Below are positions 1 to 64,000 of a stretch of 64,000 nt of DNA, in pieces; position 1 is the stretch's first letter; each line of letters opens with the position of its first letter. Both the position numbers and the translations under genes were made by a program. The notes under the pieces are model-generated. The model was given only the letters and a program-made list of their open reading frames with translations. It ran no database searches and was not told the origin of the DNA. Origin of the DNA: an uncultured Anaerolineae bacterium (lineage in GTDB: Bacteria; Chloroflexota; Anaerolineae; Aggregatilineales; Phototrophicaceae); assembly GCA_937995825.1 (NCBI GenBank), contig CALKJO010000001.1:62001-126000 (forward strand), in the 5' to 3' direction.

Positions 1-351
1 CTCGACCACGCGCAGCAGCCGATCCAGCGGCATCCCGCCATCCGCCAGCAGATCATCGACTGAGCCGCCCGCCATGTAGCGCATGACGATATACGGCTGT
101 CCCTCAAATTCGCCATAATCATGCACCGGCACGATGCCGCGATGCTCGAGCTGCGCTGCGATCCGCACCTCGCGCTCGAAGCGGTGCATGTAAGTGGCAT
201 CATTCAGGAAATGGCGCGGCAAAATCTTGATCGCAACGATCCGATTCATCGAGGTCTGATGCGCCCGGTAAACCGTCGCCATCCCTCCCATCCCGATCAG
301 ATCGAGGACTGCGTATCCGCCAAATCGCTTGCCGATCAGAGCATCGGTCAT
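1..351 (-). CDS. Ser/Thr protein kinase, N-terminal part (runs off the left edge)
   Basis: Only the first 117 codons lie in the window. Reading from the ATG at 351 leftwards, the protein begins with a Hanks-type kinase N-lobe: a glycine-rich loop (LIGMGGMATVY, residues 19-29), the VAIK lysine (Lys42), a helix-C glutamate (about Glu61 in FEREVRIAAQLEH) and the hinge (YIVMRYMAGG). This matches PknB-like bacterial kinases that phosphorylate Ser/Thr on cytosolic targets. The HRD and DFG motifs and any sensor domain lie outside the window, so activity cannot be judged. It follows the 406-1416 gene on the same strand after a 54-base gap and may be cotranscribed with it. Confidence 0.88.
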   Translation of the reverse strand, partial: MTDALIGKRFGGYAVLDLIGMGGMATVYRAHQTSMNRIVAIKILPRHFLNDATYMHRFEREVRIAAQLEHRGIVPVHDYGEFEGQPYIVMRYMAGGSVDDLLADGGMPLDRLLRVVE

Positions 352-405
352 TTAGTCCGCCCTTACCACGCCATTTCACATTATCGGGCGGCGCGCCAGA
401 CCCAT

Positions 406-1416
406 CTAGCGAGCCACGCGATTAGGATCGATCACATATTCCCACCAGTTCCACGAAATGCCGTCCGCCTGCCCGACAAAATGAGGGAAGTGCGCAAACC
501 ACCATTTGTGATGCGCCCGGATGTCCCCGCCGCCCCACTCCGTGCAGTCCACCATGCGCGGATCGCCGCTCAAATCGGGAAACTGATACCAGGTGTCGCA
601 GCGCGACAGCACGCGGCGCGGATTGCCCCAATCGTAATCCCTCAGGCTGTTGGGCGCAAAGTGGACATTCCCACATTCCGCTTTGCCCGGATGCGTCTTG
701 TCATAGCGGGTGAAGCGCTCCCACAGATTCGCCTCACCGCGCGTATCCGCGAACACCTCCGCCAGGATCGACTCTGCGCGGTGTCCCAGGTCTTCCAGCA
801 TCTCGCCGACTCCGCGCTCGTAGTTGAAGCCCATGATGACAAAACGCTTTTTCGCGCTCTCCGTCCCATGCAGCGGCGGCGCGTTGCACCAGAATGCGCC
901 CGGACCCGCCATGATCGACTCGTAGTAGCCGCAGTAGGGAAAGCCCAACAGCCACACTTCATCGATCTGATCCGCGTTCACCCGCTCGATCAGCTTGAAT
1001 TCGCGCACCAGCGCCAGATAATCCACGCCATCCGGCTGATGAAACTGCCGGCTCATCCAAGCTCGGTGAAAGGTCTCGTCCGTGTAGCGGAAGCCGTCCG
1101 CCTTTAGCGGGAAGCCGTCGACTTCGATCCGCTCGACGATCTCAAAGCGCGCATAGCCCCCGCTGACCTCGGCAATATCGGCGATATATCCCGCCGCCAG
1201 CTTATCCGGGTCATTCCAGCCGTATGCCTGCTGCGCTTTCAGCCCGCCCTTCGCCTTGATGATCGGGTGATGCACAATCGCCAGCACTTTCGGATGCACT
1301 GGCTCCGGCACAGCCAGTGGACTTGCCGGTCGATTGCGCCAGCGCGTGCCATCCTCCTCGCCCACGTCCAGCGGGTGAGTCCCGCCGAACAGCCGCCGCA
1401 GCAGGTTCTCCATCAT
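406..1416 (-). CDS. Unrecognised protein rich in aromatic residues
   Basis: A 336-residue protein whose family I do not recognise. The ATG at 1416 overlaps the asnB stop (ATGATG/TGA), behind an AAGGGGG ribosome-binding stretch, so the two are translationally coupled. There is no signal peptide or membrane segment. The sequence has many Trp, Tyr, His and Asp residues, including KVLAIVHHPII near the start, VWLLGFPYCGYYESIM in the middle, and a Trp-rich end (HKWWFAHFPHF, WNWWEYVIDPN). The conserved look of these clusters suggests an enzyme or a carbohydrate-binding fold, but that is a guess. Sharing a transcript with asparagine synthase hints at a role near amidotransfer or surface-polymer synthesis. 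Confidence 0.8.
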   Translation of the reverse strand: MMENLLRRLFGGTHPLDVGEEDGTRWRNRPASPLAVPEPVHPKVLAIVHHPIIKAKGGLKAQQAYGWNDPDKLAAGYIADIAEVSGGYARFEIVERIEVDGFPLKADGFRYTDETFHRAWMSRQFHQPDGVDYLALVREFKLIERVNADQIDEVWLLGFPYCGYYESIMAGPGAFWCNAPPLHGTESAKKRFVIMGFNYERGVGEMLEDLGHRAESILAEVFADTRGEANLWERFTRYDKTHPGKAECGNVHFAPNSLRDYDWGNPRRVLSRCDTWYQFPDLSGDPRMVDCTEWGGGDIRAHHKWWFAHFPHFVGQADGISWNWWEYVIDPNRVAR

Positions 1417-3314
1417 TCCCCCTTCAGAAATCGTCGTCCCCACAGTTCCAACGTCAGCAGGCGAAAGACGATCTCCACCTGCGGCGCGCGTCCGCTGAAA
1501 TGCCCGTCCAACAGCCGATCTAATGCGTCCCCCTCAAACCACACGCGCACGAGCGCGCCCGGATCGCGCAGCACCGCCTGAACCCGCGCCGCCAGCGCCC
1601 CACTGAACCATGCCAGAATCGGCGTCCCGAACGGCTGCTTGGGACGTTCAAGCGCCCACGCTGGCAGCAGCGGACGCATCGCCTCGCGCAGCACATGCTT
1701 ATTGCTCAGCAGCTGCAGGCGCGCCGGAATCCCCGCCGCCCAGCCGAGCAGCGCCGGGTCAAAGAATGGTACGCGCGCCTCAAGCGAATGCGCCATCGTC
1801 ACTTTGTCCGTGTTGAGCAGCGCGTTGCCCGCCAGCCAGGTGTTGATCACGAGCCGCTGCGCCAGTTTCGCAGGATCGGCGTCCTGGCTCTCCCGCACAA
1901 CCGCCGCAAATGCGCTGTCTTCAGATGGCGGCGCAGCGCGGTAGAGCTGACGGCGCAGCGCGTCGGTCAGCACCAGTCCATCGAACGACATCGCCCGCCG
2001 CAGCCGATCAGCGCGCTCCAAGAGCGGAAGCCGCCAGCGCGGCAGATGGGTCGGCAGCGCGCCGACTGCCCGCCAGCGCTTCATCGCCGGATAATGCGGC
2101 TCGATTCGCTGAAACACCCCATCCAGTGGGGCGAGCGCCCGCCCCCACCGCCGCGTCAAAGCCCAGGGAATGACGCGGTGATGTCCATAGCCGCAGAACA
2201 GTTCGTCCCCACCCAACCCCGTCAGCACCACTTTGACGCGCTTTGCCGTCTCCTCCGCCAGCAGCAGCAGCGATACCGCCGATGGATTCGCGTTCGGCTC
2301 ATCGTGGTGATAGATATACCGCTCATAACCGCGCCACCAGTCCTCGGCATCGATCACCTGCTCATGATGCGCCGTCCCAAAGTGGACGGCGATCCGGCGC
2401 GCCGCCGCCAGCTCATTATCCGGCGTCGTCGTCGCGTAGCCGACGGTGAACGTCTCGATCTGACCGCCATGCGCCGCCATATTCGCCAGCACCGCCGCCG
2501 AGTCCACGCCGCCGCTCAGAAACAACCCCAGCGGCACATCGCTGCGCAGATGCAGCCGCACCGACTCGGCGATCCGCTCCCGCGTCCCTGCGATGATGGC
2601 GGCATCATCCAGGTCGCCCATCTCAACCGCCGCCGCGCCGAACCGCCATGTCTGAAGCGTGTCGAGCCGTCCGCGTTCCGCGATCAGCGCGTGTCCGGGC
2701 GGGATTCGCCGGATGCCTTTGAACAGCGTCTCGACACCGACCCGGTAGCCGAAGGTCATGTAATGATCCAGCAGACTTTCATCGATCTCCGCCCGCACCG
2801 CCGGATCGACCAGCAGCGCCTTGACTTCGCTGGCAAAGCGCAGCATCCCGCCCGCCTCATGCACGTACAGCGGCTTCATCCCAATGTGATCGACCGCCAG
2901 CACCAGCCGCGACCGCGCTTCATCCCACAGCGCAATGGCATACATCCCGCGCAGCGCGCTGAACATCTCATATTCATCCCGCTCATACAGATGGATCAGC
3001 GTCTCGCCGTCTCCCTCCGTCCGAAACCGGTGACCCTGACCGATCAGCGCCGCGCGCAGCTCGAGGTAATTGTAAATTTCACCGTTGAACATCAGCGCGA
3101 TCTGCCCGTCCTCGTTGAAAAGGGGCTGATCGCTCCCCGCCACATCGATGATGCTCAGCCGCCGCATCCCCGTCGCCAGATCGCCCGATGCCGACTCGTA
3201 AAACCCGTCCCCGTCCGGTCCGCGATGGCGAATCGCCGCCGCCATTGCCCGCACGATGCTCCCATCTGCCCGTCCATGACCCGTCAGATCGAACATCCCG
3301 ACAATTCCGCACAT
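1413..3314 (-). CDS. asnB: Asparagine synthase (glutamine-hydrolysing)
   Basis: A 633-residue AsnB-family amidotransferase. It converts aspartate, glutamine and ATP to asparagine, or amidates another carboxylate in surface-polymer clusters. The mature N-terminus MCGIVGMF gives the Cys2 glutaminase nucleophile, followed by RHRGPDGDG and NGEIYNYLELR of the class II glutaminase. The ATP-pyrophosphatase half begins near residue 265 with SGGVDS (the PP-loop), and GLGGDELFCGYG lies further on. Length is normal for the longer bacterial type. An AGAGGAC ribosome-binding site precedes the ATG. It heads a minus-strand transcript that continues into the overlapping gene ending at 406. Whether the substrate is aspartate or a sugar or peptide acid cannot be told from sequence. 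Confidence 0.95.
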   Translation of the reverse strand: MCGIVGMFDLTGHGRADGSIVRAMAAAIRHRGPDGDGFYESASGDLATGMRRLSIIDVAGSDQPLFNEDGQIALMFNGEIYNYLELRAALIGQGHRFRTEGDGETLIHLYERDEYEMFSALRGMYAIALWDEARSRLVLAVDHIGMKPLYVHEAGGMLRFASEVKALLVDPAVRAEIDESLLDHYMTFGYRVGVETLFKGIRRIPPGHALIAERGRLDTLQTWRFGAAAVEMGDLDDAAIIAGTRERIAESVRLHLRSDVPLGLFLSGGVDSAAVLANMAAHGGQIETFTVGYATTTPDNELAAARRIAVHFGTAHHEQVIDAEDWWRGYERYIYHHDEPNANPSAVSLLLLAEETAKRVKVVLTGLGGDELFCGYGHHRVIPWALTRRWGRALAPLDGVFQRIEPHYPAMKRWRAVGALPTHLPRWRLPLLERADRLRRAMSFDGLVLTDALRRQLYRAAPPSEDSAFAAVVRESQDADPAKLAQRLVINTWLAGNALLNTDKVTMAHSLEARVPFFDPALLGWAAGIPARLQLLSNKHVLREAMRPLLPAWALERPKQPFGTPILAWFSGALAARVQAVLRDPGALVRVWFEGDALDRLLDGHFSGRAPQVEIVFRLLTLELWGRRFLKGE

Positions 3315-3461
3315 CGATTTGAAGTCCTCTGCTGATCGGTCTCCATTTATGAGAAATTGTAAAATCCGAGCGGGAAAGTTTGGTAAGAACCTAAGTATAA
3401 GTTAGAGTCACGTTAGTTTCGAATGAAATGACGGCGTCAATCAGCTCTGGACATCTATTTC

Positions 3462-4769
3462 ATGCCCGCCTCACTCTCTGACTCTCAGCCATCACCGCGC
3501 ACACGCCTGATCTTCAACAACATCATCGCGTTGCTGATCGCGCTGGGGCTGCTGGTCACCCTTACGCCGCCGCTCATCTTTCAAGACCCCGATTACACCT
3601 ACTTCGGAGACTATGCGCCAGTCATGCTGGCTGCACTGGCGGGCAGCGCCATCGCCGTCTTCGCCGCCCATGTCTTTGACGCTCGGTTGGGCGCGGCGGC
3701 GTTGATCGCCACGTTCTTCTTGCTGATCCCTGTCGGCTTCATCATATCGCCGCCGATCAGCCGTCTCAGCTTTCTCACATTTTACATTCTCCCCGTGCTG
3801 CTGACGAACACCTTCTTTGGCTATCGCCTGCTGGTTCTCAGCGCCGCCCTCGCGCTCGCCAGCATGATCACCCTCACCCAGATTTCTCCCGACATCAAAA
3901 TGAGCGATCTGTTCGCCGGACCTGGCGCGCTCTTTCTTATGTCGATCAGCATAATCCTCATCGCCCAGTATCACCGCGATCTCGTTGAGTCCGAGCATCG
4001 CGCCAAACTGATCGAGGCTGAGCGCCTGCGCACCGATCTCGAAATCGCCCGTGAACTCGACGCCACCAAATCGCATCTGATGCGCATGATCAGCCATGAG
4101 TTCCGCACCCCCATAACCATAATCCGAACATCTTCCGAGCTGATCGAGCGCTACAGCGAACGGATGGCTCCCGAACAGCGCGCCGAGCATTTCAATGCCA
4201 TCTATCGCGAAATCGATTTCCTCAACGCGATGATCGAGGATGTCGCCATTGTAACCCGCCTTCAGAACGAACGCTTTCGGCTTCAGTTCAAGCCGCTCGA
4301 TCTTCAGGGATTCTGTCTGGAATTGATCGCCGCCTTCAAGCGCCGGATCGCGCCCGATCACATCTTTAAATTTGAAAGCGTAGGTAATCTCAACGGCGTC
4401 CCGATTGATGAAACGCTCCTGCGTCACATCCTCGGCAACTTGCTCAGCAATGCCGCCAAGTATTCGCCCCCGGGCAGCGAAGTCCTGCTCCGGGTTGAGA
4501 GAAAAACGGATGAGCTTCGAATCACCGTCCGCGATCAGGGGATCGGCATCCCCGAGTCCGACCGTCCCAATCTCTTTGAGCCGTTTTTTCGCGGCAGCAA
4601 CACCGAAAACCAACCCGGCAGCGGTCTTGGCATGAAAATCGTCGCGGACAGCGTCCGTCTGTATCAGGGCAGCATCAGCTTTGAGTCCACTGTTGGCGCT
4701 GGCACGACGTTTTTCATCCGCCTACCGATTCCCTTGTCGAGCAGTCGAGCTGAAGCAGAGCGCCGGTGA
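3462..4769 (+). CDS. Membrane sensor histidine kinase
   Basis: A 435-residue sensor kinase. About six hydrophobic segments fill residues 15-170 (for example IIALLIALGLLVTL and LFLMSISIILIAQY), with no large extracellular loop, so it may sense a membrane-borne or intramembrane signal. A short coiled linker leads to the H-box (MISHEFRTPITIIRT, about residues 209-223), then the N-box (NLLSNAAKYS), G1 (DQGIGIP), F-box (FEPFFRG) and G2 (GSGLGMKIV), all intact. It autophosphorylates on the H-box histidine. No response regulator gene adjoins it, so it is an orphan kinase. It is divergent from asnB across a 147-base gap. A small GGCGTC/GACGCC hairpin follows the stop. Confidence 0.93.
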   Translation: MPASLSDSQPSPRTRLIFNNIIALLIALGLLVTLTPPLIFQDPDYTYFGDYAPVMLAALAGSAIAVFAAHVFDARLGAAALIATFFLLIPVGFIISPPISRLSFLTFYILPVLLTNTFFGYRLLVLSAALALASMITLTQISPDIKMSDLFAGPGALFLMSISIILIAQYHRDLVESEHRAKLIEAERLRTDLEIARELDATKSHLMRMISHEFRTPITIIRTSSELIERYSERMAPEQRAEHFNAIYREIDFLNAMIEDVAIVTRLQNERFRLQFKPLDLQGFCLELIAAFKRRIAPDHIFKFESVGNLNGVPIDETLLRHILGNLLSNAAKYSPPGSEVLLRVERKTDELRITVRDQGIGIPESDRPNLFEPFFRGSNTENQPGSGLGMKIVADSVRLYQGSISFESTVGAGTTFFIRLPIPLSSSRAEAERR

Positions 4770-4774
4770 CGAAG

Positions 4775-4789
4775 GCGTCATTGACGCCC
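4775..4789 (+). terminator. Short hairpin after the sensor kinase
   Basis: GGCGTC-ATT-GACGCC forms a 6-bp stem with a 3-base loop, six bases after the kinase stop, followed by CCTTTTAC. The T-run is only four long, so this is a weak intrinsic terminator candidate. It overlaps the -35 box of the next promoter. Confidence 0.4.
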
Positions 4790-4810
4790 CTTTTACAGCG
4801 CGGCTATAAT
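4783..4810 (+). promoter_or_regulatory. Sigma70-type promoter for the LysM gene, probably leaderless
   Basis: TTGACG (4783-4788), a 16-base spacer and a consensus TATAAT (4805-4810). The ATG at 4819 starts only 8 bases after the -10 box, so transcription would begin at or within two bases of the start codon and the mRNA would be leaderless. No ribosome-binding site is present, which fits. Confidence 0.6.
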
Positions 4811-4818
4811 GCCCACCT

Positions 4819-5721
4819 ATGAAAACCTTCATGCTTCTGTGTCTGACTTTGCTGGTGAGCGTTCTGATCGCTGCGTCCAGCGCCCACGCCCAGCGCCAGG
4901 ACCGACCTGACGGGGCGGTCGTGTATGTCGTGCAGGCAGGTGACACGGTCGATGGCATCGCTTTTTCGTTTGGCGTCACGCGCGCCGAGATCATGGCGCT
5001 CAATAACATCACCGATCCCCGCCTGATCCAGGTCGGGCAAGAGCTGCTCATCCGTCCGCGCGCCGCTCCGTCGCCGACACCTGAACCCAGTGCGCTTATC
5101 CCTGCGCGCGGCTCGCTGCTCGCCACCCCCGCAGATCAGGCAGCAGCCACGCCTGCGCTTACACCCAGCATCGCGCCAGCGCCGATCCTTGCGCCCGTGC
5201 AGCCCGCCCTTGATCCGCGCGCGGCTGATGTCCGCATCTGCCTTGAGCTGTTCGACGACGCGAATCACAATCGCATTCAAGACACGAATGAACCGCCCAT
5301 CGGGGGCGGCTCGCTCTCGCTGCTTGCACCCGATGGCGCGCAGATCGCCGCGTGGGACAGCGCCGCCGACTCCGCCGCGCGCTGTATCGATGGACTTGCC
5401 CCCGGCGGTTACACCGCGTCCGCGCGTCCGCCGAATGGCTTCGGTTTGACCGGCACGGACTCGCTGCGCATCGACGCCAACCACGGCGCAGACATCCGGA
5501 TCGCCTTCGGCGCAGCGCGCGGGCTGCCGGTCACGCCGCTGCACGCGGTCGATTTCGCCCTTGTTGTCGATGAGCCGCTTCCGTCCACGCTTCGCGCCGC
5601 TGCGACGCCGACCGTGACCAGCCTGATGCGCGACAATCTCGGTTTGTTCGCCTTCGCCCTCGCCGGGCTCGTCCTGATCGGCGGGATCGGTATGGCATTT
5701 CTGGCAAGAGGAAAACGCTGA
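4819..5721 (+). CDS. Secreted LysM and SdrD/Cna-B-like protein with C-terminal anchor
   Basis: A 300-residue exported protein. A signal peptide (MKTFMLLCLTLLVSVLIAASSAHA) is followed by one LysM domain of about 45 residues (VYVVQAGDTVDGIAFSFGVT through LIQVGQELLIRP) that should bind peptidoglycan or chitin-like glycan. A Pro/Ala/Thr linker follows, then an SdrD/Cna-B-like beta sandwich with calcium-loop character (LFDDANHNRIQDTNEPPIGGG). One C-terminal membrane helix (LFAFALAGLVLIGGIGMAFL) ends in a basic RGKR stop-transfer. It looks like a wall-binding protein tethered to the membrane. The next gene starts at its stop codon and encodes a second copy of the Cna-B-like module. Confidence 0.85.
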   Translation: MKTFMLLCLTLLVSVLIAASSAHAQRQDRPDGAVVYVVQAGDTVDGIAFSFGVTRAEIMALNNITDPRLIQVGQELLIRPRAAPSPTPEPSALIPARGSLLATPADQAAATPALTPSIAPAPILAPVQPALDPRAADVRICLELFDDANHNRIQDTNEPPIGGGSLSLLAPDGAQIAAWDSAADSAARCIDGLAPGGYTASARPPNGFGLTGTDSLRIDANHGADIRIAFGAARGLPVTPLHAVDFALVVDEPLPSTLRAAATPTVTSLMRDNLGLFAFALAGLVLIGGIGMAFLARGKR

Positions 5722-6290
5722 TGCGTATGACGCTGCTGCTTATGCTGATCATGGGTCTGTTGGCGTTTCGCGCCGCCGCGCAACCCGACGGTGGACAATT
5801 CTGGGTGCAGTTCTTCGAAGACCTGGACGGGGACGGCGTGCGCGCTGCGGATGAGTTGCCCATCACGCGCGGGGCAGTGGCACAGCTTCTTAACGCTGAG
5901 CGAGTCGTGATCGAGTCGGCGCTGCTGGACACCGCCAGCAACGCCGCGCGCGGTCTGGTCGCCTTCCAATACCTGACCGCCGGCGAATACACGCTCCAGA
6001 TCAGCGCCGCCGAATGGATCTCCACCACGCCAACCGAGTTCACCCGCGCTATCACCCCTGACCAGCCGCCGACGGTCGTCGAGGTGGGTTTACAGCGCCT
6101 CCCGATCACGGCGCAGCCTGCATCGCGCTTCAGCGAGTCGGAATGGAAGGAGCGTTCGTCGCGCGCTCGGATCGCGGCGGCGGGAGTCGGCGCATCGCTT
6201 GCCGCCGGCGGGATGATCGCACTGGGAGGATTGATTGCAGGATTGGCATTCCGTCCTCGCCGCAGCCGGTCAGGACGACCGTCAGACTAA
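5721..6290 (+). CDS. Membrane-anchored SdrD/Cna-B-like protein
   Basis: A 189-residue protein whose ATG overlaps the previous stop (TGATG). Signal peptide MRMTLLLMLIMGLLAFRAAA, then a single SdrD-like domain with a calcium-loop motif (FFEDLDGDGVRAADELPI) similar to that in the gene before it, and a C-terminal Gly/Ala-rich membrane helix followed by RPRRSRSGR. The fold is a prealbumin-like sandwich common in surface proteins. No enzymatic motif is present. Coupled translation and shared domains suggest the two products work together at the cell surface. Confidence 0.8.
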   Translation: MRMTLLLMLIMGLLAFRAAAQPDGGQFWVQFFEDLDGDGVRAADELPITRGAVAQLLNAERVVIESALLDTASNAARGLVAFQYLTAGEYTLQISAAEWISTTPTEFTRAITPDQPPTVVEVGLQRLPITAQPASRFSESEWKERSSRARIAAAGVGASLAAGGMIALGGLIAGLAFRPRRSRSGRPSD

Positions 6291-7714
6291 CGATCTAGCC
6301 GCGCGCACGTCCCGCGCAGGACGCCCGCGTTCGCCTCGATCGATCCCCCAACACCATCTGCGATCAGGATGATATATTGTCCTGCTTCTGCACGGACAAT
6401 CGGATATTCACGCCCAGCATCCAGCGGCACATTCAGCCCGCCGATATTCAGCAGCGCGCTCTCCAGCACGATCAGCAGCCGACAGTCACGCAGAGCGCCC
6501 GCGGTCAGATCGGGCGCAGGCGTGTAGCGCGCTTCCGACAACGCGATCCCAACGCAGTCGCCAAACAGCTCCGCCTCACGTCCACCCACGTAACCCACCA
6601 TACCTGCTGCCGTCTCGACGGCATACCAGCTGTTTGCCGTGCGCTCGATCACGCGCCCGATCTCACCCGGACTGAGCGCGCCAGCGATAAAAGCGCCGGC
6701 GTTCGGCTCGTTCAGAAGCGGGATCGACGCGGCGCTCCGGTTCAGAATGCTGCACACATCCAGCGGCGGAACCGCCACCAGCGCCACCGGTGTCAGCGTC
6801 GTCAGCGCGACCGGCGTCACGACCGGCAGCCCTGCGCACGCGCCGTTCAGCATCAAGCTGCTCTCAAACACCCATCCTGCGCGCGATCCATGCGGCAGCC
6901 TGCCGCGTTCGTCCACCAGCAGAATCCAGCCGCCCGTCGTCCGCTGCGCCGCCGCCATCAGATAGCCATTCGGCATCACGCCAACCACATCTGCCGACGC
7001 CGACGGCGCGTTATATAAGTTTGCAGCCGTCCCCGTCGCGCTGCTGGCGCGGCACGCGGCTGCCATCGCGCTCACCGGCGTCGTGGATGGCATCGCCAGC
7101 GCGCACACGCCGACCAATGACACGCCGTCCTCAACCACCCATCCGACCGCACCATCGCCAAGCTGCACCAGCAGCCAGCCTTCGCTGCTGCGTCCGAGTG
7201 CAGCGGCGGCGCGCGCTGACTCCCACACGCCGATCACATCGCTCTCAATGCCCGCCAGCTCACGAAGCAGAAGCGGCGCGCGCGCGCGGTTATAGGCGAT
7301 GCACGGCGCAGGCGTCCCAACATATTCGGGCGATGGCGGCGGCATCCGCATCGTCGTCGCCACCAGCGTCACGCCTGGCGGAAAAATCAGCCCTCCCGTC
7401 GGCGGCGGGATCGCATTGGGGGGGAGCCGTCCGCCGACGGCTGTCTCCACTGGGGCGACGGTCTCGCTTCCCTCTATCACAACTACTCCCGGCGGCGGCT
7501 CAACAGACCTCATCGGCGGCGCAGCGGCGGTCGCCGCGCTCGCCCGAAATGCGGTCACTTCAATCTGAATGCTCCCAGCGCATCCCACCAGCAGCATAGC
7601 AATCAAAAACCAAAACCCCACGCTGTACAGACAGCGCGGGGCAGTTGGTGAGGAAGTTATGTATGTCGCAGGCGTCCTGGGGTGGAGGGAAGCGTTCTTA
7701 CATTTGCGGGTCAT
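6287..7714 (-). CDS. SH3-repeat lipoprotein
   Basis: A 475-residue lipoprotein. A hydrophobic stretch ends in a lipobox (AMLLVGC, then AGS), so it should be lipidated and face outward. Beyond a Pro/Gly linker lie about four degenerate bacterial-SH3-like repeats with paired Trp/Val-Gly signatures (GWLLVQLGDGAVGWVVEDG, NLYNAPSASADVVGVMPNG, WYAVETAAGMVGYVGG), a pattern typical of cell-wall targeting. I chose ATG 7714, which has AGGA upstream. The in-frame ATG at 7750 lies inside the likely -10 box (TATAAT on the minus strand, 7740-7745). The n-region before the hydrophobic core is unusually long, and a GTG nearer the core is possible. The 3' end overlaps the convergent 5721-6290 gene by four bases. 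Confidence 0.82.
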   Translation of the reverse strand: MTRKCKNASLHPRTPATYITSSPTAPRCLYSVGFWFLIAMLLVGCAGSIQIEVTAFRASAATAAAPPMRSVEPPPGVVVIEGSETVAPVETAVGGRLPPNAIPPPTGGLIFPPGVTLVATTMRMPPPSPEYVGTPAPCIAYNRARAPLLLRELAGIESDVIGVWESARAAAALGRSSEGWLLVQLGDGAVGWVVEDGVSLVGVCALAMPSTTPVSAMAAACRASSATGTAANLYNAPSASADVVGVMPNGYLMAAAQRTTGGWILLVDERGRLPHGSRAGWVFESSLMLNGACAGLPVVTPVALTTLTPVALVAVPPLDVCSILNRSAASIPLLNEPNAGAFIAGALSPGEIGRVIERTANSWYAVETAAGMVGYVGGREAELFGDCVGIALSEARYTPAPDLTAGALRDCRLLIVLESALLNIGGLNVPLDAGREYPIVRAEAGQYIILIADGVGGSIEANAGVLRGTCARLDR

Positions 7715-7810
7715 TTCTTCCGTCCTGCAACACTTCTTTATTATACCCATTCTCTCTCTATCCTGTTACGCAGTCCCGTAACTAGCACGCCGATCTGCGT
7801 TACTGATCGA

Positions 7811-8764
7811 TTACAACTGCCCCGCCAGCGGCAGCCGCACCGTGAAGACCGTCCCCATCCCGACTCGGCTGCGCACATCCAGCGTTCCGCCGTGCAGCCC
7901 AATGATCCGCTCGACCAGCGGCAGTCCCAGCCCGCTGCCCGGCACACTCGCCGCATTTTGCCCACGGTACAGCTCCTCGCGGATATACGGCAGGTCTTCC
8001 GGGGGTATCCCACGCCCAGCATCCGCGATCTCCACCTGCGCAAAAGCGCCATTTTCCGCCGCCCGAATTTCGATCCGGCTGTCAACGTCAGTGAATTTGA
8101 TCGCATTGTCGATCAGATTGCGAAATGCCACCGCCAGCAGATCGCGGTCGCCTATCACCGGAGACAGCGCCCATGGGATTTGCTGCACACTGAGCTGTAT
8201 CCGCCTCGGATTCGCCGCGTCATACGTCAGCTCAATCGCCTCCTCAAGCACCGAGCGCAGATCGACCCGGTCGCGTTCCAGCCCGCCCACATCCAGATCA
8301 GCCAGCCGCCGTAAGTCCTCAACCAGCTTGCTCAGCCGCCGAGTCTGCTCGATTAGGCGCTCGACCGAGTCGCGGCTCGGTTCGCCCGACTGCAAATTTT
8401 CAATGCTCAGCCGCATGATCGCCAGTGGATTCTTCAGCTCGTGATCCAGACGCCGCAAAAACCGCCGGCGCGCCGCCGCTTCCTTTTCTGCCGCCGCATG
8501 CTGCGCCTGCCGCCGTGCGGCTTCAAGCTCACGCGCCGCCGTCTGCGCCGCTGTGCGCGCCGTCCACCGCACAGCCGCAGCTATGACCAGCATCACAGCA
8601 CTGACAAGCCCCCCGATCATGAGCGCCAGCGTGGATGCCCATGCCTCGAATCGTCCTGCCAGTACCCAATCGCCCGCCAGCGCCGCGCCGGTCCCCCCCA
8701 CCGCCAGCGGCAGGCACACCGCCAGCGCCCAGCCGATGCGCCCCCTGACGCGACTCGCCATCAT
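7811..8764 (-). CDS. Sensor histidine kinase of a two-component pair
   Basis: A 317-residue kinase with two N-terminal membrane helices (about residues 10-30 and 42-65) and almost no extracellular loop, then an Ala/Arg/Glu-rich coiled coil. The H-box is RLDHELKNPLAIMRLS, with ELKNP instead of the usual ELRTP. N-box NLIDNAIKFT, G1 ADAGRGIPPED and G2 GSGLGLPLVERI are intact. The ATG overlaps the stop of the upstream response regulator (ATGA), so the two are cotranslated and almost certainly cognate partners. No HAMP or PAS domain is seen. The signal is unknown. Confidence 0.93.
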   Translation of the reverse strand: MMASRVRGRIGWALAVCLPLAVGGTGAALAGDWVLAGRFEAWASTLALMIGGLVSAVMLVIAAAVRWTARTAAQTAARELEAARRQAQHAAAEKEAAARRRFLRRLDHELKNPLAIMRLSIENLQSGEPSRDSVERLIEQTRRLSKLVEDLRRLADLDVGGLERDRVDLRSVLEEAIELTYDAANPRRIQLSVQQIPWALSPVIGDRDLLAVAFRNLIDNAIKFTDVDSRIEIRAAENGAFAQVEIADAGRGIPPEDLPYIREELYRGQNAASVPGSGLGLPLVERIIGLHGGTLDVRSRVGMGTVFTVRLPLAGQL

Positions 8765-9465
8765 CGCCCCTGCACATCACCCAGGAAGCGATATCCCTGT
8801 CCCACCAGCGTTTCGATCAGGTCGGATTCGCTGTCCAGCGCCTTGCGAATCTCGGCGATGCGCACATCCACCGCCCGCGTCTCGACCGCATATGCCCAGC
8901 CCCAGACTTCGTTAAGCAAGCGATCCCGACTGACGATTTCGCCAGCGTTCAGCATCAGGTATTCCAGCACGCCAAACGCCCGCGTCGTCAGATTAAGCGC
9001 CCGACCGCGCAGCACCGCCTGCCGTGTCTGCCGATCTACGACCAGTTCTCCGCTGATGAGGTGGCGCGCCGCCGCATAGGTTGAGCGACCTAATCGGCGC
9101 AGGATCGCTTGAATGCGCGCCACCAGCTCCAGCGGGTCAAACGGCTTGTTCAGGTAATCGTCCGCGCCCTCCTGCAGACTGAGCGCGCGCTCCGCCGATG
9201 ACCCAACCTGCGTCAGCAGGATCACTGGAGTCCAATTATTCATTTCGCGCAGCCGGCGCAGCGCTTCGCGCCCATCCATCCTCGGCATCAGCACATCCAG
9301 CACCACTAGCGCCGGATGCCATTCCAAGATCGCCGCCAGCGCCGCCGCCCCATCGCGTTCTGTCCGCACTTCGAACCCCGACCGCGATAGCAGCGCGCTC
9401 AGCTCCGCCAGCAAATCCGCCTCATCATCCACAATCAGCAGCCGGGTTTTTTCGTTCATTCGCAT
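8761..9465 (-). CDS. OmpR/PhoB-family response regulator
   Basis: A 234-residue regulator. The receiver domain (residues about 7-122) has the acidic pair (IVDDEAD), the phosphoacceptor in VVLDVLMPRMDG, the switch Thr in ILLTQV and Lys in DDYLNKPFDPLEL. A winged helix (about 135-230) carries the OmpR-type elements LTTRAFGVLEYLMLNAGEIVS, RAVDVRIAEIRKAL and GQGYRF. It binds DNA as a dimer and probably controls genes together with the kinase encoded by the overlapping downstream gene. The in-frame ATG two codons in (9459) has the better-spaced AGGA, so either start is possible. Confidence 0.95.
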   Translation of the reverse strand: MRMNEKTRLLIVDDEADLLAELSALLSRSGFEVRTERDGAAALAAILEWHPALVVLDVLMPRMDGREALRRLREMNNWTPVILLTQVGSSAERALSLQEGADDYLNKPFDPLELVARIQAILRRLGRSTYAAARHLISGELVVDRQTRQAVLRGRALNLTTRAFGVLEYLMLNAGEIVSRDRLLNEVWGWAYAVETRAVDVRIAEIRKALDSESDLIETLVGQGYRFLGDVQGR

Positions 9466-9671
9466 TCATCCTGCTTTCATGGTCAATTATAGTCCATCTC
9501 CATTTCCGACGATCACGATAAGCCGCGGCGCTCTAAAGCAAACGCATCAAAATCACAGCTGGACTCATAAAAAGGCTGTAATTTGATGCTTTTGCCCTTC
9601 CTCCCTCGCTTGACTGGATCGAACGAGCGTGCTATCTTAAGTTAAGAGATACAAACTCGATAATCGAATGG

Positions 9672-10916
9672 GTGAATGTGGCGGTCGCATTTAACCAGTT
9701 GGTCGATCAGGTGCAGCGAATGGGGCGCTATCTGGGGACGCGCTGGAACAGCGCGGCAGACCGAATCGCGCTGGCGCTGGAACGATTTGACGCCGCCTGT
9801 GACCTGGAGCGCGTGCAGGAGCGGATCAAACTGGTGCGCGGGGCGGGCGTGAGCGGCTATCGCGGCGCAGCGCCGCTGGATGCGCCGCTTAGCGAGATCG
9901 TCTGCGGCGTGGCTGATCCGCCGTCCCCCCCTGATCGCGCCACGCTGATCGCGGCGGACGGGTCGCAGATTTATCCCGATCCCCATGCGCCGGCGCTGTA
10001 TTACCTGATCAACACGGGCGTGTTCACCTATTATCACGGCGAACCGCGCCTGCCCAACCAACAGAGCGCGCCGCAGCTTTATTACAAGCAGTCTGAGATC
10101 GAAGATCAGGATGGGCGGACGATCAACAATCAGACCGTCAATGCGCGGCGCACCGTCGAAGAGATGAAGCGGCTCGCCGAGCGCGCTGCCGAACTCGCCA
10201 CCGACTCAACCGCTTATCGTCCGCTGATCGCGCTGCACGACGGCGGGCTGCTGAAATTCTTCGGCGCGTCGGAAATTGCAGGCGCGAAACAACTGGAAGC
10301 CGATTATTTCAAGGCGCTGCGCTCACTGGCGGAATCCAGGGCAGTGCTGGCAGGTTATCCGGGGGCGCAGCGCGCCAGCTATGTGATCGCGCTGCTGCAT
10401 CTGCTGAGTCTCGCGCCGGAACAGGTGAACGACGCCAACCTCAAGACCAACGGCGACCTGGAAGGGCTGTCGGATGCGCGCTTTTACGCGGAAATCCTGC
10501 TGCCCGGTCAGCGGTCGGCGCTGATGGCGCAGAATTCCCCGCAAAATCTGGAATACAAGAAGCGCGAGCCAGCCTTCGAGATCGCGTTTTTTTACTTGAA
10601 TGTCGCGGAGGAGGGCGAAGCGCCGCGCATCGCCCGAGTCGACGTGCCGATGTGGGTAGCGCGAGAAGCGTCAGCCGTCGACGCGCTGCACGCGCTTTTA
10701 CTTCAGCAGTGCGCGATCCAGGGGCGCAAGCGCTACCCCTACGCGCTGACGCGGGCGGATGAACTGGCGGTCGTGAGCGGGCATGAACGCGCCCAGGTCG
10801 ATCAGTTGATCCGCATCGCCATGCTTGAAAACGGCTTGACGCCGGAGGAGTCCGAAAAGCTGCAAACCAAAGGCTTGGCGCGCGGCAAACGTCGCCAGCA
10901 TCGTATCAAGCGGTGA
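9672..10916 (+). CDS. nurA: NurA-family 5'-3' nuclease
   Basis: A 414-residue NurA-domain protein. NurA works with the HerA helicase in DNA end resection in archaea and some bacteria. The Mn-binding aspartates can be placed: Asp96 in TLIAADGSQI and Asp190 in LIALHDGGLLKF, the two spaced aspartate motifs of the family. A late segment (ALTRADELAVVSGHERAQVDQLI) matches the C-terminal core. The start is a GTG at 9672 (GTG 9678 is an alternative) with only a weak ribosome-binding site. Ten bases downstream lies a HAS-barrel-like gene, but no HerA ATPase gene is present in this window. Confidence 0.85.
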   Translation: MNVAVAFNQLVDQVQRMGRYLGTRWNSAADRIALALERFDAACDLERVQERIKLVRGAGVSGYRGAAPLDAPLSEIVCGVADPPSPPDRATLIAADGSQIYPDPHAPALYYLINTGVFTYYHGEPRLPNQQSAPQLYYKQSEIEDQDGRTINNQTVNARRTVEEMKRLAERAAELATDSTAYRPLIALHDGGLLKFFGASEIAGAKQLEADYFKALRSLAESRAVLAGYPGAQRASYVIALLHLLSLAPEQVNDANLKTNGDLEGLSDARFYAEILLPGQRSALMAQNSPQNLEYKKREPAFEIAFFYLNVAEEGEAPRIARVDVPMWVAREASAVDALHALLLQQCAIQGRKRYPYALTRADELAVVSGHERAQVDQLIRIAMLENGLTPEESEKLQTKGLARGKRRQHRIKR

Positions 10917-10926
10917 AAGGCTGAAG

Positions 10927-11547
10927 ATGGGTTCGATGAATGGGACAGCGGCACAAACCAGAGTAGGACGGGTGCTGCGCGCCAGCACGACTGGCTTCGA
11001 CTGCGGAACGCGCGGCAGCCGGATTGAAGCGGCGCACGGCTTTGGATCGTTTGTCAAAGCACCACTGGACAACAGCGGCGCGCTTTGGGCAGTGGGGCTG
11101 ATCTACGCCATTCGCATCGAGGATGATCCGCTGGCGCGGGAACTGGTCATGGCGACCGGCGTGGACAACAGCGCGCTGCTCGATCAGCGCGAAAACCGGA
11201 TGGTTCCGGTCGAGATCGGTGTGATCAACATCGGCTGCTTGATCGACGGCAAGCCGTATTATTCGCTGCCGCCGCGCCCGCCGATGAGCCTGACGGAAGT
11301 CGAGCTGTGCAGCGATGCGGAAATTCTGCGTTTCACGGGGCGGCTGGAATTTTTCCGGCTGGTGCTGAACACGCGCGAAGTACCGTCGGATGAGCTGCTT
11401 GGCGCAGCGCTTCAGCTTGCCAGCGAGAAACGCGCCAGCGCAGTTGAGCGCACCCAGTTTCTCGTTGAGTGCGGTCGGCGGCTGGCATCGCTGCTGTCCC
11501 ACGACCTGACGCGCCTGGCGCACGTGCTGGAACTGATCCGCCCATAG
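10927..11547 (+). CDS. HAS-barrel-like protein, probable HerA-system partner of NurA
   Basis: A 206-residue protein starting at ATG 10927 behind GAAAGG, 10 bases after nurA. The N-terminal 100 residues (RVGRVLRASTTGFDCGTRG, DNSGALWAVGLIYAIRIEDD) resemble the HAS barrel, the small beta barrel found at the N-terminus of HerA and in stand-alone proteins beside HerA-NurA genes. The remainder is helical (ELLGAALQLASEKR, LLSHDLTRLAHVLELI). There is no P-loop, so it is not the ATPase. I infer it is an adaptor that docks NurA to a HerA hexamer encoded elsewhere. Family assignment is from pattern, not alignment. Confidence 0.7.
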   Translation: MGSMNGTAAQTRVGRVLRASTTGFDCGTRGSRIEAAHGFGSFVKAPLDNSGALWAVGLIYAIRIEDDPLARELVMATGVDNSALLDQRENRMVPVEIGVINIGCLIDGKPYYSLPPRPPMSLTEVELCSDAEILRFTGRLEFFRLVLNTREVPSDELLGAALQLASEKRASAVERTQFLVECGRRLASLLSHDLTRLAHVLELIRP

Positions 11548-11552
11548 TCCGG

Positions 11553-12470
11553 TCACTCCAGCGCCCGATCCATGAACGCCACGATACGGCGGGCGTAGTC
11601 GTCCCCAGCCACCGCCGCATAATCCCCATGACCTGCCCCCTCCACTTCCCATAATTCTGCATTTTCTCCAGCCGCTGCAAGCTGAAGCCGCGCGCCGCGC
11701 AGCCCAGGCTCATTCGTGCCGTAGATCAGCAGGATGTGGCGCGGGGCGATCTGCCCGATCACGCTGATCGGGCTGAGGACGCCGACATCCCGACCAGTGC
11801 GCAGGCGATAGGCGAAGCGACCGCCTAAATTGAACAGTCCGCCGAGGATGCCGAGGCGCTCACTGGTGGTATTGTGGGTGAGTTCATCGCCGAAGTCGTG
11901 ATAGCCGCCCTGCGCGACCACCGCGCGCACTGCTGGATAGCGCGCCGCCGCCAGCAGCGCCGCCGCGCCCCCCTGCGAAAAGCCATGCGCGCCGATTCGG
12001 TTTATGTCCACGTCAGGGCGTGTCGCCAGATACGCCAGCGCGTCGCCAACCTGAAACGCCTCCATGTAGCCGAGCGTGTTCACACCCGACAGACAGCCGC
12101 GCCCTGTGAACGTGAGGACATGATAGCCAGCGTCATGGTATGCCATCCACTCGAATGCCCGCGCCCCGCGCGCCTGATTGGTCGGCACGATCAGCACCAC
12201 CGCCCCATCGCGCCCGCGCCCCGGCACGAAATAGGCAGGCGTGTAGTCTGTCCCCGACTCGGACGACAGAAAGCGCACCTCCTCATACGGCACAGACGGA
12301 GAACTGCCATCACCGCAGCCGACTGAGGTCGTCAGCGCGCCGATGAACAGCGCTCCGATCAGCGTCGGCATGGTCAAGCCGATACCGATCAGGGCGACGA
12401 TGAAGCCGCGCAGGACAAATAAAACACGCTGTGCAAGGGTGCGCTGTGTATAATCGGCGGCGTCATGCAT
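11553..12470 (-). CDS. Alpha/beta hydrolase, membrane-anchored, extracytoplasmic
   Basis: A 305-residue alpha/beta hydrolase of the dienelactone-hydrolase/acyl-peptidase type. An N-terminal membrane helix (VLFVLRGFIVALIGIGLTMP) places the enzyme outside the membrane. The nucleophile elbow is GFSQGG (HGFSQGGAAALL), and the terminal histidine is in EGAGHGDYA. The acid would lie around LLIYGTNEPGLRG, where the usual Asp position reads Asn/Glu. The oxyanion segment includes LTFTGRGC. I prefer ATG 12470 to the TTG at 12473. It lies 7 bases after a DUF3887-like gene, a domain often fused to or paired with such hydrolases, so the products probably act together. Confidence 0.83.
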   Translation of the reverse strand: MHDAADYTQRTLAQRVLFVLRGFIVALIGIGLTMPTLIGALFIGALTTSVGCGDGSSPSVPYEEVRFLSSESGTDYTPAYFVPGRGRDGAVVLIVPTNQARGARAFEWMAYHDAGYHVLTFTGRGCLSGVNTLGYMEAFQVGDALAYLATRPDVDINRIGAHGFSQGGAAALLAAARYPAVRAVVAQGGYHDFGDELTHNTTSERLGILGGLFNLGGRFAYRLRTGRDVGVLSPISVIGQIAPRHILLIYGTNEPGLRGARLQLAAAGENAELWEVEGAGHGDYAAVAGDDYARRIVAFMDRALE

Positions 12471-12477
12471 CAAACAA

Positions 12478-13254
12478 TCAGCGGAAGAACAGGCTGAAAA
12501 TCCGCCCCTGCTCGTCGATGCTGAACTGTATCTCGACCACGCCGTTTTCCAGCGCAGCGCTGACAGTGATCAGCGGCGAATTCGGGACCACCCGCGTATA
12601 AGTGATGGCGGAGAACGCGCCGCGCGCGGCGATCACGCTCCGCCAGGCGGCGGCGAGGCGATCCAGCGGGAGCGCAGCGGTGAGCTGCGGATGGAAGCGC
12701 GCCGCTGCGAGATCATAATTCCCGTCGATGATGGCGCGAGCGGCGTCCAGCGCGATGGCAGCGCGGGCGATGGGGTAAAGGGCAGCAGTCGGCGCGGACG
12801 GCAGCGCGGGGACGCTCACGGTGCTGACCGACTGGACTTCAGCAGCGGTCGGCGGCGCGAGCATCGGCGCGGACTCGGTCGGCGCAGGGGGCAGAGTCAC
12901 CGAACGGAAGAACAGCCGATAGATCGCGCCCTGCACATCGACGCTGACCTGCACCTCATAGGCGGCGCGCTCAAAAGCGACGGTCACGCGGGCAGTGTCA
13001 CCAGCCACGGCAATACCGCGTATACTGGATGCCGCGCCGCCGTAGAAACGAATGTCACTCCATAGAGCGAGCAGGCGCGTCTGCGGGACAACACGTTTGA
13101 GTTCGGGATTGAACAGCGCGTAAGCAGCGTCGTAGTTATCCGCCAGCAGATGGACGACGAATTCTCCGGCGACATCAGCGGGATTGACCGCCTGTGCGCG
13201 GACGAAAACGGCGGTCAGCCCAATCAAAGCGATCAGAACGATCCAGCGGCGCAT
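12478..13254 (-). CDS. Secreted protein with two DUF3887-like repeats
   Basis: A 258-residue exported protein with a clear signal peptide (MRRWIVLIALIGLTAVFVRA). Two homologous modules of about 90 residues follow, joined by a Pro/Ala/Thr linker. Both contain the pattern LADNYDAAYALFNPELK / IDGNYDLAAARFHPQLT, then LLALW / LAAAW, and end with GAIYRLFFR / GRIFSLFFR. This is the DUF3887 (NTF2-like cone) signature, typically found before an alpha/beta hydrolase. Start chosen because AAGGGGGAACC precedes the ATG at ideal spacing. It probably chaperones, or contributes substrate specificity to, the hydrolase encoded directly downstream. Confidence 0.82.
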   Translation of the reverse strand: MRRWIVLIALIGLTAVFVRAQAVNPADVAGEFVVHLLADNYDAAYALFNPELKRVVPQTRLLALWSDIRFYGGAASSIRGIAVAGDTARVTVAFERAAYEVQVSVDVQGAIYRLFFRSVTLPPAPTESAPMLAPPTAAEVQSVSTVSVPALPSAPTAALYPIARAAIALDAARAIIDGNYDLAAARFHPQLTAALPLDRLAAAWRSVIAARGAFSAITYTRVVPNSPLITVSAALENGVVEIQFSIDEQGRIFSLFFR

Positions 13255-13352
13255 GGTTCCCCCTTAATGGTTGGATTGGCTCCCGAACAAAACTGCCTCC
13301 ACGATAACAGCAAAACGCGGCATTGGCAAAAGAGGCAGAAGTCCCATCGGAG

Positions 13353-13655
13353 TCAAACCCTCGGCATCGGTGGGAGCGGCGGCGGCGGCGCGGGCGGCGC
13401 AAAAAAGGCAGGGACGAGCTGCGCGAGCAGCGCGATCACGAGGATGACCGCGATGATGAGATAAAACAGCCGCCGCCGCGTCCAGAAGCGTTCGGACGCG
13501 GCGGGTTCAGCGGGATCGCTGTCTTGACGCGGTTCATCAGGCGGCGGCGGGGCGAGTCGATTAGGATCGATGATCAAGCCTGCGCTGAAGCGCGCCCGAT
13601 AAACGCGCCTCAGCGAGGCGGCTGACTCAGATCGGTTCTCGCGCTCGCCATTCAT
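13353..13655 (-). CDS. Small single-pass membrane protein after sdhB
   Basis: A 100-residue protein. ATG 13655 is chosen because GAGGCGATC provides a well-spaced ribosome-binding site 7 bases after the sdhB stop. It has a charged N-terminus, an Asp/Pro-rich segment (NRLAPPPPDEPRQDSDPAEP), one membrane helix (LFYLIIAVILVIALLAQLVP) and a tail of prolines (PPAPPPPLPPMPRV). No family was recognised. Being the last gene of the succinate dehydrogenase operon suggests a role near the complex or its assembly, but this is inference from position only. Confidence 0.65.
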   Translation of the reverse strand: MNGERENRSESAASLRRVYRARFSAGLIIDPNRLAPPPPDEPRQDSDPAEPAASERFWTRRRLFYLIIAVILVIALLAQLVPAFFAPPAPPPPLPPMPRV

Positions 13656-13662
13656 GATCGCC

Positions 13663-14430
13663 TCAGCCCATGCCCTGACCGCTGTGCTTGGGCGGATCGA
13701 CCACAATGCCCTCACGCTTGCCGCGCTGGATCGCCAGCTTGACCTCGCCAATGGCGCGGGTCACCTGAATGTCGCGCGGACAGGCGGGCGTGCAGTTGTA
13801 GATCGTGCGGCAGCGCCAGACGCCGTTCGGCTCGGACAGCACGTCGAGGCGCTCTTTCAGCGCTTCATCGCGGGTGTCGAAGATGAAGCGGTGCGCCTGG
13901 ACAATCGCAGCCGGCCCGACATATTCCCCGTTCGCCCAGAACGATGGGCAGGATGTGGTGCAGCAGGCGCAGAGGATGCACTTGGTCGTGTCGTCGAATT
14001 TCTCTCGGTCTTCTGGGGACTGCAGGCGTTCGCGCCCATTAGCCGGCAGCGGCGAGTCGTTGATCAGATACGGCATAACCTGGCGATAGTGGGCGAAAAA
14101 CGGCTCCATATCAACCACCAGGTCTTTCAGCACCGGCAGGCCGAGGATCGGCTCGACCTGAATCTTCTTCCCCTCAGGGAATTCCTTGACCAGCACTTTA
14201 CACGCCAGCCGATTGACGCCGTTGATGCGCATAGCGTCCGAGCCACAGATGCCGTGCGCACAGGCGCGGCGCAGCGTCAGTGTGCCATCCTGCTCCCACT
14301 TGATGCGGTGCAGCAGCTCCAGCACGCGATCCGTCTCCTCGACATCCTTGAGCGTGAACTCCTGCCAGTAGGGCTTATTCTTGCCCGGTATTTCCGGGTT
14401 AAAGCGGCGAATCCGAAAGGTGACTTCCAT
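13663..14430 (-). CDS. sdhB: Succinate dehydrogenase iron-sulfur subunit
   Basis: A 255-residue SdhB/FrdB. It carries electrons from the SdhA flavin to the membrane quinone site through [2Fe-2S], [4Fe-4S] and [3Fe-4S] clusters. The plant-type 2Fe-2S region is visible (CAHGICGSDAMRINGVNRLAC). The C-terminal clusters are in CILCACCTTSCP and CRTIYNCTPACPRDIQVTRAI. Length is normal. A GGAG ribosome-binding site precedes the ATG. It is third in the minus-strand operon after the sdhC-sdhD fusion and sdhA, with 80 bases between sdhA and sdhB. Confidence 0.96.
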   Translation of the reverse strand: MEVTFRIRRFNPEIPGKNKPYWQEFTLKDVEETDRVLELLHRIKWEQDGTLTLRRACAHGICGSDAMRINGVNRLACKVLVKEFPEGKKIQVEPILGLPVLKDLVVDMEPFFAHYRQVMPYLINDSPLPANGRERLQSPEDREKFDDTTKCILCACCTTSCPSFWANGEYVGPAAIVQAHRFIFDTRDEALKERLDVLSEPNGVWRCRTIYNCTPACPRDIQVTRAIGEVKLAIQRGKREGIVVDPPKHSGQGMG

Positions 14431-14510
14431 GGCTCCACTCCGTTTGGCGTAATGGGTGATGAAGCATGCGGTTTTTGTTCTTCCTCATGCCTCGTCACGC
14501 ATCACTGTTT

Positions 14511-16337
14511 CTAGTACGTCCGAACTTTCGGCGCGAAGCGCTCATCGACATCCGAGAGCGACGTGTCCACACGCTTGTTGAGGTTGATCCGAGGCTTGAC
14601 GCCCGCCCTGAGCGACGCGCCAATGCCATCCTGATGCTCCACCAGCGTATGCACCATCCAGTTGGCGTCATCGCGCTCTTTATAGTCCTCGCGGCTGTGC
14701 GCGCCTCGGCTTTCCTTGCGTTCCAGCGCCGAGATCGTGGTCAGTTCCGCAATGTCAAGCAGGCAGCCCAGCTCCCAAGCTTCGAGCAGGTCGGTGTTGA
14801 ATTTCATGCCCTTGTCGTCGATGGACAGGTCATTGTTGAAGCGTTCTTTGAGTTCGTAGATGCAGTCGAGCGCCGCTTTCATGCCGCTCTCCTCGCGGAA
14901 AACGCCGACGCCATCCATCATCGCGCGCTGCATCTGCTGGCGGATTTCGCCTGGGCGCGTCTTGCCGGTGCTGCTGCGGATGCGGTTGAGTTCGGACTCG
15001 ACTTCAGCGGACGGATTGGCGGGCAGCGGGACGAAATCGGCGTGCTTGACATAATCGGCAATCGCCATACCGCCGCGCCGACCGAACACCACCAGATCGA
15101 CCAGCGAATTCGTGCCGAGGCGGTTGGCGCCATGACAGGAGACGCACGCCACCTCGCCCGCCGCATACAGACCGGGGATGACCGTCCAATCTTCATCGAT
15201 GACCGCTTCGGCGTTGACATTGGTTGGGATGCCGCCCATCGAGTAATGCGCCGTCGGCTGGATCGGCATCGGCTCGCGGACGGGATCGACGCCCAGATAG
15301 GTGCGGCAGAAATCGAGGATGTCCGGCAGCTTGCTTTCAACATAATCGCGGTCGATCCGGCGCGACTCGCCCGCTTCCGCCAGATAGCGGTTGACCGTCT
15401 CCGGCGTCACATCGAGATACACATAGTCCTTGCCCTTGATGCCGCGCCCCTCGCGGATTTCGAGGTAGATCGAGCGGCTGATCACGTCGCGGCTGGCGAG
15501 GTCTTTGATGTTGGGGGCATAGCGCTCCATGAAGCGCTCGCCGCGCCCGTTGATCAGCACGCCGCCTTCTCCGCGCACACCTTCGGTGATCAGGATGCCG
15601 AGCTTATAAATGCCGGTCGGGTGGAACTGGTAGAACTCCATATCCTGGACGGGAATCCCGCGCCGGTAGGTGATCGCCGCGCCGTCCCCGGTCAGGCTGT
15701 GCGCATTGCTGGTGACCGACCAGACGCGCCCCCAGCCGCCGGTCGCAAAGAGCGTCGCTTTGCTGTGAAAAACATGGATTTCGCCCGTGCCAAGCTCCAC
15801 CGCGACGCAGCCGACCACCGCGCCCTTGTTGATGATCACATCGACCACGTGGAACTCATCGAAGAAGTTGACGTTGTGCTTGATGCACTGCTGATAGAGC
15901 GTTTGCAAGATCATATGACCCGTGCGGTCAGCGGCGTGGCAGGCGCGGCGGACGGGCTTCTTGCCGAAGTCGCTGGTATGACCGCCGAAGCGCCGCTGGC
16001 TGATGCGCCCATCTTCAGTGCGGTCGAACGGCAACCCCATGTGTTCAAGTTCGATCACGGCGTCGATGGCTTCTTCTGCCAGCACCTTCGCGGCGTTCTG
16101 GTCGCTGAGCCAATCGCCGCCCTTCACCGTATCATAGGCATGCCAGAGCGGGCTGTCCTCTTCGAGATTGCCCAGCGCCGCGCCGATGCCGCCCTGTGCG
16201 GTTCCGGTATGGCTGCGCGTGGGATAAAGCTTGCTGACGACCGCGACATTCGCGCCGCCCTTGACAGCATAGAGCGCCGCCATCAGACCTGCGCCGCCCG
16301 CGCCAACGATCACTGCATCAAACTGGTGTACTTTCAT
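14511..16337 (-). CDS. sdhA: Succinate dehydrogenase flavoprotein subunit
   Basis: A 608-residue SdhA/FrdA that oxidises succinate to fumarate in the TCA cycle and respiratory chain. The Rossmann FAD motif is [16 protein letters not shown], and the FAD-attachment histidine sits in [16 protein letters not shown]. Catalytic-site elements include [23 protein letters not shown] and [12 protein letters not shown]. The start at 16337 (MKVHQFDAV) is preferred because AGAGG lies 8-9 bases upstream. The longer ORF start adds six residues with no support. Its ATG lies about 40 bases after the sdhC-D fusion stop. Confidence 0.96.
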
Positions 16338-16379
16338 GCTAATCTGCCTCTGCACCCCTACTTTTCACTGTACGTTTCA

Positions 16380-17390
16380 TTACTGCGCGAACAACTGCTC
16401 AGCGGCTTCGCTGGCGATTTGAATAGCGGTGCTGTCAATCGTGTTGACGAGCGCCAGTCCGCCGAGAACCAGCAGCACCGACGCGCCGATCACGCATAGG
16501 TAAACCGCAGCGCGGCGCAGCAGCGGGCTGCTCATCGTGTAATCCGTCAGCACGTAGCGCAAGCCGTTGAAGCCGTGCGCGACCACCATCGCCAGCAGCG
16601 CAAAGTCATACAGCCGCCACACCGCGACGCCCGCAAATAGGAAGTTCCAGCGGTTGGCGACGAACTCGACCGCCGTGCCGGAGACATTCGGCGTCGTTGT
16701 GCCGACGACGGTGTGTCCCACTTCCGTGATTGCAAAGACGCCCTGGATCACGTGCATCATCGCCAGATGCCCGAACACCAGCGGGACGATCAGAATGCCG
16801 CTGACGCGCATGAACGACCACCAGAATTTCTCGATCCGGCTGCCGCGCTTGATGCCGGCGGCGGTTTTCTCACCGGTGACCGCGCCGAAGGCTGCACTGG
16901 CGATGATGGCGGCGATCACCGCAGCGCCGATGCCCGCTGCAAAGGGAAGCTGCGACTCGATGACCTCGACCAAGCCGAGCATCTGACGCATAGGGTCGTT
17001 GTAGAACGCCAGGACATGCCCGAACATGGCGACGAACACCGGAATCGACACCATGATCGATAAGCCCAGCACCAGCAGCGCCGCCCGCGCCTGATACTTC
17101 CACCAGCCAGGGCGATAATCGAAGACGATGATGCGGATGCCGTTAAAGGCATGGTAAATGACACACGCCACCAGCACGAACTCGCCGATAGTGAACAGCG
17201 GCGTCTGATAAACTGCAATCGCTTTGACGTATAAATCGGGATAGAACACCGCCCACGAGGTATCAATGACGTGCAGCGTCAGAAACAGCACCACGCCCAA
17301 GCCAGTCACGCGATGCAGCACCCAGCTCCACTGTCCAATTGCGCCACGATACCGGAGAGTTTCGGTAATCGTCGTCACCAGTGCAGTCAA
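16380..17390 (-). CDS. sdhC: Fused SdhC-SdhD cytochrome b subunit of succinate dehydrogenase
   Basis: A 336-residue membrane protein carrying both halves of the Sdh membrane anchor, which are normally two proteins of about 115-130 residues. The first half has the SdhC signature (WVLHRVTGLGVVLFLTLHVID, then YHAFNGIRIIVFDY). The second half repeats it as an SdhD-like unit (MRVSGILIVPLVFGHLAMMH, then AHGFNGLRYVLTDY). Candidate haem histidines occur in both. Three membrane helices per half can be drawn, plus one extra helix between them (FAAGIGAAVIAAIIASAAFG), giving seven. The start is TTG 17390 with AAAGGAG 8 bases upstream. It is the first gene of the operon, behind the promoter at 17522-17549. 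Confidence 0.9.
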   Translation of the reverse strand: MTALVTTITETLRYRGAIGQWSWVLHRVTGLGVVLFLTLHVIDTSWAVFYPDLYVKAIAVYQTPLFTIGEFVLVACVIYHAFNGIRIIVFDYRPGWWKYQARAALLVLGLSIMVSIPVFVAMFGHVLAFYNDPMRQMLGLVEVIESQLPFAAGIGAAVIAAIIASAAFGAVTGEKTAAGIKRGSRIEKFWWSFMRVSGILIVPLVFGHLAMMHVIQGVFAITEVGHTVVGTTTPNVSGTAVEFVANRWNFLFAGVAVWRLYDFALLAMVVAHGFNGLRYVLTDYTMSSPLLRRAAVYLCVIGASVLLVLGGLALVNTIDSTAIQIASEAAEQLFAQ

Positions 17391-17521
17391 CTCAACACTC
17401 CTTTGCTAAAAAAACGGCTGGTTTACTTTGCGAGGCGCGAACTTCAGAAGGGACTCGCATCTTGAAAAGACATCTCAGAGTCACTTTTACAGACCTAATC
17501 CTGATCAGTCGGTTACAACTT

Positions 17522-17549
17522 ATTATAGCACCCTGAAAGAGCCGCGCAA
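17522..17549 (-). promoter_or_regulatory. Promoter of the sdh operon
   Basis: On the minus strand, TTGCGC (17544-17549), a 16-base spacer and a consensus TATAAT (17522-17527). The predicted transcript has a leader of about 125 bases before the TTG start of sdhC-D. Confidence 0.55.
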
Positions 17550-17558
17550 ATACATTCC

Positions 17559-17585
17559 ATTCAGAATGAATTGAATATTCTGAAT
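17559..17585. promoter_or_regulatory. Inverted repeat just upstream of the sdh promoter (operator candidate)
   Basis: A perfect 9-bp dyad, ATTCAGAAT (17559-17567) and ATTCTGAAT (17577-17585), with a 9-base spacer. It is markedly AT-rich compared with its surroundings. It sits about 10 bases upstream of the -35 box of the sdh promoter, a typical activator position, and about 90 bases upstream of the divergent gene at 17676. The rest of 17391-17675 holds no gene that I can support. Confidence 0.5.
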
Positions 17586-17675
17586 AACTGAGCGCCAACA
17601 GGCAGCAAACCGCCTGCTTGCGATCCTCCTGGTTTTACTTTAAGATCGTCGGCTGCTGCTCGAAGGACACTCACT

Positions 17676-19601
17676 ATGCCCGACTCGCGACTCGCTCATG
17701 CATTCGTCTTACCTGACCGCGATTTCGACATCTGGAAGCGCGCAGCCGAGGCGTACATCGCTGCATTTGCGCCGATCACCGTCATTCGCTCGCCCAGAGG
17801 CGCTGATCTCAATCGCTTTTATACCGTCACGGCAGTGCGCGCTCCGGGCGTCTGGTTCGGGGACGATCCGGTGACCCATATCCGCCGCACCTACCCCGCC
17901 GTGATCCGCATTGATGTGATCGATGCGTCGTCACCGATCCAGTTGGAAGCGATCCTAGCGGAACGCATCCAGCGCCGTGATCGGCTGGCGGCGTTTCGGC
18001 AGGATGGACATCTGAATGACCGCCTGACGATCACCTGGGCGAGCGACTTTCGTCCAGCGCGGATTGTGACGCGCTACGGCGCGCTGATCTCGGTTGGGGG
18101 CAGCACGCGGCAAAATGAGGGGATCGACATCTCGACTGTCGGCAATGTGGTGCTGCGCGCTCCATGTGCGGGGACAGTGCAGCGCGCGCTGAGCTACCCC
18201 CCCTCGCAGGGATACGGCAGCATCGTCCAGATCAAAACGGAGTTTGGCGGCAAAGAGTATCTGGTCACCATCACGTCGATGCGGCTGATCGATGTCCAGC
18301 CGGGGCAGACTGTGACCGCCGGACAGCGCATCGGCACGGCGGTTGGCTCCACGAGCAAGATCATCGTCCAGGAGCGCGCCCTGCGTTTGCAGCGCGACCG
18401 TGAACCAACATTGACCCACATCGACCCGACGCCGCTGATCTACTGGGACGGGCTGCGCGTTCAGCCGACGGGCGATGGGCTGCGCGTCCGTCAGGGACCG
18501 GGGACGCAGTTTGCGATCCTAACGACGCTCAACCGCAGCGATCTGGCGGAGACCTTAGAAACACACGGGCGGACGCTGGAGAAGGTGACGGTGCAGGGCG
18601 AATGGCTGAAACTGCGAACGCCGACGGGCATCGAAGGCTTTGCGGCGGCATGGTTTCTGAATGCGGTCGCGCTGCCGACCGACTCGGTGCTGCCAGGCGT
18701 CAACCTCGACCCCAAGCATCCGCTCGGCAAGCCCGCGCCAGCCCGCGTGCAGCCGCTCGACTGGGTGCGGCTGGTATACAAAGCCGTCCCAACGCAGGGC
18801 TTCCCAACGATAGAGAACGCCCACGCTTTTTATGACCCGATTTTATCAAGCTATGCGGGCGCGGGCGTCGGGACGCTGGTCGTGCTGACTCATCAGACCT
18901 TTGGCGAAGGCGCGGGCTTCAACTGGGCGGAGATGTATGCCCATGATCGCGGGCGGTGGGACGACTTCATCCCGCCGTTCGTCAATGCAGTGCGCAGCAT
19001 CGCGGCGCGCTACAAGAACCGCGGCATTGTCAAAGTTTATCAAATCTGGAATGAGCAGGATGCCGATCCGGCTAAGGCGCAGGCGGCAGTGCCGATGCAG
19101 GCACAGGATTACGCCAAGCTGTTCACAGCGGCGGCGCGGGCGATCCGCCAGATCGATCCGGCGGCGAAGGTGATCAGCGGCGGACACATCCGGGGACCCG
19201 TCATCGGGCGGCAGTATGCGCAGACGACGCTCTCTTTTCTGCCGCCAGATGCCCACCCAGACGGATTCGCGGTGCATCCGTATGGGCGCGGCGCGCCGGG
19301 CGCAAGTGCGCGCTACGCGCCCTTCGGCTTGGTTGATGATGAGGTCAATGCGTACTATCCACTGCTGAATGCGCCGGTCTGGTTTACAGAGTGGGGTGTT
19401 CTGGACAAGCCGACCGATCCGCCTGCTGCTGTCGCAGCATACGCGACCGGCTTTCTGAACCATCTCAAGCTGAATTTCACGCACCAAGTCGCGTCCGCCA
19501 TTTGGTATGCGTGGGCGGACACGATGGACAACGGCTACGGCTTGGTCAACAGCGCCGATCAGCCTAAACAGCCGCTTTACGATCAGTTTTTAGGTGCCTG
19601 A
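17676..19601 (+). CDS. Degenerate M23-like, SH3 and glycosidase-fold (TIM barrel) protein
   Basis: A 641-residue protein of three parts. Residues about 125-230 resemble a lysostaphin-type M23 domain, but the zinc ligands are changed: the usual HxGxD motif reads NEGID, and the later HxH is absent (YLVTITSM). It is therefore probably not a peptidase. Residues about 265-330 form a bacterial SH3 (GLRVRQGPGTQFAIL to GIEGFAAAWFLN). Residues about 360-641 are a clan-A glycosidase-like TIM barrel with an acid/base candidate in YQIWNEQD and a nucleophile candidate in PVWFTEWG, ending VASAIWYAWADT. No signal peptide is visible at the chosen ATG, which has GAAGGA upstream. Probably acts on cell-envelope or exopolymer glycans. 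Confidence 0.8.
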   Translation: MPDSRLAHAFVLPDRDFDIWKRAAEAYIAAFAPITVIRSPRGADLNRFYTVTAVRAPGVWFGDDPVTHIRRTYPAVIRIDVIDASSPIQLEAILAERIQRRDRLAAFRQDGHLNDRLTITWASDFRPARIVTRYGALISVGGSTRQNEGIDISTVGNVVLRAPCAGTVQRALSYPPSQGYGSIVQIKTEFGGKEYLVTITSMRLIDVQPGQTVTAGQRIGTAVGSTSKIIVQERALRLQRDREPTLTHIDPTPLIYWDGLRVQPTGDGLRVRQGPGTQFAILTTLNRSDLAETLETHGRTLEKVTVQGEWLKLRTPTGIEGFAAAWFLNAVALPTDSVLPGVNLDPKHPLGKPAPARVQPLDWVRLVYKAVPTQGFPTIENAHAFYDPILSSYAGAGVGTLVVLTHQTFGEGAGFNWAEMYAHDRGRWDDFIPPFVNAVRSIAARYKNRGIVKVYQIWNEQDADPAKAQAAVPMQAQDYAKLFTAAARAIRQIDPAAKVISGGHIRGPVIGRQYAQTTLSFLPPDAHPDGFAVHPYGRGAPGASARYAPFGLVDDEVNAYYPLLNAPVWFTEWGVLDKPTDPPAAVAAYATGFLNHLKLNFTHQVASAIWYAWADTMDNGYGLVNSADQPKQPLYDQFLGA

Positions 19602-19602
19602 G

Positions 19603-20643
19603 CTAGTCCATCTGTGCCGCCTGGATGATCCGGTCACGCAGCGACGGCGCAGACGGGAGCGCGTCGATCCGCCAACCGCTGGAGCGGTATGCAGCGCGCC
19701 AGCAGTACGCGGCGGCGATCTGGGCATCGAGCTGCTCCCCGACCGCCCTCAGCCCCGCCCGCAGCGCGGAGTCGGCATCTGCCAATGCGCCCTGCATCAA
19801 GCCGATGCGCGTCAGCGCCAGCCAGCGGCGCACCAGCTCGCCCAGTTTCAGCGCGGCGTCCCAGTCCAGAACCAGAAAGACAGCACGGCGGATCGGGCTG
19901 CCCGCCGACTCCCAGCGATCCAGCGCCGCCATGATCGCGGAAACGCCGACGGCGCGGTGAAAGTGCTCCGCCGCCCCGATCACCAAACGCGGCTGATCAG
20001 CCGTCCAGGTCACATCGCGCGGCGCGATGACGATGGGCAGCGGCGAGTGGGCGGGCTGAAGCAGGCGCAGCAGCCGGACAACCTCAGCGCGAATTTCGCC
20101 GCGTTCCCAGGTGTTGATCAGCCTGGCGATCCGCTCCTCCAAGTCGGCGTCGAAGATGGCGGCAGGCGCAGACGAGCGCGGCGCAGGCGTGATTTGCTGA
20201 AGCAGGTCGGCGCGGATGCGGCTCAGCCGCTCAGCCGCCGCCGTGACATCGACTTCCAGCGCCTGAAAGCCGTTCAAGAGCCGCACAGCGGTATCGACGA
20301 AGCGATACAGATCGGCGTCCGTCGGCGCGGACTTGAAATGCGCTGAGCCGCTGCGCGCCTGGCGGAGTTCACCAGCGTAGGCGAAACACCCCTCATCCAG
20401 CTTTTCGCAAAAAACCTCGTTCCACCGCCGCAGAATCAGATCAAGACATTCAGCCGAGTCGATCTCGCGGCGCGCCTCCTCCATGCTGGCATAGGGCGGC
20501 GTGTGACGGTCGCTTTTCAAGGCATCGATGATCTGATCGAAGGCGCTGCGCCCAAAGCGATGGCGATAGGCATCCAACACATGCGGCAGCAGGGCGTCGC
20601 GCAGGGTCAGCAGGGTGTCATTGATGATGGTGTTTGCATCCAT
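19603..20643 (-). CDS. Swt1-HEPN-like protein of unknown role
   Basis: A 346-residue soluble protein. The first 125 residues resemble the Swt1-type HEPN module: helical, with WNEVFCEKL, then ELRQARSGSAHF containing an R-x4-H motif (Arg97, His102) and a following helix DLYRFVDTAVRLL. HEPN domains of this kind occur in RNases and in toxin or defence proteins. The C-terminal 220 residues are not recognised and have no nuclease or ATPase motif that I can see. A TATAAT on the minus strand (20652-20657) ends 8 bases before the ATG, so the message may be leaderless. The stop abuts that of the convergent 17676-19601 gene. Confidence 0.72.
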   Translation of the reverse strand: MDANTIINDTLLTLRDALLPHVLDAYRHRFGRSAFDQIIDALKSDRHTPPYASMEEARREIDSAECLDLILRRWNEVFCEKLDEGCFAYAGELRQARSGSAHFKSAPTDADLYRFVDTAVRLLNGFQALEVDVTAAAERLSRIRADLLQQITPAPRSSAPAAIFDADLEERIARLINTWERGEIRAEVVRLLRLLQPAHSPLPIVIAPRDVTWTADQPRLVIGAAEHFHRAVGVSAIMAALDRWESAGSPIRRAVFLVLDWDAALKLGELVRRWLALTRIGLMQGALADADSALRAGLRAVGEQLDAQIAAAYCWRAAYRSSGWRIDALPSAPSLRDRIIQAAQMD

Positions 20644-20712
20644 AGCGCTTTATTATACGTAAGCTACGCAAATTCGACGCCCGATTTTTGCGCTTTTGGG
20701 GAGAGATAACCG

Positions 20713-21423
20713 ATGGGAACACTGACGGACAAAGTCGCGCTGGTGACCGGCGCGGCGGGCAATCTGGGGCGAGCGGTCACGAAGCGGCTCGCGGCGGAAG
20801 GGGCGCGGCTCGTCCTGGTCGATCAGCAGATCGAGCGGCTGAGAGCGCTAGTCGATGAGATCGGCGGCGGCGCGATTGGGGAAACCGCCGATTTGAGCCG
20901 TCCGGAGGCGGTCGAGGCGCTGATCGGACGGTTGGAGGCGGCAGTCGGACAGGTCGATGCCGTCGTACATACGGTCGGCGGCTTCACTTACGGCAAGCCG
21001 GTGCATGAGGAGTCGCTGGAGACGCTGCAAAACATGTACATGCTCAATGTCGTGCCGATTTACGTCTTTTGCGGACGCATCGCGCGACACATGGTTGAGC
21101 GCGGCACGAAGGGCAGAATCGCGATCGTGCTGGCGCGGGCGGCGTACCAAGGCGCAGCCAACACAGCAGCATACACCGCGACCAAAGCGGCGGCGCAGCG
21201 CCTCATGGAGAGCATGTCGCTGGAACTGCGCGATCACGGGATTAACGTCAACGGAGTCGCGCCCAGCATCATCGACACGCCGCCTAACCGCGCCTCCATG
21301 CCAGATGCCGACTTCAGCCGGTGGGTGACGCCGGACAGCCTGGCGGACGCCATCGCTTTCTTAGTCTCGGACGCGGCGCGCGACCTGCACGGCGTCACGC
21401 TGGACGTGTTTGGTCGCGCCTGA
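20713..21423 (+). CDS. Short-chain dehydrogenase/reductase
   Basis: A 236-residue classical SDR. The cofactor motif is VTGAAGNLGRAVTKRL (TGxxxGxG type), and Asp in VLVDQQ after beta-2 suggests an NAD(H) preference. The active site reads YTATKAAAQRLM (the YxxxK pair), and the structural motif VDAVVHTVGG replaces the usual NNAG. The catalytic Ser position reads VLARAAYQG, where Ser appears to be Ala, so activity may be reduced or altered. GGGGAGAG gives a good ribosome-binding site. It stands alone between divergent and convergent neighbours, so the substrate cannot be inferred. Confidence 0.9.
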   Translation: MGTLTDKVALVTGAAGNLGRAVTKRLAAEGARLVLVDQQIERLRALVDEIGGGAIGETADLSRPEAVEALIGRLEAAVGQVDAVVHTVGGFTYGKPVHEESLETLQNMYMLNVVPIYVFCGRIARHMVERGTKGRIAIVLARAAYQGAANTAAYTATKAAAQRLMESMSLELRDHGINVNGVAPSIIDTPPNRASMPDADFSRWVTPDSLADAIAFLVSDAARDLHGVTLDVFGRA

Positions 21424-21430
21424 CGCCAAA

Positions 21431-22696
21431 TTACGGCGGGGGCGGCGGGAGCGCCGCGGTGGGCGGAATCTGAATGGTGTCCAGCGGCTGGAACGCGACG
21501 CTGTCGAGAATCCGTTGAAGCGCCGGCGCTGCCCCATCGAGCGCCGTGATCGGCGTGGTGAAGACGTAAAAGACAAAGTTGAGGTTGTGCGCCCGCAGTC
21601 CCGCGAACCAGCCGCGCGTATCGGGAAGTTCAGGGCAGTTGACGGCGGAGAACTGCGTGCCGGTGGCGGCTAAGCCGCCGATGCTGTATTCGCGGCGCAG
21701 GTCTGTGCCGATGTTGCAGCCTTCCTCGATGACCGCCAGGCGCAGCAGACGCAGCCCATCCGCCCACAGATTCGGTTCCGCGCGGGCGATGTCCGCCGGA
21801 CTGACTCCGACCAGATTGGGAAAGCCCCACAGCACGACAATCGTCCCCGTCCCGCCCACCACATCGCCCTGATAGACGGCAAACGGGATGGCGCGCAGCC
21901 CGTCGATGTCCTGAATGATCAGCCCATCGTAGGCATAGCCCCAGCCGTCCGGCAGAGTCAGGGTCAACGGCGGCGGAATTTGCTCCCCGGTCAGCGGCTC
22001 GACGAGCGTCAGCCCTTCGGGCGTAGAGGTTGCCGTCGCCTGAATCGCCTGGCTGATGGCGGTGGCATTGGCGCTGACCGCCGCCCGAATGACCGACTCC
22101 AGGCTCGCTCCATCTGTCAGAGTTGGATCACCATTGACGAGAATATAAGGCGTTGCCGTGAAGAATGCCAGCTCCGAGACCGCGCGCTCGCCTTCGCGAA
22201 GAATGACATCGGGGCGGCTGCTCAACATGCAGGCGTCCCAACGCCCTCGGTCGATGCCCAGTTCGCCGATCAGCGTCAGCACGCGCGCGGCTTCCAGCGC
22301 AGGCGCGCCATCCGCCGCCAGCGCCGCGAACTGCACATCGAAGTAGCGCCAGAACGCACCCTGATCGGCAGCGCACAGCGCGGCGCGCGCAGCAGTGCGC
22401 CCGCCGGGGAGCGCGCCGCGTTCAGCGAGCGGCACGAACAGGATGCGAATTTCGCCAGCGCGCAGGCGGTTGTAAAGCCGCTCATAAGTCGTGTCATACC
22501 AGGCAATCGACGCTGGATCGTCAAAGCTGAGAAAGAGCGTGACGCTGACCGGCGCGCTCGGAAAGCCGATGCGCGGAAAGCCAGCATCGTCGGTCACCTG
22601 AGGGATAGCGGCGTAGCGGTCAGACAGCGCAGGAGTCTGCGCGCTGGCGACAGCGAACATCAGCAGGGCAGCGAGCAGAATCGCCGTCAGACGCAT
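21431..22696 (-). CDS. Exported DsbA/thioredoxin-fold protein lacking the CxxC motif
   Basis: A 421-residue exported protein. Start 22696 is chosen: it begins a clean signal peptide (MRLTAILLAALLMFAVASAQ) one base after the upstream stop, and the longer ORF would overlap that gene. Residues about 45-215 look like a DsbA-type thioredoxin_4 fold (APVSVTLFLSFDDPASIAWY, AALCAADQGAFWRYFD, TATPYILVNGDPTLTDG). At the CxxC position the sequence reads Asp60-Pro-Ala-Ser63, so it cannot be a disulfide oxidoreductase. The C-terminal half (LPDGWGYAYDGLIIQDIDG, then WGFPNLVG) is a separate domain that I do not recognise, ending in polyproline. Cotranscribed with the receiver-roadblock gene. Confidence 0.78.
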   Translation of the reverse strand: MRLTAILLAALLMFAVASAQTPALSDRYAAIPQVTDDAGFPRIGFPSAPVSVTLFLSFDDPASIAWYDTTYERLYNRLRAGEIRILFVPLAERGALPGGRTAARAALCAADQGAFWRYFDVQFAALAADGAPALEAARVLTLIGELGIDRGRWDACMLSSRPDVILREGERAVSELAFFTATPYILVNGDPTLTDGASLESVIRAAVSANATAISQAIQATATSTPEGLTLVEPLTGEQIPPPLTLTLPDGWGYAYDGLIIQDIDGLRAIPFAVYQGDVVGGTGTIVVLWGFPNLVGVSPADIARAEPNLWADGLRLLRLAVIEEGCNIGTDLRREYSIGGLAATGTQFSAVNCPELPDTRGWFAGLRAHNLNFVFYVFTTPITALDGAAPALQRILDSVAFQPLDTIQIPPTAALPPPPP

Positions 22697-22697
22697 G

Positions 22698-23876
22698 TTA
22701 CGGCAGAATCCCAAGCTCACGCGCCTCATCATAGGTGAGCGGACCCCGTCCGCTGCGCGACTCATTGGCGATCTCAGCCAGCTTGTCGGGATCAAACAGG
22801 TCGTCGAGATCGGTAGGGATGTCCGCCAGCTCGCCGGCGATCAGATCGATATCGAGATCGGGAATCGGCTCCATGCGCGCAATTTCAACCGCAGTTGTAG
22901 TGACGTGCGGCAGCGGGTTAGGTTCCGCCCATTCTTCGGCTTTGACTGCGGCTGGCTGAATCTTCTCCTCATTAGTCGCAGCGGTGGCGGTGCGGCGGCG
23001 GCGGCGCTCTTCTGGGACAACAGTCGGGCGCTCGAAGATGAAAGCGCTTGCGCCCAGCGGCGCGATCAGGTCTTCTACGCCGCGCCGCCCGAAACGAGTC
23101 ACCGAGCCAAAGTGCCGGTTTCCCTGCGCACCATCGTAGATCAGGCAGAGGAAAAAGTGCAGTCCGACAGACAGGACGAACACGTCATAGTTTTCGCCGT
23201 CAAAAAACTGGATCGTCGCGGGCTTGGAGCCGCCGATCAGACTGCCCACTTCGACATTGGTCGTCGTGGCAGGCAGCAGTGACTGGATCAGGTCAGGAAT
23301 GTGGAAGTTGACGACGCCAATCTCAAGCAGTATCTCCCCCTGCCGATCCGCCAGCACCATCGCTGGCGCGCTGAGATCGGTGGCGAGCTTTTCAAGCACC
23401 TGCCGCGCGGCGGTCAAGTCCATCTTGGGAATCGGACCGAGATTGGCGGCTTTCGGCGGTCGAATCGCGGGCATCGACATCGTCTGCCGAGCATCTTCGC
23501 CGTCGAGCGCGGCAAAGAGCGCGCGAATGAAGACCGGCGCTTCGAGCGGACGCCGCAGATACACGAATGACGACTCGGGCGTGATCGCCTGATCCAGCTC
23601 ATCCGCGTCATCCTCGCTGGCGATCACGATCACCTGCGTGTCGGCGTGAAGCTGACGAGTCAGCATCGCCAGATCGATCCCGCGCATGGTCTCATCGATT
23701 TCAAGCGCGCAGATCACCACCTGCGGCATGAAGGCGCGTATCTCTTCGAGCGCCTCCTGACTGTCTGGAATGTCGATCTGAATGACGGATCGCTCGGTCA
23801 GGTCGAACGTAGCGCGGACGATGCGCGAGATTTCCCCAGACGGATCAACGGTAACAATGCGAGGCAGTGAAACCAT
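22698..23876 (-). CDS. Receiver-like plus roadblock/LC7-like signalling protein
   Basis: A 392-residue cytosolic protein. Residues 1-125 have a receiver-type alpha/beta pattern (RIVTVDPSGEISRIV, PQVVICALEIDETMRGIDL, VIVIASEDDADEL), but the acidic pair and the phosphoacceptor Asp are not in canonical positions. Residues about 150-280 resemble a roadblock/LC7 (MglB-like) domain (ARQVLEKLATDLSAPAMVLADRQGEILLEIG, ending HFFLCLIYDGAQGNRHFGSV). The rest is a charged low-complexity tail with RRRRR and acidic patches. Roadblock domains bind small Ras-like GTPases or dimerise, and no GTPase gene is seen here. It is the first gene of a two-gene transcript with the exported thioredoxin-fold protein. Confidence 0.7.
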   Translation of the reverse strand: MVSLPRIVTVDPSGEISRIVRATFDLTERSVIQIDIPDSQEALEEIRAFMPQVVICALEIDETMRGIDLAMLTRQLHADTQVIVIASEDDADELDQAITPESSFVYLRRPLEAPVFIRALFAALDGEDARQTMSMPAIRPPKAANLGPIPKMDLTAARQVLEKLATDLSAPAMVLADRQGEILLEIGVVNFHIPDLIQSLLPATTTNVEVGSLIGGSKPATIQFFDGENYDVFVLSVGLHFFLCLIYDGAQGNRHFGSVTRFGRRGVEDLIAPLGASAFIFERPTVVPEERRRRRTATAATNEEKIQPAAVKAEEWAEPNPLPHVTTTAVEIARMEPIPDLDIDLIAGELADIPTDLDDLFDPDKLAEIANESRSGRGPLTYDEARELGILP

Positions 23877-23995
23877 GAGCTTATTCCATCAGCGTGAATG
23901 GCATTTTTTGCATTATAATCCCAAAAACCATACTGGTGGACAGTGGATGATTAAGTTTTCCTAACTCCAGCCTGCTGATGAAAGGACACAGACGA

Positions 23996-25126
23996 ATGCG
24001 CTTGCGCACAGTCGGGTTATCAATCGTGTTGGTCTTGTTGTTCCTGGCGATGAATGGGAGAGCAGGCGCGCAGGCGATCATCAGCGCCCGCCTGCCGACG
24101 ATCATCGCGCTGCGCGCCGATGTCAGTTCCGTCGCGCTGGATGCAGTGGAGGCTGGCAGCGTCTCGATCATGCTGATGTGGCGCATCGAAGATTTCGATG
24201 ACGTGCTGCGCATCGGGCTGGATCAGCTCATTCGGGCGGAGTGGGTCAGCATTCTTGAGAAAAATGAAACGCTCTCCCCCATCGGCACGCGCGCCACCCG
24301 CGCGGTTCATCCGGGCGATTTCGCGCCGCTGACGTATCGACTGACGGTCAGCAGCAGCGGCGGTGAACTGCTCACCCAGCAGATCATCACGATTCCCTAC
24401 GCGACCGAGGACGCCCTGCCCGTCATTGAGATATTCGAGTCGGATACCGCCGGACTGGACACCGCCGCGCTGCTTCAACGCAGTGCGCTGGCGACGGTGC
24501 GCTGGTCGGTGCGCAACCGGCGTCCGAGCAGTCAGATTCGCTTCGAGCAGGTCTTGAGCGAGCAGGATGTCATCCTGGTCGAGCTGCCGCGCTGGGATTT
24601 ACGGCTGCCATCGGCGGGCGAGATTCAGGTTGCGCCCGATGTGCCGCTGACTGAAGAAGTCGTCCGGCTGCGGATGAGCGTCTTCGACCTGCTGACCGGC
24701 GAGGTCTACCATCAAGCCGAGCTGACACTGCCGCTGACCGGCGTCCCGCTCCCCATCCCCGGACTGACGCCCGCGCCCACCGCAGCCAATGCGCCAGTGG
24801 AGACTCAGCCGACCGCCGACCCCACCGCCAGTGCTGTATCCGACGCAGATGCGCCGACCATCGTCAATTTCAGCGCTCAGCCGGTCAGCGCCCGCCCTGG
24901 CGAAAGCATCATCGTCAGTTGGCATGTCGAAAATGCCACCAACATCAGCATTCAGGAGCAGTCCGCCGATGGCGCGGAAGGCTTGCTCTATATCGAGCTT
25001 CCCCCGATAGGGGCGCTGTCGCTGCAGATGCCGGAGAATCCGCCGGGGATGATCTACATTTTGCGGGCGCGCAGCGCGGACGGCACGGAGATCACTGCGC
25101 AGGTGGTGGTCGCCCGCGCCCGCTGA
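23996..25126 (+). CDS. Secreted protein with C-terminal Ig-like domain
   Basis: A 376-residue exported protein of unknown function. ATG 23996 is preferred because AAAGGA precedes it. The ORF opens six codons earlier without such a site. Signal peptide RLRTVGLSIVLVLLFLAM to AGAQA. The body is beta-rich and hydrophilic with no enzyme motif. After a Pro/Thr/Ala linker (about residues 255-290) comes an Ig-like or PKD-like domain (PTIVNFSAQPVSARPGESIIVSWHVENA) that resembles the adhesion or sugar-binding modules of Chloroflexota surface proteins. Its location suggests a cell-surface role. Confidence 0.75.
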   Translation: MRLRTVGLSIVLVLLFLAMNGRAGAQAIISARLPTIIALRADVSSVALDAVEAGSVSIMLMWRIEDFDDVLRIGLDQLIRAEWVSILEKNETLSPIGTRATRAVHPGDFAPLTYRLTVSSSGGELLTQQIITIPYATEDALPVIEIFESDTAGLDTAALLQRSALATVRWSVRNRRPSSQIRFEQVLSEQDVILVELPRWDLRLPSAGEIQVAPDVPLTEEVVRLRMSVFDLLTGEVYHQAELTLPLTGVPLPIPGLTPAPTAANAPVETQPTADPTASAVSDADAPTIVNFSAQPVSARPGESIIVSWHVENATNISIQEQSADGAEGLLYIELPPIGALSLQMPENPPGMIYILRARSADGTEITAQVVVARAR

Positions 25127-25209
25127 AGCAGAAGCCATCTCGCTTGGTTGGGAGATCGAGTACAATAAAGCTGGGATGCAGGCATAGACAGCGATGAAAG
25201 ATCGGCAGC

Positions 25210-25665
25210 ATGGATCGTCATTTATCACTCTCCCCGCGCGCGCAGCGGCTGCGCGAAGCGGGCTATAAACTCACCAGCGCTCGTCTGACCGTGCTGCATG
25301 TAATCGAAACCAGCGGCGGACATGTCACCTCATCAGAGGTGCTAGAGCGCGTGACCGCGCTCGACGACTCGATTGGGCGGGCGAGCGTCTTTCGCGCGCT
25401 TGACCTGTTCACGCGGCTGTCGATCCTGCGTCCAACCTACATCGGAACGAGCGCGACTCCGACGTATGTCCTGATGCCCGATGGGCATCATCACCATATG
25501 ATCTGCATCAGCTGCAATCGGGTGATCGAGTTCGAGGACTGCGAGCTGGACGAGCTGGCTGCAGAACTGGAAACGCGGCTGAAGGTGCATATTACCGGTC
25601 ATCTGCTGGAATTTTACGGCTTGTGCGACGACTGCTACAACCAGCCGCGTCCCAGCAAGCTGTGA
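25210..25665 (+). CDS. Fur-family metal-dependent repressor
   Basis: A 151-residue Fur/Zur/PerR-type regulator. The winged-helix half has GYKLTSARLTVLHVIETSGGHV and SSEVLERV, and the recognition helix is in SIGRASVFRALDLFTRL. The dimerisation half shows the metal site HHHHMICISCNRVIEFEDC, plus two structural zinc pairs, CISC and CDDC. It binds DNA as a metal-loaded dimer. Sequence alone does not settle whether it senses Fe, Zn or peroxide, though the two CxxC zinc pairs fit Fur or Zur. No Fur box or metal-uptake gene was seen nearby. A glycosyltransferase gene starts 11 bases after its stop. Confidence 0.92.
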   Translation: MDRHLSLSPRAQRLREAGYKLTSARLTVLHVIETSGGHVTSSEVLERVTALDDSIGRASVFRALDLFTRLSILRPTYIGTSATPTYVLMPDGHHHHMICISCNRVIEFEDCELDELAAELETRLKVHITGHLLEFYGLCDDCYNQPRPSKL

Positions 25666-25676
25666 CGGGCAATGCA

Positions 25677-26810
25677 ATGCGGGTGATTTTCAACGGCTGG
25701 TTCTGGGATCAGCCCCACACTGGCAGCGGGCAGTATCTCAGGCGGCTTCTCGGCGCGCTGCGGCGAATTGACCCCGATCTGAGGCTGGCGCTCGTCCTGC
25801 CGAGGGGGGTGAATGCCGCTGCTGTGCCGGAAGGCGTTGAGGTTATCGCAGCGCGCGGCAGCCGTTCAAATCTAGGCAAGGTTTGGTTTGAGCAGCGGAT
25901 TTTTCCACAAGCGGCAGCGGCATGGCGAGCCGACATCGCGCATGTGCCGTATTGGGGCGCGCCGCTGGCGTCACCGGTCAGGCTGGTGACGACGATTCTG
26001 GATGTGATCCCTTTGGCGCTGCCTGAGTATGCGTCGGGGGCGCTGGCGCGGCTGTATGTATCGCTGGTGAGCGCATCCGCGCACGGCAGTGCCCACACCA
26101 TCACGATCAGCGACGCCGCCAAAGCGGACGTGATTCAATATCTGGGCTTGCCCGCCGAGTCGATCACGACAACCCATCTGGCGGCGGATGAAGCGTATCA
26201 TCCACGCATCGGGGCAGAACGAGATGCCGAAGTCAAAGCAAAATACGATCTGCCAGATGATTTCGCCTTGTATCTGGGCGGCTTCGACCGCCGTAAGCGC
26301 GTCGATGTCGCGCTGCAAGCGTATACCTTTGTCGGGCGCGCGCACGGCGACGAGATACCGCTGATCATCGCCGGGCGCGAACCCGCTTGGGGGACGCCGC
26401 TCTTCCCCGATCTGCGCAAAGCGGCCGCGCAGCTCAATGTTGAGCCGTATGTGCGTTGGATCGGCGCGGTCGATGAGGCGGACAAGCCGTCACTCTACCG
26501 ACTGGCACGGGTGTTTGTCTTTCCCAGCGTGTACGAAGGCTTCGGGCTGCCCGTGATCGAGGCGATGGCATGTGGGACGCCGGTTGTCGCCAGCGACATC
26601 CCCGTCATGCGCGAGATCACCGGTGATGCCGCCTATCTGGTCAAGCCGGAAGATGGGCGGGCGATGGGCGGGGCGCTGATCGCACTGCTGATTCAAGACC
26701 CGCTGCGTGACGAGCAGATACAGCGCGGACTGTCGGTCGCAACGCGCTACCGCTGGACGAAAACCGCCCGCGAGACCCGCGCAGTCTATGACAAAGTGAT
26801 GCATTTGTAG
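25677..26810 (+). CDS. Glycosyltransferase, family 1/GT4
   Basis: A 377-residue GT-B-fold transferase that adds a sugar from a nucleotide donor to a glycan or lipid acceptor. ATG 25677 (MRVIFNGWFW) is chosen because the upstream part of the ORF overlaps fur. Visible features are the N-domain start HTGSGQYLRRLLGAL, the donor-domain opening FALYLGGFDRRKR, and the E-x7-E signature (VFPSVYEGFGLPVIEAMACGTPVVASDIPVM). Closest in pattern to mannosyl/rhamnosyl GT4 enzymes. It overlaps or abuts the Uma2 gene downstream. The acceptor is not predictable. Confidence 0.93.
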   Translation: MRVIFNGWFWDQPHTGSGQYLRRLLGALRRIDPDLRLALVLPRGVNAAAVPEGVEVIAARGSRSNLGKVWFEQRIFPQAAAAWRADIAHVPYWGAPLASPVRLVTTILDVIPLALPEYASGALARLYVSLVSASAHGSAHTITISDAAKADVIQYLGLPAESITTTHLAADEAYHPRIGAERDAEVKAKYDLPDDFALYLGGFDRRKRVDVALQAYTFVGRAHGDEIPLIIAGREPAWGTPLFPDLRKAAAQLNVEPYVRWIGAVDEADKPSLYRLARVFVFPSVYEGFGLPVIEAMACGTPVVASDIPVMREITGDAAYLVKPEDGRAMGGALIALLIQDPLRDEQIQRGLSVATRYRWTKTARETRAVYDKVMHL

Positions 26811-26824
26811 TGGAGGACAGGACG

Positions 26825-27400
26825 ATGGTCGCCGATGTTCAAACCAGGCGGATCAGCGCAGATGAGTTTGCCACCATGCCCGACTTCGATGCGCCCTACG
26901 CTGAACTGATTGAAGGAGAAATTGTCTTGGCAGGTGGAGCAAGTGACAGCCATCAGGGAAAGTCGCTCGATCTGGTTCGTTTTCTGAGCGCCAATGTGCA
27001 GCAAGGCACGCTGCGTTTCGCGCCTTTATCCGTCCGCTTGGACGAGATCAACCTATTTGAGCCGGACATCTTCTGGATCGCGCCGGACAACACGCGCTGC
27101 GCGCTGCTGGATGAGCGGACATGGAGCGGCGCGCCCGATCTGGTGATCGAAATCCTCTCCCCCTCGACAGCGCGGCGAGATCGGGATCAGAAATATCGCG
27201 CCTATGAATCGGCAGATGTGCGCGAATACTGGATGGTCGAGCCGGACGCGGATTTTCTGGAAGTCTACCTGCTCGAGGATGGCAAATTCCACCGCCTGGG
27301 CGTCTACGGCTTCGGCGAGACGTTCGAGTCGCCAGTGTTGGGTATCGCAGTGCCAGTGGACTCGTTGTTCAGGCGTGAAGAGAGCGTGAAGACAGGGTGA
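26825..27400 (+). CDS. Uma2-family (DUF820) putative restriction endonuclease-like protein
   Basis: A 191-residue member of the Uma2 family, which has a PD-(D/E)xK nuclease fold and unknown substrate and is very common in Chloroflexota and cyanobacteria. Motifs are YAELIEGEIVLAGG, FEPDIFWI (the catalytic Asp), DLVIEILSPSTARRDRDQKYRAY (the ExK half) and YWMVEPDADFLEVY. The GTG at 26810 overlaps the previous stop, but GGAGGACAGGACG lies correctly before ATG 26825, so the latter is chosen. Stand-alone Uma2 genes usually have no defence context. Confidence 0.9.
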   Translation: MVADVQTRRISADEFATMPDFDAPYAELIEGEIVLAGGASDSHQGKSLDLVRFLSANVQQGTLRFAPLSVRLDEINLFEPDIFWIAPDNTRCALLDERTWSGAPDLVIEILSPSTARRDRDQKYRAYESADVREYWMVEPDADFLEVYLLEDGKFHRLGVYGFGETFESPVLGIAVPVDSLFRREESVKTG

Positions 27401-27402
27401 AT

Positions 27403-28527
27403 ATGCATTTAAGAACCATTTTTCTCGGTCTGGCGATACCGCTGCTGCTGTTCGCGCCGGTCTTTGCGCTGGATGCGCCGATGGTGTCGACCTACCGGCA
27501 GGTCTATGTCTTTGCCGGACCGGGTCACACACACACGCAAATTGGCGTGATCGCTCCCGACATTCCGCTGCGCATCATCGAGCGCAACCGCGTCGGCAAC
27601 TGGGTGCGGATTCAGCGCATGGGAGACGATGGCAGCGTGATCCTCGATGGCTGGATCATCTCCGGCTACGTCCGCTACACGCCGGAGCTGCGCTACAGCC
27701 TGATCCCGGTCAACTATACCGAACCGGATCACAATCCGAGCAACGCGGCATATGCGTCGTTTGCGGAGCTGTACCGCGCGCCGCTGGTCTCCCCCATCGA
27801 TGAATTGATGGTCGAAGTGTTCGAGCTGGGTCAGGATATGGGCAACAATCCCAACGGCGTGACCAAAGTCGGCGACAGCCTGTTGGTTTCGCCGCAAATC
27901 CTGAACGTAATGGCGCGGACAGATAATCTGCTCGGACCCTATGACTTTCTTGCGCCAACGATTGCGTTCTATGGTCAGGGGATCACGCCGTACAGCATCG
28001 CCAACACCGTCGGCATGAGTACCTTCACCGTTCTCGATCCGATGTGGGCGCCTGGCGGGTCGTGTCTGCCCAATGAAGCGCCGCTGACCTGCGAATACCG
28101 CATCCGCAAGCCGAGCGTCGCCTTCATCCTGTTCGGACCCAACGATCTGCGCGCCAGCGATTCAGTGATGTTTGGACGCAATATCGCTCGGATCGTCGAT
28201 GAAACGCTGCAAGCGGGGATCATCCCGGTCTTGTCCACCTTCAGCCTCGATCAGCACAGCGATCTGTTCTGGTCGGGGATCGACTTCAATCTTGAACTGA
28301 AGCGGGTGGCAGAAGAAAAGCATGTCCCGCTGATCAATCTGTGGGGGGCAGCGCGACCGCTGCCGGATTATGGGCTGGATCAAGATCGGGTGCATCTGCG
28401 TCAGACCGGTTGGGACAACCTGCGCCTGGATGGCGGACAAGAAGCCTTTTCCGGGACGGCGCTCTACAACCTGCTGGCGATCTACACGCTGCACAGCATC
28501 CGTGAGGCGGTTGGATTGGGCGCGTGA
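27403..28527 (+). CDS. Secreted SGNH/GDSL hydrolase with N-terminal SH3-like domain
   Basis: A 374-residue exported hydrolase. ATG 27403 has AGGG at good spacing, while a GTG at 27397 overlaps the Uma2 stop. Signal peptide HLRTIFLGLAIPLLLFAPVFA. Then an SH3-like domain (VYVFAGPGHTHTQIGVIAP, NWVRIQRMGDDGSVILDGW). The catalytic domain has all SGNH blocks: GDS in KVGDSLLVSP (nucleophile Ser), Gly and Asn in FILFGPNDLRAS, and the Asp/His pair in DQDRVHLRQTGW. Expected to act on ester or acetyl groups of cell-wall or exopolymer glycans. Probably in one transcript with the genes upstream. Confidence 0.85.
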   Translation: MHLRTIFLGLAIPLLLFAPVFALDAPMVSTYRQVYVFAGPGHTHTQIGVIAPDIPLRIIERNRVGNWVRIQRMGDDGSVILDGWIISGYVRYTPELRYSLIPVNYTEPDHNPSNAAYASFAELYRAPLVSPIDELMVEVFELGQDMGNNPNGVTKVGDSLLVSPQILNVMARTDNLLGPYDFLAPTIAFYGQGITPYSIANTVGMSTFTVLDPMWAPGGSCLPNEAPLTCEYRIRKPSVAFILFGPNDLRASDSVMFGRNIARIVDETLQAGIIPVLSTFSLDQHSDLFWSGIDFNLELKRVAEEKHVPLINLWGAARPLPDYGLDQDRVHLRQTGWDNLRLDGGQEAFSGTALYNLLAIYTLHSIREAVGLGA

Positions 28528-28603
28528 AGGCGAAAGAGCGTAACCGATGCTATAATAGCGAATAATCTCGTCCTACAAACATGAGCAGGTTCGCAGACGC
28601 AGC

Positions 28604-30394
28604 ATGATCCCCAACAACAGCGCGAGCGGCAGTGCAGAGCGCGCCGTCGGCGCGCAGACCGCCGAGCAAGCGAGCGGCGATTTGCCCAACGCACTGCACA
28701 GATTGACCGATCTTCGCGGGATGCTCGATCAGCTGAGCGCCGGTATCCGCAGTCAGGACGCGCTGCTGCGAATGCGCCAGCTCAGTCTCCCTCAAAACGT
28801 GCTGAACCAACTGATCCAGCTTGAGCATGATCTATCCAGCTTGCAGCACGCGCTGCTCGATGATGAAACAGAACTGACTCAGCTTCGCGCCTTGGTGGAG
28901 ATGTCTGCGATGATCAATTCATCGCTGGATGTCGATGCGGTGCTGGCGCAGGCGATGGATGTCATCATCACGCTGACCGGAGCTGAGCGCGGTTTCATCC
29001 TGCTCACCCATGAGTCGACCGGCGAACTCGAATACCGGGTCGCGCGCGGCGTTGAGCCGAGTGATCAGGGCTATGAAGTCAGCCGAACGATCCTCAACGA
29101 CGTGATCACGACGGGTAAAGCTCTGCTGACCGACAATGCCTCTGTCGATCCCAATCTTCAGGAGAGCGAGACGGTCGCGCGCTTCGTGCTGCGCTCTGTG
29201 CTGTGCGTGCCGCTGGTCTACAAAGACCTGATCATCGGCGCGGTCTATGTCGATAATCGCTATCGCGAAGGCGTCTTCACGGAGCGCGAGCTGAATCTGT
29301 TGACGGCATTTGCCAATCAAACGGCAGTTGCCATCGAAAATGCGCTGCTGTACACCCGCGTGCAGCAGCAGTTGGAAGAAATTTCGCGCGTCAACGAGCT
29401 GCTGGAGAATATCTTTGCATCGATTGCCAGCGGCGTGATCACCACCGACAGCGACAACACGATCACACTGTACAATCACGCGGCGGAGGCGCTGTTCAAT
29501 CTCGCCCGCGAGAACGCGATTGGCGCGCCGATCAGCCGCGTGCTGCCCGATCTCGACGAGCGGGTGTTAAGCCAGATACGTGAGCAGAGGCAAAGTGCCG
29601 CGCTGGAACTGGAAACCACCATCAGCGGGCGCGGGCGCCGCCTGCTGGGCATCCAGCTGACGCCGCTGCAGAACACGCGCCAGGAGACTCAGGGCGGGGC
29701 GGCGCTGGTGCTGGATGACTTGACCGAACAGCGCGCGCGCGCCGCCGCGCTGCAAAACATGCGCGTGTTCATGCCGCCTGGGATGATCGAGAATATTGAC
29801 CAGATCGCCAATCTCGCGCTGGGCGGCGAACGGCGCGAGATCACTTGCGTTTTTGTGTATGTCTGCTCCTACAGCATCTTTCCCCGCAACATGCGCCCGC
29901 AGGCACAGATGGAAATGCTCAACGCCTACCTGGAAGTCGCGACCGGGACGATCTTCCGCGCTGACGGCGTGATCGACAAATACATGGGCAATGAGATCAT
30001 GGTGCTGTTCAACACGCAGTTGAACCCACAGACCGATCACGCGCTGCGCGCTGTGCAGATGGCGCTGGCGCTGCGCAACGACTTTCGCGCGCTCTATCGC
30101 CAGTCCGCAATCGCGTCGGAGGTCGATTATTACCGGATCGGGATTCATTCTGGAATCGCAACGCTGGGCAACGTCGGCAGCGCGAACCGCCGCAGCTTCA
30201 CCGCCATCGGCGACACCGTCAATCTGGCAAAGCGGCTCGAAGAAAATGCCAAAGATGGTCAGATTCTCGTGAGCGAGGAGACAGTCAGCGCCATTGGCAC
30301 TGCCAACCCGCCAATCCATTTCATTGAACTCGGCGCGATTCAGGTCAAAGGACGTCAGCAGTACACGCGCGTCTTTGAGGTCTTCGAAAGCTGA
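28604..30394 (+). CDS. GAF-PAS-class III cyclase, C2-like half (metal aspartates lost)
   Basis: A 596-residue protein: helical N-terminus (1-95), GAF (about 98-255, MSAMINSSLDVDAVLAQAM to VAIENALL), PAS (about 268-385) and a class III nucleotidyl cyclase domain (about 405-590). The metal-binding aspartates are absent: the first position is Tyr419 (CVFVYVCSYS) and the second is Asn463 (DKYMGNEIM). The substrate Lys459, the base-recognition position (Thr533) and transition-state residues Asn540 and Arg544 (GDTVNLAKRLEE) are retained. As a homodimer it should be inactive. It pairs in pattern with the next gene, whose ATG overlaps this stop (TGATG). Both GAF and PAS domains should sense a small molecule, light or redox state. 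Confidence 0.92.
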   Translation: MIPNNSASGSAERAVGAQTAEQASGDLPNALHRLTDLRGMLDQLSAGIRSQDALLRMRQLSLPQNVLNQLIQLEHDLSSLQHALLDDETELTQLRALVEMSAMINSSLDVDAVLAQAMDVIITLTGAERGFILLTHESTGELEYRVARGVEPSDQGYEVSRTILNDVITTGKALLTDNASVDPNLQESETVARFVLRSVLCVPLVYKDLIIGAVYVDNRYREGVFTERELNLLTAFANQTAVAIENALLYTRVQQQLEEISRVNELLENIFASIASGVITTDSDNTITLYNHAAEALFNLARENAIGAPISRVLPDLDERVLSQIREQRQSAALELETTISGRGRRLLGIQLTPLQNTRQETQGGAALVLDDLTEQRARAAALQNMRVFMPPGMIENIDQIANLALGGERREITCVFVYVCSYSIFPRNMRPQAQMEMLNAYLEVATGTIFRADGVIDKYMGNEIMVLFNTQLNPQTDHALRAVQMALALRNDFRALYRQSAIASEVDYYRIGIHSGIATLGNVGSANRRSFTAIGDTVNLAKRLEENAKDGQILVSEETVSAIGTANPPIHFIELGAIQVKGRQQYTRVFEVFES

Positions 30395-32130
30395 TGGTCG
30401 AAAACACCGAGAAATTCCGCAAGCTTTCGCCGCTTCCGCAGACCACTCAGGAACAGATTCGCGAAGTCCGTATGCGCCTGAGCGATCTAGAGAACATGCT
30501 GCGCGATCATCTGCCGATTCTGCGTCAGCGCGGGATGAGTCTGCCGGCGCGCACGCTGATCTATCTGTCTCAGCTTCAAAACGGGCTGGACGCGCTCAAT
30601 CGCGAGCTGACAGCGCGCCAGATTCAGCTTCGCCAGCTTCGCGCTCTGCCCCAGACAACTGCGCTGATCAATTCAGCGCTCGCCATGGACAGCATCCTGC
30701 AAGAAGTGATGGACACGGCGGTGATACTCACCGGCGCGGAACGCGGTTACATCATGCTGCGCGATCCAGCGACTGGTAAAATGGAATTTCAGGTCGCGCG
30801 CGGCATCGACAACAAGCAGTTGAGCCGCGATGAATTCATCATCAGCAATACGATCATCAACGAAGTCGTCAGCACCGCGCAGCCTGTGCTGACGCACAAT
30901 GCGCGCAACGATAACAAATATATCGGGCAGGAGAGCATCGTCGGCTATCAACTGCGCAGCATCCTAGCTGTGCCGCTGAATGTCAGCGGCAGCACGATTG
31001 GCGTGGTCTATGTCGATAACCGGATCATGGACGGCGTGTTCACCGAGCGCGAGATGAGTCTGCTGGAGGCGTTCGCCAATCAGGCTGCGGTTGCGCTGCG
31101 CAATGCCCAATTGTTCGAGACTGCGCGCCAGCAGTTGGCGCAGATCACGACCTTGCGCGATCTGCTCAGCAATATGTTTGCCTCGATCAACAGCGGGCTG
31201 ATCACGCTGGACGGCGCAGATACGGTGACCGGGATCAACCGCGCTACCGCTGTGCTGATCGGCGTGGACGAGGCGGAGGCGCTGGGAATGCCGCTGAGCG
31301 CGCTGCTGCCGGCATTCAGCGCGCATTTTGCAGATGCGCTGGAGCACGTCCGGCAGAATGGGGTGGCGGCGGCGGGCGAAATCGAGATCAAGATCGCCCA
31401 ACGATCCCGTTATTGGCGCGTGGGCATCACGCCGCTGCGCGGTCAGTATGGCAGCGTCGTGATCGTGATCGACGATCTGACCGCGCAGCGCGATCATGAC
31501 CTGCTGCTGACCTATCTGCCCAATCCGGCGCTGGCTGAAAAAGTGGACTTCTCCACCCTCGGCGGGCAGGAACGGCTGATCACGGTGATCAGCGCGGATG
31601 TGCGCGGCTTCAGCACTGTCAGCGAGCATCTTGAGCCGGAACAACTGATGGAGATCATCAATAAATACCTGAGCGTCGCCAGCGAAGCGGTCAACCGTCA
31701 GGAGGGGATCGTCGATAAGTATCTGGGCGACTGCGTAACCGGTTTGTTCAACACCCAGCTCAACGAACACGATGATCACGTCATGCGCGCCGTCCGCGCC
31801 GCGCTGGGTATACTGCATGATGTCCGCGCGCTGCATGAGGTCTTGCCGCCGGAGCAGCGGCTCAATTTTGGGATCGGCATTCATACTGGCATCGCAGTGC
31901 TGGGCAATATGGGCAGCGCCAACCGCCGTGAATTTTCAGCGCTGGGAGACGCGATGGAGATGAGCAAGCTGCTCCAGGAAACCGCCGGACCGGGCGAGAT
32001 CATCCTCAGCGCCGCGACCTATGAACTGGTCAAGGATATATTTGAGGCAGTGCCGAAAGCGCCGCACAAAACCAAAAACGATCCGTCTTTCGCCGTCATG
32101 TACAGCCTGACCGGGCGTAAGAAAAACTAG
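30394..32130 (+). CDS. GAF-PAS-class III cyclase, C1-like half (metal aspartates kept)
   Basis: A 578-residue paralogue of the preceding protein with the same domain order: helical start, GAF (about 90-245), PAS (about 255-370) and cyclase domain (about 390-570). Here both metal aspartates are present, Asp402 in ISADVRGFS and Asp446 in DKYLGDCVTG. The transition-state pair is lost: Glu522 and Leu526 (GDAMEMSKLLQE) stand where Asn and Arg are expected. GDC after the second loop even resembles the C1 half of mammalian adenylyl cyclase. It should need the upstream protein to complete one active site. Product cAMP or cGMP cannot be fixed, although the Thr at the base site of the partner is more often seen in adenylyl cyclases. 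Confidence 0.92.
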   Translation: MVENTEKFRKLSPLPQTTQEQIREVRMRLSDLENMLRDHLPILRQRGMSLPARTLIYLSQLQNGLDALNRELTARQIQLRQLRALPQTTALINSALAMDSILQEVMDTAVILTGAERGYIMLRDPATGKMEFQVARGIDNKQLSRDEFIISNTIINEVVSTAQPVLTHNARNDNKYIGQESIVGYQLRSILAVPLNVSGSTIGVVYVDNRIMDGVFTEREMSLLEAFANQAAVALRNAQLFETARQQLAQITTLRDLLSNMFASINSGLITLDGADTVTGINRATAVLIGVDEAEALGMPLSALLPAFSAHFADALEHVRQNGVAAAGEIEIKIAQRSRYWRVGITPLRGQYGSVVIVIDDLTAQRDHDLLLTYLPNPALAEKVDFSTLGGQERLITVISADVRGFSTVSEHLEPEQLMEIINKYLSVASEAVNRQEGIVDKYLGDCVTGLFNTQLNEHDDHVMRAVRAALGILHDVRALHEVLPPEQRLNFGIGIHTGIAVLGNMGSANRREFSALGDAMEMSKLLQETAGPGEIILSAATYELVKDIFEAVPKAPHKTKNDPSFAVMYSLTGRKKN

Positions 32131-32211
32131 CCCCGTCTCATCGTTTAATCAGCTTTCAGGTGTACCATTTTTCCGACAAACGATCCCCAAACAGATGAGG
32201 ACAGATCATCG

Positions 32212-32847
32212 ATGAGTTCACGTGAAGAAGTCAACCGCCGGCGCGTGCTGGAGGCTGAGATGAAACGGTCGGGTCGGCTGCCGCCGGGTCAGTCGGCAAC
32301 GCTCGATTTTCCGGTGCTGCACTACGGCGGCATCCCGTCTTTCAATGAGGCGACCTGGGATTTGCGCGTCTTCGGCGAAGTCGAGCAGCCGATGCGCTGG
32401 ACGTGGCAAGCATTCCTCAAGCTGCCAACAGTCAAAGTCACATGCGACATTCACTGCGTGACGCGCTGGAGTAAATTCGACACCGAATGGGAAGGCGTGC
32501 TGTTCCGCGACTTCATCAAATTGTTCGGCGTCAAGCCGACGGCGAAATATGTGATCGCGCACTGCGATGGCAGCGGCAGCTACACCACCAATCTGGAGCT
32601 GGAAGCGATGCTGGATGATGATGTGCTGCTGGCGTATAAATATGACGGGCGTTTCCTCGAACCCGAACACGGCTATCCGCTGCGGACGCTGGTTCCGAAG
32701 CGCTATTTCTGGAAAAGCGCCAAGTGGCTGCGCGCGTTGGAGTTCAGCGCGACCGATAAACCCGGCTTCTGGGAGGTCAACGGCTATCACAACGAAGGCG
32801 ATCCATTCAAAGAAGAACGCTTTTCGCGGCGCGGATTCCTGTTCTAG
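32212..32847 (+). CDS. Molybdopterin-dependent oxidoreductase (sulfite oxidase/MsrP-like fold)
   Basis: A 211-residue protein with the Oxidoreductase_molyb domain. The molybdenum-ligand Cys is in CDIHCVTRWS, preceded by the typical WDLRVFGEV strand and followed by SGSYTTNLELEAML, GRFLEPEHGYPLRTLVPKRYFWKSAKW and GFWEVNGYHNEGDP. Compared with sulfite oxidase (about 400 residues) and YedY/MsrP (about 330), it is short, lacks the C-terminal dimerisation domain, and has no Tat signal, so it should be cytosolic. The start has GAGGAC upstream. The electron partner and substrate are unknown. Confidence 0.9.
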   Translation: MSSREEVNRRRVLEAEMKRSGRLPPGQSATLDFPVLHYGGIPSFNEATWDLRVFGEVEQPMRWTWQAFLKLPTVKVTCDIHCVTRWSKFDTEWEGVLFRDFIKLFGVKPTAKYVIAHCDGSGSYTTNLELEAMLDDDVLLAYKYDGRFLEPEHGYPLRTLVPKRYFWKSAKWLRALEFSATDKPGFWEVNGYHNEGDPFKEERFSRRGFLF

Positions 32848-32855
32848 TCCCGCGA

Positions 32856-32892
32856 CCTCACCCCACCACACGCCGCATCGGGTGGGGTGAGG
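32856..32892. repeat. Perfect 12-bp inverted repeat between genes
   Basis: CCTCACCCCACC (32856-32867) and GGTGGGGTGAGG (32881-32892) with a 13-base loop. It lies 8 bases after the molybdopterin gene stop and 19 bases before rfaE2. No U-tract follows. The core CCTCACCC/GGGTGAGG recurs at 49462-49500. Confidence 0.75.
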
Positions 32893-32911
32893 CTGAAAGC
32901 CCCCGAACTCT

Positions 32912-33388
32912 ATGCCCCTGCTCACGCTCGATCAAGCGCTTGAACAGCGCTCCACCATCGCGCCGCTGGTGTTCACCAACGGCGTCTTTGACCTGCTGCA
33001 CGTCGGGCATCTAGAATACCTGGAACAGGCGCGCGCGCTTGGCGCGCAGCTCTGGATCGGGCTGAACAGCGACGAATCGGCGCGGCGGCTCAAAGGCGCT
33101 GGACGCCCGATCATCCCCGAAAGGGAGCGCGCGCGGCTGCTGCTGGCGCTGCGCCCAGTGGACAGCGTGATCATCTTCAGCGACGACACCGCCCTCAGGC
33201 TGATTCAAGCGCTCAAGCCGGAGATTTATGTCAAAGGCGGTGACTACGCGCCTGCACCGGATCAGCCGATCAAGCCGCTGCCAGAGCGCGGCGCGGTCGA
33301 GGCATACGGCGGGCGCGTTGTCCTGATCGACTACCTGCCCGGTCGCAGCACCAGCGCGCTGATCGCCGCGATCCGCGCGCTGCCGTGA
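32912..33388 (+). CDS. rfaE2: Heptose-1-phosphate adenylyltransferase-like nucleotidyltransferase
   Basis: A 158-residue cytidylyltransferase-fold protein equal to the C-terminal half of HldE. It has the HxGH motif in NGVFDLLHVGHLEYLEQA, then GLNSDESARRLKGAGRPIIPERERARLLLAL and PEIYVKGGDY. It should transfer AMP to a heptose phosphate to give ADP-heptose, a precursor of glycans. The kinase half is not encoded next to it in this window. No ribosome-binding site is clear. The neighbouring GT-C protein gene, convergent and one base away, supports a role in surface glycan synthesis. Confidence 0.9.
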   Translation: MPLLTLDQALEQRSTIAPLVFTNGVFDLLHVGHLEYLEQARALGAQLWIGLNSDESARRLKGAGRPIIPERERARLLLALRPVDSVIIFSDDTALRLIQALKPEIYVKGGDYAPAPDQPIKPLPERGAVEAYGGRVVLIDYLPGRSTSALIAAIRALP

Positions 33389-33389
33389 G

Positions 33390-34919
33390 CTATTCCCCGC
33401 TGTAGCGGTAGATGATCGTCTCGGCATACTGACCATCCGGGCGGAACACGTCGTTGATCGCGCGCAGCATCGCCGGCGTCCAGCGCTCGAAGCGCAGGGA
33501 TGGATTCGCCATCGGTTGATAAAGCAGCAGCAGCGGATACGCGCCAGCGCGCAGCGACTCGACAAACGGCGTCTCATCCCACTGGCGCGCTAGCGCAAGC
33601 TGGCTCATCTCAAACGGCTGAAACAGAATCGGCTGCCCGATCAGCGTCAGCAGACCCATGTGTTCATCCGCCAGCGGTATCACACCGTCATTGGCAGCGG
33701 CGGTCAGCCGTGCCATCAACTGCTCAACGCCGGCGCGCTGTTCTGGCGTCGTCCGATCGAAGATGATGCGGTAGTACTTGGTCTCGCTGAGGTTCGCCAT
33801 CAGGAAAACCTGGACGATGACTCCCACAATCGCCGCCGCCTTGATCAACGGGACGGTCTTGAGCCAGCCCACAACCACGCCCGCGCACAGACAGAGCGCC
33901 GCGCTCAGTTCGAGCAAGTAGTTGACATCCGAGCCGACTTTGGCAATCGTCAGCGCTGCCGCCAGCGCGCCGAGCGCATACGGCGCTGCCAGCCATCCTG
34001 CCGCGCTGCCATCCTCCAGATAATCCCAGCGCAGCAGCAGCAGAAACAGCCACCCCAGCACGGTCACCCCGCCTGCGACGATCAGGATCGGCATGGCGCG
34101 CCCCATCTCGTCTGCGTAGAAGCGCAGGATGTCGGCGTCCAGCGCGTTGACATTCGCTGTCACCATGTGGAAGAATGCGCCGCCTTCCGTCAGCACCAGC
34201 ATCACGGCGAACACCACCAGCACGACCGCCGCCAGCCATGCCGCGAGCATGAACGCGGACGCCCGCGCGCGCGCGCCCCACAGCCAGGCAAAAGCAGCCA
34301 ATGGCGCAGCGAGCAGATAAGTCTGGCGTGTGTATGCCGCCAGCGCCAGCAAAACCACCGCCAGCGTCAGGCTCAGCCATTCGCCAGGACGCGCTGCAGC
34401 GCACCACAGCCCGATCAGGCTGAGCGCCAGCGCCAGCCCATCGATCCGCGCCAGCGCTGACCAGTGCAGCACGTAGGGAACTGCCAGCAGCAGCCCACCG
34501 GAGACCAGCGCCGCGCTCCAATCGCGGGTGATCGCGCGGGCGATCAGCGCCAGCATGACCGCGCTGACCACCATGCTGACGAGCGAGATGGCGCGCCCCC
34601 AAGTGAAACTGACTCCGCTGGCTTCAACGAGCGGGAGCTGCGCCAGCAGATAGACCGGCGGATAATTGGTGATGGTGTAAGGCGGCGCATCCAGATGCAC
34701 TGGATAGAGATTATCGCCGCGCCCTAAGCGCAGCGTCTGATCGAGCAGCGGACCTTCGCCATAGTTGAGGACATAAGGATACTCCAGCGCGCGCTGCGCA
34801 TGGTCGATGAACATCGTCAGCGGACGAATGAGCGCGCCAACCAGCGCGATCAGCGCTGCCAGCACGATCAGGTTGCCCAGCGCCCAGAGCCATTTTTGAA
34901 GCGGCGTTCGCGTCTGCAC
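33390..34919 (-). CDS. Polytopic GT-C-type glycosyltransferase-like membrane protein
   Basis: A 509-residue protein with about 10-11 membrane helices. The first luminal loop contains NYGEGPLLDQTLRLGRGDNLYP, then NYPPVYLL, with acidic residues where GT-C enzymes (mannosyl- and arabinosyltransferase families such as ArnT/PMT) place their catalytic Asp/Glu. It should move a sugar from a polyprenyl-phosphate donor onto an extracytoplasmic acceptor, although the family is loose and other roles are possible. The start is GTG 34919 behind AAGGATC. It converges with rfaE2 with one base between stops. Confidence 0.8.
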   Translation of the reverse strand: MQTRTPLQKWLWALGNLIVLAALIALVGALIRPLTMFIDHAQRALEYPYVLNYGEGPLLDQTLRLGRGDNLYPVHLDAPPYTITNYPPVYLLAQLPLVEASGVSFTWGRAISLVSMVVSAVMLALIARAITRDWSAALVSGGLLLAVPYVLHWSALARIDGLALALSLIGLWCAAARPGEWLSLTLAVVLLALAAYTRQTYLLAAPLAAFAWLWGARARASAFMLAAWLAAVVLVVFAVMLVLTEGGAFFHMVTANVNALDADILRFYADEMGRAMPILIVAGGVTVLGWLFLLLLRWDYLEDGSAAGWLAAPYALGALAAALTIAKVGSDVNYLLELSAALCLCAGVVVGWLKTVPLIKAAAIVGVIVQVFLMANLSETKYYRIIFDRTTPEQRAGVEQLMARLTAAANDGVIPLADEHMGLLTLIGQPILFQPFEMSQLALARQWDETPFVESLRAGAYPLLLLYQPMANPSLRFERWTPAMLRAINDVFRPDGQYAETIIYRYSGE

Positions 34920-35062
34920 GATCCTTGCCCTCTTGATGACTGCGACTCCATATGCTGCCCCAAGCGTAGCGCAAAGCCGCGAAAACGTAAACTTGATCTG
35001 GACACACGGCGGCGCGTCAGAATAATGGAGGCAGCACGGACTCGAACAAGGACAGCCACCGC

Positions 35063-36070
35063 ATGACCGTCAAAGGACGCATTCTGACCGGCGACCGCCC
35101 GACCGGAAAGCTCCATCTGGGGCATTATGTCGGATCGATTGCCAACCGCATCCGCTTGCAGGATGAATACGAGTGTTTTTTCATCATTGCCGACCTGCAC
35201 ACGCTCACCACCCGCCCAGAGCGCGAGCATATCGCACAGTTGGGCGACAACATTCATGAGATGGTGCTGGATTATCTGAGCGCGGGCATCGATCCGGAGA
35301 AAAGCGCGATCTTTTTGCAGTCCGCCGTCACCGAGACGTTTGAACTCAACCTGTATTTCGAAATGCTCACCACCGTGCCGCGCCTGGAGCGCGTGCCGAG
35401 CATCAAGGACATGGCGCAGGCGGCATTTCTGGACGCGATGCCGTTCGGCTTGCTCGGTTATCCGGTGCTGCAAGCGGCGGACATCCTGCTGCCGCGCGCA
35501 ACGCTGGTTCCGGTCGGCAAGGATAACGAATCGCATGTCGAAGTGACGCGGGAACTGGCGCGGCGTTTCAACTTTTTGTACGGCGAGGTCTTTCCAGTTC
35601 CGGAGGTGCTGGTGGGCGAAGTGCCGTCGCTGATCGGAACAGATGGGCAGGCGAAGATGAGCAAGTCGCTGAACAATGCGATCTTCCTGTCCGACGATGA
35701 AAAGACGGTCAACGACAAAGTCCGCAATATGTACACCGATCCGGCGCGCATCCGGGCGGACATCCCCGGCAAAGTCGAGGGCAATCCAGTTTTCATCTAT
35801 CACGACGCTTTCAATCCGAACGTCGATGAGGTGAACGATCTCAAAGAGCGCTATACGCAGGGCAAGGTCGGCGATGTCGAAGTCAAGCGCAAGCTGGCGG
35901 CGGCGATCAATGCCTTTCTGACTCCCTTCCGCGAGCGGCGCGCGCAGTACGAGGCGAAGCCGTCGCTGGTTAGGGAAGTCATCCGAGCAGGGACGGCGCG
36001 CGCCCGCGTTGAGGCGGCGGAGACGATGCGGCGGGTTCGCGATGCGATGGGGATGTACCGGCTCGATTGA
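35063..36070 (+). CDS. trpS: Tryptophan-tRNA ligase
   Basis: A 335-residue class I aminoacyl-tRNA synthetase that charges tRNA-Trp. The HIGH motif reads [12 protein letters not shown], and the KMSKS loop reads [15 protein letters not shown]. Other family marks are [11 protein letters not shown] and [26 protein letters not shown]. Length and order are normal. AAGGA lies upstream of the ATG. It stands alone, divergent from the GT-C gene across 143 bases. A separate promoter for metG follows it. Confidence 0.97.
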
Positions 36071-36086
36071 AGGCGCGGCGCTGAAC

Positions 36087-36115
36087 TTGACGCGCCTTTG
36101 CCAAGCGGTTACACT
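36087..36115 (+). promoter_or_regulatory. Promoter of the metG leader
   Basis: TTGACG (36087-36092), a 17-base spacer and TACACT (36110-36115). Transcription should start near 36122, giving a leader of about 170 bases before metG that contains a terminator hairpin. Confidence 0.55.
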
Positions 36116-36121
36116 TTCAGC

Positions 36122-36151
36122 ATGAATGCACAAAGGTTGCTTCGTTCATAA
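36122..36151 (+). other. Possible leader peptide ORF upstream of metG
   Basis: A 9-codon ORF (MNAQRLLRS, stop) whose ATG coincides with the predicted transcription start. It could be a leaderless regulatory ORF, but with only one Met codon and no measured translation the support is weak. Confidence 0.25.
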
Positions 36152-36234
36152 CGCGAACGTCGCACCGCAGCTTCAACCGACGCGAACGCGGTCGTTTCGC
36201 CTGCCTGTAAAGCGGCTGCCGATTTTGCTTACTC

Positions 36235-36266
36235 AACCGCCTGGCGCGAACGCAGGCGGTTTTTTT
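36235..36266 (+). terminator. Intrinsic terminator in the metG leader (attenuator candidate)
   Basis: AACCGCCTG (36235-36243), a 9-base loop and CAGGCGGTT (36253-36261) form a perfect 9-bp stem running directly into a T-run. It lies 27 bases before the metG start and well after trpS, downstream of the promoter at 36087. It would therefore stop leader transcripts before metG. This is the only hairpin with a good U-tract that I found in the window. No T-box consensus was recognised. Confidence 0.7.
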
Positions 36267-36292
36267 ATATTGTCATGTCAGAAGAGGTCGTC

Positions 36293-38086
36293 ATGCCGAA
36301 GCACATTCATGTTTCCGTCGCCTGGCCCTACGCCAATGGCGATCTCCACGTTGGACATCTGGCAGGCGCGTATCTGCCCGCCGACATCTTCGCGCGCTAT
36401 CACCGGCTGGCGGGCAATCATGTGCTGATGGTCAGCGGCTCGGACAGTCACGGGACGCCGATCAGCGTTGAAGCCGACAAGCGCGGCGTGACAGCGCGCT
36501 CGATCTTCGAGCATTATCACGAGCGCTTCCTGCTGACGCAGCAGAAGATCGGCATCAGCTATGACCTGTTCACGCATACTGACACCGAAAATCATCACCG
36601 GATCGCGCAGGATATCTTCCTGACCCTGCTGGAGCGCGGCTACCTCTATAAAGAGAGGCAGACCCTGCTCTACAGCCAGATCGAGCAGCGCTTTTTGCCC
36701 GACCGCTACATCGAAGGTGAATGTTATATCTGCCATTACCCGAAAGCGCGCGGCGATCAGTGCGACAACTGCGGCAGCCTGCTCGACGCGGTCAAACTGA
36801 TCAACCCGCGCAGCCGCAATCACCCGGAAGAGACGCTGATCGTCCGCGAGACCGAACATTACTTCTTCGAACTGGGCAAATTCACTGATGCGCTGCTGGC
36901 GTATTTCGACAAGCACGAGTCCCACTGGCGACCACAGGTGATGCGCTTCAGCCGGAATTTCGTCGCCGAAGGGCTGCGCGGACGCCCGATCACCCGAGAC
37001 ATCGACTGGGGCATCCCCGTGCCGCTGGAAGGGTGGGACGAAAAGCGGCTGTATGTCTGGTTTGAAGCGGTCATGGGTTATTTCACTGCCAGCCTCGAAT
37101 GGGCGAACAACATCGGTCAGCCAGACGCCTGGAAAGCCTGGTGGTATAACCCTGAAGCCGAGGTCTACAACTTCATCGGCAAGGACAATGTGCCGTTTCA
37201 CACCGTGATCTGGCCCGCTGAGCTGATGGGGATCGACGGCATTTATCACGACCGCAAAGGGATCAGCCTGCCCTACGACGTGCCTGCCAATGAGTTCATG
37301 AACATCGAGGGCGACAAGTTCAGCAAGAGCCGCAACTGGGCGATCTGGCTGCCGGACATCCTGACGCGCTATCAGCCGGACGCGATCCGCTACTACACAG
37401 CGGCGATGTTCCCCGAAACCCACGATGCCGACTTCGACTGGGAAGGCTTCCTCAACCGCGTCAACAGCGAGCTGCTCGGCACATGGGGCAATCTGGTCAA
37501 CCGGATGCTCAGCTTCGCCTACAAACGCTATGAGGGCAAAGTCCCTGACTACGACGCGCTGACGTCGGCGGATGAAGCGCTGCTGACAAAGATCGAAGGC
37601 GGCTTGGCGACCATCGGCGGGTTGATCGAGGCGGTCAGACTGCGCGATGCGCTGGGGACAGCGATGGGACTGGCGCGGGAAGTCAACGCCTATCTGAACA
37701 ACCGCGCGCCCTGGTCGGTGATCAAGACCGATCCGGCGGATGCCGCGCGCATCGTCTACACGACGCTGCGCGCCATCGACAATCTCAAGACCATGCTCGC
37801 GCCATTCCTGCCGTTCACATCGCAGCGGGTGCATGAATATCTCGGCTATGACGGGCAGATGTTTGGCGAGCTGCGCATTGAGGAATACGCCGAGTCCAGC
37901 CGGACACATAAGGCGCTGGTCTATGATGGGACAAATGCGGTCGGTAAATGGGCATTGAGCGCGCTCCAACCCGGACAGGCGCTGCGCGAACCGAAGGCGC
38001 TGATCGTCAAGCTGGAACCGGAGATCGTCGAGCGCGAACGCTCCTTTCTGGGTCAGCCGCGTGTTGAAGGGGAGATCGTGCTGTGA
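36293..38086 (+). CDS. metG: Methionine-tRNA ligase
   Basis: A 597-residue class I synthetase that charges initiator and elongator tRNA-Met. The HIGH motif region reads AWPYANGDLHVGHLAG. The zinc knuckle reads CYICHYPKARGDQCDNCG with four Cys. The KMSKS loop reads GDKFSKSRNWAIWLPD. The anticodon-binding helical domain follows, with no C-terminal tRNA-binding extension, so it is the short form. ATG 36293 is preferred to 36275 because AGAGG precedes it at normal spacing, while the upstream ATG has only a T-run before it. Expression may be controlled by attenuation in its leader. Confidence 0.97.
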   Translation: MPKHIHVSVAWPYANGDLHVGHLAGAYLPADIFARYHRLAGNHVLMVSGSDSHGTPISVEADKRGVTARSIFEHYHERFLLTQQKIGISYDLFTHTDTENHHRIAQDIFLTLLERGYLYKERQTLLYSQIEQRFLPDRYIEGECYICHYPKARGDQCDNCGSLLDAVKLINPRSRNHPEETLIVRETEHYFFELGKFTDALLAYFDKHESHWRPQVMRFSRNFVAEGLRGRPITRDIDWGIPVPLEGWDEKRLYVWFEAVMGYFTASLEWANNIGQPDAWKAWWYNPEAEVYNFIGKDNVPFHTVIWPAELMGIDGIYHDRKGISLPYDVPANEFMNIEGDKFSKSRNWAIWLPDILTRYQPDAIRYYTAAMFPETHDADFDWEGFLNRVNSELLGTWGNLVNRMLSFAYKRYEGKVPDYDALTSADEALLTKIEGGLATIGGLIEAVRLRDALGTAMGLAREVNAYLNNRAPWSVIKTDPADAARIVYTTLRAIDNLKTMLAPFLPFTSQRVHEYLGYDGQMFGELRIEEYAESSRTHKALVYDGTNAVGKWALSALQPGQALREPKALIVKLEPEIVERERSFLGQPRVEGEIVL

Positions 38087-38115
38087 AGGGCGGCTGAGCC
38101 GGTCTCCGCGCTAGC

Positions 38116-38143
38116 TTGCAGCCAACGGTCAAGCTGATATACT
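38116..38143 (+). promoter_or_regulatory. Promoter candidate for the 38176 gene
   Basis: TTGCAG (38116-38121), a 16-base spacer and TATACT (38138-38143), about 32 bases before the ATG. Confidence 0.5.
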
Positions 38144-38175
38144 GAGATTCAGAAGATGAGTCTGTCTGATCATAG

Positions 38176-38862
38176 ATGGTTGCCCGCTTACGCAGCACAT
38201 TCAGGACACTTCTGCTCGTCATCGCCAGCGTCTGGCGTCTGCATCCCCCGGCGCTGATGGCGGTGCAGGCAGCGCCGGCGGTGATCGTGCAGACGCTCAG
38301 AACGGCAGCGCGCCCCAGCACGGAGCGGCTGCACCTGCGCGATCTGTTTCGCGATGGGCTGCGCTACTACGTCGAGCCGCTTCAGAACGGCTTTCGCATC
38401 ACCAGCAATTCGCGCGAAGCGTCTGGTGGACGGCGGCGGCGCACGCGGGTCGCCGCGATTCTGGATGGGACTTTTTCGAGCGCGCAAGCAGGCGAAATCA
38501 CGTTCATCCGCCTGAAAACGCGGATGAACCTGCCCTATCTCCTGGGCGGACTGCTCATCCCCGCCTTCATCAGCTCGATCATCATCTACATGCCCTGGGG
38601 CAGAGGCGCGATCCTCATGCTGGTCGCGCTGCTGTTCGGGCTGTCGCTGGGAGCGCGGCGGCTGAATGCGGCGCTGCAAGCGGCGGAGATGGTCTATTTC
38701 GTGCAGAAGGTGATGGAAGACCTGCCGCAGCCGGAGGTCATAGTGCTGGAGGCATCGCGACCGGAGATCGTGATAGCGGGCGAGGACGATCCCGTCCACG
38801 CGGATTTCAGCGCGCAGTGGCAGAAGTTTTACCGCCGTCAGACCGAGGATGACTCAGCGTAA
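38176..38862 (+). CDS. Unrecognised membrane protein
   Basis: A 228-residue protein of unknown function. After a basic N-terminus (residues 1-50, amphipathic) and a soluble region with an RRRRTR patch, there are one or two membrane helices ([23 protein letters not shown] and [15 protein letters not shown]), then a charged C-terminal domain. No motif identifies a family. The start lacks a ribosome-binding site but follows a promoter. The 3' end overlaps the convergent dtd gene by nine bases. Confidence 0.7.
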
Positions 38863-39306
38863 ATCGGCGCTGTCGAGCCAGATCGTGACGGGTCCGTCGT
38901 TGATGATCTCGACCTGCATCACCGCGCCGAACACGCCCCTCTCGATGCGTTCAATCCCCTCAGCACGCAGCGCGTCGGCGAACACCTCGACCAGCGGCGC
39001 GGCGATCTCCGGCGGCGCGGCGTCGATGAAAGAAGGGCGGCGTCCTCTGCGCGAGTCAGCATACAGCGTGAACTGCGAGACAACTAGGATACCCCCGCCG
39101 ACTTCAAGGGCAGACCGGTTCATCTTGCCCTGCTCATCCTCAAAAATGCGCAGATTAGCAGTCTTACGCGCCAGCAGCTCAGCCTCAGCGCGCGTATCTG
39201 TGTGAGTGATGCCGACCAGCACGACCAATCCCAGCCCGACCGCGCCGACGATCTGCCCATCGACGGTCACGCTGCCGCGTTTGACGCGCTGGAGCAGAAG
39301 CCGCAT
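38854..39306 (-). CDS. dtd: D-aminoacyl-tRNA deacylase
   Basis: A 150-residue DTD that removes D-amino acids (and Gly from tRNA-Ala) from mischarged tRNA. The active-site Ser-Gln-Phe-Thr motif is [10 protein letters not shown], and the second signature is [11 protein letters not shown] near the C-terminus. The N-terminus [13 protein letters not shown] is typical. AAGG precedes the ATG. It lies 6 bases after the DinB-like gene and is probably cotranscribed with it. Confidence 0.96.
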
Positions 39307-39312
39307 GCTGCC

Positions 39313-39855
39313 TTACGCCCGCCCGAAATTCGGCGGCTCATAGTGAATTCCGTCCACTTTCTGCATCGTCGTCAGGTGTTCTTCCCAGTGATGCAGAAAA
39401 TATGCCTGCACCGCCCGCTCGACCGTGAGATAGGCGCGGCTGGGTGGATGCCAGACAGGATGGGTGAATTTATCAATCGGTAAAGCCAAGATGAATGCGC
39501 CGATGCGCTCCTGATGCGCTTCGATCTGGCGAATCGTGGTTGCGATCAGCCGATGTCGAAACACAGCGGCGCTAAGTCCGTTCAGAGTGTTGACAACCGT
39601 CAGCGGCAGAGGTGGCGCGATGCCGATCAGCGCTGCTTTGATCTGAAGCATCCCCAGCGAGTCGATCAGGTAGAGGTGCATCAGCATGGCGGACAATGAC
39701 CAACCATGATAGCGCGGCGCGGCGTGTTTCTCGGCTGGGATGCTGTTCGCCAGCGTGATGACCGAGCGGCGAACGCGCCTGATCTCCGCGATCAACGCCT
39801 GACGATCCGCCTCTGTATCGAGAAACCGCCATTCGCGCTGCGTTTTGGTGTCCAT
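39313..39855 (-). CDS. DinB-like four-helix protein
   Basis: A 180-residue protein with the DinB/YfiT fold pattern: four long helices, with spaced metal-ligand candidates at His in GWSLSAMLMHLYLID and in the final helix (QAYFLHHWEEHLTTM). DinB-superfamily members bind a divalent metal and often transfer or use thiols such as bacillithiol or mycothiol. The substrate here is unknown. ATG 39855 (MDTKTQ) is chosen over 39885 since AGGGG lies upstream. It is the first of a two-gene minus-strand unit with dtd. Confidence 0.8.
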   Translation of the reverse strand: MDTKTQREWRFLDTEADRQALIAEIRRVRRSVITLANSIPAEKHAAPRYHGWSLSAMLMHLYLIDSLGMLQIKAALIGIAPPLPLTVVNTLNGLSAAVFRHRLIATTIRQIEAHQERIGAFILALPIDKFTHPVWHPPSRAYLTVERAVQAYFLHHWEEHLTTMQKVDGIHYEPPNFGRA

Positions 39856-39981
39856 CCTAAAAAAACCCCTCAACTTTTCTCCCATATTATCCCGTTTCCA
39901 GCGAAGGCGTCAACTAAAGCGCGTTTTGCGCCGCCGCTGATCGTGACTTACAATAGGCGAGCGGTAAGGAAAGATAAGGTG

Positions 39982-42900
39982 ATGGCAGATAGTCTTTTCG
40001 ATCAGCGGTATCGTTATGACTTTATTTATCCGCGCGGGCGCTCCGGCGAGACGCTGCGCGCGGTTGACACCCTTGATGGAGACCGTCCGGTCGTTATCAA
40101 GCGCCCTGCGCCGCACGATGCGCCGCCGATCCGCTATGGGCAGGAGGTCAGCATCCTGAATGAGCGCAAGGCGCTGATGCGGCTGGCTGGACATCCCGCC
40201 ATCACCGCGCTGCTCGCCACCGGACAATTCACCGTCAGTGGGACGATTCATCAGTATATCGTCATGGAGCGCGCCGAAGGCGCGATCATCGCGGAGGTCG
40301 TCCTTGAACTTGCCGCGCGCGGCGAGCGCCTGCCCGAATTGGAGATGCTGACGATCCTGGACGGGCTGCTCGATCTGCTGATTCAGGCGCACAGCCGCGA
40401 CATCGTCTACAACGACGTGGATGCTAAGCATCTGTTTTGGGATCGCGACCATTACCGCCTGAAGGTGATCGACTGGGGCAACGCCGTCTTTCTGGAAGGC
40501 GACGAAAGCACGCCGCAGGGAGTCAGCCGGCAGTCGGACATCTATCAGGTGGGCGAGCTGATCTATTTCATCCTGACCGGCGGCGGGCGCGTCGATATTT
40601 CGCGGGCGGAAGCAGCCACAGCGAGCGAGGATTTTCGCCTGAATTTCGGGCATGAAGCCGAGCGCATCGCGCCACAGATGCAGGCGATTGTCAGCCGCGC
40701 TGTGCATCCGAATCCGCGCCTGCGCTACGCGACCATCGCCGAGCTGCGGCGCGATCTCAATGACTACCGCATCCCAATTGAGCGCGACCGCAACGCCGTG
40801 ATCGGACGGGTCAATGATCGACTCCGCCGCGACCTGAGCAAGGATGATCTGATCGGGCTGGCGCGCACGCTTGAGCCGGCGCTCGCCATCGATCCCGGCT
40901 TTCCAGCCGCCAAGCAGGCGGCGCTTGAGATACAGCACCGCCTGAACGACCTGGCAGTTGCCGCCGATCTGGACGCCGTGCGCATTTATCTGCAGAGCGG
41001 GAACTGGTCGCGAGCGACGCTGCTGCTGGATGAGCTGCGCTCGCGCGCGCGCAGCGAGACCGCCGCATTGATCGGGCTGCTGAGCGACTGGTGCGCCCTG
41101 CTGATTGAGCAGGACATCCGTCCGCTGCCGCCCGCCGTCGTCGAGGCGATCAGGCTGGTCTTTGAACGCCACTTCGACCGCGCTGCTGTCACACTGCTGA
41201 CGCAGGGCATCGAGGATGTGAACGCGCGCGGGCTGCAACTGCTGCTGGCGGAACGCATCTCCGCGCAGATGAATGACATCCTGCTGCTGCGTCCCAGCCT
41301 CTACCGGCTGGAGACGGCGCTGGGCGCGCTGGCGGCGGAAGGGACAGCGCTGCAGGAGCCGCGCGCGCTGCTGCGCGAGATTCAAACGGCTGTTGACAGC
41401 CTCTCTGGCAGCAGCACAGCCAATCTCAACCAACTGCGTGACGGTTTTCGCGCCATCGTCGAGCAGTTGATGGCGCTCAACAGCCTAGTCGAGACCGCGC
41501 AGGTGCAGCGCGGACTGAGCAACCGCCAGCTTCCTGCCACCACGCTCAGCCGCGCCCTGAATGCGGCGATGGGGCTGGCGGACAACATGCACATCATCGG
41601 CAAGCAGGCGGTCGAGAATCCCCGCGAAGCCGGGCGCGCCCTGGAGAACAGCCGCGCCATCGATCCGGCTAACACCGCTTGGGACGCCATCGCCCGCTTG
41701 CTGCGCAGCCTGTATGACCTGCTCAACAGCTATCAATCCTACTTCCCCGCGCCGGACGGCTCCGATCTGGCGGAATGGCTGGCGACGACCCATGCAGAAC
41801 TGCAGCCGTTCGCCGAGCGGCTGTTCGATGAGACGCTGGTCAGCATAATCGTCGGTCTGGAGATCGCGGCGCAAAGCTGGCGAACGTATGCATCGGCGGT
41901 CGTGCAGGGCAATCGCGGCGCGGCGCTGCTGGCGCTGTCTCAGGCGACCGACGCCGTGAGCGCGGTCAGCCCAACGCTAGCGGGCTGGTTCAGCCAGCTT
42001 CGCAGCGTGGTCAACGGAGCAAATTATATCGAGCGGCACGCGCTCTATGGCGCGCTCGGTCGGGCGCTGGCGGACGGCTGGGAGAGCTTCGACCGCAGCC
42101 GGCTGGCGGAAGCGGAGCGGCTGGGCAAGCAGGCATACGATGCCGCCCGCGATGATTCGGAGCGCGCCGCGGCGCGCCGTTTGCGCGATCTCGCGCAGGT
42201 CATGCGCGACTGGGTCGAACGCGGCGTCGGCGGCGATGTCAAACGGACTCAAGCGGCGCTGGCGACCGTCGAGCTGCTGTTCACCGCCGACGAGATCGGC
42301 GCGCGCGACGCCTTTTCCGCGCAGATGCCGAGCAAAGAGACCTATCTGAAGGCGATGCATAAGGGCTTGGTCGATAACTATCATCGGCAAAGCACCGCGC
42401 CCGCTCGGATTCTGTTCGCCAACTATGTGCTGTGGGGCGCGCTGGAAGCCCACGAAAATCGGCTGGATGACGCGCGCTTCTGGCGCGAAGCGGCGGTGCG
42501 CGCGCTGGGCGATCTTGGTGCAAAACACAGCGCCGTCCGCGCGCTGGACGAATTCATCGACCGGCGGCACGATCTCAGTCTGGCGGCGGCGCTGATCAAC
42601 AGCCTGAACAACGCGGCGGCGCTCACCCGACTGGAGCGCGCGCGCAAGGCGCTTGAAGACAATCCGCAGGCGCGCCTGCTGACCGCCGCGCATTTCAGCC
42701 TGCGCGAATTGGAAGCGGCGCTCCGAGACTGGTTAGACGGCGAATTTCGCGCCGCCGGCATCAAGCTGGAAAACGCCGCGCGCGCCATCGATCAGGCAGA
42801 GTCGCAGGCGGGCTTCACGCTGACGCAGTACCGCGCCTATATCATGGAGCTGATGCGCGCGGCGGCTGAACTGCATCAAGGCGCCCGCAAGATCACCGCC

Positions 42901-44367
42901 ATCGTCGAGAGCCGCAGCGATGACCAGCTCGCGGCGCTGCGAACAGCGCATCAAAATCAGCTCGACGTGACGGCGCGGCTGATCGGCGAACCATACACAA
43001 CGAACCTGCGCACCTGGCGCGACACGCTGGAAACCATGCTGACGGTCTATCTAGATCGGACGATGCGCCGCAGCGCCAAACTGCTGCGCTTCAACGACGT
43101 GTTTCAAATGGTCTTCATCGACCGCCACCCCGCTTACGCGCTCTATCGGCGCTGGCAGGACACGATTGAGGCATCGCCCGAATTTCCGCCGCCGCCTACC
43201 GTCGAACCCACGCCGCGCATGACCGAGGATGAAGCGCCGCTGCCCGATCCGGTCGAAGCTGTTGAACCTGAGCCGCCCACCGAGGCGGAGTCCGCGCCTG
43301 AACCGCCATCGGCAGCGCAGGCAGCCTTACCAACAGGCAGACGCTCGCGGCTGCCGCTGCTGGCGGTGATCGCGGGCGCGCTGATCGTCGCGCTGGTGAT
43401 CAGCACCGGTCGAGAGGCAGCCCCTACCGATCCGACACCCACAGAGATGGCGGCAGTCGTCGAGACCGAGCAGCCATCAGCCCAGCCGCTGATCGCTGAA
43501 GCGACACCATCCGCCCTCCCCATTCTGCCGACCCACACGCCGACGGTGACAATCGAAACCTCGCCAACCCCGCCCGCGTTACTGGCGACGGTCGCGCCGC
43601 GTGGAGAAGAAACCGCCACACCAACTCGCCCGCCCTCCGAGACGCCGATGCCCTCTGCAACGTTCACCGCGTCGCCCACTGCGACCTTCACGCCGTCGAA
43701 TACGCCAACCCCAACCGACACGCCGACCGACTCCCCCCCGCCAACGGCAACGCTGCCCCCTGGCGGGCTGCGCGGCGCACAGTCGATTCTGGCGCGTGCG
43801 GCGCAGACCGGATTGGCTCCCTGGGATGCCTTGTATTTCTCGCCGATCTTGAACAGCACTGACGGCATATGGCGCTTGGGAACAGGCGAATTCACCGGGG
43901 GCGACACTAAATTCATTCAGATCGACTCGGAAACGCTAGAAATCTATTTTGGGGCAAATGCCGCCGAACGGGTCTTCCTGATGGAAACCACGCTCGCGCT
44001 GACGACCTGGAACCCTGCGCTTGTTATCGATCAGCAGGTCTTTTTCGGGGCAGCGCTGCAAAATGCGGCAAATCCAGCGCAGCAGATCGGAGTCGATATC
44101 CGCTTGGTGCGCGATGGAGTGATCCGCCTTGGGGTGCGCAATGGAAATGAAGTTAGCACTATTAGCGAGCGCGCGGTCAGCGCGTATGAAGTGCGGCTGC
44201 GGCTAGAATACGATGATCGCGCCGGCGCGATCAGCCTCTTTTTCAACAATGAACGGCTCGGTCAGCCGATACCCTTCACTGCCAGCGCGGGACTCGGTCC
44301 GGCGCTGTATGTCAAGGATGGCGGGGTGATCGTGTATGTATCGGCGTGGTCAGTCAGCCTGCGTTAA
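39982..44367 (+). CDS. Giant atypical Ser/Thr kinase-like receptor
   Basis: A 1461-residue protein; ATG 39982 (MADSLFDQ) follows AAGG. Residues 10-290 are kinase-like: the Gly loop is weak (PRGRSGETLRAV) and the ATP lysine is Lys40 (PVVIK). The catalytic loop reads YNDVDAKH (143-150) in place of HRDxKxxN, and DFG is DWG (164-166). The catalytic Asp is kept, but the loop Lys and Asn are not, so activity is doubtful. About 750 residues of helical, Ala/Arg/Leu-rich, repeat-like sequence follow. One membrane helix (about 1126-1145), a Thr/Pro/Ser linker (about 1150-1260) and an external beta-sandwich-like domain (about 1265-1461, lectin- or laminin-G-like pattern) complete it. Probably a transmembrane sensor. 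Confidence 0.85.
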   Translation: MADSLFDQRYRYDFIYPRGRSGETLRAVDTLDGDRPVVIKRPAPHDAPPIRYGQEVSILNERKALMRLAGHPAITALLATGQFTVSGTIHQYIVMERAEGAIIAEVVLELAARGERLPELEMLTILDGLLDLLIQAHSRDIVYNDVDAKHLFWDRDHYRLKVIDWGNAVFLEGDESTPQGVSRQSDIYQVGELIYFILTGGGRVDISRAEAATASEDFRLNFGHEAERIAPQMQAIVSRAVHPNPRLRYATIAELRRDLNDYRIPIERDRNAVIGRVNDRLRRDLSKDDLIGLARTLEPALAIDPGFPAAKQAALEIQHRLNDLAVAADLDAVRIYLQSGNWSRATLLLDELRSRARSETAALIGLLSDWCALLIEQDIRPLPPAVVEAIRLVFERHFDRAAVTLLTQGIEDVNARGLQLLLAERISAQMNDILLLRPSLYRLETALGALAAEGTALQEPRALLREIQTAVDSLSGSSTANLNQLRDGFRAIVEQLMALNSLVETAQVQRGLSNRQLPATTLSRALNAAMGLADNMHIIGKQAVENPREAGRALENSRAIDPANTAWDAIARLLRSLYDLLNSYQSYFPAPDGSDLAEWLATTHAELQPFAERLFDETLVSIIVGLEIAAQSWRTYASAVVQGNRGAALLALSQATDAVSAVSPTLAGWFSQLRSVVNGANYIERHALYGALGRALADGWESFDRSRLAEAERLGKQAYDAARDDSERAAARRLRDLAQVMRDWVERGVGGDVKRTQAALATVELLFTADEIGARDAFSAQMPSKETYLKAMHKGLVDNYHRQSTAPARILFANYVLWGALEAHENRLDDARFWREAAVRALGDLGAKHSAVRALDEFIDRRHDLSLAAALINSLNNAAALTRLERARKALEDNPQARLLTAAHFSLRELEAALRDWLDGEFRAAGIKLENAARAIDQAESQAGFTLTQYRAYIMELMRAAAELHQGARKITAIVESRSDDQLAALRTAHQNQLDVTARLIGEPYTTNLRTWRDTLETMLTVYLDRTMRRSAKLLRFNDVFQMVFIDRHPAYALYRRWQDTIEASPEFPPPPTVEPTPRMTEDEAPLPDPVEAVEPEPPTEAESAPEPPSAAQAALPTGRRSRLPLLAVIAGALIVALVISTGREAAPTDPTPTEMAAVVETEQPSAQPLIAEATPSALPILPTHTPTVTIETSPTPPALLATVAPRGEETATPTRPPSETPMPSATFTASPTATFTPSNTPTPTDTPTDSPPPTATLPPGGLRGAQSILARAAQTGLAPWDALYFSPILNSTDGIWRLGTGEFTGGDTKFIQIDSETLEIYFGANAAERVFLMETTLALTTWNPALVIDQQVFFGAALQNAANPAQQIGVDIRLVRDGVIRLGVRNGNEVSTISERAVSAYEVRLRLEYDDRAGAISLFFNNERLGQPIPFTASAGLGPALYVKDGGVIVYVSAWSVSLR

Positions 44368-44404
44368 GAACCTTAAGGGAGATCAACCTAAGGTGACACG
44401 TATG

Positions 44405-44423
44405 ATGTCATATAATGTCATAT
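44405..44423. repeat. Tandem 9-bp direct repeat with 10-bp period upstream of a regulator gene
   Basis: ATGTCATAT occurs at 44405-44413 and 44415-44423, one helical turn apart, and includes a TATAAT-like -10 (44411-44416). Possible binding site for a regulator controlling the receiver-kinase gene that follows. Confidence 0.45.
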
Positions 44424-44485
44424 TAGAGAGATGTTGAGTGAGATTGGTGGCAGTGCTGCCTTTTCCGATGGAGCTGTTTACAGAT

Positions 44486-45619
44486 ATGGAGATGAAGGTG
44501 ACGGCACGCATCTTGATCATCGAGGATGATCCTAGAACATCGATGCTCCTCAACCATTTTTTTGAACCACAGTATACTGTTGTCAACGCGCGCACCGGTG
44601 AAGAAGCGCTAACGCTGTTGGCGCGCGAGGAATATGACCTGATGCTGCTGGACATTAAGCTGCCGGGCATTGACGGCTTCGAAGTGCTGCGGCAGGTGCG
44701 CAGCAGTTTCAGCTCATCCGATCTCCCCGTCATCCTGCTCTCCGGGCTGAATGACACTGACACTGTCTTAAATGGGCTGACTCTGGGCGCAAATGACTAC
44801 GTCGCCAAGCCGCCGGAATTCACCATCCTTCAGGCGCGGATGCAAACCCTGCTCGATCTGAAGCGGACTCACGATCAGCACAAGCAGGCGATCCGCGCAC
44901 TGACGCAGATGCAGCAGACTCAGGAAAAGTTCTTCAGCATCGTCTCGCACGACCTGCGCAATCCACTGAACAATATCCGCACCGCGCTGTTTCTGCTGCG
45001 CGATATGCACCAGGAAGACCCGCAGAGCCAGCAGATTCTCGATCAGGCGGACACCACCCTGAACGATATGCTGTCGATGATCAAAACGTTTCTGGATGTC
45101 GCCCGACTGCAGTCGACTGCATCGGGTCGGCTGGACATCAATATCACCGCTGTCAACGTCAGCGATGTGATCCGCAGTCTGGTCGGTCAGAATCGGCTGC
45201 TCGCGGGCGAAAAGCGCATCACCCTGATCCATGATCGGATCGCCGGGCTGGTCAGGGGCGACGTGCGTTTCGTGTCGCAGGCGGTCGGCAATCTGATCGA
45301 CAACGCGATCAAGTTCAGCCCGCGCGGATCGACCGTCTTGATTGAGGTGATTTCAGTCGAGCCGGGATGGAAGCGCATCAGCGTCACAGATGCGGGTCCG
45401 GGTGTGCCGGAGGAGGAACGCCCGCGCCTGTTTGAGATGTTCAGCAAGCTGACTCCCCGTCCCACTGGGTCGGAGACCAGCACCGGACTCGGCTTGTGGA
45501 TCGTCAAACAGCTCACGCTGCTGCAAGGCGGGCGCGTGGGCGCAGATTTCCCCGCCGACGGCGGCTCGACGTTCTGGATCGATCTGCCGGCTTACGAACC
45601 GGATGCTGACCGCGCGTAA
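44486..45619 (+). CDS. Receiver-histidine kinase hybrid (soluble)
   Basis: A 377-residue cytosolic protein. The receiver domain (about residues 3-125) has the acidic pair in ILIIEDDPRTS, the phosphoacceptor Asp in MLLDIKLPGIDGFE, the switch Ser in ILLSGLND, and Lys in NDYVAKPPE. A coiled linker leads to the kinase: H-box FFSIVSHDLRNPLNNIRTAL, N-box NLIDNAIKFS, G1 DAGPGVPEEE, F-box LFEMFSKL and G2 TGLGLWIVKQL. The start is uncertain: GTG 44438, ATG 44468, 44486 and 44492 are all in frame, and the receiver needs none of the first 18 residues. Its 3' end overlaps the convergent zincin-like gene by 28 bases. Confidence 0.9.
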   Translation: MEMKVTARILIIEDDPRTSMLLNHFFEPQYTVVNARTGEEALTLLAREEYDLMLLDIKLPGIDGFEVLRQVRSSFSSSDLPVILLSGLNDTDTVLNGLTLGANDYVAKPPEFTILQARMQTLLDLKRTHDQHKQAIRALTQMQQTQEKFFSIVSHDLRNPLNNIRTALFLLRDMHQEDPQSQQILDQADTTLNDMLSMIKTFLDVARLQSTASGRLDINITAVNVSDVIRSLVGQNRLLAGEKRITLIHDRIAGLVRGDVRFVSQAVGNLIDNAIKFSPRGSTVLIEVISVEPGWKRISVTDAGPGVPEEERPRLFEMFSKLTPRPTGSETSTGLGLWIVKQLTLLQGGRVGADFPADGGSTFWIDLPAYEPDADRA

Positions 45620-46182
45620 ACGCTGAAGCTGTCACCGCGATCCTGAATCAGCGTCTCGCTGGGAAAGCAGCGCAGCGTCCAGACCGACCACAGATCGCCA
45701 ACCGCCCCGCCCGCGTTGAGAACCACTGCCATCACGATCAGCATCCGCCAGCCATCCGCGACAAACGGCATGAGGATCATGCCCAGCGCCGTGACCGCGA
45801 TCAGCGGAGCTAGCGCGATAAAGACGTATTCGCGCCAGCGAAAATAAGCGCCGTCCGCCGTCGCGTAGAGGACGCCCTGCGCCAGCTTCACGCCGTAGCG
45901 CGGGCGGTGTCCCGTGATCTGAATCGCAACTCCATGCAAAAACTCATGCAGCGGCAGCACGATCAGCAGCGTCAGGATGACATTCAGCCACCAGGGCGCG
46001 CCGCCGTCCGCGCCGCCAGCGGAGGGGATGACCGCCGTCCAGACGATCATCAGCGCGAGCGCCGCGCCCATCGGCAGCAGCGCCAGCAGGTTCAGCCGCA
46101 GCAGCAGCCCCTGCTCGGTCAGCGTGATCGAGCGGACTTCACTGTAATCGGGCGGTAGCTGACGGATCGGGGTCATGTTCAA
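45592..46182 (-). CDS. DUF3267-type membrane zincin-like protease
   Basis: A 196-residue membrane protein with about four helices. The zinc motif HEFLHG (HExxH) lies in a helix (LLIVLPLHEFLHGVAIQITG), and a downstream YGVKLAQGVLYATADGAYF segment matches the DUF3267 metalloprotease-like family, related to site-2 proteases. A substrate is not suggested by context. Its start codon overlaps the ferredoxin stop (ATGA), so the two are coupled. Confidence 0.85.
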   Translation of the reverse strand: MNMTPIRQLPPDYSEVRSITLTEQGLLLRLNLLALLPMGAALALMIVWTAVIPSAGGADGGAPWWLNVILTLLIVLPLHEFLHGVAIQITGHRPRYGVKLAQGVLYATADGAYFRWREYVFIALAPLIAVTALGMILMPFVADGWRMLIVMAVVLNAGGAVGDLWSVWTLRCFPSETLIQDRGDSFSVYARSASGS

Positions 46183-46556
46183 TCCTGAACTAGCACGTCC
46201 GGCTTGGCGATCCAGACCGGATCGGGCGTGATCGCATCGGCGGGGCGCTCGCCCGGATCGTCGAGATCGCTGTTGGAGACTGTGTTGATCACGTCGATGC
46301 GCATATCATTCTCGCAAAGAATCTGGCAGCTCAGCCGATATTTGCCGAATAGATCGCGCGCTTGAAGCCGCTCTAACTCAGCGGCGGTCATCTTGTCGGG
46401 TTCGCCTTCCAGAAACACAACGCGGCAGGTGGTACAGCGCGCATGTCCACCGCAGCGGTGCAGAATATCGACTCGATTGTCCAACAGCGCCAGCACCAGC
46501 CGCTTGTTGTCGTCCGCCTCGAACACCCGTCCGTCCTTCAAGGTGATTTTTGCCAT
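46179..46556 (-). CDS. [2Fe-2S] ferredoxin
   Basis: A 125-residue protein with a plant-type ferredoxin fold. The cluster cysteines follow C-x5-C-x2-C (RCGGHARCTTC), with the fourth in KYRLSCQ. The start at 46556 (MAKITLKDG) is chosen over the longer ORF because GAGG precedes it and the upstream extension is not ferredoxin-like. A C-terminal extension of about 35 residues is rich in Asp and Pro. An electron carrier for an unidentified oxygenase or reductase. It is divergent from the frameshifted membrane gene across 125 bases. Confidence 0.92.
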   Translation of the reverse strand: MAKITLKDGRVFEADDNKRLVLALLDNRVDILHRCGGHARCTTCRVVFLEGEPDKMTAAELERLQARDLFGKYRLSCQILCENDMRIDVINTVSNSDLDDPGERPADAITPDPVWIAKPDVLVQD

Positions 46557-46610
46557 TTTGCCTCGCCTGTAACTTTGCCTTTTCCTTGTTTGTAACGCAT
46601 CCCCTCCCAA

Positions 46611-46639
46611 TTGACAATCCCAAGACCGAGTCTTATACT
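46611..46639 (+). promoter_or_regulatory. Near-consensus sigma70 promoter
   Basis: TTGACA (46611-46616), a 17-base spacer and TATACT (46634-46639). It points at the frameshifted membrane gene, with a GTG start 42 bases downstream behind GAGGAA. Confidence 0.7.
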
Positions 46640-46681
46640 TTTGCGCGCCCTTTTCCACCGATCCACTGAGGAATTCACATC

Positions 46682-47382
46682 GTGTATCCTGATCCGGCTG
46701 CACCATTTGTGAATGGACAGCTCCATTCGAGCGAAAATTTCACCGAGTCCGAGCGCAACGCAATGCGCGCTTACTTCAGCGCACCGAAGTCCGGCTCTCG
46801 ACGCTGCACTGCATCGCCGTGACGTTCATCAGCGGCGCGGGGCTGCTGCTGCTGTTTCCAACGTTCTTCAAGGAAGAAATCTTAGTGCTGCTGCGTATCT
46901 TCCTTGAGCGCAGCGGCGATGTGTTTTTCATCCTGGGCGCGAATCGGCTTGGGCTGGCAGTGCTGATGTTTGCCCTGGTGATCTATCCGTTTGTGCTGTC
47001 GCTGACCATCCCGATTTATGGGCTGTTTTTGCTGCTGAAGGACATTGTGCATTTCTATTTCACCATTCGTTATATCAAAACGCTGCTGATGTTCGTCTGG
47101 ACAACGGTCGTCGCATTTGTCATGCTGCCCTTTCTGAACGATGCCCGCCTGCCAACCTTTCTGCTCATCGCCATCGGTTACAGCCTCTGGTCGCTGCTGG
47201 CGATGCCGATCATGCACATCCCGATCAACTGGATTTACCGGCACAAAAAAGAGACCTGGGACAAAACACACCTTGACCCACAGTTGATGCGGTTCGAGAG
47301 TCAAATGCGCCCGTTTGTATACGGCGCATGCGTCAGTTCGCTGATCGCAGCGGTGCTGAGCGCGCTAGTCTGCTTTGACTGA
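46682..47382 (+). pseudogene. Membrane protein gene with a single-base frameshift
   Basis: The N-terminus is in one frame from GTG 46682 (MYPDPAAPFVNGQLHSSENF, continuing to RNAMRAYF), with GAGGAA upstream. Near 46777 the coherent reading moves to another frame (QRTEVRLSTLHCIAVTF), which is open to 47382. One extra C in TTCAGCGC would join them. The first frame instead ends at a TGA (46820-46822) after nonsense-like SAPKSGSRRCTASP. The joined product would be about 233 residues with four or so membrane helices (LLLLFPTFF, LAVLMFALVIYPFVLSLTIPIYG, LLMFVWTTVVAFVMLPF, LLIAIGYSLWSLLAMP) and a final helix. No family recognised. It could be a sequencing error, a real lesion or programmed frameshifting. 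Confidence 0.7.
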
Positions 47383-47420
47383 TGCGCCCGCCGAGGGCAT
47401 GTCCTTCAGCGGGCGCATCA
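47380..47420. terminator. Perfect 12-bp inverted repeat between convergent genes
   Basis: TGATGCGCCCGC (47380-47391) and GCGGGCGCATCA (47409-47420) with a 17-base loop that can pair further. It begins at the stop of the membrane gene and faces the end of the ABC permease gene at 47434. A bidirectional terminator by position, but neither strand has a U-tract. Confidence 0.5.
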
Positions 47421-47433
47421 GCACCTGCTGCGG

Positions 47434-48666
47434 TCAGCGGACACCGCTCTTGGTCTGATTGCGCCGCGCCAGCGCATCGACGACGACCGCCGCCAGTAGC
47501 ACCAATCCGGTGACCACAAATTTCACGCCCGAACTCAAGCCGAGCAGTCCCATGCCGTTATCGACGCTGGCGATGATCAGCGCGCCGAGCAGGGCGCTGC
47601 TGACCTTGCCCGATCCACCGAACAGGCTTGTCCCGCCGATGACGGCAGCCGCAATCGAATTGAGCAGGATGCTGCCGCCGCCGGCATTGGTATCGACCGA
47701 GCGCAGGCGCGACGCCAAGATGATCCCGCCGAGCGCCGCCATGCCGCTGCTGATCATGAAGACATAAATGCGGATGCGCTCGGTATTAATACCGGCGCGG
47801 CGCGCCGCCTCTTTATTGCCACCCACCGCGTAGACATAGCGCCCGAAGCGCGTGCGCTCCGCGACATACGTCCAGATAACCAGCATCACGATCAGTCCGA
47901 CGCCGATCAGCGGCAAGCCGCGATCCAGATTGGTGATGTAGACAACCGCTACCACGAGAACTGCCAGAAACACAATCTGTCCAATAACGATAGCGACCGG
48001 CTTGGTCGGCAAGCCCTGGCTGCGGCGGCGCTGAAACGTGCTGTACTGACTGAACGCAAACAGCAGCACGCCGCCGATCCCAAGTATCCAGCCAACTTGC
48101 TGCGGCAGAAACGTGTTGGCAATCCCCAGCACAACCTGATCCTGAATGATGACCGTCCCTGCGCCGCCGATTAGAATCAACACCACGCCGTTCCATGCCA
48201 GCAAGCCCGCCAGCGTCACGACAAAGCTGGGAAGCTGGAACAAGGTGATGATGCTTCCATGCAGCAGCCCGATCAGCACGCCCAACCCGATCCCCAGCGG
48301 AATCGCCACAAACCAGGGGATCGCGGCGGGCGGGCGCAGCAGCAGCGCAATCGTCACGCTCGCCACTGCGCTGACATAGCCGATGGAGAGGTCGATCTCA
48401 CCCAGCAGCAGCACAAAGACCACGCCGTAGGCAATCGTCGTGATGCCCGCCATCTGCAAGATCAAGCTGACGAAATTGCGCGGGGTCAGAAAGTTCTGGT
48501 TAGCGCTCTGAAAGATGATCGCAATGATCACCAAACCGATGATGATCGGCAGCGCGCCGATGTCGCCTTGGCGCACGCGCTGAAGATAGGCGCGAATGTA
48601 TTCTCCAGCGCTCTGCTGGGACTGGCTGGCGAGCAGGGCATTTTCCGATTTCAGTTCTGCGCTCAT
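47434..48666 (-). CDS. Sugar ABC transporter permease (XylH/RbsC-like)
   Basis: A 410-residue permease of the BPD_transp_2 family, with about 10-12 helices, that imports a pentose or related sugar. Typical segments are FLTPRNFVSLILQMAGITTIAYGVV, LLGEIDLSIGYVSA, and the coupling/EAA-like loop GGNKEAARRAGINTERIRIYVF. ATG 48666 is preferred over GTG 48672 since AGGGTGGGG is correctly spaced. It is the last gene of the operon (binding protein, ATPase, permease). The length is nearer XylH than RbsC (about 320). Confidence 0.93.
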   Translation of the reverse strand: MSAELKSENALLASQSQQSAGEYIRAYLQRVRQGDIGALPIIIGLVIIAIIFQSANQNFLTPRNFVSLILQMAGITTIAYGVVFVLLLGEIDLSIGYVSAVASVTIALLLRPPAAIPWFVAIPLGIGLGVLIGLLHGSIITLFQLPSFVVTLAGLLAWNGVVLILIGGAGTVIIQDQVVLGIANTFLPQQVGWILGIGGVLLFAFSQYSTFQRRRSQGLPTKPVAIVIGQIVFLAVLVVAVVYITNLDRGLPLIGVGLIVMLVIWTYVAERTRFGRYVYAVGGNKEAARRAGINTERIRIYVFMISSGMAALGGIILASRLRSVDTNAGGGSILLNSIAAAVIGGTSLFGGSGKVSSALLGALIIASVDNGMGLLGLSSGVKFVVTGLVLLAAVVVDALARRNQTKSGVR

Positions 48667-48676
48667 CCCCACCCTC

Positions 48677-49435
48677 TCACTCGCTCATCCCAGGCACGCG
48701 CTCCAGCTTGCCGGCTGTGATCGCATGGACAACTTCCTGCTGCGTGGTCTCTTTGGCGACATACTCCGCTACCTTCTGACCCAAGCGCAGCACCGTGATC
48801 CGGTCTGCAACCTCAAAGATGTCATGCAGATTGTGCGAGATCAGCACCACCGCCAGCCCTTTTTCCGCCAGCCGCCGCACCAGATCAAGCACCTGGCGCG
48901 TCTGCGCGACGCCGAGCGCGGCGGTCGGCTCATCGAGGATCACCAGGCGCGAATTCCACATGACGGCTTTGGCGACGGCAATCGCCTGGCGCTGTCCGCC
49001 GCTCAGTCCGGCGACCGCCATCCGCACTGAGCGCAGCGTTGTCACTGACAGCGACGTGAGCGTCTCAACCGCAGCCTGCTCCATCGCGGCTTCATCGAGG
49101 CGAAAGAAGCGCCCCGTCCATTCGCGCCCCAAAAACATGTTGGCAACAACATCGAGATTGTTGGCGAGCGCCAAATCCTGATAAACGACTTCAATGCCGA
49201 GCGCGGCGGCGTCGCGCGGGCTGTGCAGATGCACCTTCCGACCATCAAAAATGACTTCGCCCTCATCGAACGGATAAATGCCCGCCACGCCCTTGATGAG
49301 AGTCGATTTGCCCGCGCCGTTGTCGCCCACCAGCGCGTTGACTTCTCCAGGACATACATCGAAATTCACCCGCGTGAGCGCCTGTACCGCTCCAAATCGC
49401 TTTGAGACGCCCTTCAATTCCAACAGTGGCTGCAT
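48677..49435 (-). CDS. Sugar ABC transporter ATPase, single-domain form
   Basis: A 252-residue ATPase. Walker A is GDNGAGKSTLIKG, the signature is LSGGQRQAIAVAKAV, Walker B is LVILDEPTAALG, and the switch His is in ISHNL. XylG, RbsA and MglA proteins carry two such domains in about 500 residues. This one has only one, like FrcA, so it must dimerise. AGAGG precedes the ATG. A hairpin separates it from the binding-protein gene. Confidence 0.94.
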   Translation of the reverse strand: MQPLLELKGVSKRFGAVQALTRVNFDVCPGEVNALVGDNGAGKSTLIKGVAGIYPFDEGEVIFDGRKVHLHSPRDAAALGIEVVYQDLALANNLDVVANMFLGREWTGRFFRLDEAAMEQAAVETLTSLSVTTLRSVRMAVAGLSGGQRQAIAVAKAVMWNSRLVILDEPTAALGVAQTRQVLDLVRRLAEKGLAVVLISHNLHDIFEVADRITVLRLGQKVAEYVAKETTQQEVVHAITAGKLERVPGMSE

Positions 49436-49461
49436 AGCACCTCTCTTCTCGAATTAGCAAA

Positions 49462-49500
49462 GAGGGTGAGGGGCTGCGCTGGCAGCGTTCCCTCACCCTC
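49462..49500. repeat. Strong hairpin between binding-protein and ATPase genes
   Basis: GAGGGTGAGGG (49462-49472) pairs with CCCTCACCCTC (49490-49500), an 11-bp perfect stem. The loop holds a second stem, GCTGC/GCAGC (49473-49477, 49482-49486). Its place, between the binding-protein gene and the transporter genes, is where such hairpins protect the 3' end of the abundant binding-protein message. Its core matches the repeat at 32856. Confidence 0.75.
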
Positions 49501-49531
49501 CATGTCTAACGACCTGTATGCGCTGTAAAGT

Positions 49532-50626
49532 TTACGAACCGGCTTCCGGCGTCATCGTCATTAAGGCTTCTTCGGGGCAGAACGCCGCGAATTCGCCAAC
49601 GCAGATTTCTTCCCAGGTGCGGAAGCCGTCCGCAATGACTGTTTCAGCGATGTTGTCGATGGTGACGCTGACGGGAACGAGCAGCACCGACGGGATGTCG
49701 TTGGTGCCGTTGTTGACCACGCCGGTGACCAAGCCGCTGACATCTTCGCCGCGCAGCAAGCCGATTGCCAGCGCCGCCGCCGCTTCCGCCTCCGCTTTGA
49801 TCGCCTTGTAGACGGTCATGCTCTGCTGCCCCGCCAGAATGCGCTGGATGCCCGCCACCGTCGCATCCTGACCAGTGACCGGGATGTACGGCAGACCCTG
49901 ATTCGCCAGCGCCGCCGCAACCGCGCCCGCTAGACCGTCATTTGCCGCAATTGCCGCGTCGATCTCGCCGCCCGCCGCCGTGAGCATCTGCTCGAAGATC
50001 ACCAGCGCCTGCTGATTGTCCCAGCCGGGGACGCTCTGATCATCGACTTCGACCCACTCGCCGCTTTCGAACAGCGGATTGATGACCGAGTCATAGCCGT
50101 TCTTGAACAGGGTGGCATTGTTATCGGTCGGCGAGCCGTTCAGCACCGCAACGCGCACCGGGCTGGGGATGCCCGCCGCCTCGACTGCCGCGACCAAGCC
50201 CTCACCCTGGAGACGCCCAACAGCTTCGTTGTCAAAGCTGACGTAGTAGTCCGCGCCTTCGCCTTCGATGGTCAGACGGTCGTAATCGATCACTGCGACT
50301 CCCGCTTCACGCGCCAGCGCAATGATCGCTGCACCTGAGCCGCTGTCCAAATTGACCAAGAGGATGACCTTCGCGCCGTTGGTGATCGCCTGCTCCGCCT
50401 GCGAAATCTGAACTGTTGCATCGCCCTCAGCATTGACGATGCTGTAGTTGACGCCTGCCGCCTCAAACGCCTGCGCGAAGAAACGACGGTCGTCAGCCTC
50501 CCAACGGGCGCTCGATGCGCTGTCCGGAAGCAGCACTGCGATCAAGCCCTCGCTCTGCGCGTTCGCCGCAACGGTGAAAACCAGCATTAATGAAAAAATG
50601 AGAATACGTGGTAATGCTTTCAACAT
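49532..50626 (-). CDS. Sugar-binding protein of the ABC transporter (XylF-like)
   Basis: A 364-residue periplasmic-binding-protein type 1 fold (Peripla_BP_4). Signal peptide KALPRILIFSLMLVFTVAANA ends with an Ala-x-Ala site and no lipobox Cys. Ligand-pocket and hinge segments include IAVLLPDSASSARWEADDRRFF, VDQSVPGWDNQQALVIFEQML, AIAANDGLAGAVAAALANQG and VTGQDATVAGIQRILAGQQSM, a pattern close to D-xylose-binding XylF. AAGGAAATTTCC precedes the ATG. In an organism without an outer membrane a non-lipidated binding protein would need another way to stay near the cell. Confidence 0.92.
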   Translation of the reverse strand: MLKALPRILIFSLMLVFTVAANAQSEGLIAVLLPDSASSARWEADDRRFFAQAFEAAGVNYSIVNAEGDATVQISQAEQAITNGAKVILLVNLDSGSGAAIIALAREAGVAVIDYDRLTIEGEGADYYVSFDNEAVGRLQGEGLVAAVEAAGIPSPVRVAVLNGSPTDNNATLFKNGYDSVINPLFESGEWVEVDDQSVPGWDNQQALVIFEQMLTAAGGEIDAAIAANDGLAGAVAAALANQGLPYIPVTGQDATVAGIQRILAGQQSMTVYKAIKAEAEAAAALAIGLLRGEDVSGLVTGVVNNGTNDIPSVLLVPVSVTIDNIAETVIADGFRTWEEICVGEFAAFCPEEALMTMTPEAGS

Positions 50627-50815
50627 GGAAATTTCCTTCCAAAGTGCAGTTAGATTGAGCGATTGGTAAGGTGCAGCGCGTAAAAACCCTTACACCCAGA
50701 CGAATATAACACGCGCCTTTTCTTCGCGCAACAGGTCTGTCAATACCCAGGCTGACCATTCTTTTCGTGTATAATGGCGTCCCATGAGGACATGCAGCCA
50801 GACAGGATAAGCACT

Positions 50816-51889
50816 ATGAAATTGGGCATTATCGGTCTGCCCAACAGCGGTAAAACGACTTTGTTCAACGCCCTGACGCGCAGTAATCTGCCGACGGGCG
50901 CAGCGACCAGCGGGCAGTTCGAGGTGCACACGGCGGTGGTCTCCGTCCCAGATGCGCGCGTTGACCGGCTGAAAGCGATGTATAACCCGAAAAAGACAAC
51001 TTATGCGCAGGTGACCTATGTCGATATTGGCGGACTCGACAAGGGGATCGGCGAGGGCGGGCTGAAGGGACAGTTTCGAAATGAACTCGCGCAGCTCGAC
51101 GGCTTTCTGCATGTAGTGCGCGTCTTTGAGGATGAAAACGTCCCCCACCCCGACGAGCGGATCGATCCAGCGGCGGACATCGCCAAGCTGGACAGCGAAT
51201 TCGTCCTGACCGACCTGGTCATGGTCGAGTCGCGCATCGAGCGGCTCGAAGCGGACATGCGCCGCAAAGGTCGGACGATGGAGAAGACGCAGGTCGATGA
51301 ACTGGAGCTGCTCAAGCGGCTCAAAGCGCATTTGGAGGACGAAAAGCCGCTGCGCGATCTCGATCTGACCGAGGCGGAGATCAAGCCCTTAAAGGGCTTC
51401 GGCTTTCTGACGCTCAAGCCCGTGCTGATCGTGCTGAACACCGGCGAAGATGGGCAGACGCCAGCGCTGAACTATCCGCATCGCAAAAGCCTGATCGTCC
51501 CGCTTCGAGCGCGCATCGAAGCCGAACTCAGCCAGCTTGACGGCGAGGATCAGCGGATGTTCATGCAGGAATACGGCGTGACCGAGCTGAGCGCGGACAA
51601 GGTGATCCGGCTGTCGTATGAGCTGATGGGGATTCAGTCGTTCTACACTGTCGGCGAGGATGAAGTGCGCGCCTGGAGCGTGCAGATCGGCGCGACCGCG
51701 CCGGAAGCCGCCGGAGTCATCCACAGCGACCTGCAAAAGGGCTTCATCCGCGCCGAAGTCATGACCTATGACGACCTGATCGCGGCGGGCAGCGAGGCAG
51801 CGCTCAAAACGACGGGCAAACTCCGGCGCGAAGGCAAAGACTACATCGTCAAGGATGGCGACATTCTGCACATCCTGTTCAATGTATGA
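50816..51889 (+). CDS. ychF: YchF/OLA1-type redox-regulated ATPase
   Basis: A 357-residue Obg-related P-loop protein. G1 is GLPNSGKTTLFNAL, G3-like DIGG is in VTYVDIGGLDKGIGEGGLKGQF, and the G4 position reads VLNTGED in place of NKxD, the hallmark of YchF, which prefers ATP. A helical hairpin follows, then the TGS domain (SFYTVGEDEVRAWSVQIGATAPEAAGVIHSDLQKGFIRAEV). It acts on ribosomes or protein quality control. ATG 50816 (MKLGIIG) has AGGA upstream and is preferred over the longer ORF. The glycosyltransferase ATG overlaps its stop. Confidence 0.96.
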   Translation: MKLGIIGLPNSGKTTLFNALTRSNLPTGAATSGQFEVHTAVVSVPDARVDRLKAMYNPKKTTYAQVTYVDIGGLDKGIGEGGLKGQFRNELAQLDGFLHVVRVFEDENVPHPDERIDPAADIAKLDSEFVLTDLVMVESRIERLEADMRRKGRTMEKTQVDELELLKRLKAHLEDEKPLRDLDLTEAEIKPLKGFGFLTLKPVLIVLNTGEDGQTPALNYPHRKSLIVPLRARIEAELSQLDGEDQRMFMQEYGVTELSADKVIRLSYELMGIQSFYTVGEDEVRAWSVQIGATAPEAAGVIHSDLQKGFIRAEVMTYDDLIAAGSEAALKTTGKLRREGKDYIVKDGDILHILFNV

Positions 51890-53049
51890 AGCTGTTGATT
51901 GCGTCGGGGATTTTCCACCCCGAGCCGGGCGGACCCGCGACTTATCTGCGCGAAGTGCTGCCTGAATTGGCGGCGCGTGGATGGGCGATCCGCGTCCTGA
52001 CCTTCAGCGATCCAGCGCATATGGCGGCGGAGGCGTCAGCGGCATACGCAGTAACCCGCATCCCGCGCGCAGGGCTAGCGGTGCGCTATCTGCGCTACGC
52101 AGCCGCCTCGCGTCCGCTGATCGCGTGGGCGGACGTGATCTATCTGCACTCGCTCGGTCTGCCGCTGATAAGCAATGGACACGCGCCGAGGATCGTCAAG
52201 ATCGTCGGTGATGTCGCGTGGGAACGCGCGATCCGCAAGGGCTGGATCGCGCCGACGACCGACATCGACGCCTTTCAGACCATCAGAAGCGGCAGTCTGG
52301 CGGCGGAAGCGTCGAAAGCATGGCGGGCGCTGGAGGTCCGGCGGATGGACGCGGTGATCGTGCCGAGCGCGTATCTCAAGCGCATGGTGACGGGCTGGGG
52401 CGCACCGCCGGAGCGGGTGCGCGTGATCTACAATGCGCTGCCGCTCCATCACGCCGAATTAAGCCTGTCTCAAGCCGAAGCCCGCGCCGAACTCAGTTTA
52501 GATGATCGCCCAACCGTGTTAACTGTCGGGCGGATTCTGCCCTGGAAGGGCGTCGATGCACTGATTGCAGCGCTGCGGCGCGTGCCGGATGTGCGCCTTG
52601 TCGTGGCGGGCGACGGCGAGTCGCTGCCCGCGCTCAAAGCGTCCGCCGCCGATCTGGGCGAGCGCGTCGTCTTTCTGGGGCGCGTGCCGAATGCGCGCGT
52701 GCAGCTTTACATGCGCGCCGCCGATTACGTCGCGCTGTATTCGGGGTATGAGGGCTTGTCACACACGCTGTTAGAGAGCCTGCGCGCTGGGACGCCGTGC
52801 ATCGCCAGCGACAAAGGCGGCAACCCGGAGGTGATTCAGCACGGCGTGAACGGGCTGCTCGCGCCGTACACACAAAATCTGGACGACGCAGCAGCGCACC
52901 TCTCCGCAGCGCTGAGTCAAGCATTTGCGCCGGGAATGCGCGCAAAGCTGGCGGCGAATGCGCACGTCGGCATGGAGCGGTTCGCATTCAGCAGCATGAT
53001 CGAAGCGACAGTGCGCGCCCTTGAAGACGCGCAGGCGGGACGATCCTAA
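51886..53049 (+). CDS. Glycosyltransferase, GT4-like
   Basis: A 387-residue GT-B transferase. The N-domain opens with LLIASGIFHPEPGGPATYLREVLPEL. The C-domain has TVGRILPWKGVDALIAAL, VVAGDGESLPALK, and the E-containing signature LYSGYEGLSHTLLESLRAGTPCIASDKGGNPEVI. It should add a hexose or related sugar to an acceptor in a surface polymer or glycolipid. Translation is coupled to ychF (ATGA overlap), which is unusual functionally and probably reflects shared transcription. Confidence 0.94.
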   Translation: MKLLIASGIFHPEPGGPATYLREVLPELAARGWAIRVLTFSDPAHMAAEASAAYAVTRIPRAGLAVRYLRYAAASRPLIAWADVIYLHSLGLPLISNGHAPRIVKIVGDVAWERAIRKGWIAPTTDIDAFQTIRSGSLAAEASKAWRALEVRRMDAVIVPSAYLKRMVTGWGAPPERVRVIYNALPLHHAELSLSQAEARAELSLDDRPTVLTVGRILPWKGVDALIAALRRVPDVRLVVAGDGESLPALKASAADLGERVVFLGRVPNARVQLYMRAADYVALYSGYEGLSHTLLESLRAGTPCIASDKGGNPEVIQHGVNGLLAPYTQNLDDAAAHLSAALSQAFAPGMRAKLAANAHVGMERFAFSSMIEATVRALEDAQAGRS

Positions 53050-53117
53050 TCAGCATCACTCGACAAAGAGCCAGAGCTTCCGCTGCCGCCCCCGCCGGAA
53101 TAAGCCAAGTCGCAACT

Positions 53118-53288
53118 GTGACTGACGCGCTGCGCAAATGTTATCACAACGCCGCCGCGCCGGATCAGGGCGGGACGATCCTGACTGCTGGCGCGCCGAA
53201 AGACATCAGCATCGGCGAGCGGCTGAGTCACAGTTATATCAGCGGAACACGCCTGCAGGAGCGGACTCAGTGCGCGCCGGCAGGATGA
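53118..53288 (+). CDS. Possible small ORF in the 53050-53337 gap
   Basis: The 288-base gap between the glycosyltransferase and the convergent LysM gene has no clear gene. A 56-codon frame from GTG 53118 (MTDALRKCYHNAAAPDQGG and onwards, ending QERTQCAPAG) has the G/C third-position preference of this genome, but no ribosome-binding site and no recognisable family. A 61-codon minus-strand frame ending in Gly/Ser repeats covers part of the same DNA. Low confidence for either. Confidence 0.2.
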   Translation: MTDALRKCYHNAAAPDQGGTILTAGAPKDISIGERLSHSYISGTRLQERTQCAPAG

Positions 53289-53337
53289 TCAGCTCGACCA
53301 TTCGGTCATGGTCGCTGCAGCTCAGGCGGCATGTCGC

Positions 53338-53727
53338 TTATCCGCCGCCGCTGATCGGGACGCGCGGCAGATAGATCGTCTGACCCGAAAAGAGCGTGTC
53401 GGGGTTGTCGAGGCAGTTTGCCTGTGCAAGTGCGGCAACGGTTGTGCCAGTGTTGGCGGCGAGCGCGCCCAGACTATCTCCGGTGCGGACGACATAAGTC
53501 ACCCACCCGCTCGGCTGTGGGCAGTTCAAGACGGCAGTTCCCCCAGCAGGTGGCGCATTTACGCCGGGCAGCGGTGTGATCGACGGGATGGCAGTCGGAA
53601 GAATTCGAGTCGCAGTCGGAAGCGGCGCAGCGGTTGGGATCGGGATCGGCGTCCGGCGCTCCAGGTTACACGCTGCGCACAGCAGCATCAGCAGCCCGAT
53701 CAGCGCCAGCCGCCAGCCCGAAAGCAT
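53338..53727 (-). CDS. LysM lipoprotein
   Basis: A 129-residue lipoprotein. Signal peptide MLSGWRLALIGLLMLLCAAC has the lipobox LCAAC. A Pro/Thr linker follows, then one LysM domain (YVVRTGDSLGALAANTGTTVAALAQAN to LFSGQTIYLP) that should bind peptidoglycan. The mature protein is a small wall-binding anchor. Its ATG overlaps the OsmC stop by one base (TAATG), so the two are cotranslated. Confidence 0.9.
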   Translation of the reverse strand: MLSGWRLALIGLLMLLCAACNLERRTPIPIPTAAPLPTATRILPTAIPSITPLPGVNAPPAGGTAVLNCPQPSGWVTYVVRTGDSLGALAANTGTTVAALAQANCLDNPDTLFSGQTIYLPRVPISGGG

Positions 53728-54182
53728 TACGCCTGTTCCCCTTGTTCTTCGGCGATCAGTTCTTCGATCATCACCTTCGGGTCGGTCAGCATCCGGTGGA
53801 CAGGGCAGCGTCCGGCGATCTCAAGCAGGCGCGCCCGCTGCTGATCGTCCAGATCGCCCTTAAACACCACGCGCTGACGAAACTCGCTCAGCAGCTCGCC
53901 GACGCCGTGCTTGTCCGGGTCGTAACCCGGGTAATCCGCCGCTTTCACGCGGTCATGACTGACCTCAACTTCAACTCCCGCCAAATTCCAGCCCTTGCGC
54001 TGCGCATACAGCCGCGCCGTCAGCGCGGCGCACGCGCCTAGCGCGCCCATCAGCAGTTCGGTCGGCATCGGCGCGGTGTTCGTCCCGCCGCTTGCGATCT
54101 CTTCGTCGGCGTAAAAGCGCAGTCCGCGCACTTCCATCTCAGCGCGCAGCCCTTCATTCAGCACTACCTTTACATCTGCCAT
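53727..54182 (-). CDS. OsmC/Ohr-family peroxidase-like protein
   Basis: A 151-residue OsmC-fold protein. The two redox cysteines are in LMGALGACAALTARLYA and AGRCPVHRMLT, the spacing of OsmC/Ohr thiol peroxidases that reduce organic hydroperoxides. It belongs more to the YhfA/OsmC subgroup by its ELLMGALGAC motif. Cytosolic, and functions as a dimer. It is the first gene of a two-gene unit with the LysM lipoprotein, with 61 bases to the response regulator gene upstream. Confidence 0.92.
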   Translation of the reverse strand: MADVKVVLNEGLRAEMEVRGLRFYADEEIASGGTNTAPMPTELLMGALGACAALTARLYAQRKGWNLAGVEVEVSHDRVKAADYPGYDPDKHGVGELLSEFRQRVVFKGDLDDQQRARLLEIAGRCPVHRMLTDPKVMIEELIAEEQGEQA

Positions 54183-54243
54183 TGTGTCCCTTATGACTTA
54201 TTCAAGCTTATCATTCAGAGCAGCTCGCTCAGCGCGTTCTTAC

Positions 54244-55104
54244 TCACTGCGCCAGCGTCTCGGCATTGGCGATCAGCGCCTGCTTGAGCAGATCGAGATC
54301 GGCATATCTGCCTGCTGTATGGGGCAGCAGTGCCGCGCTGAAGCGCAAATAATCCGGTTCACCGGCAGCATGGCGGCTGGGATGGTAGAAATGGTCGATA
54401 GACATGTTCAGCCGCATTTCGATCTTGCTGCGCACGCTCACAAGCCGTTCAGGCGTGCTGATCAGCACCAGCGACTCCGGAGTCAGATGCCCGATGAACT
54501 CATCTTCCCTCGCCGCTTGGCGCAGGATCAGCGCCATCGCCCGCAGAACCTCATCGGCAGCGACAAACCCCGCGATCTCACGGAGCTTCTCCAGCCCAGT
54601 CACACTGACCATCAGCAGCGCCCAGTGGGAATCGTCCCGGATGAGCGCCTGCAGGCGCTCATCGAGCGCCGGTGCATCCGGCAGCTCGGTGACTGGATTC
54701 ACTGGCGGGATGTGCGTGGCGCGATAGATCGCATTGCGGACGCGCAGCAGCAGTTCTTCCATGTCAAACGGCTTGGTGATGTAATCGACCACGCCCAGCT
54801 CCAGCCCCTGCAGCTTGTCGCCGCGCTCGCTGCGCTCAGTCAGGAAGATGATCGGCGTTTCCTGCGTCCGCCGGTGACCGCGCAGTTGGCGGCAGAGATC
54901 GTAGCCGCTGATGTCAGGCAGATGAATGTCGATGATGATCAAGCTGAGCGGTTCGGCATCGGCGATTTTGAGGGCTTCATCCCCCCATGCCGCCGCCCGC
55001 GCAACAAAGCCATATTGACCGAAAAACTCGATCAGCAGCTCACACAGATCGGCGTCGTCGTCCACAACCAGAATTGGCGCAATCTCCGAAGATGTTCTGT
55101 CCAT
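54244..55104 (-). CDS. Response regulator with degenerate GGDEF-like output
   Basis: A 286-residue protein. The receiver is canonical: VVDDDADLCE, phosphoacceptor Asp in LIIIDIHLPDISGYD, switch Thr in IIFLTERSE, Lys in DYITKPFDMEEL. The C-terminal domain (about 140-285) has a diguanylate-cyclase-like order (DSHWALLMVSVTGLEKLREIAGFVAADEVLRAMALIL, then EDEFIGHLTPESLVLI), but where GGDEF should stand the sequence is HLTPESL, so it cannot make cyclic di-GMP. It is the last gene of the roadblock-V4R-regulator unit. Confidence 0.87.
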   Translation of the reverse strand: MDRTSSEIAPILVVDDDADLCELLIEFFGQYGFVARAAAWGDEALKIADAEPLSLIIIDIHLPDISGYDLCRQLRGHRRTQETPIIFLTERSERGDKLQGLELGVVDYITKPFDMEELLLRVRNAIYRATHIPPVNPVTELPDAPALDERLQALIRDDSHWALLMVSVTGLEKLREIAGFVAADEVLRAMALILRQAAREDEFIGHLTPESLVLISTPERLVSVRSKIEMRLNMSIDHFYHPSRHAAGEPDYLRFSAALLPHTAGRYADLDLLKQALIANAETLAQ

Positions 55105-55107
55105 CGG

Positions 55108-55824
55108 CTATTCCCTGTTCGGTCTATGGGCAGAGAGGGGTTCAACGGGCTGCTTCTTGATCACAAAAATGCACGCTCCACCTTCGACAGCGCGGCAGTT
55201 GGTCTCGCGGACGAGCAAATCCTTACCCGACGCCCAGCGGACACACTCCTGCAGCAGCCCAACCATCATCTGGCAGACGGGGCGGTCAGACTGCACTCCC
55301 CAGGCGGGTGCGCAGGGGTCGACGATGAAGCGGAAAACGCGGTCGCTCTCATCAAGCCACGAGCTTTGATCGCTGAAGTGGGTGAAAATATGCGCCAGCG
55401 CCTCTAGCGCCAGACGCGCCCGCACCTCCGAAGGAAGAGCGGCGACTTTTGGCGTCTCGATGCCCGCCAATGCGCCGAAACCCTTGATCCCCTGGTAGAA
55501 CCAAGCACGCCCGACGCGCAGCGCCATGCCGCGCCCGATGCGCGCGCCGCCAGAGTCGGCATCATAGTGCGTATCCAGGGCGCGGTTGAGCGCGCTGAGC
55601 GACTCGAAGGTGAATTCCTTTGCCAGCGTGTTGGCTGGGATGTGTTCCGGTTGATCGTCGCCCCAGGCAATGCGCATGACGGCGTTCAAGCCCATCTCAC
55701 CCATTTCAACTTTCATCGCGCGCAGCAGAAAGCGCGCAAAACGGTTCGGATAAGCAGGCTGTCCGGATGCTGAATCGGGCGGCTGCCCAAGATGCCGATT
55801 TCGGTAAGCGCTTCGCTGCGTCAC
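55108..55824 (-). CDS. V4R-domain (4-vinyl reductase-like) ligand-binding protein
   Basis: A 238-residue cytosolic protein. The C-terminal 120 residues show the V4R signature: a Cys in VCQMMVGLLQECVRWASGKDLLVRETNCRAVEGGACIFVI, with paired Cys in a beta-hairpin, as in small-molecule-binding V4R or hydrocarbon-binding domains used by signalling proteins. Residues about 35-100 are helical. The start is GTG 55824; ATG in MKVEMGEMG (residue 37) is an alternative. It sits between a roadblock gene and a response regulator gene, with a gap of 3 to 11 bases on either side, so all three are surely cotranscribed. Confidence 0.82.
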   Translation of the reverse strand: MTQRSAYRNRHLGQPPDSASGQPAYPNRFARFLLRAMKVEMGEMGLNAVMRIAWGDDQPEHIPANTLAKEFTFESLSALNRALDTHYDADSGGARIGRGMALRVGRAWFYQGIKGFGALAGIETPKVAALPSEVRARLALEALAHIFTHFSDQSSWLDESDRVFRFIVDPCAPAWGVQSDRPVCQMMVGLLQECVRWASGKDLLVRETNCRAVEGGACIFVIKKQPVEPLSAHRPNRE

Positions 55825-55835
55825 AGCTCAGGTCT

Positions 55836-56207
55836 CTAAATCAGCTGCTCCAGATCGCGGACGGCACGTCCCACATCGAGCAGGATCAGCCCCAACCGCG
55901 CTTCTTTGCGCGCCAGCACCGTCAAGACGGCTTCCTCACCGACTGAGGTCAGGATGACATAACCATTTTCACCCTTGACGTAAACCTGCTGCAAGCTGCC
56001 GCGTCCCAGTTCAGTTGAAATTCGTTCACCTAATGAAAGCATCGCCGCAGACATCGCGCTGACACGGTCTTCTTCGTAGCCGCCGGGCAGCGATGAGGCG
56101 ATGCTCAAGCCGTCAACGCTGACGATAGCAGCGGCTTCTACGTCCCCCGAACTGGCTTGCAGGTCGCGCAGACGCGCTACCAATTGTTCAGTACGTGACT
56201 TCGCCAA
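55836..56207 (-). CDS. Roadblock/LC7-domain (MglB-like) protein
   Basis: A 123-residue single-domain protein. The start is TTG 56207: AGGAGG lies 7 bases before it, and the upstream part of the open frame is not part of the domain. The roadblock fold is clear: TEQLVARLRDLQASSGDVEAAAIVSVDGLSIASSLP, SAAMLSLGERISTELG, YVKGENGYVILTSVGEEAVLTVLARKEARLGLILLDV. Such proteins dimerise and act as GTPase activators or scaffolds for Ras-like GTPases (MglA) or for chemoreceptor-like signalling. No GTPase gene is present in the window. Confidence 0.93.
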   Translation of the reverse strand: MAKSRTEQLVARLRDLQASSGDVEAAAIVSVDGLSIASSLPGGYEEDRVSAMSAAMLSLGERISTELGRGSLQQVYVKGENGYVILTSVGEEAVLTVLARKEARLGLILLDVGRAVRDLEQLI

Positions 56208-56465
56208 CGCAATGCCTCCTATAGAGAGGGTAAAGTCATGAGCGTGAACGTCCAATGCTGCAATTTCTCATGATGGATCAGCGCTGCGAGACGCTGCGCC
56301 GATTTTACTTAGGATACCAGAAATGACAAGCCCGGAGGCTGAATCAGCAGCATCAATGCATCATGATGATGACCTTGACATGGCTCATAGTATAATCGTG
56401 CCACCAACCCGCTGCAAGCGATGCTTAAGCCTGGGCGTTCAAGCCCGTTAGATCGGTCGAGATCG

Positions 56466-57581
56466 ATGTCTGCCCCCCCATCTTATTTCGATGCCCTCAG
56501 CCAGATCATCCAGCCGATCCGTGCCGCCGCCTATCCGCGCCCATTGGATAAGCTGCGCACGCTGCTCAACGCGCTGGATAACCCGCAGACGCGCTTTGCA
56601 TCGACGGTTGTCGCAGGATCGGTCGGCAAGACGACGGTCTGCCACGCGCTTGCAGCAGAACAAGCCGATCAGGGGCGGATCGCGCTCTACACCAGTCCGC
56701 ATCTGCACAGCTTCCGCGAGCGGCTCATCATCCACGGCGCAATGATCACGATGGAGGCGTTCGCCGAGACTTGGACGCGCGTTCACCGAGCTGGCAGGCG
56801 GATCGGCGAGACTGAATTCAGCACATTTGAATGGACGACGGCGCTGGCATTCGCGTATTTCGCGGACATGCGCATCGAACATGCCATTTTGGAGATCGGG
56901 CTGGGCGGGCGCTTCGACGCGGTCAATCTCGCGCCGCACAGCGCCGCTTACATCGCGCCGATTGAGCTGGAACACGCCGCCATGCTCGGCGGGACGCTCG
57001 AACGCATCGCGTGGCACAAAGCGGGTGTGATTCGGCGCGGCGAAGTCGTCTTTGTCGCGCCACAGCCTGCCGAAGTGATGGCGGTGATCGAGCGCGAAGC
57101 GGAAGTCCAGGGCGCGGCGCTTCAGCCCTGGCGCGATCTGCCAGCGGTCAGCGTGCCAGGCAGGCTTGAAAGCGCCCCGAACGGCGTCCTGATCGATGGG
57201 GCGCACACGCCGAACGGCTTTCGCCGACTGCTGGCGCATTTACCCGATGAGGCGCGGATCGTCGTCGGGATGCTGCGCGACAAGCAGATCGCGGGGTCGC
57301 TGGCGGCGCTGGATCGAGCGGGCTTTCACCTGATCCTGACAACCGCGCCCGGATCGCGCGGGCTTCCCGCCGCCGATCTCGCGGCATATCCCTTTCGCGC
57401 CGCTTCCGTTGAGGTTGTTCCGGCTTTAGACGCGGCGCTGGACGCGCAGCCCAATGCGGTGACCGGTTCACTGCGCATGGCAGCGGCGGCGCGAGAACGA
57501 TATGGGATGGTCAGTGCGGCGCTGAGCGCTGAAGCAGCGCAGACACGAGCGCTGATCGACGCCAAAAGCGCCGCGCTGTGA
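56466..57581 (+). CDS. folC: FolC/Mur-ligase-type ligase with altered P-loop
   Basis: A 371-residue member of the FolC/Mur ligase superfamily. FolC adds glutamates to folate. Matches are LYTSPHLHSFRERLIIHG, ILEIGLGGRFDAVNL, MLGGTLERIAWHKAGVIRRGE and LIDGAHTPNGF. Differences are notable: the P-loop is GSVGKTT (51-57) rather than GTNGKGS, DHxxxLG reads EHAAMLG, and DGAHNP is DGAHTP. At 371 residues it is shorter than typical FolC (about 420-430). It may be FolC or a divergent ligase of unknown substrate. ATG 56466 is chosen; ATG 56421 is possible. Confidence 0.75.
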   Translation: MSAPPSYFDALSQIIQPIRAAAYPRPLDKLRTLLNALDNPQTRFASTVVAGSVGKTTVCHALAAEQADQGRIALYTSPHLHSFRERLIIHGAMITMEAFAETWTRVHRAGRRIGETEFSTFEWTTALAFAYFADMRIEHAILEIGLGGRFDAVNLAPHSAAYIAPIELEHAAMLGGTLERIAWHKAGVIRRGEVVFVAPQPAEVMAVIEREAEVQGAALQPWRDLPAVSVPGRLESAPNGVLIDGAHTPNGFRRLLAHLPDEARIVVGMLRDKQIAGSLAALDRAGFHLILTTAPGSRGLPAADLAAYPFRAASVEVVPALDAALDAQPNAVTGSLRMAAAARERYGMVSAALSAEAAQTRALIDAKSAAL

Positions 57582-57613
57582 GGCGCGCTAAGTCATGGAG
57601 GATTGACATCAAC

Positions 57614-57630
57614 ATAGGCGAGGAGCCTAT
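57614..57630. terminator. Small hairpin between convergent genes
   Basis: ATAGGC (57614-57619) and GCCTAT (57625-57630) with a 5-base loop, between the folC-like stop and the DUF4097-like stop. No U-tract on either strand. Weak candidate. Confidence 0.35.
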
Positions 57631-57645
57631 CCCCGCCCACGCCCC

Positions 57646-58560
57646 TTACTTGACTTTCAGTTCGCCGATCCCGCCGGTGAACTTGACATTGATCTTGCGC
57701 TCAGCAGCGTCGTAGTTGACCGTCTGCCAGACGCCATGCCCGCCGATACCGCTGTCCGACCCACCCAAGCGCGCAAACCGCGCCGGGACACGCGCGCCGC
57801 CGATGCCGAGCTTGGCTTCGATGCGCGCCGCCGCGCCTTCCGGGATGTGCAGCGTGCATTCGCCGATGCTGCCGGAGATGTCCGCCGTTATGTTCACATT
57901 TTCGCCAAAGAAAAGATCGCTTTTGCCTGTGCCAACGCGCAAAGTCAGGTCGATGCCCGCGCCGTCAGGGATGGTGAAGCGCATCTCACCGACGCCGCCG
58001 CTGATGGTCGCGGCATAGCCGTCGGTCGCGGGCAGAGTCACATCGAGCTCGCCCGTCCCGCCCGCCAGATGCAGCGCGGTGACATTCAGGCTGCCCAAAT
58101 TGAGCTTGCTCTCGCCCACGCCGGCGCGAATGTCCAGATTCATCGGCACATCCGGAGACAGGCGGATGTCCCATTTCAGAGTTTTACGGCTGCCGATCCA
58201 GCCGAAGAAGCTGCGGAACCAGTCCGACGCGCCCGCCGCCTGCGACAAGCTGACGACGCGGACGCCCGGCGCATCTGGCGCGGACTCAGCGATGAAATGA
58301 ATTTCGCCGACATACGTCAGGTCGGCTTCGATCAGGTTGTCCGACCCCACTAATGGCGCTATCATCGTCTCGCCCACCGACAGATCAAGGCGCACCCGCG
58401 CCGACTCCGCGCCCGCCAGCGGCGCGCTGAACTGCCCCTGCCGAATCGCTTCTTCAGCGGAAACGCCAACCGACTTGACAAATTCGCCGATCTGCTCGTT
58501 CAGCTTGTCAAACGAGAATGACCATTCCTTAACATATTTCTTTTCCGGCTGCTCGCTCAT
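57646..58560 (-). CDS. DUF4097-like beta-helix (toastrack) protein
   Basis: A 304-residue protein. The N-terminal 100 residues form an acidic lead, and the rest is a repeating pattern of short beta turns with G-x-G-E (GVGESKLNLG, GTGELDVTLP, GVGEMRFTIP, GTGKSDLFFG, SIGECTLHIP, GIGELKVK) typical of the DUF4097/DUF2154 toastrack fold seen in LiaF-like proteins that respond to envelope stress. No signal peptide or membrane helix, so it may bind to a membrane partner. ATG 58560 (MSEQPEK) is chosen over 58572. Confidence 0.8.
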   Translation of the reverse strand: MSEQPEKKYVKEWSFSFDKLNEQIGEFVKSVGVSAEEAIRQGQFSAPLAGAESARVRLDLSVGETMIAPLVGSDNLIEADLTYVGEIHFIAESAPDAPGVRVVSLSQAAGASDWFRSFFGWIGSRKTLKWDIRLSPDVPMNLDIRAGVGESKLNLGSLNVTALHLAGGTGELDVTLPATDGYAATISGGVGEMRFTIPDGAGIDLTLRVGTGKSDLFFGENVNITADISGSIGECTLHIPEGAAARIEAKLGIGGARVPARFARLGGSDSGIGGHGVWQTVNYDAAERKINVKFTGGIGELKVK

Positions 58561-58649
58561 TTGTCTACCCATCTCCCACGGATCGATCTGAATACTTCAT
58601 TCTTTAGTACGCGCTGCGCGCCGGAAAAGTTGCAGTGCAGATGATGGAC

Positions 58650-59801
58650 TCAGCGTATGGATGCGGCACTGGCAGACTGCGAACTTGCCCGATTATGGGA
58701 GACCACCGGTAGATACACCAGCGCCTGCGTCCCTTTATCGACAACAGAGCGAATCTCCAGTCTGCCGCCATGCACGTCGATCAGTTGTTGAGCCAAGCTC
58801 AAACCGATGCCCATGCCCTGCTGCTCGTTGAGCTCGCGGTCGAGCTGGGAGAATAATTCCATCGCGCGCGTGAGCCGATCTTCGGGGATGCCGCTGCCCT
58901 GGTCAGTGACGGTGACACGGACGCCTTCAGGGACATATTTCTGCCCAATAAATACGGTGCTGTTAAGAGGCGCGTAGGCAATCGCATTGGCGATCAGCTC
59001 GATCAGCGCCTGCTTGAGCGCGGGCGGATTACAGACGACAAAGGCATCCGCCGCGGCATCACCATGCTTGATCGTCACGCTGTCATCATGGCGTCCGGTG
59101 ATCCGGCGCGCCTGATTGATCGCGCTCATGACCAGATCGGACAGCCGCGCCTCAACCCCCTGACTGGTGATCGACTTGTAAGACAGCGTTTGCGTCTGAA
59201 GCTGCGTGATGAAAGCGAGCTGCTCCACGCGCCGGCTGAGACGGATGCTGCCCTCGGCGAAGGTCTCCAGCAGATCGCGCATCTCCTCCGGCGTGAAGAG
59301 CTTGGCTTCACGCAGGAGGATATCGACCGCTGTATTCATCGAGACCAGCGGCGTCCGCAATTCGTGAGTCAGCATCCGCGCGAGCGCGCGCTTGGTCTTA
59401 TCGAGGCGCATCTCCGCCGCTTCGTTTAACACCTGATGACGACGCAGGCGCACCATCATCGACTCGAGCAGTTCCTGCGTGGTAAAGGGGCGTATCAGAT
59501 AGTCATCCGCGCCCAGGTTCATCGCTCGGCGCATTGCGTTTCTGTCATAGCGCCCAGCGATCAGGATGAATGGGATCGACTGGGTTTGAGGGTCAGCGCG
59601 GATCAGTTCCAGAAGTTCACTGCCATCGAGATTGAGCGATGGCATATCGCAGACGATCAGATCGGGCGCGTTCGCCTGTGCCTTGAGCAGCGCGTCCGCT
59701 GTGTTATCGACGGTCTCCACTTCAAAATAGGTCTCCCGCAAAGTCTCCGCGATGGACTCGCGCGGGGTGCTCTCATTTTCGACAATCAGCAGCCTTGGCA
59801 T
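58650..59801 (-). CDS. Receiver-histidine kinase hybrid (soluble)
   Basis: A 383-residue protein with the same architecture as the 44486 gene. The receiver (1-122) has LLIVENESTPRES, where the acidic pair reads Glu-Asn-Glu, Asp in LIVCDMPSLNLDG, and Lys replaced by Arg in DDYLIRPFTTQEL, so phosphotransfer may be altered. The kinase has H-box MLTHELRTPLVSMNTAVDIL, N-box ELIANAIAYA, G1 DQGSGIPEDR and G2 GMGIGLSLAQQLIDVHGG. It follows the M24 peptidase gene by 137 bases. Signal unknown. Confidence 0.9.
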   Translation of the reverse strand: MPRLLIVENESTPRESIAETLRETYFEVETVDNTADALLKAQANAPDLIVCDMPSLNLDGSELLELIRADPQTQSIPFILIAGRYDRNAMRRAMNLGADDYLIRPFTTQELLESMMVRLRRHQVLNEAAEMRLDKTKRALARMLTHELRTPLVSMNTAVDILLREAKLFTPEEMRDLLETFAEGSIRLSRRVEQLAFITQLQTQTLSYKSITSQGVEARLSDLVMSAINQARRITGRHDDSVTIKHGDAAADAFVVCNPPALKQALIELIANAIAYAPLNSTVFIGQKYVPEGVRVTVTDQGSGIPEDRLTRAMELFSQLDRELNEQQGMGIGLSLAQQLIDVHGGRLEIRSVVDKGTQALVYLPVVSHNRASSQSASAASIR

Positions 59802-59928
59802 GGTCTGCTCCTGAAATCCCGTCCATCGCCTTTTGACTGGAGCTTATCCTTACTTTAATTCTAACTAAAATGGCGATCTGCTTATCCTTGAGCTTGGCTA
59901 GTGATTGAATGAAGGGGGGCGCCCCGTG

Positions 59929-59946
59929 CTGCCTGCGATCAGGCAG
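59929..59946 (-). terminator. Hairpin at the end of the M24 peptidase gene
   Basis: CTGCCTG (59929-59935), loop CGAT, CAGGCAG (59940-59946) span the stop codon of the peptidase gene. A GC-rich palindrome follows (GGGGCGCCCC at 59916-59925). No U-tract. Confidence 0.4.
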
Positions 59947-61048
59947 GGATGATCAGCTCACGGGGAAACTGCGTCAGCACTTCGACGCTGTCGGCAGTGA
60001 CGACGACATCATCCTCAATGCGGACGCCGCCAACGCCGGGCAGATAAATCCCTGGCTCGATGGTGAAGGTCATGCCCGTCTGCAAGATATCGGTCACGCC
60101 CGCCGCGATCTGCGGGATCGGCTCGTGAATGTCCAGCCCCAGCCCATGCCCGGTGCGGTGGATGAAATACGCGCCATAGCCCGCCGCCGAGATCAGGTCA
60201 CGCGCGGCTTTGTCCACATCGCCCATCGGGACTCCGGGTCGAACTGCCGCCTTCGCCGCGATATTCGCGCTCAAGACTGTATTGAACATGCGCTGGAGAT
60301 CGGCGGGCGCTTCGCCCAGGCAGAATGTCCGCGTGATGTCGGCGGGGTAGCCATCGACCACCGCGCCGAAGTCGATGATGATGAGCTGACCGCGCTCCAA
60401 TCGGCGGTCGCCGACGCTGCCATGGGGCAGGGCGCTGTTTGCCCCAAACTGCACCGCCGGACTGAACGCCTCGCCGTGTCCGCCTTCTTCCTTCATCAGC
60501 ACGGACAGGCGGCTGGCGATCTCGCGCTCGGTCACGCCGACTTTGATCTCCAGCAGCAGGCGCTCAAGCGCGCGCTCACTGACGGCAATGGCGCGGCGCA
60601 TGGCGTCCACCTCGTAAGGGGACTTGATGGCGCGGATGGCGATCAGACCGCGCTCGACTCCGCGCACGCCCATCGTTGGGTCGATGCGCTGAAAGGTCAG
60701 CCATTCAGTGACGCGCATCGTCATGCCGTCCACGCCGAGGATGCCGCCGCGCAGCCCCAATCCATCGACCGCCGCCTCAAATGCGCCCTGATAGCCTTCG
60801 GAGTCGCTCCAGACGAAGGCGCGGGCATTGAGGTCAGGGCGCTGATCGAGCTTGCTCGCCTCAAGCTGGGGGATGATCATGGCAAAGCTGTCCGCCGTGA
60901 TCAGGGCAATCGTCGGGCGCTGCATCAGATGGAGGGATAAGCCCGTGAAATAGCGCATATTCGCGCCAGGGACAAGCGCGATGGCGCTCACGCCGTCGAT
61001 GAGCAGGGCGCGCAAACGATTCAGCCGTGCGTTATAATCAAAGGTCAT
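59939..61048 (-). CDS. M24-family aminopeptidase P/prolidase-like enzyme
   Basis: A 369-residue creatinase/prolidase-type metallopeptidase that cleaves Xaa-Pro bonds. The creatinase N-domain is residues about 1-130. The metal ligands are in LIIIDFGAVVDGYPADITRTF (two Asp), THR/His in FIHRTGHGLGLDIHEP, Glu in FTIEPGIYLPGVGG and Glu in VRIEDDVVVT. Cytosolic. The start codon is ATG 61048, and a MoxR unit diverges from it. A soluble receiver-kinase gene follows downstream. Confidence 0.95.
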   Translation of the reverse strand: MTFDYNARLNRLRALLIDGVSAIALVPGANMRYFTGLSLHLMQRPTIALITADSFAMIIPQLEASKLDQRPDLNARAFVWSDSEGYQGAFEAAVDGLGLRGGILGVDGMTMRVTEWLTFQRIDPTMGVRGVERGLIAIRAIKSPYEVDAMRRAIAVSERALERLLLEIKVGVTEREIASRLSVLMKEEGGHGEAFSPAVQFGANSALPHGSVGDRRLERGQLIIIDFGAVVDGYPADITRTFCLGEAPADLQRMFNTVLSANIAAKAAVRPGVPMGDVDKAARDLISAAGYGAYFIHRTGHGLGLDIHEPIPQIAAGVTDILQTGMTFTIEPGIYLPGVGGVRIEDDVVVTADSVEVLTQFPRELIIPA

Positions 61049-61085
61049 CGTTGAAGTCCTTTTGTGTACTGCACCGATGGGTAGG

Positions 61086-61113
61086 TTGGCGGCGAAAAAA
61101 GCCGTGTTACAAT
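61086..61113 (+). promoter_or_regulatory. Promoter of the MoxR unit
   Basis: TTGGCG (61086-61091), a 16-base spacer and TACAAT (61108-61113). The ATG of a short ORF starts 7 bases after the -10, so a leaderless start is likely. Confidence 0.5.
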
Positions 61114-61120
61114 CAAAGAC

Positions 61121-61183
61121 ATGCTGAGAAATGCTGCTCTTGTTTCCCGCACGTCAAGTCTACAGGACGAAATCTCATGTTGA
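61121..61183 (+). other. Possible leaderless leader ORF overlapping the MoxR start
   Basis: A 20-codon ORF from ATG 61121 (MLRNAALVSRTSSLQDEISC) ends in TGA 61181-61183, past the MoxR ATG at 61177. Its codons (AGA, AAT, GCT) do not follow the local G/C preference, so it is more likely a regulatory ORF than a functional protein, if translated. Confidence 0.3.
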
Positions 61184-62157
61184 AAGATCTAAGCCAGGTC
61201 AAGCGGTCGCTGGGCGATCAGCAGTATGTCGCCACCGATGAAATCGCAACGGTGATGTTCCTGGCTGAGCAGCTTGGCAAACCTGTATTAGCTGAGGGGC
61301 CTGCCGGCGTTGGCAAGACCGAACTGGCGAAAGCCTGGGCGAAGATCAGCCGCAAGCCGCTGATCCGCTTGCAGTGTTACGAAGGGCTGGACGAAAGCAA
61401 GGCGCTTTACGAATGGGAATACGCCAAGCAGATGCTCTACACGCAGCTTCTGCGCGACAAGCTGAGCCAGCTTCTGGCGGATGCCAGCACGCTGACCGAA
61501 GCGGCGGATCGGCTGAGCAAAGAGGAAGATGTCTTTTTCTCGGATCGTTTCCTGCTGGCGCGTCCGCTGCTGAAGGCGATCACCTCCGATGAACCGGTGG
61601 TGCTGCTGATCGACGAGATCGACCGCGCCGACGCGGAATTTGAGGCGTTTCTGCTCGAAGTGTTGAGCGATTTTCAGGTGTCCGTGCCGGAACTGGGGAC
61701 GATTCAGGCGAAGCATCAGCCGATTGTACTGCTGACGAGCAACAACACCCGCGAGCTGTCCGAGGCGCTCAAGCGGCGCTGCCTGTACCTGTTCATCGAC
61801 TATCCGAGCGCCGAGACCGAGATTGGCATCGTGCGGATGCGCGTCCCGAATTTGAGTCAGAAGCTGGCGCAGCAGGCGGTCGAAGTCGTGCAGGGACTGC
61901 GGCAGATGGACTTGAAGAAAAGCCCCTCCGTCAGCGAGACCATCGACTGGGCGCGCGCGCTGGTCATGCTCAACGCCGACAATCTCGATAAGGAAACGCT
62001 CGAAAACACGCTGACCGTGCTGCTCAAACATGAGAGCGACGTGCAGAAAGCGAAGCGAGCGCTGCTCGGCAGCCGACCGCATCCACTCGACAACGACCCG
62101 CGCGGCTCCTCGTCGCAAAGTCGGCGTCTGCGTCGTCCGGGCGACTGGAATCACTGA
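61177..62157 (+). CDS. MoxR-family AAA+ ATPase
   Basis: A 326-residue AAA+ protein of the MoxR/CoxD type. Walker A is EGPAGVGKTELAKA, Walker B is VVLLIDEIDRADAEFEAFLLEVL, and sensor 1 is LLTSNNTRELSEALKRRC. The C-terminal helical lid contains SVSETIDWARAL. MoxR proteins assemble into hexamers and aid maturation of metalloenzymes with a VWA protein, which is not encoded in the window. ATG 61177 has AGGA upstream. The longer ORF is rejected because it reads through the divergent promoter. A glycosyltransferase gene starts 13 bases after its stop. Confidence 0.93.
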   Translation: MLKDLSQVKRSLGDQQYVATDEIATVMFLAEQLGKPVLAEGPAGVGKTELAKAWAKISRKPLIRLQCYEGLDESKALYEWEYAKQMLYTQLLRDKLSQLLADASTLTEAADRLSKEEDVFFSDRFLLARPLLKAITSDEPVVLLIDEIDRADAEFEAFLLEVLSDFQVSVPELGTIQAKHQPIVLLTSNNTRELSEALKRRCLYLFIDYPSAETEIGIVRMRVPNLSQKLAQQAVEVVQGLRQMDLKKSPSVSETIDWARALVMLNADNLDKETLENTLTVLLKHESDVQKAKRALLGSRPHPLDNDPRGSSSQSRRLRRPGDWNH

Positions 62158-62170
62158 GCAGCGGCGGGCG

Positions 62171-63277
62171 TTGGCAAAAATCCTGTTTGTCGCCTCGATC
62201 CACCATCCTGAGGCGCTGCGCGCCATGCCGCCAGGGACGCTCTTTCCATCGAGCATGGCGCAGCACTTCTGGGAGAAAGCGCTGCGCAAACGCGGACACA
62301 CGCTCGCAGCGTTTTACCGCAATCAGCCCGCCATCGGCGGCATGGGGCGGACGAAACGGCATTCGCAGCAGATCACGCTGGGCAAGCTGATCGATGCGGC
62401 GCTCAACCGCGTCCCGCCGCGCCTGAGTCCCGATCTGCGCGCCCGCAATGCCGCCTTGATCGCGCAGACGCGGGCATTTCAGCCGGAGATCGTCTGGATG
62501 GTGGGCGATAACACGGTGATCTACCCGGAGACGCTGGCAACAGTGAAGCGCGAGACCGGCTGCAAGCTGGTGTATGCCTGCGGGACATCCCCGATTGTCT
62601 TCAGCCACCCTATCGACCGCGCCGCCGCCCGCCTCTACGATCTGGTGCTGGCGAGCGACTACTATCATGGGGTGCAGTGGCTTGAACTGGGCGCGCGGCG
62701 GATGGAATGTCTGCCGCTGTCGGCGTGCGACCCGGATTTTCACCGACCATATGCCCTGAGCGACGCTGAACGGCGCGCGTATGCCTGCGAGATCGCGTTT
62801 GTCGGCACGCTGACGCCGGATACGCTCTACCGCCGCCGGATTCGCGCCCTGGAAGCCCTGACTGGCTTCGATCTGGGCATCTGGAGCGTGCATGATGTGC
62901 CGGAGTCGCTGAAAAAACACGTGCGTGGGCGGGCATTAGGCGAGGACATGCTGAAAATCCTGTCAGCAGCGAAGCTGTGCGTCAACACGCACGGCGATTT
63001 CGTCTTTTACGGCGGCAATCTGCGGCTGTTCGAGGTGGCGGGGGCGGGAGTCGCGCAGATCGCGGAAGACCTGCCGGGGACGCGGGCATGGTTCCCCGAT
63101 GACACGATCATCATCTACGCCGATTACGCCGATTTGCGCGCCAAAGTAGAGGCGATCCTGCGGAATGACGCAGCGCGCGAGGCGATGGCGGCGCGCGCCA
63201 GGGCGCATGTCTACCAGCATCACACCTACGCTGTCCGCGCATCACGATTTGAGGAATTGATGAAGGAGCTGCTTTGA
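62171..63277 (+). CDS. CgeB-like glycosyltransferase
   Basis: A 368-residue GT-B protein of the CgeB/DUF3880 type. The start is TTG 62171 (reading AKILFVASIHHPEALRAM). The ORF is open further upstream, but that part overlaps MoxR. The N-domain has IVWMVGDNTVIYPETLATVKRETG and YDLVLASDYYHGVQWLELGARRMECLPLSACDP. The C-domain has EIAFVGTLTPDTLYRRRIRAL and the C-terminal signature AKLCVNTHGDFVFYGGNLRLFEVAGAGVAQIAEDLPG. Probably transfers a sugar to a surface or spore-like polymer. The methylenetetrahydrofolate reductase start overlaps its stop. Confidence 0.88.
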   Translation: MAKILFVASIHHPEALRAMPPGTLFPSSMAQHFWEKALRKRGHTLAAFYRNQPAIGGMGRTKRHSQQITLGKLIDAALNRVPPRLSPDLRARNAALIAQTRAFQPEIVWMVGDNTVIYPETLATVKRETGCKLVYACGTSPIVFSHPIDRAAARLYDLVLASDYYHGVQWLELGARRMECLPLSACDPDFHRPYALSDAERRAYACEIAFVGTLTPDTLYRRRIRALEALTGFDLGIWSVHDVPESLKKHVRGRALGEDMLKILSAAKLCVNTHGDFVFYGGNLRLFEVAGAGVAQIAEDLPGTRAWFPDDTIIIYADYADLRAKVEAILRNDAAREAMAARARAHVYQHHTYAVRASRFEELMKELL

Positions 63278-64000
63278 AACACAAACACACTGCCCCACTG
63301 GTCAGCGCATCCAGGTTAGAGCGGAAGCTGCGGGCGGGCGCATTCGCAGTCGTCGCCGAAGTTTGCCCGCCGACCTCCGCCGACCTGACCCCCTGGCTGG
63401 ATCGCGTCGAGGCGCTCCGTTCCTATGCGGACACGCTTCAGCTCACCGATATGCCGCTGGCGACACCGCACACCGCCAATCTCGCGGCGGGCGCGCTGCT
63501 GGTCGGGCGCGGCTTCGATGTGATGATCAACATCACCTGCCGCGACCGCAACCGCATCGCTCAGCAGGGCTATCTGCTCGGCGCGGCGGCTGTCGGCATC
63601 GACAATATCTTCTGCCTGACCGGAGATCATCCCCGCTTCGGCGATCACCCGACCGCCGCGCCGGTTTTCGAACTGGACTCGTTCGGCTGGCTGGCGCTGG
63701 CGAAACAAATGCGCGATGGCGGGACGCTCGCCAATGGACGGACGATTGAGACGCCGCCCCGCGCCTTTCTGGGAGCCGCCGCTGCGCCGGACTCGCCGCC
63801 GGTCGAGTCGCGCCCTGAAAACGCGCTGCGCAAGGTGGACAGCGGCGCGGACTTCCTGGCGACTCAGCCGATCCTGGATGTGGATGCCTTCAAGCTATAC
63901 ATGGCGCGGCTGCGCGATCTGGGCGTGACCGAGCGCGCGTTCGTGATCGCGGGGATCATGGCGGTCACGTCGATGAACCAGGTGGACGCGCTGCGCGCCA
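63274..64000 (+). CDS. metF: Methylenetetrahydrofolate reductase (runs off the right edge)
   Basis: The first 242 codons lie in the window. The start is TTG 63274, overlapping the previous stop (TTGA), with AAGGAG at ideal spacing. The TIM-barrel MTHFR pattern is visible: AVVAEVCPPTSADLTPWLDRVEALR, ADTLQLTDMPLATPHTANLAAGALLV, VMINITCRDRNRIAQQGYLLGAAAVGIDNIFCLTGDHP (the RDRN and TGD motifs bind folate and flavin), and DFLATQPILDVDAF. It reduces 5,10-methylene-THF to 5-methyl-THF for methionine synthesis or the Wood-Ljungdahl methyl branch. An internal insertion around residues 155-190 is Ala/Pro rich. The C-terminus is missing. Confidence 0.92.
   Translation, partial: MKHKHTAPLVSASRLERKLRAGAFAVVAEVCPPTSADLTPWLDRVEALRSYADTLQLTDMPLATPHTANLAAGALLVGRGFDVMINITCRDRNRIAQQGYLLGAAAVGIDNIFCLTGDHPRFGDHPTAAPVFELDSFGWLALAKQMRDGGTLANGRTIETPPRAFLGAAAAPDSPPVESRPENALRKVDSGADFLATQPILDVDAFKLYMARLRDLGVTERAFVIAGIMAVTSMNQVDALRA

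Follow-up and report, generated by a model that had tools for sequence, protein, structure and literature searches.

Publications on the mammalian transmembrane adenylyl cyclases (ACs; catalytic domains C1 and C2) and on the soluble adenylyl cyclase, sAC (ADCY10), describe catalytic residues that are split over two homologous domains, each dimer having a single active site and a single pseudo-site (PMC8815786, PMC4506562). In soluble guanylyl cyclase (sGC) the split is between separate α and β subunits, with the metal-binding Asp residues coming from α and the Arg from β, and the homodimers are reported to be essentially inactive (PMC3591389). The chytrid rhodopsin guanylyl cyclase NeoR/RGC1 is likewise portrayed as an obligate heterodimer encoded by clustered genes and with one active site, to which NeoR, itself devoid of NxxxR, supplies the metal Asp residues; mutation of the RGC1 pseudo-site led to a ninefold change in activity (PMC8815786, PMC12264004).

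The genes described here, A and B, lie in a stretch of 64,000 nucleotides (the window) from an uncultured Anaerolineae bacterium. In mammalian ACs the metal-binding Asp residues belong to C1 and the transition-state Asn and Arg to C2; the initial annotation had proposed a like division for A and B, and the sequences support it across the readable orthologues, with both metal Asp residues in B and the Asn/Arg pair in A. In the structural models, the catalytic core of A:B can be overlaid on AC9 and sAC; however, the mammalian enzymes carry both halves in one chain, whereas A and B are two proteins with GAF-PAS inputs encoded by adjacent genes. The pair resembles sGC in having two separate subunits with complementary residues, but differs in its GAF-PAS domains, in that H-NOX was not found, and in the Thr/Ser at the second base-binding position of A. 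In NeoR/RGC1, by contrast with A/B, the loss is one-sided (RGC1 keeps the metal Asp residues and NxxxR) and the system is eukaryotic and rhodopsin-driven. Fused sAC-like bacterial enzymes have been described in print, and fused tandem-domain sAC-like cyclases of the same order (L259-L262) keep, when read by eye, the metal positions in their first domain and NxxxR in their second, although each is one polypeptide with another domain context and only distant similarity to A/B. Split-site logic is thus already known from sGC, mammalian ACs and fused cyclases of the same order, and the contrast with bacterial enzymes drawn in the initial annotation needs softening for this reason. Among the matches listed in open-access full text (subscription papers being outside this scope), we found no prokaryotic cyclase composed of two separate complementary subunits.

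The A/B gene pair and its orthologues

Gene A (28604..30394) and gene B (30394..32130), both on the forward strand, encode proteins of 596 and 578 residues, respectively, A being the putative C2-like (base-binding and transition-state) subunit and B the putative C1-like (metal-binding) subunit. Their coordinates and the single shared base, within the TGATG at 30392..30396 where the stop of A meets the start of B, are as originally annotated, and the GAF-PAS-cyclase architecture claimed for both was recovered with Pfam. In A, the GAF domain comprises residues 108-245 (28925..29338; PF13185, E 4e-17), the PAS domain residues 266-360 (29399..29683; PF00989, E 2.7e-10) and the cyclase domain residues 411-588 (29834..30367; PF00211, E 1.8e-18). 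The corresponding regions of B are residues 99-235 (30688..31098; PF01590, E 2.2e-18), 262-366 (31177..31491; PF08448, E 1.8e-8) and 396-554 (31579..32055; PF00211, E 1.5e-12). With Guanylate_cyc (PF00211) scores of 67.3 bits (A) and 47.9 bits (B) against a curated cut-off of 21.9, both are members of the class III nucleotidyl cyclase family; they are paralogues, i.e. sister enzymes.

The Pfam scan of A and B gave GAF, PAS and cyclase families, and H-NOX was not found; together with Thr/Ser at position 533 in 107/107 A sequences, this distinguishes the pair from the NO receptor soluble guanylate cyclase. Nor is it an sAC-like fused tandem cyclase with both catalytic domains in one chain: the window has two separate ORFs, and at least one stop codon lies between A and B in 7/7 same-frame loci examined. 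Since the scan found no membrane domain in either protein, production in E. coli may be straightforward, and synthetic biology could use the pair as a compact two-part cyclase.

An order-wide search matched 146 of 154 genomes, of which 120 plus that of the window were fetched; the 25 matching genomes left out are all of genus g22, with two matches each. Outside the order, a search of 400 genomes gave 77 matches in all, two of them from the window's own family, and 20 of the 75 matching genomes were fetched. ORFs shorter than 120 aa, and those that reached 100 bits against neither A nor B, were excluded, and L094, whose B lies off the contig, was counted as A. In all 104 two-gene loci, covering 45 genera and 6 families of one order, A is directly upstream of B on one strand, which supports joint retention of the two genes; the split pair is long established and fixed. 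Of 102 loci measured, 83 have their nearest B start somewhere from an 8 nt overlap to a 9 nt gap; the metric takes the closest start codon and is therefore biased to short distances. In seven genomes only one member was found, at a contig end in six and as a fragment in the other (G081). Five genomes that are 85-96% complete (G037, G082, G083, G084 and G131) have neither member, nor any PF00211 match at all, which we read as joint loss.

Window ORFs of at least 110 aa between positions 18001 and 43000 were searched against loci from the best 80 of 363 relatives, some of them short-flanked. A and B match 80/80 of these loci, three further ORFs match 1/80 each and the remaining ORFs none at E 1e-20, i.e. 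no conserved operon partners were found, neighbours other than antisense ORFs recurring in at most 1/80 loci at this threshold. Three antisense ORFs inside A/B match 17-27 of the 80 loci. Elsewhere in the genome (G000:C9) there are two further full-set class III cyclases, the canonical motifs of which were read by eye.

Division of the catalytic residues between A and B

The residues that the initial annotation had named for A (Tyr419, Lys459, Asn463, Asn540, Arg544) and for B (Asp402, Asp446, Glu522, Leu526) are all correct. In A, Tyr419 (29858..29860) occupies the first metal-Asp position, where the orthologues have Asp (51), Glu (40) or other residues (14; n=105), and Asn463 (29990..29992) the second, where Asp occurs in 0/106 readable A. 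The base-binding Lys position is Lys459 (29978..29980; Lys in 106/106), the second base-binding position is Thr533 (30200..30202), the transition-state NxxxR is Asn540 and Arg544 (30221..30235; each 107/107), and the phosphate Lys position is Lys582 (30347..30349; Lys/Arg in 106/106). In B, the first and second metal Asp residues are Asp402 (31597..31599) and Asp446 (31729..31731), each Asp in 107/107, the pseudo-site Lys is Lys442 (31717..31719; Lys in 100/106, Gln in six), and Glu522 and Leu526 (31957..31971) replace Asn and Arg. The role of each position is presumed from general cyclase knowledge, alongside the cited papers; all fall in the expected motifs of the solved cyclases CyaB (3r5g), CyaC (1wc0) and Cya2 (2w01).

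All 106 readable A have lost the second metal Asp and kept Asn/Arg, and all 105 readable B have kept both metal Asp residues and lost the Arg, with Asn still present in 16 of them. The losses proposed for each gene thus stand at these two positions, but Tyr419 and Glu522 themselves are lineage-specific. The complete metal-Asp pair is confined to B, A retaining at most the first Asp, and the complete transition-state pair to A. A full residue set, the regaining of which by orthologues the initial annotation had named as refuting its reading, is present in 0/106 A and 0/105 B, so A/B does not qualify as a homodimeric bacterial class III cyclase with a full set per chain. In genome G035 both genes are fragmented, with Glu at the second metal-Asp position of A. 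Every readable copy among the fetched loci shows the pattern, and on this ground sequencing or frame error was rejected, as was, with the exception of G035, recent pseudogenisation.

The split is more than chance: of 100,000 random seven-column draws from the 47 columns conserved in single-copy homologues, 4 equalled the difference in conservation between A and B observed at the seven catalytic positions, with relatedness not corrected for and the Lys459 column sitting just outside the 47. Across the loci, 101 of which are readable on both the A and B sides, the residues that each subunit gives to site 1 vary little or not at all, and those of site 2 are mostly relaxed. In sequence searches the best sGC matches of B are to α, the metal subunit, and the sGC matches of A are to β, the Arg subunit, and the sAC matches of B and A lie within C1 and C2, respectively; as a counter-pattern, the matches of A in transmembrane ACs (AC8, AC9) are also in C1, not C2.

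We consider it about 90% probable that A and B combine, as one subunit each, into an obligate heterodimeric class III nucleotidyl cyclase: the half of the active site that one has lost is the half that the other keeps, so the two very probably must pair to make a cyclic-nucleotide signal. The most likely type is an adenylyl cyclase, with ATP the probable substrate; Thr/Ser at the second base position is, we assume, the adenylyl-type letter. B would provide the two metal-binding Asp residues (the C1 role), and A the base-binding Lys/Thr, the transition-state Asn/Arg and the phosphate Lys (the C2 role), and one functional site would form where the catalytic domains meet head to tail; the mirror-image site would be dead and free to turn regulatory. 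Activity would be a property of A:B only, and, each subunit retaining its own GAF and PAS input, the pair may integrate sensory signals, perhaps as the two-input coincidence detector envisaged in the initial annotation.

That both proteins are instead pseudoenzymes, serving as a sensory GAF-PAS heterodimer or as a scaffold and no longer making a cyclic nucleotide, would accommodate the essential residues missing from each and the conservation of GAF and PAS in both. We regard it as improbable, because scaffold duty would relax both halves, whereas the complementary site-1 residues (Asp402 and Asp446 of B; Lys459, Asn540 and Arg544 of A) stay invariant across 45 genera. Slighter still is the chance that A or B is partnered by another cyclase in the cell, e.g. 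a full-set enzyme of G000:C9, of which the genome has two candidates; human sGC catalytic domains are reported to be promiscuous in pairing (PMC3591389), but the adjacency and order of A and B at every two-gene locus, mostly overlapping or closely spaced, their joint absence from five genomes and the finding that no other neighbour recurs in more than 1 of the 80 loci compared all argue for A and B as each other's partners. A non-canonical mechanism that makes one member active on its own (A having only Asp or Glu at the first metal position, as in 51 and 40 of 105, or B without Arg, 16 of 105 having the Asn) is very improbable, since the second metal Asp is gone from all readable A and the Arg from all readable B, and NeoR-cat, which lacks NxxxR, is reported to be inactive alone (PMC12264004) and sGC α or β catalytic homodimers to be without significant activity (PMC3591389). 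A point against the obligate A:B heterodimer is that, according to the same account of NeoR, restoring the NxxxR motif did not recover lone activity (PMC12264004), implying that residue lists are not the whole story.

Origin of the pair and the predicted dimer

Single-copy GAF-PAS-cyclases from sister family f8 and other Chloroflexota align with A and B over long, full-length stretches but, unlike either, carry the full residue set (28/28 readable, from f8 and outside the order), and are therefore predicted to be symmetric homodimers. Two trees were built (43 pairs and 29 singles; 17 pairs and 16 singles) from rows of at least 500 aa with the seven catalytic columns removed. In both, A and B each form one clade and are mutually sister, with the single-copy homologues outside; support in the second tree (17 pairs) is 100/99 for the A clade, 100/98 for the B clade and 100/99 for A+B. 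This topology supports one duplication followed by reciprocal loss, as first proposed, with which the residue counts across orthologues agree, and an origin of the split within Chloroflexota, separate from that of mammalian ACs. The ancestor, within the order, would have been a homodimeric GAF-PAS-cyclase that underwent one tandem duplication, after which loss of the second metal Asp in A and of the Arg in B would have fixed mutual dependence.

AlphaFold2 models of two ortholog pairs (G013 and G139, in place of the window; A and B are in frame there, and the intervening stop codons were read as a residue) predict that the catalytic domains dock in an arrangement like that of mammalian C1/C2. 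The model alignments consist exclusively of in-frame A-B pairs and B-only rows, with 7 rows for the A catalytic domain, and pTM is 0.52 and 0.50. TM-scores on the target are 0.69 to the two-domain AC9 core (7pdd_A, 449 aa) for both models and 0.61-0.65 to human sAC. TMq is 0.36-0.43 for two-domain AC targets versus 0.21-0.22 for single-domain bacterial cyclases, and hence both domains superpose at once; the Foldseek rmsd on two-domain targets is 16-23 Å, presumably because the alignment also spans the GAF-PAS region of B. The structure prediction suggested in the initial annotation favours C1/C2-like docking. Because the order of the domains forces A onto C1 and B onto C2, however, the score bears on the dimer fold and is silent on which of the two sites works.

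The second site

Animal signalling relies centrally on heterodimeric cyclases in which one site is live and the other regulatory, and the path to them from a symmetric bacterial homodimer is so far known mostly from eukaryotic end points. In this little-studied Chloroflexota group and its relatives, ancestor-like (single-copy, full-set) and derived (split-pair) forms occur side by side, and the residue losses are traceable across families; the coexistence of these forms makes the origin of an obligate heterodimer, and the possible gain of regulation by a dead pseudo-site, testable.

A more tentative proposal, which we think has a minority chance of being right, is that a prokaryotic lineage here evolved the split-site logic of animal cyclases independently, as two separately translated subunits, with the dead site serving as a regulatory pocket, such that the pair integrates a pseudo-site ligand with the inputs of both GAF-PAS modules. 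Lys442 and residue 525 of B may correspond to Lys95 and Arg176 of human sAC, which we take to be bicarbonate-binding, and both should be dispensable for site-1 catalysis. The pseudo-site nevertheless retains Lys442 in most B, at the frequency given above, and a basic residue at position 525 in 105/105.

Catalytic residues divided between two adjacent cyclases

ORF A (28604-30394, 596 aa) is followed by a neighbouring ORF, B (30394-32130, 578 aa), with which it shares a single base within TGATG. Each encodes GAF, PAS and Guanylate_cyc domains (Pfam), with motifs that align cleanly with those of solved class III enzymes, best with CyaB (3r5g), then with CyaC and Cya2. Reading the residues in both ORFs bore out the catalytic assignments of the initial annotation: in A the metal-Asp positions are occupied by Tyr419 and Asn463, and Lys459, Thr533, Asn540, Arg544 and Lys582 are retained; in B both metal residues, Asp402 and Asp446, are retained, and Glu522 and Leu526 replace the transition-state Asn and Arg. 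Our main reading, to which we give a probability of about 0.9, is that the metal residues of B and the base and transition-state residues of A form one active site per A:B pair. B would bind ATP-Mg via Asp402/Asp446, and from the other side of the interface A would grip the base with Lys459 and Thr533 and the transition state with Asn540 and Arg544; ATP is presumably the substrate, given the Lys/Thr at the base positions of A. The presence of GAF and PAS domains in each subunit makes two inputs to A:B possible. The genome also has two further full-set cyclases, one cyclase fragment and four cNMP-binding matches; the further cyclases and these matches make a cAMP circuit plausible. Elsewhere in the window, a 1553-aa ORF (39706-44367) gave zero Pfam matches at E 1e-5.

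Distribution and conservation of the pair

When 154 genomes of the window's order were searched with A as the query, 146 had matches (mostly two each), the named relatives being MAGs titled Aggregatilineales (an order in Anaerolineae, Chloroflexota), Anaerolineae, Chloroflexi and similar. Loci were fetched from 120 matching genomes plus the window, the 25 left out all being of genus g22. Both genes were found at 104 loci, spanning 45 genera and 6 families, and at 104/104 they lie on one strand, likewise with A first at 104/104. At the 102 measurable loci the nearest B start ranges from an 8 nt overlap with A to 167 nt past its stop, most commonly a 4-nt (36 loci) and then a 1-nt overlap (21 loci), by a measure that takes the closest B start codon and is thus biased to short distances. 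A separate sequence, G145:C444:181-714, matched PF00211 at 222.9 bits (next best in the same search, 109.3), and is possibly foreign contamination in that MAG.

The second metal-binding Asp is absent from all 106 readable A proteins (N 51, T 29, S 20, others 6), all of which retain Asn and Arg, and Arg is absent from all 105 readable B proteins (L 46, Y 18, F 13, K 12, others 16), all of which retain both Asp; 101 loci were readable for both. No readable A (0/106) has both Asp, and no readable B (0/105) has both Asn and Arg. The losses shared by all readable copies are therefore that of the second Asp in A and of Arg in B. The first Asp of A and the Asn of B are lost unevenly, the former still being D in 51/105 and E in 40/105, and the latter still N in 16/105, mostly in family f2; Tyr419 and Glu522 in the window belong to this uneven layer. 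All four residues (D, D, N, R) are complete in 28/28 readable single-copy homologues, i.e. unduplicated GAF-PAS-cyclases, comprising nine from f8, the sister family within the order, and 19 belonging to further families in the class and phylum; one more protein from outside the order, cut by a contig end, was excluded.

If A:B has one active site, the two Asp of B and the Lys, Thr, Asn, Arg and Lys of A should be kept and the mirror set, at the second, degenerate site, relaxed. The column entropies, 0.00 to 0.66 bits for the kept set and 0.31 to 2.72 bits for the mirror set, match this expectation. The contrast was reached in 4 of 100,000 random draws of seven columns, which ignore relatedness and were taken from 47 columns conserved in the single-copy homologues, the Lys459 column not being among them. 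The mirror-set exception is Lys442 of B (31717-31719), which is K in 100/106, and residue 525 of B, Lys525 in the window (31966-31968), is K or R in 105/105; a regulatory pocket around these basic residues retained in the dead site is possible.

Duplication, joint retention and loss

In trees computed without the catalytic columns, the sampled A form one clade and the sampled B another, the two being sisters, with the f8 single-copy proteins and the outgroups outside A+B in both trees. SH-aLRT values for A, B and A+B are 99, 98 and 100 in the first tree; in the second, bootstrap/SH-aLRT values are 100/99, 100/98 and 100/99, and a weak branch between the outgroups and the order (91/55) leaves the A+B clade unaffected. 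A single duplication within the order after the f8 split, followed by mostly vertical descent, explains this topology.

Only one member was found in seven genomes, in six of them at a contig end (L053, L094, L150, L151, L152, L153); the seventh, G081, is a poor assembly with a 330-codon fragment. At one further locus (G035, L149 2402-5922) both genes are fragmented, through either decay or an assembly error, and the second Asp position of A is Glu. In the incomplete genomes G006, G023 and G080 other cyclases are present and the pair was not matched at 1e-40, the best match in another search being 1.4e-40. Five genomes of the window's own family, from three genera (G037, G082, G083, G084, G131), have neither A nor B and zero PF00211 matches; class III cyclase signalling seems to have been lost in these genera.

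Predicted dimer and relation to known cyclases

At seven orthologous loci A and B share a reading frame, separated by one or two stops, and the A catalytic domain plus B was folded as a single chain from the G013 orthologue, and again from G139, the stop being treated as a residue (mean pLDDT 80.1 and 79.5; pTM 0.52 and 0.50). Foldseek target TM-scores were 0.69 against the two-domain core of AC9 (7pdd_A, 449 aa) and 0.61-0.65 against human sAC; since a single domain could account for much less than half of such targets, both domains superpose at once. TMq was 0.36-0.43 for two-domain AC targets versus 0.21-0.22 for single-domain bacterial cyclases. Two results count against this superposition: the top match by E-value was the phytochrome-cyclase 6fht (TMq 0.24-0.25), and the rmsd over the long alignments is 16-23 Å, presumably because these also cover the GAF-PAS of B. 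We infer the distances from the Asp of B to the Asn/Arg of A from the predicted fold; sequence order puts A on C1 and B on C2, so the fold tests the dimer and not the live site.

With domain borders of AC8, AC9 and sAC that we take to be correct, the matches of B in sAC and transmembrane ACs fall in C1, and its best sGC matches are alpha, both as expected. A matches sGC beta and, within sAC, the C2 domain, also as expected, whereas its matches in AC8 and AC9 fall in C1, contrary to expectation.

Published work describes a similar division of labour within one chain in mammalian AC and sAC (PMC8815786, PMC4506562), over two chains in sGC alpha/beta (PMC3591389), and, one-sided only, in chytrid NeoR/RGC1 (PMC8815786, PMC12264004). 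The A/B split thus differs from that of AC and sAC in involving two separately encoded subunits, as sGC does, and from NeoR/RGC1 in that the loss is reciprocal. Four fused tandem cyclase-domain proteins from the same order, L259 549-2174 (G143), L260 1264-3705 (G001), L261 1465-3981 (G006) and L262 2140-5499 (G023), have, as read by eye, the metal Asp in domain 1 and NxxxR in domain 2, and on these residues are assigned as one-chain split-site cyclases, such that the split-site principle itself is not new to bacteria. Among the matches listed in open-access full text there was no prokaryotic cyclase of the A/B form; it is this form that appears to be new, namely separately encoded, closely spaced and reciprocally degenerate subunits of independent origin.
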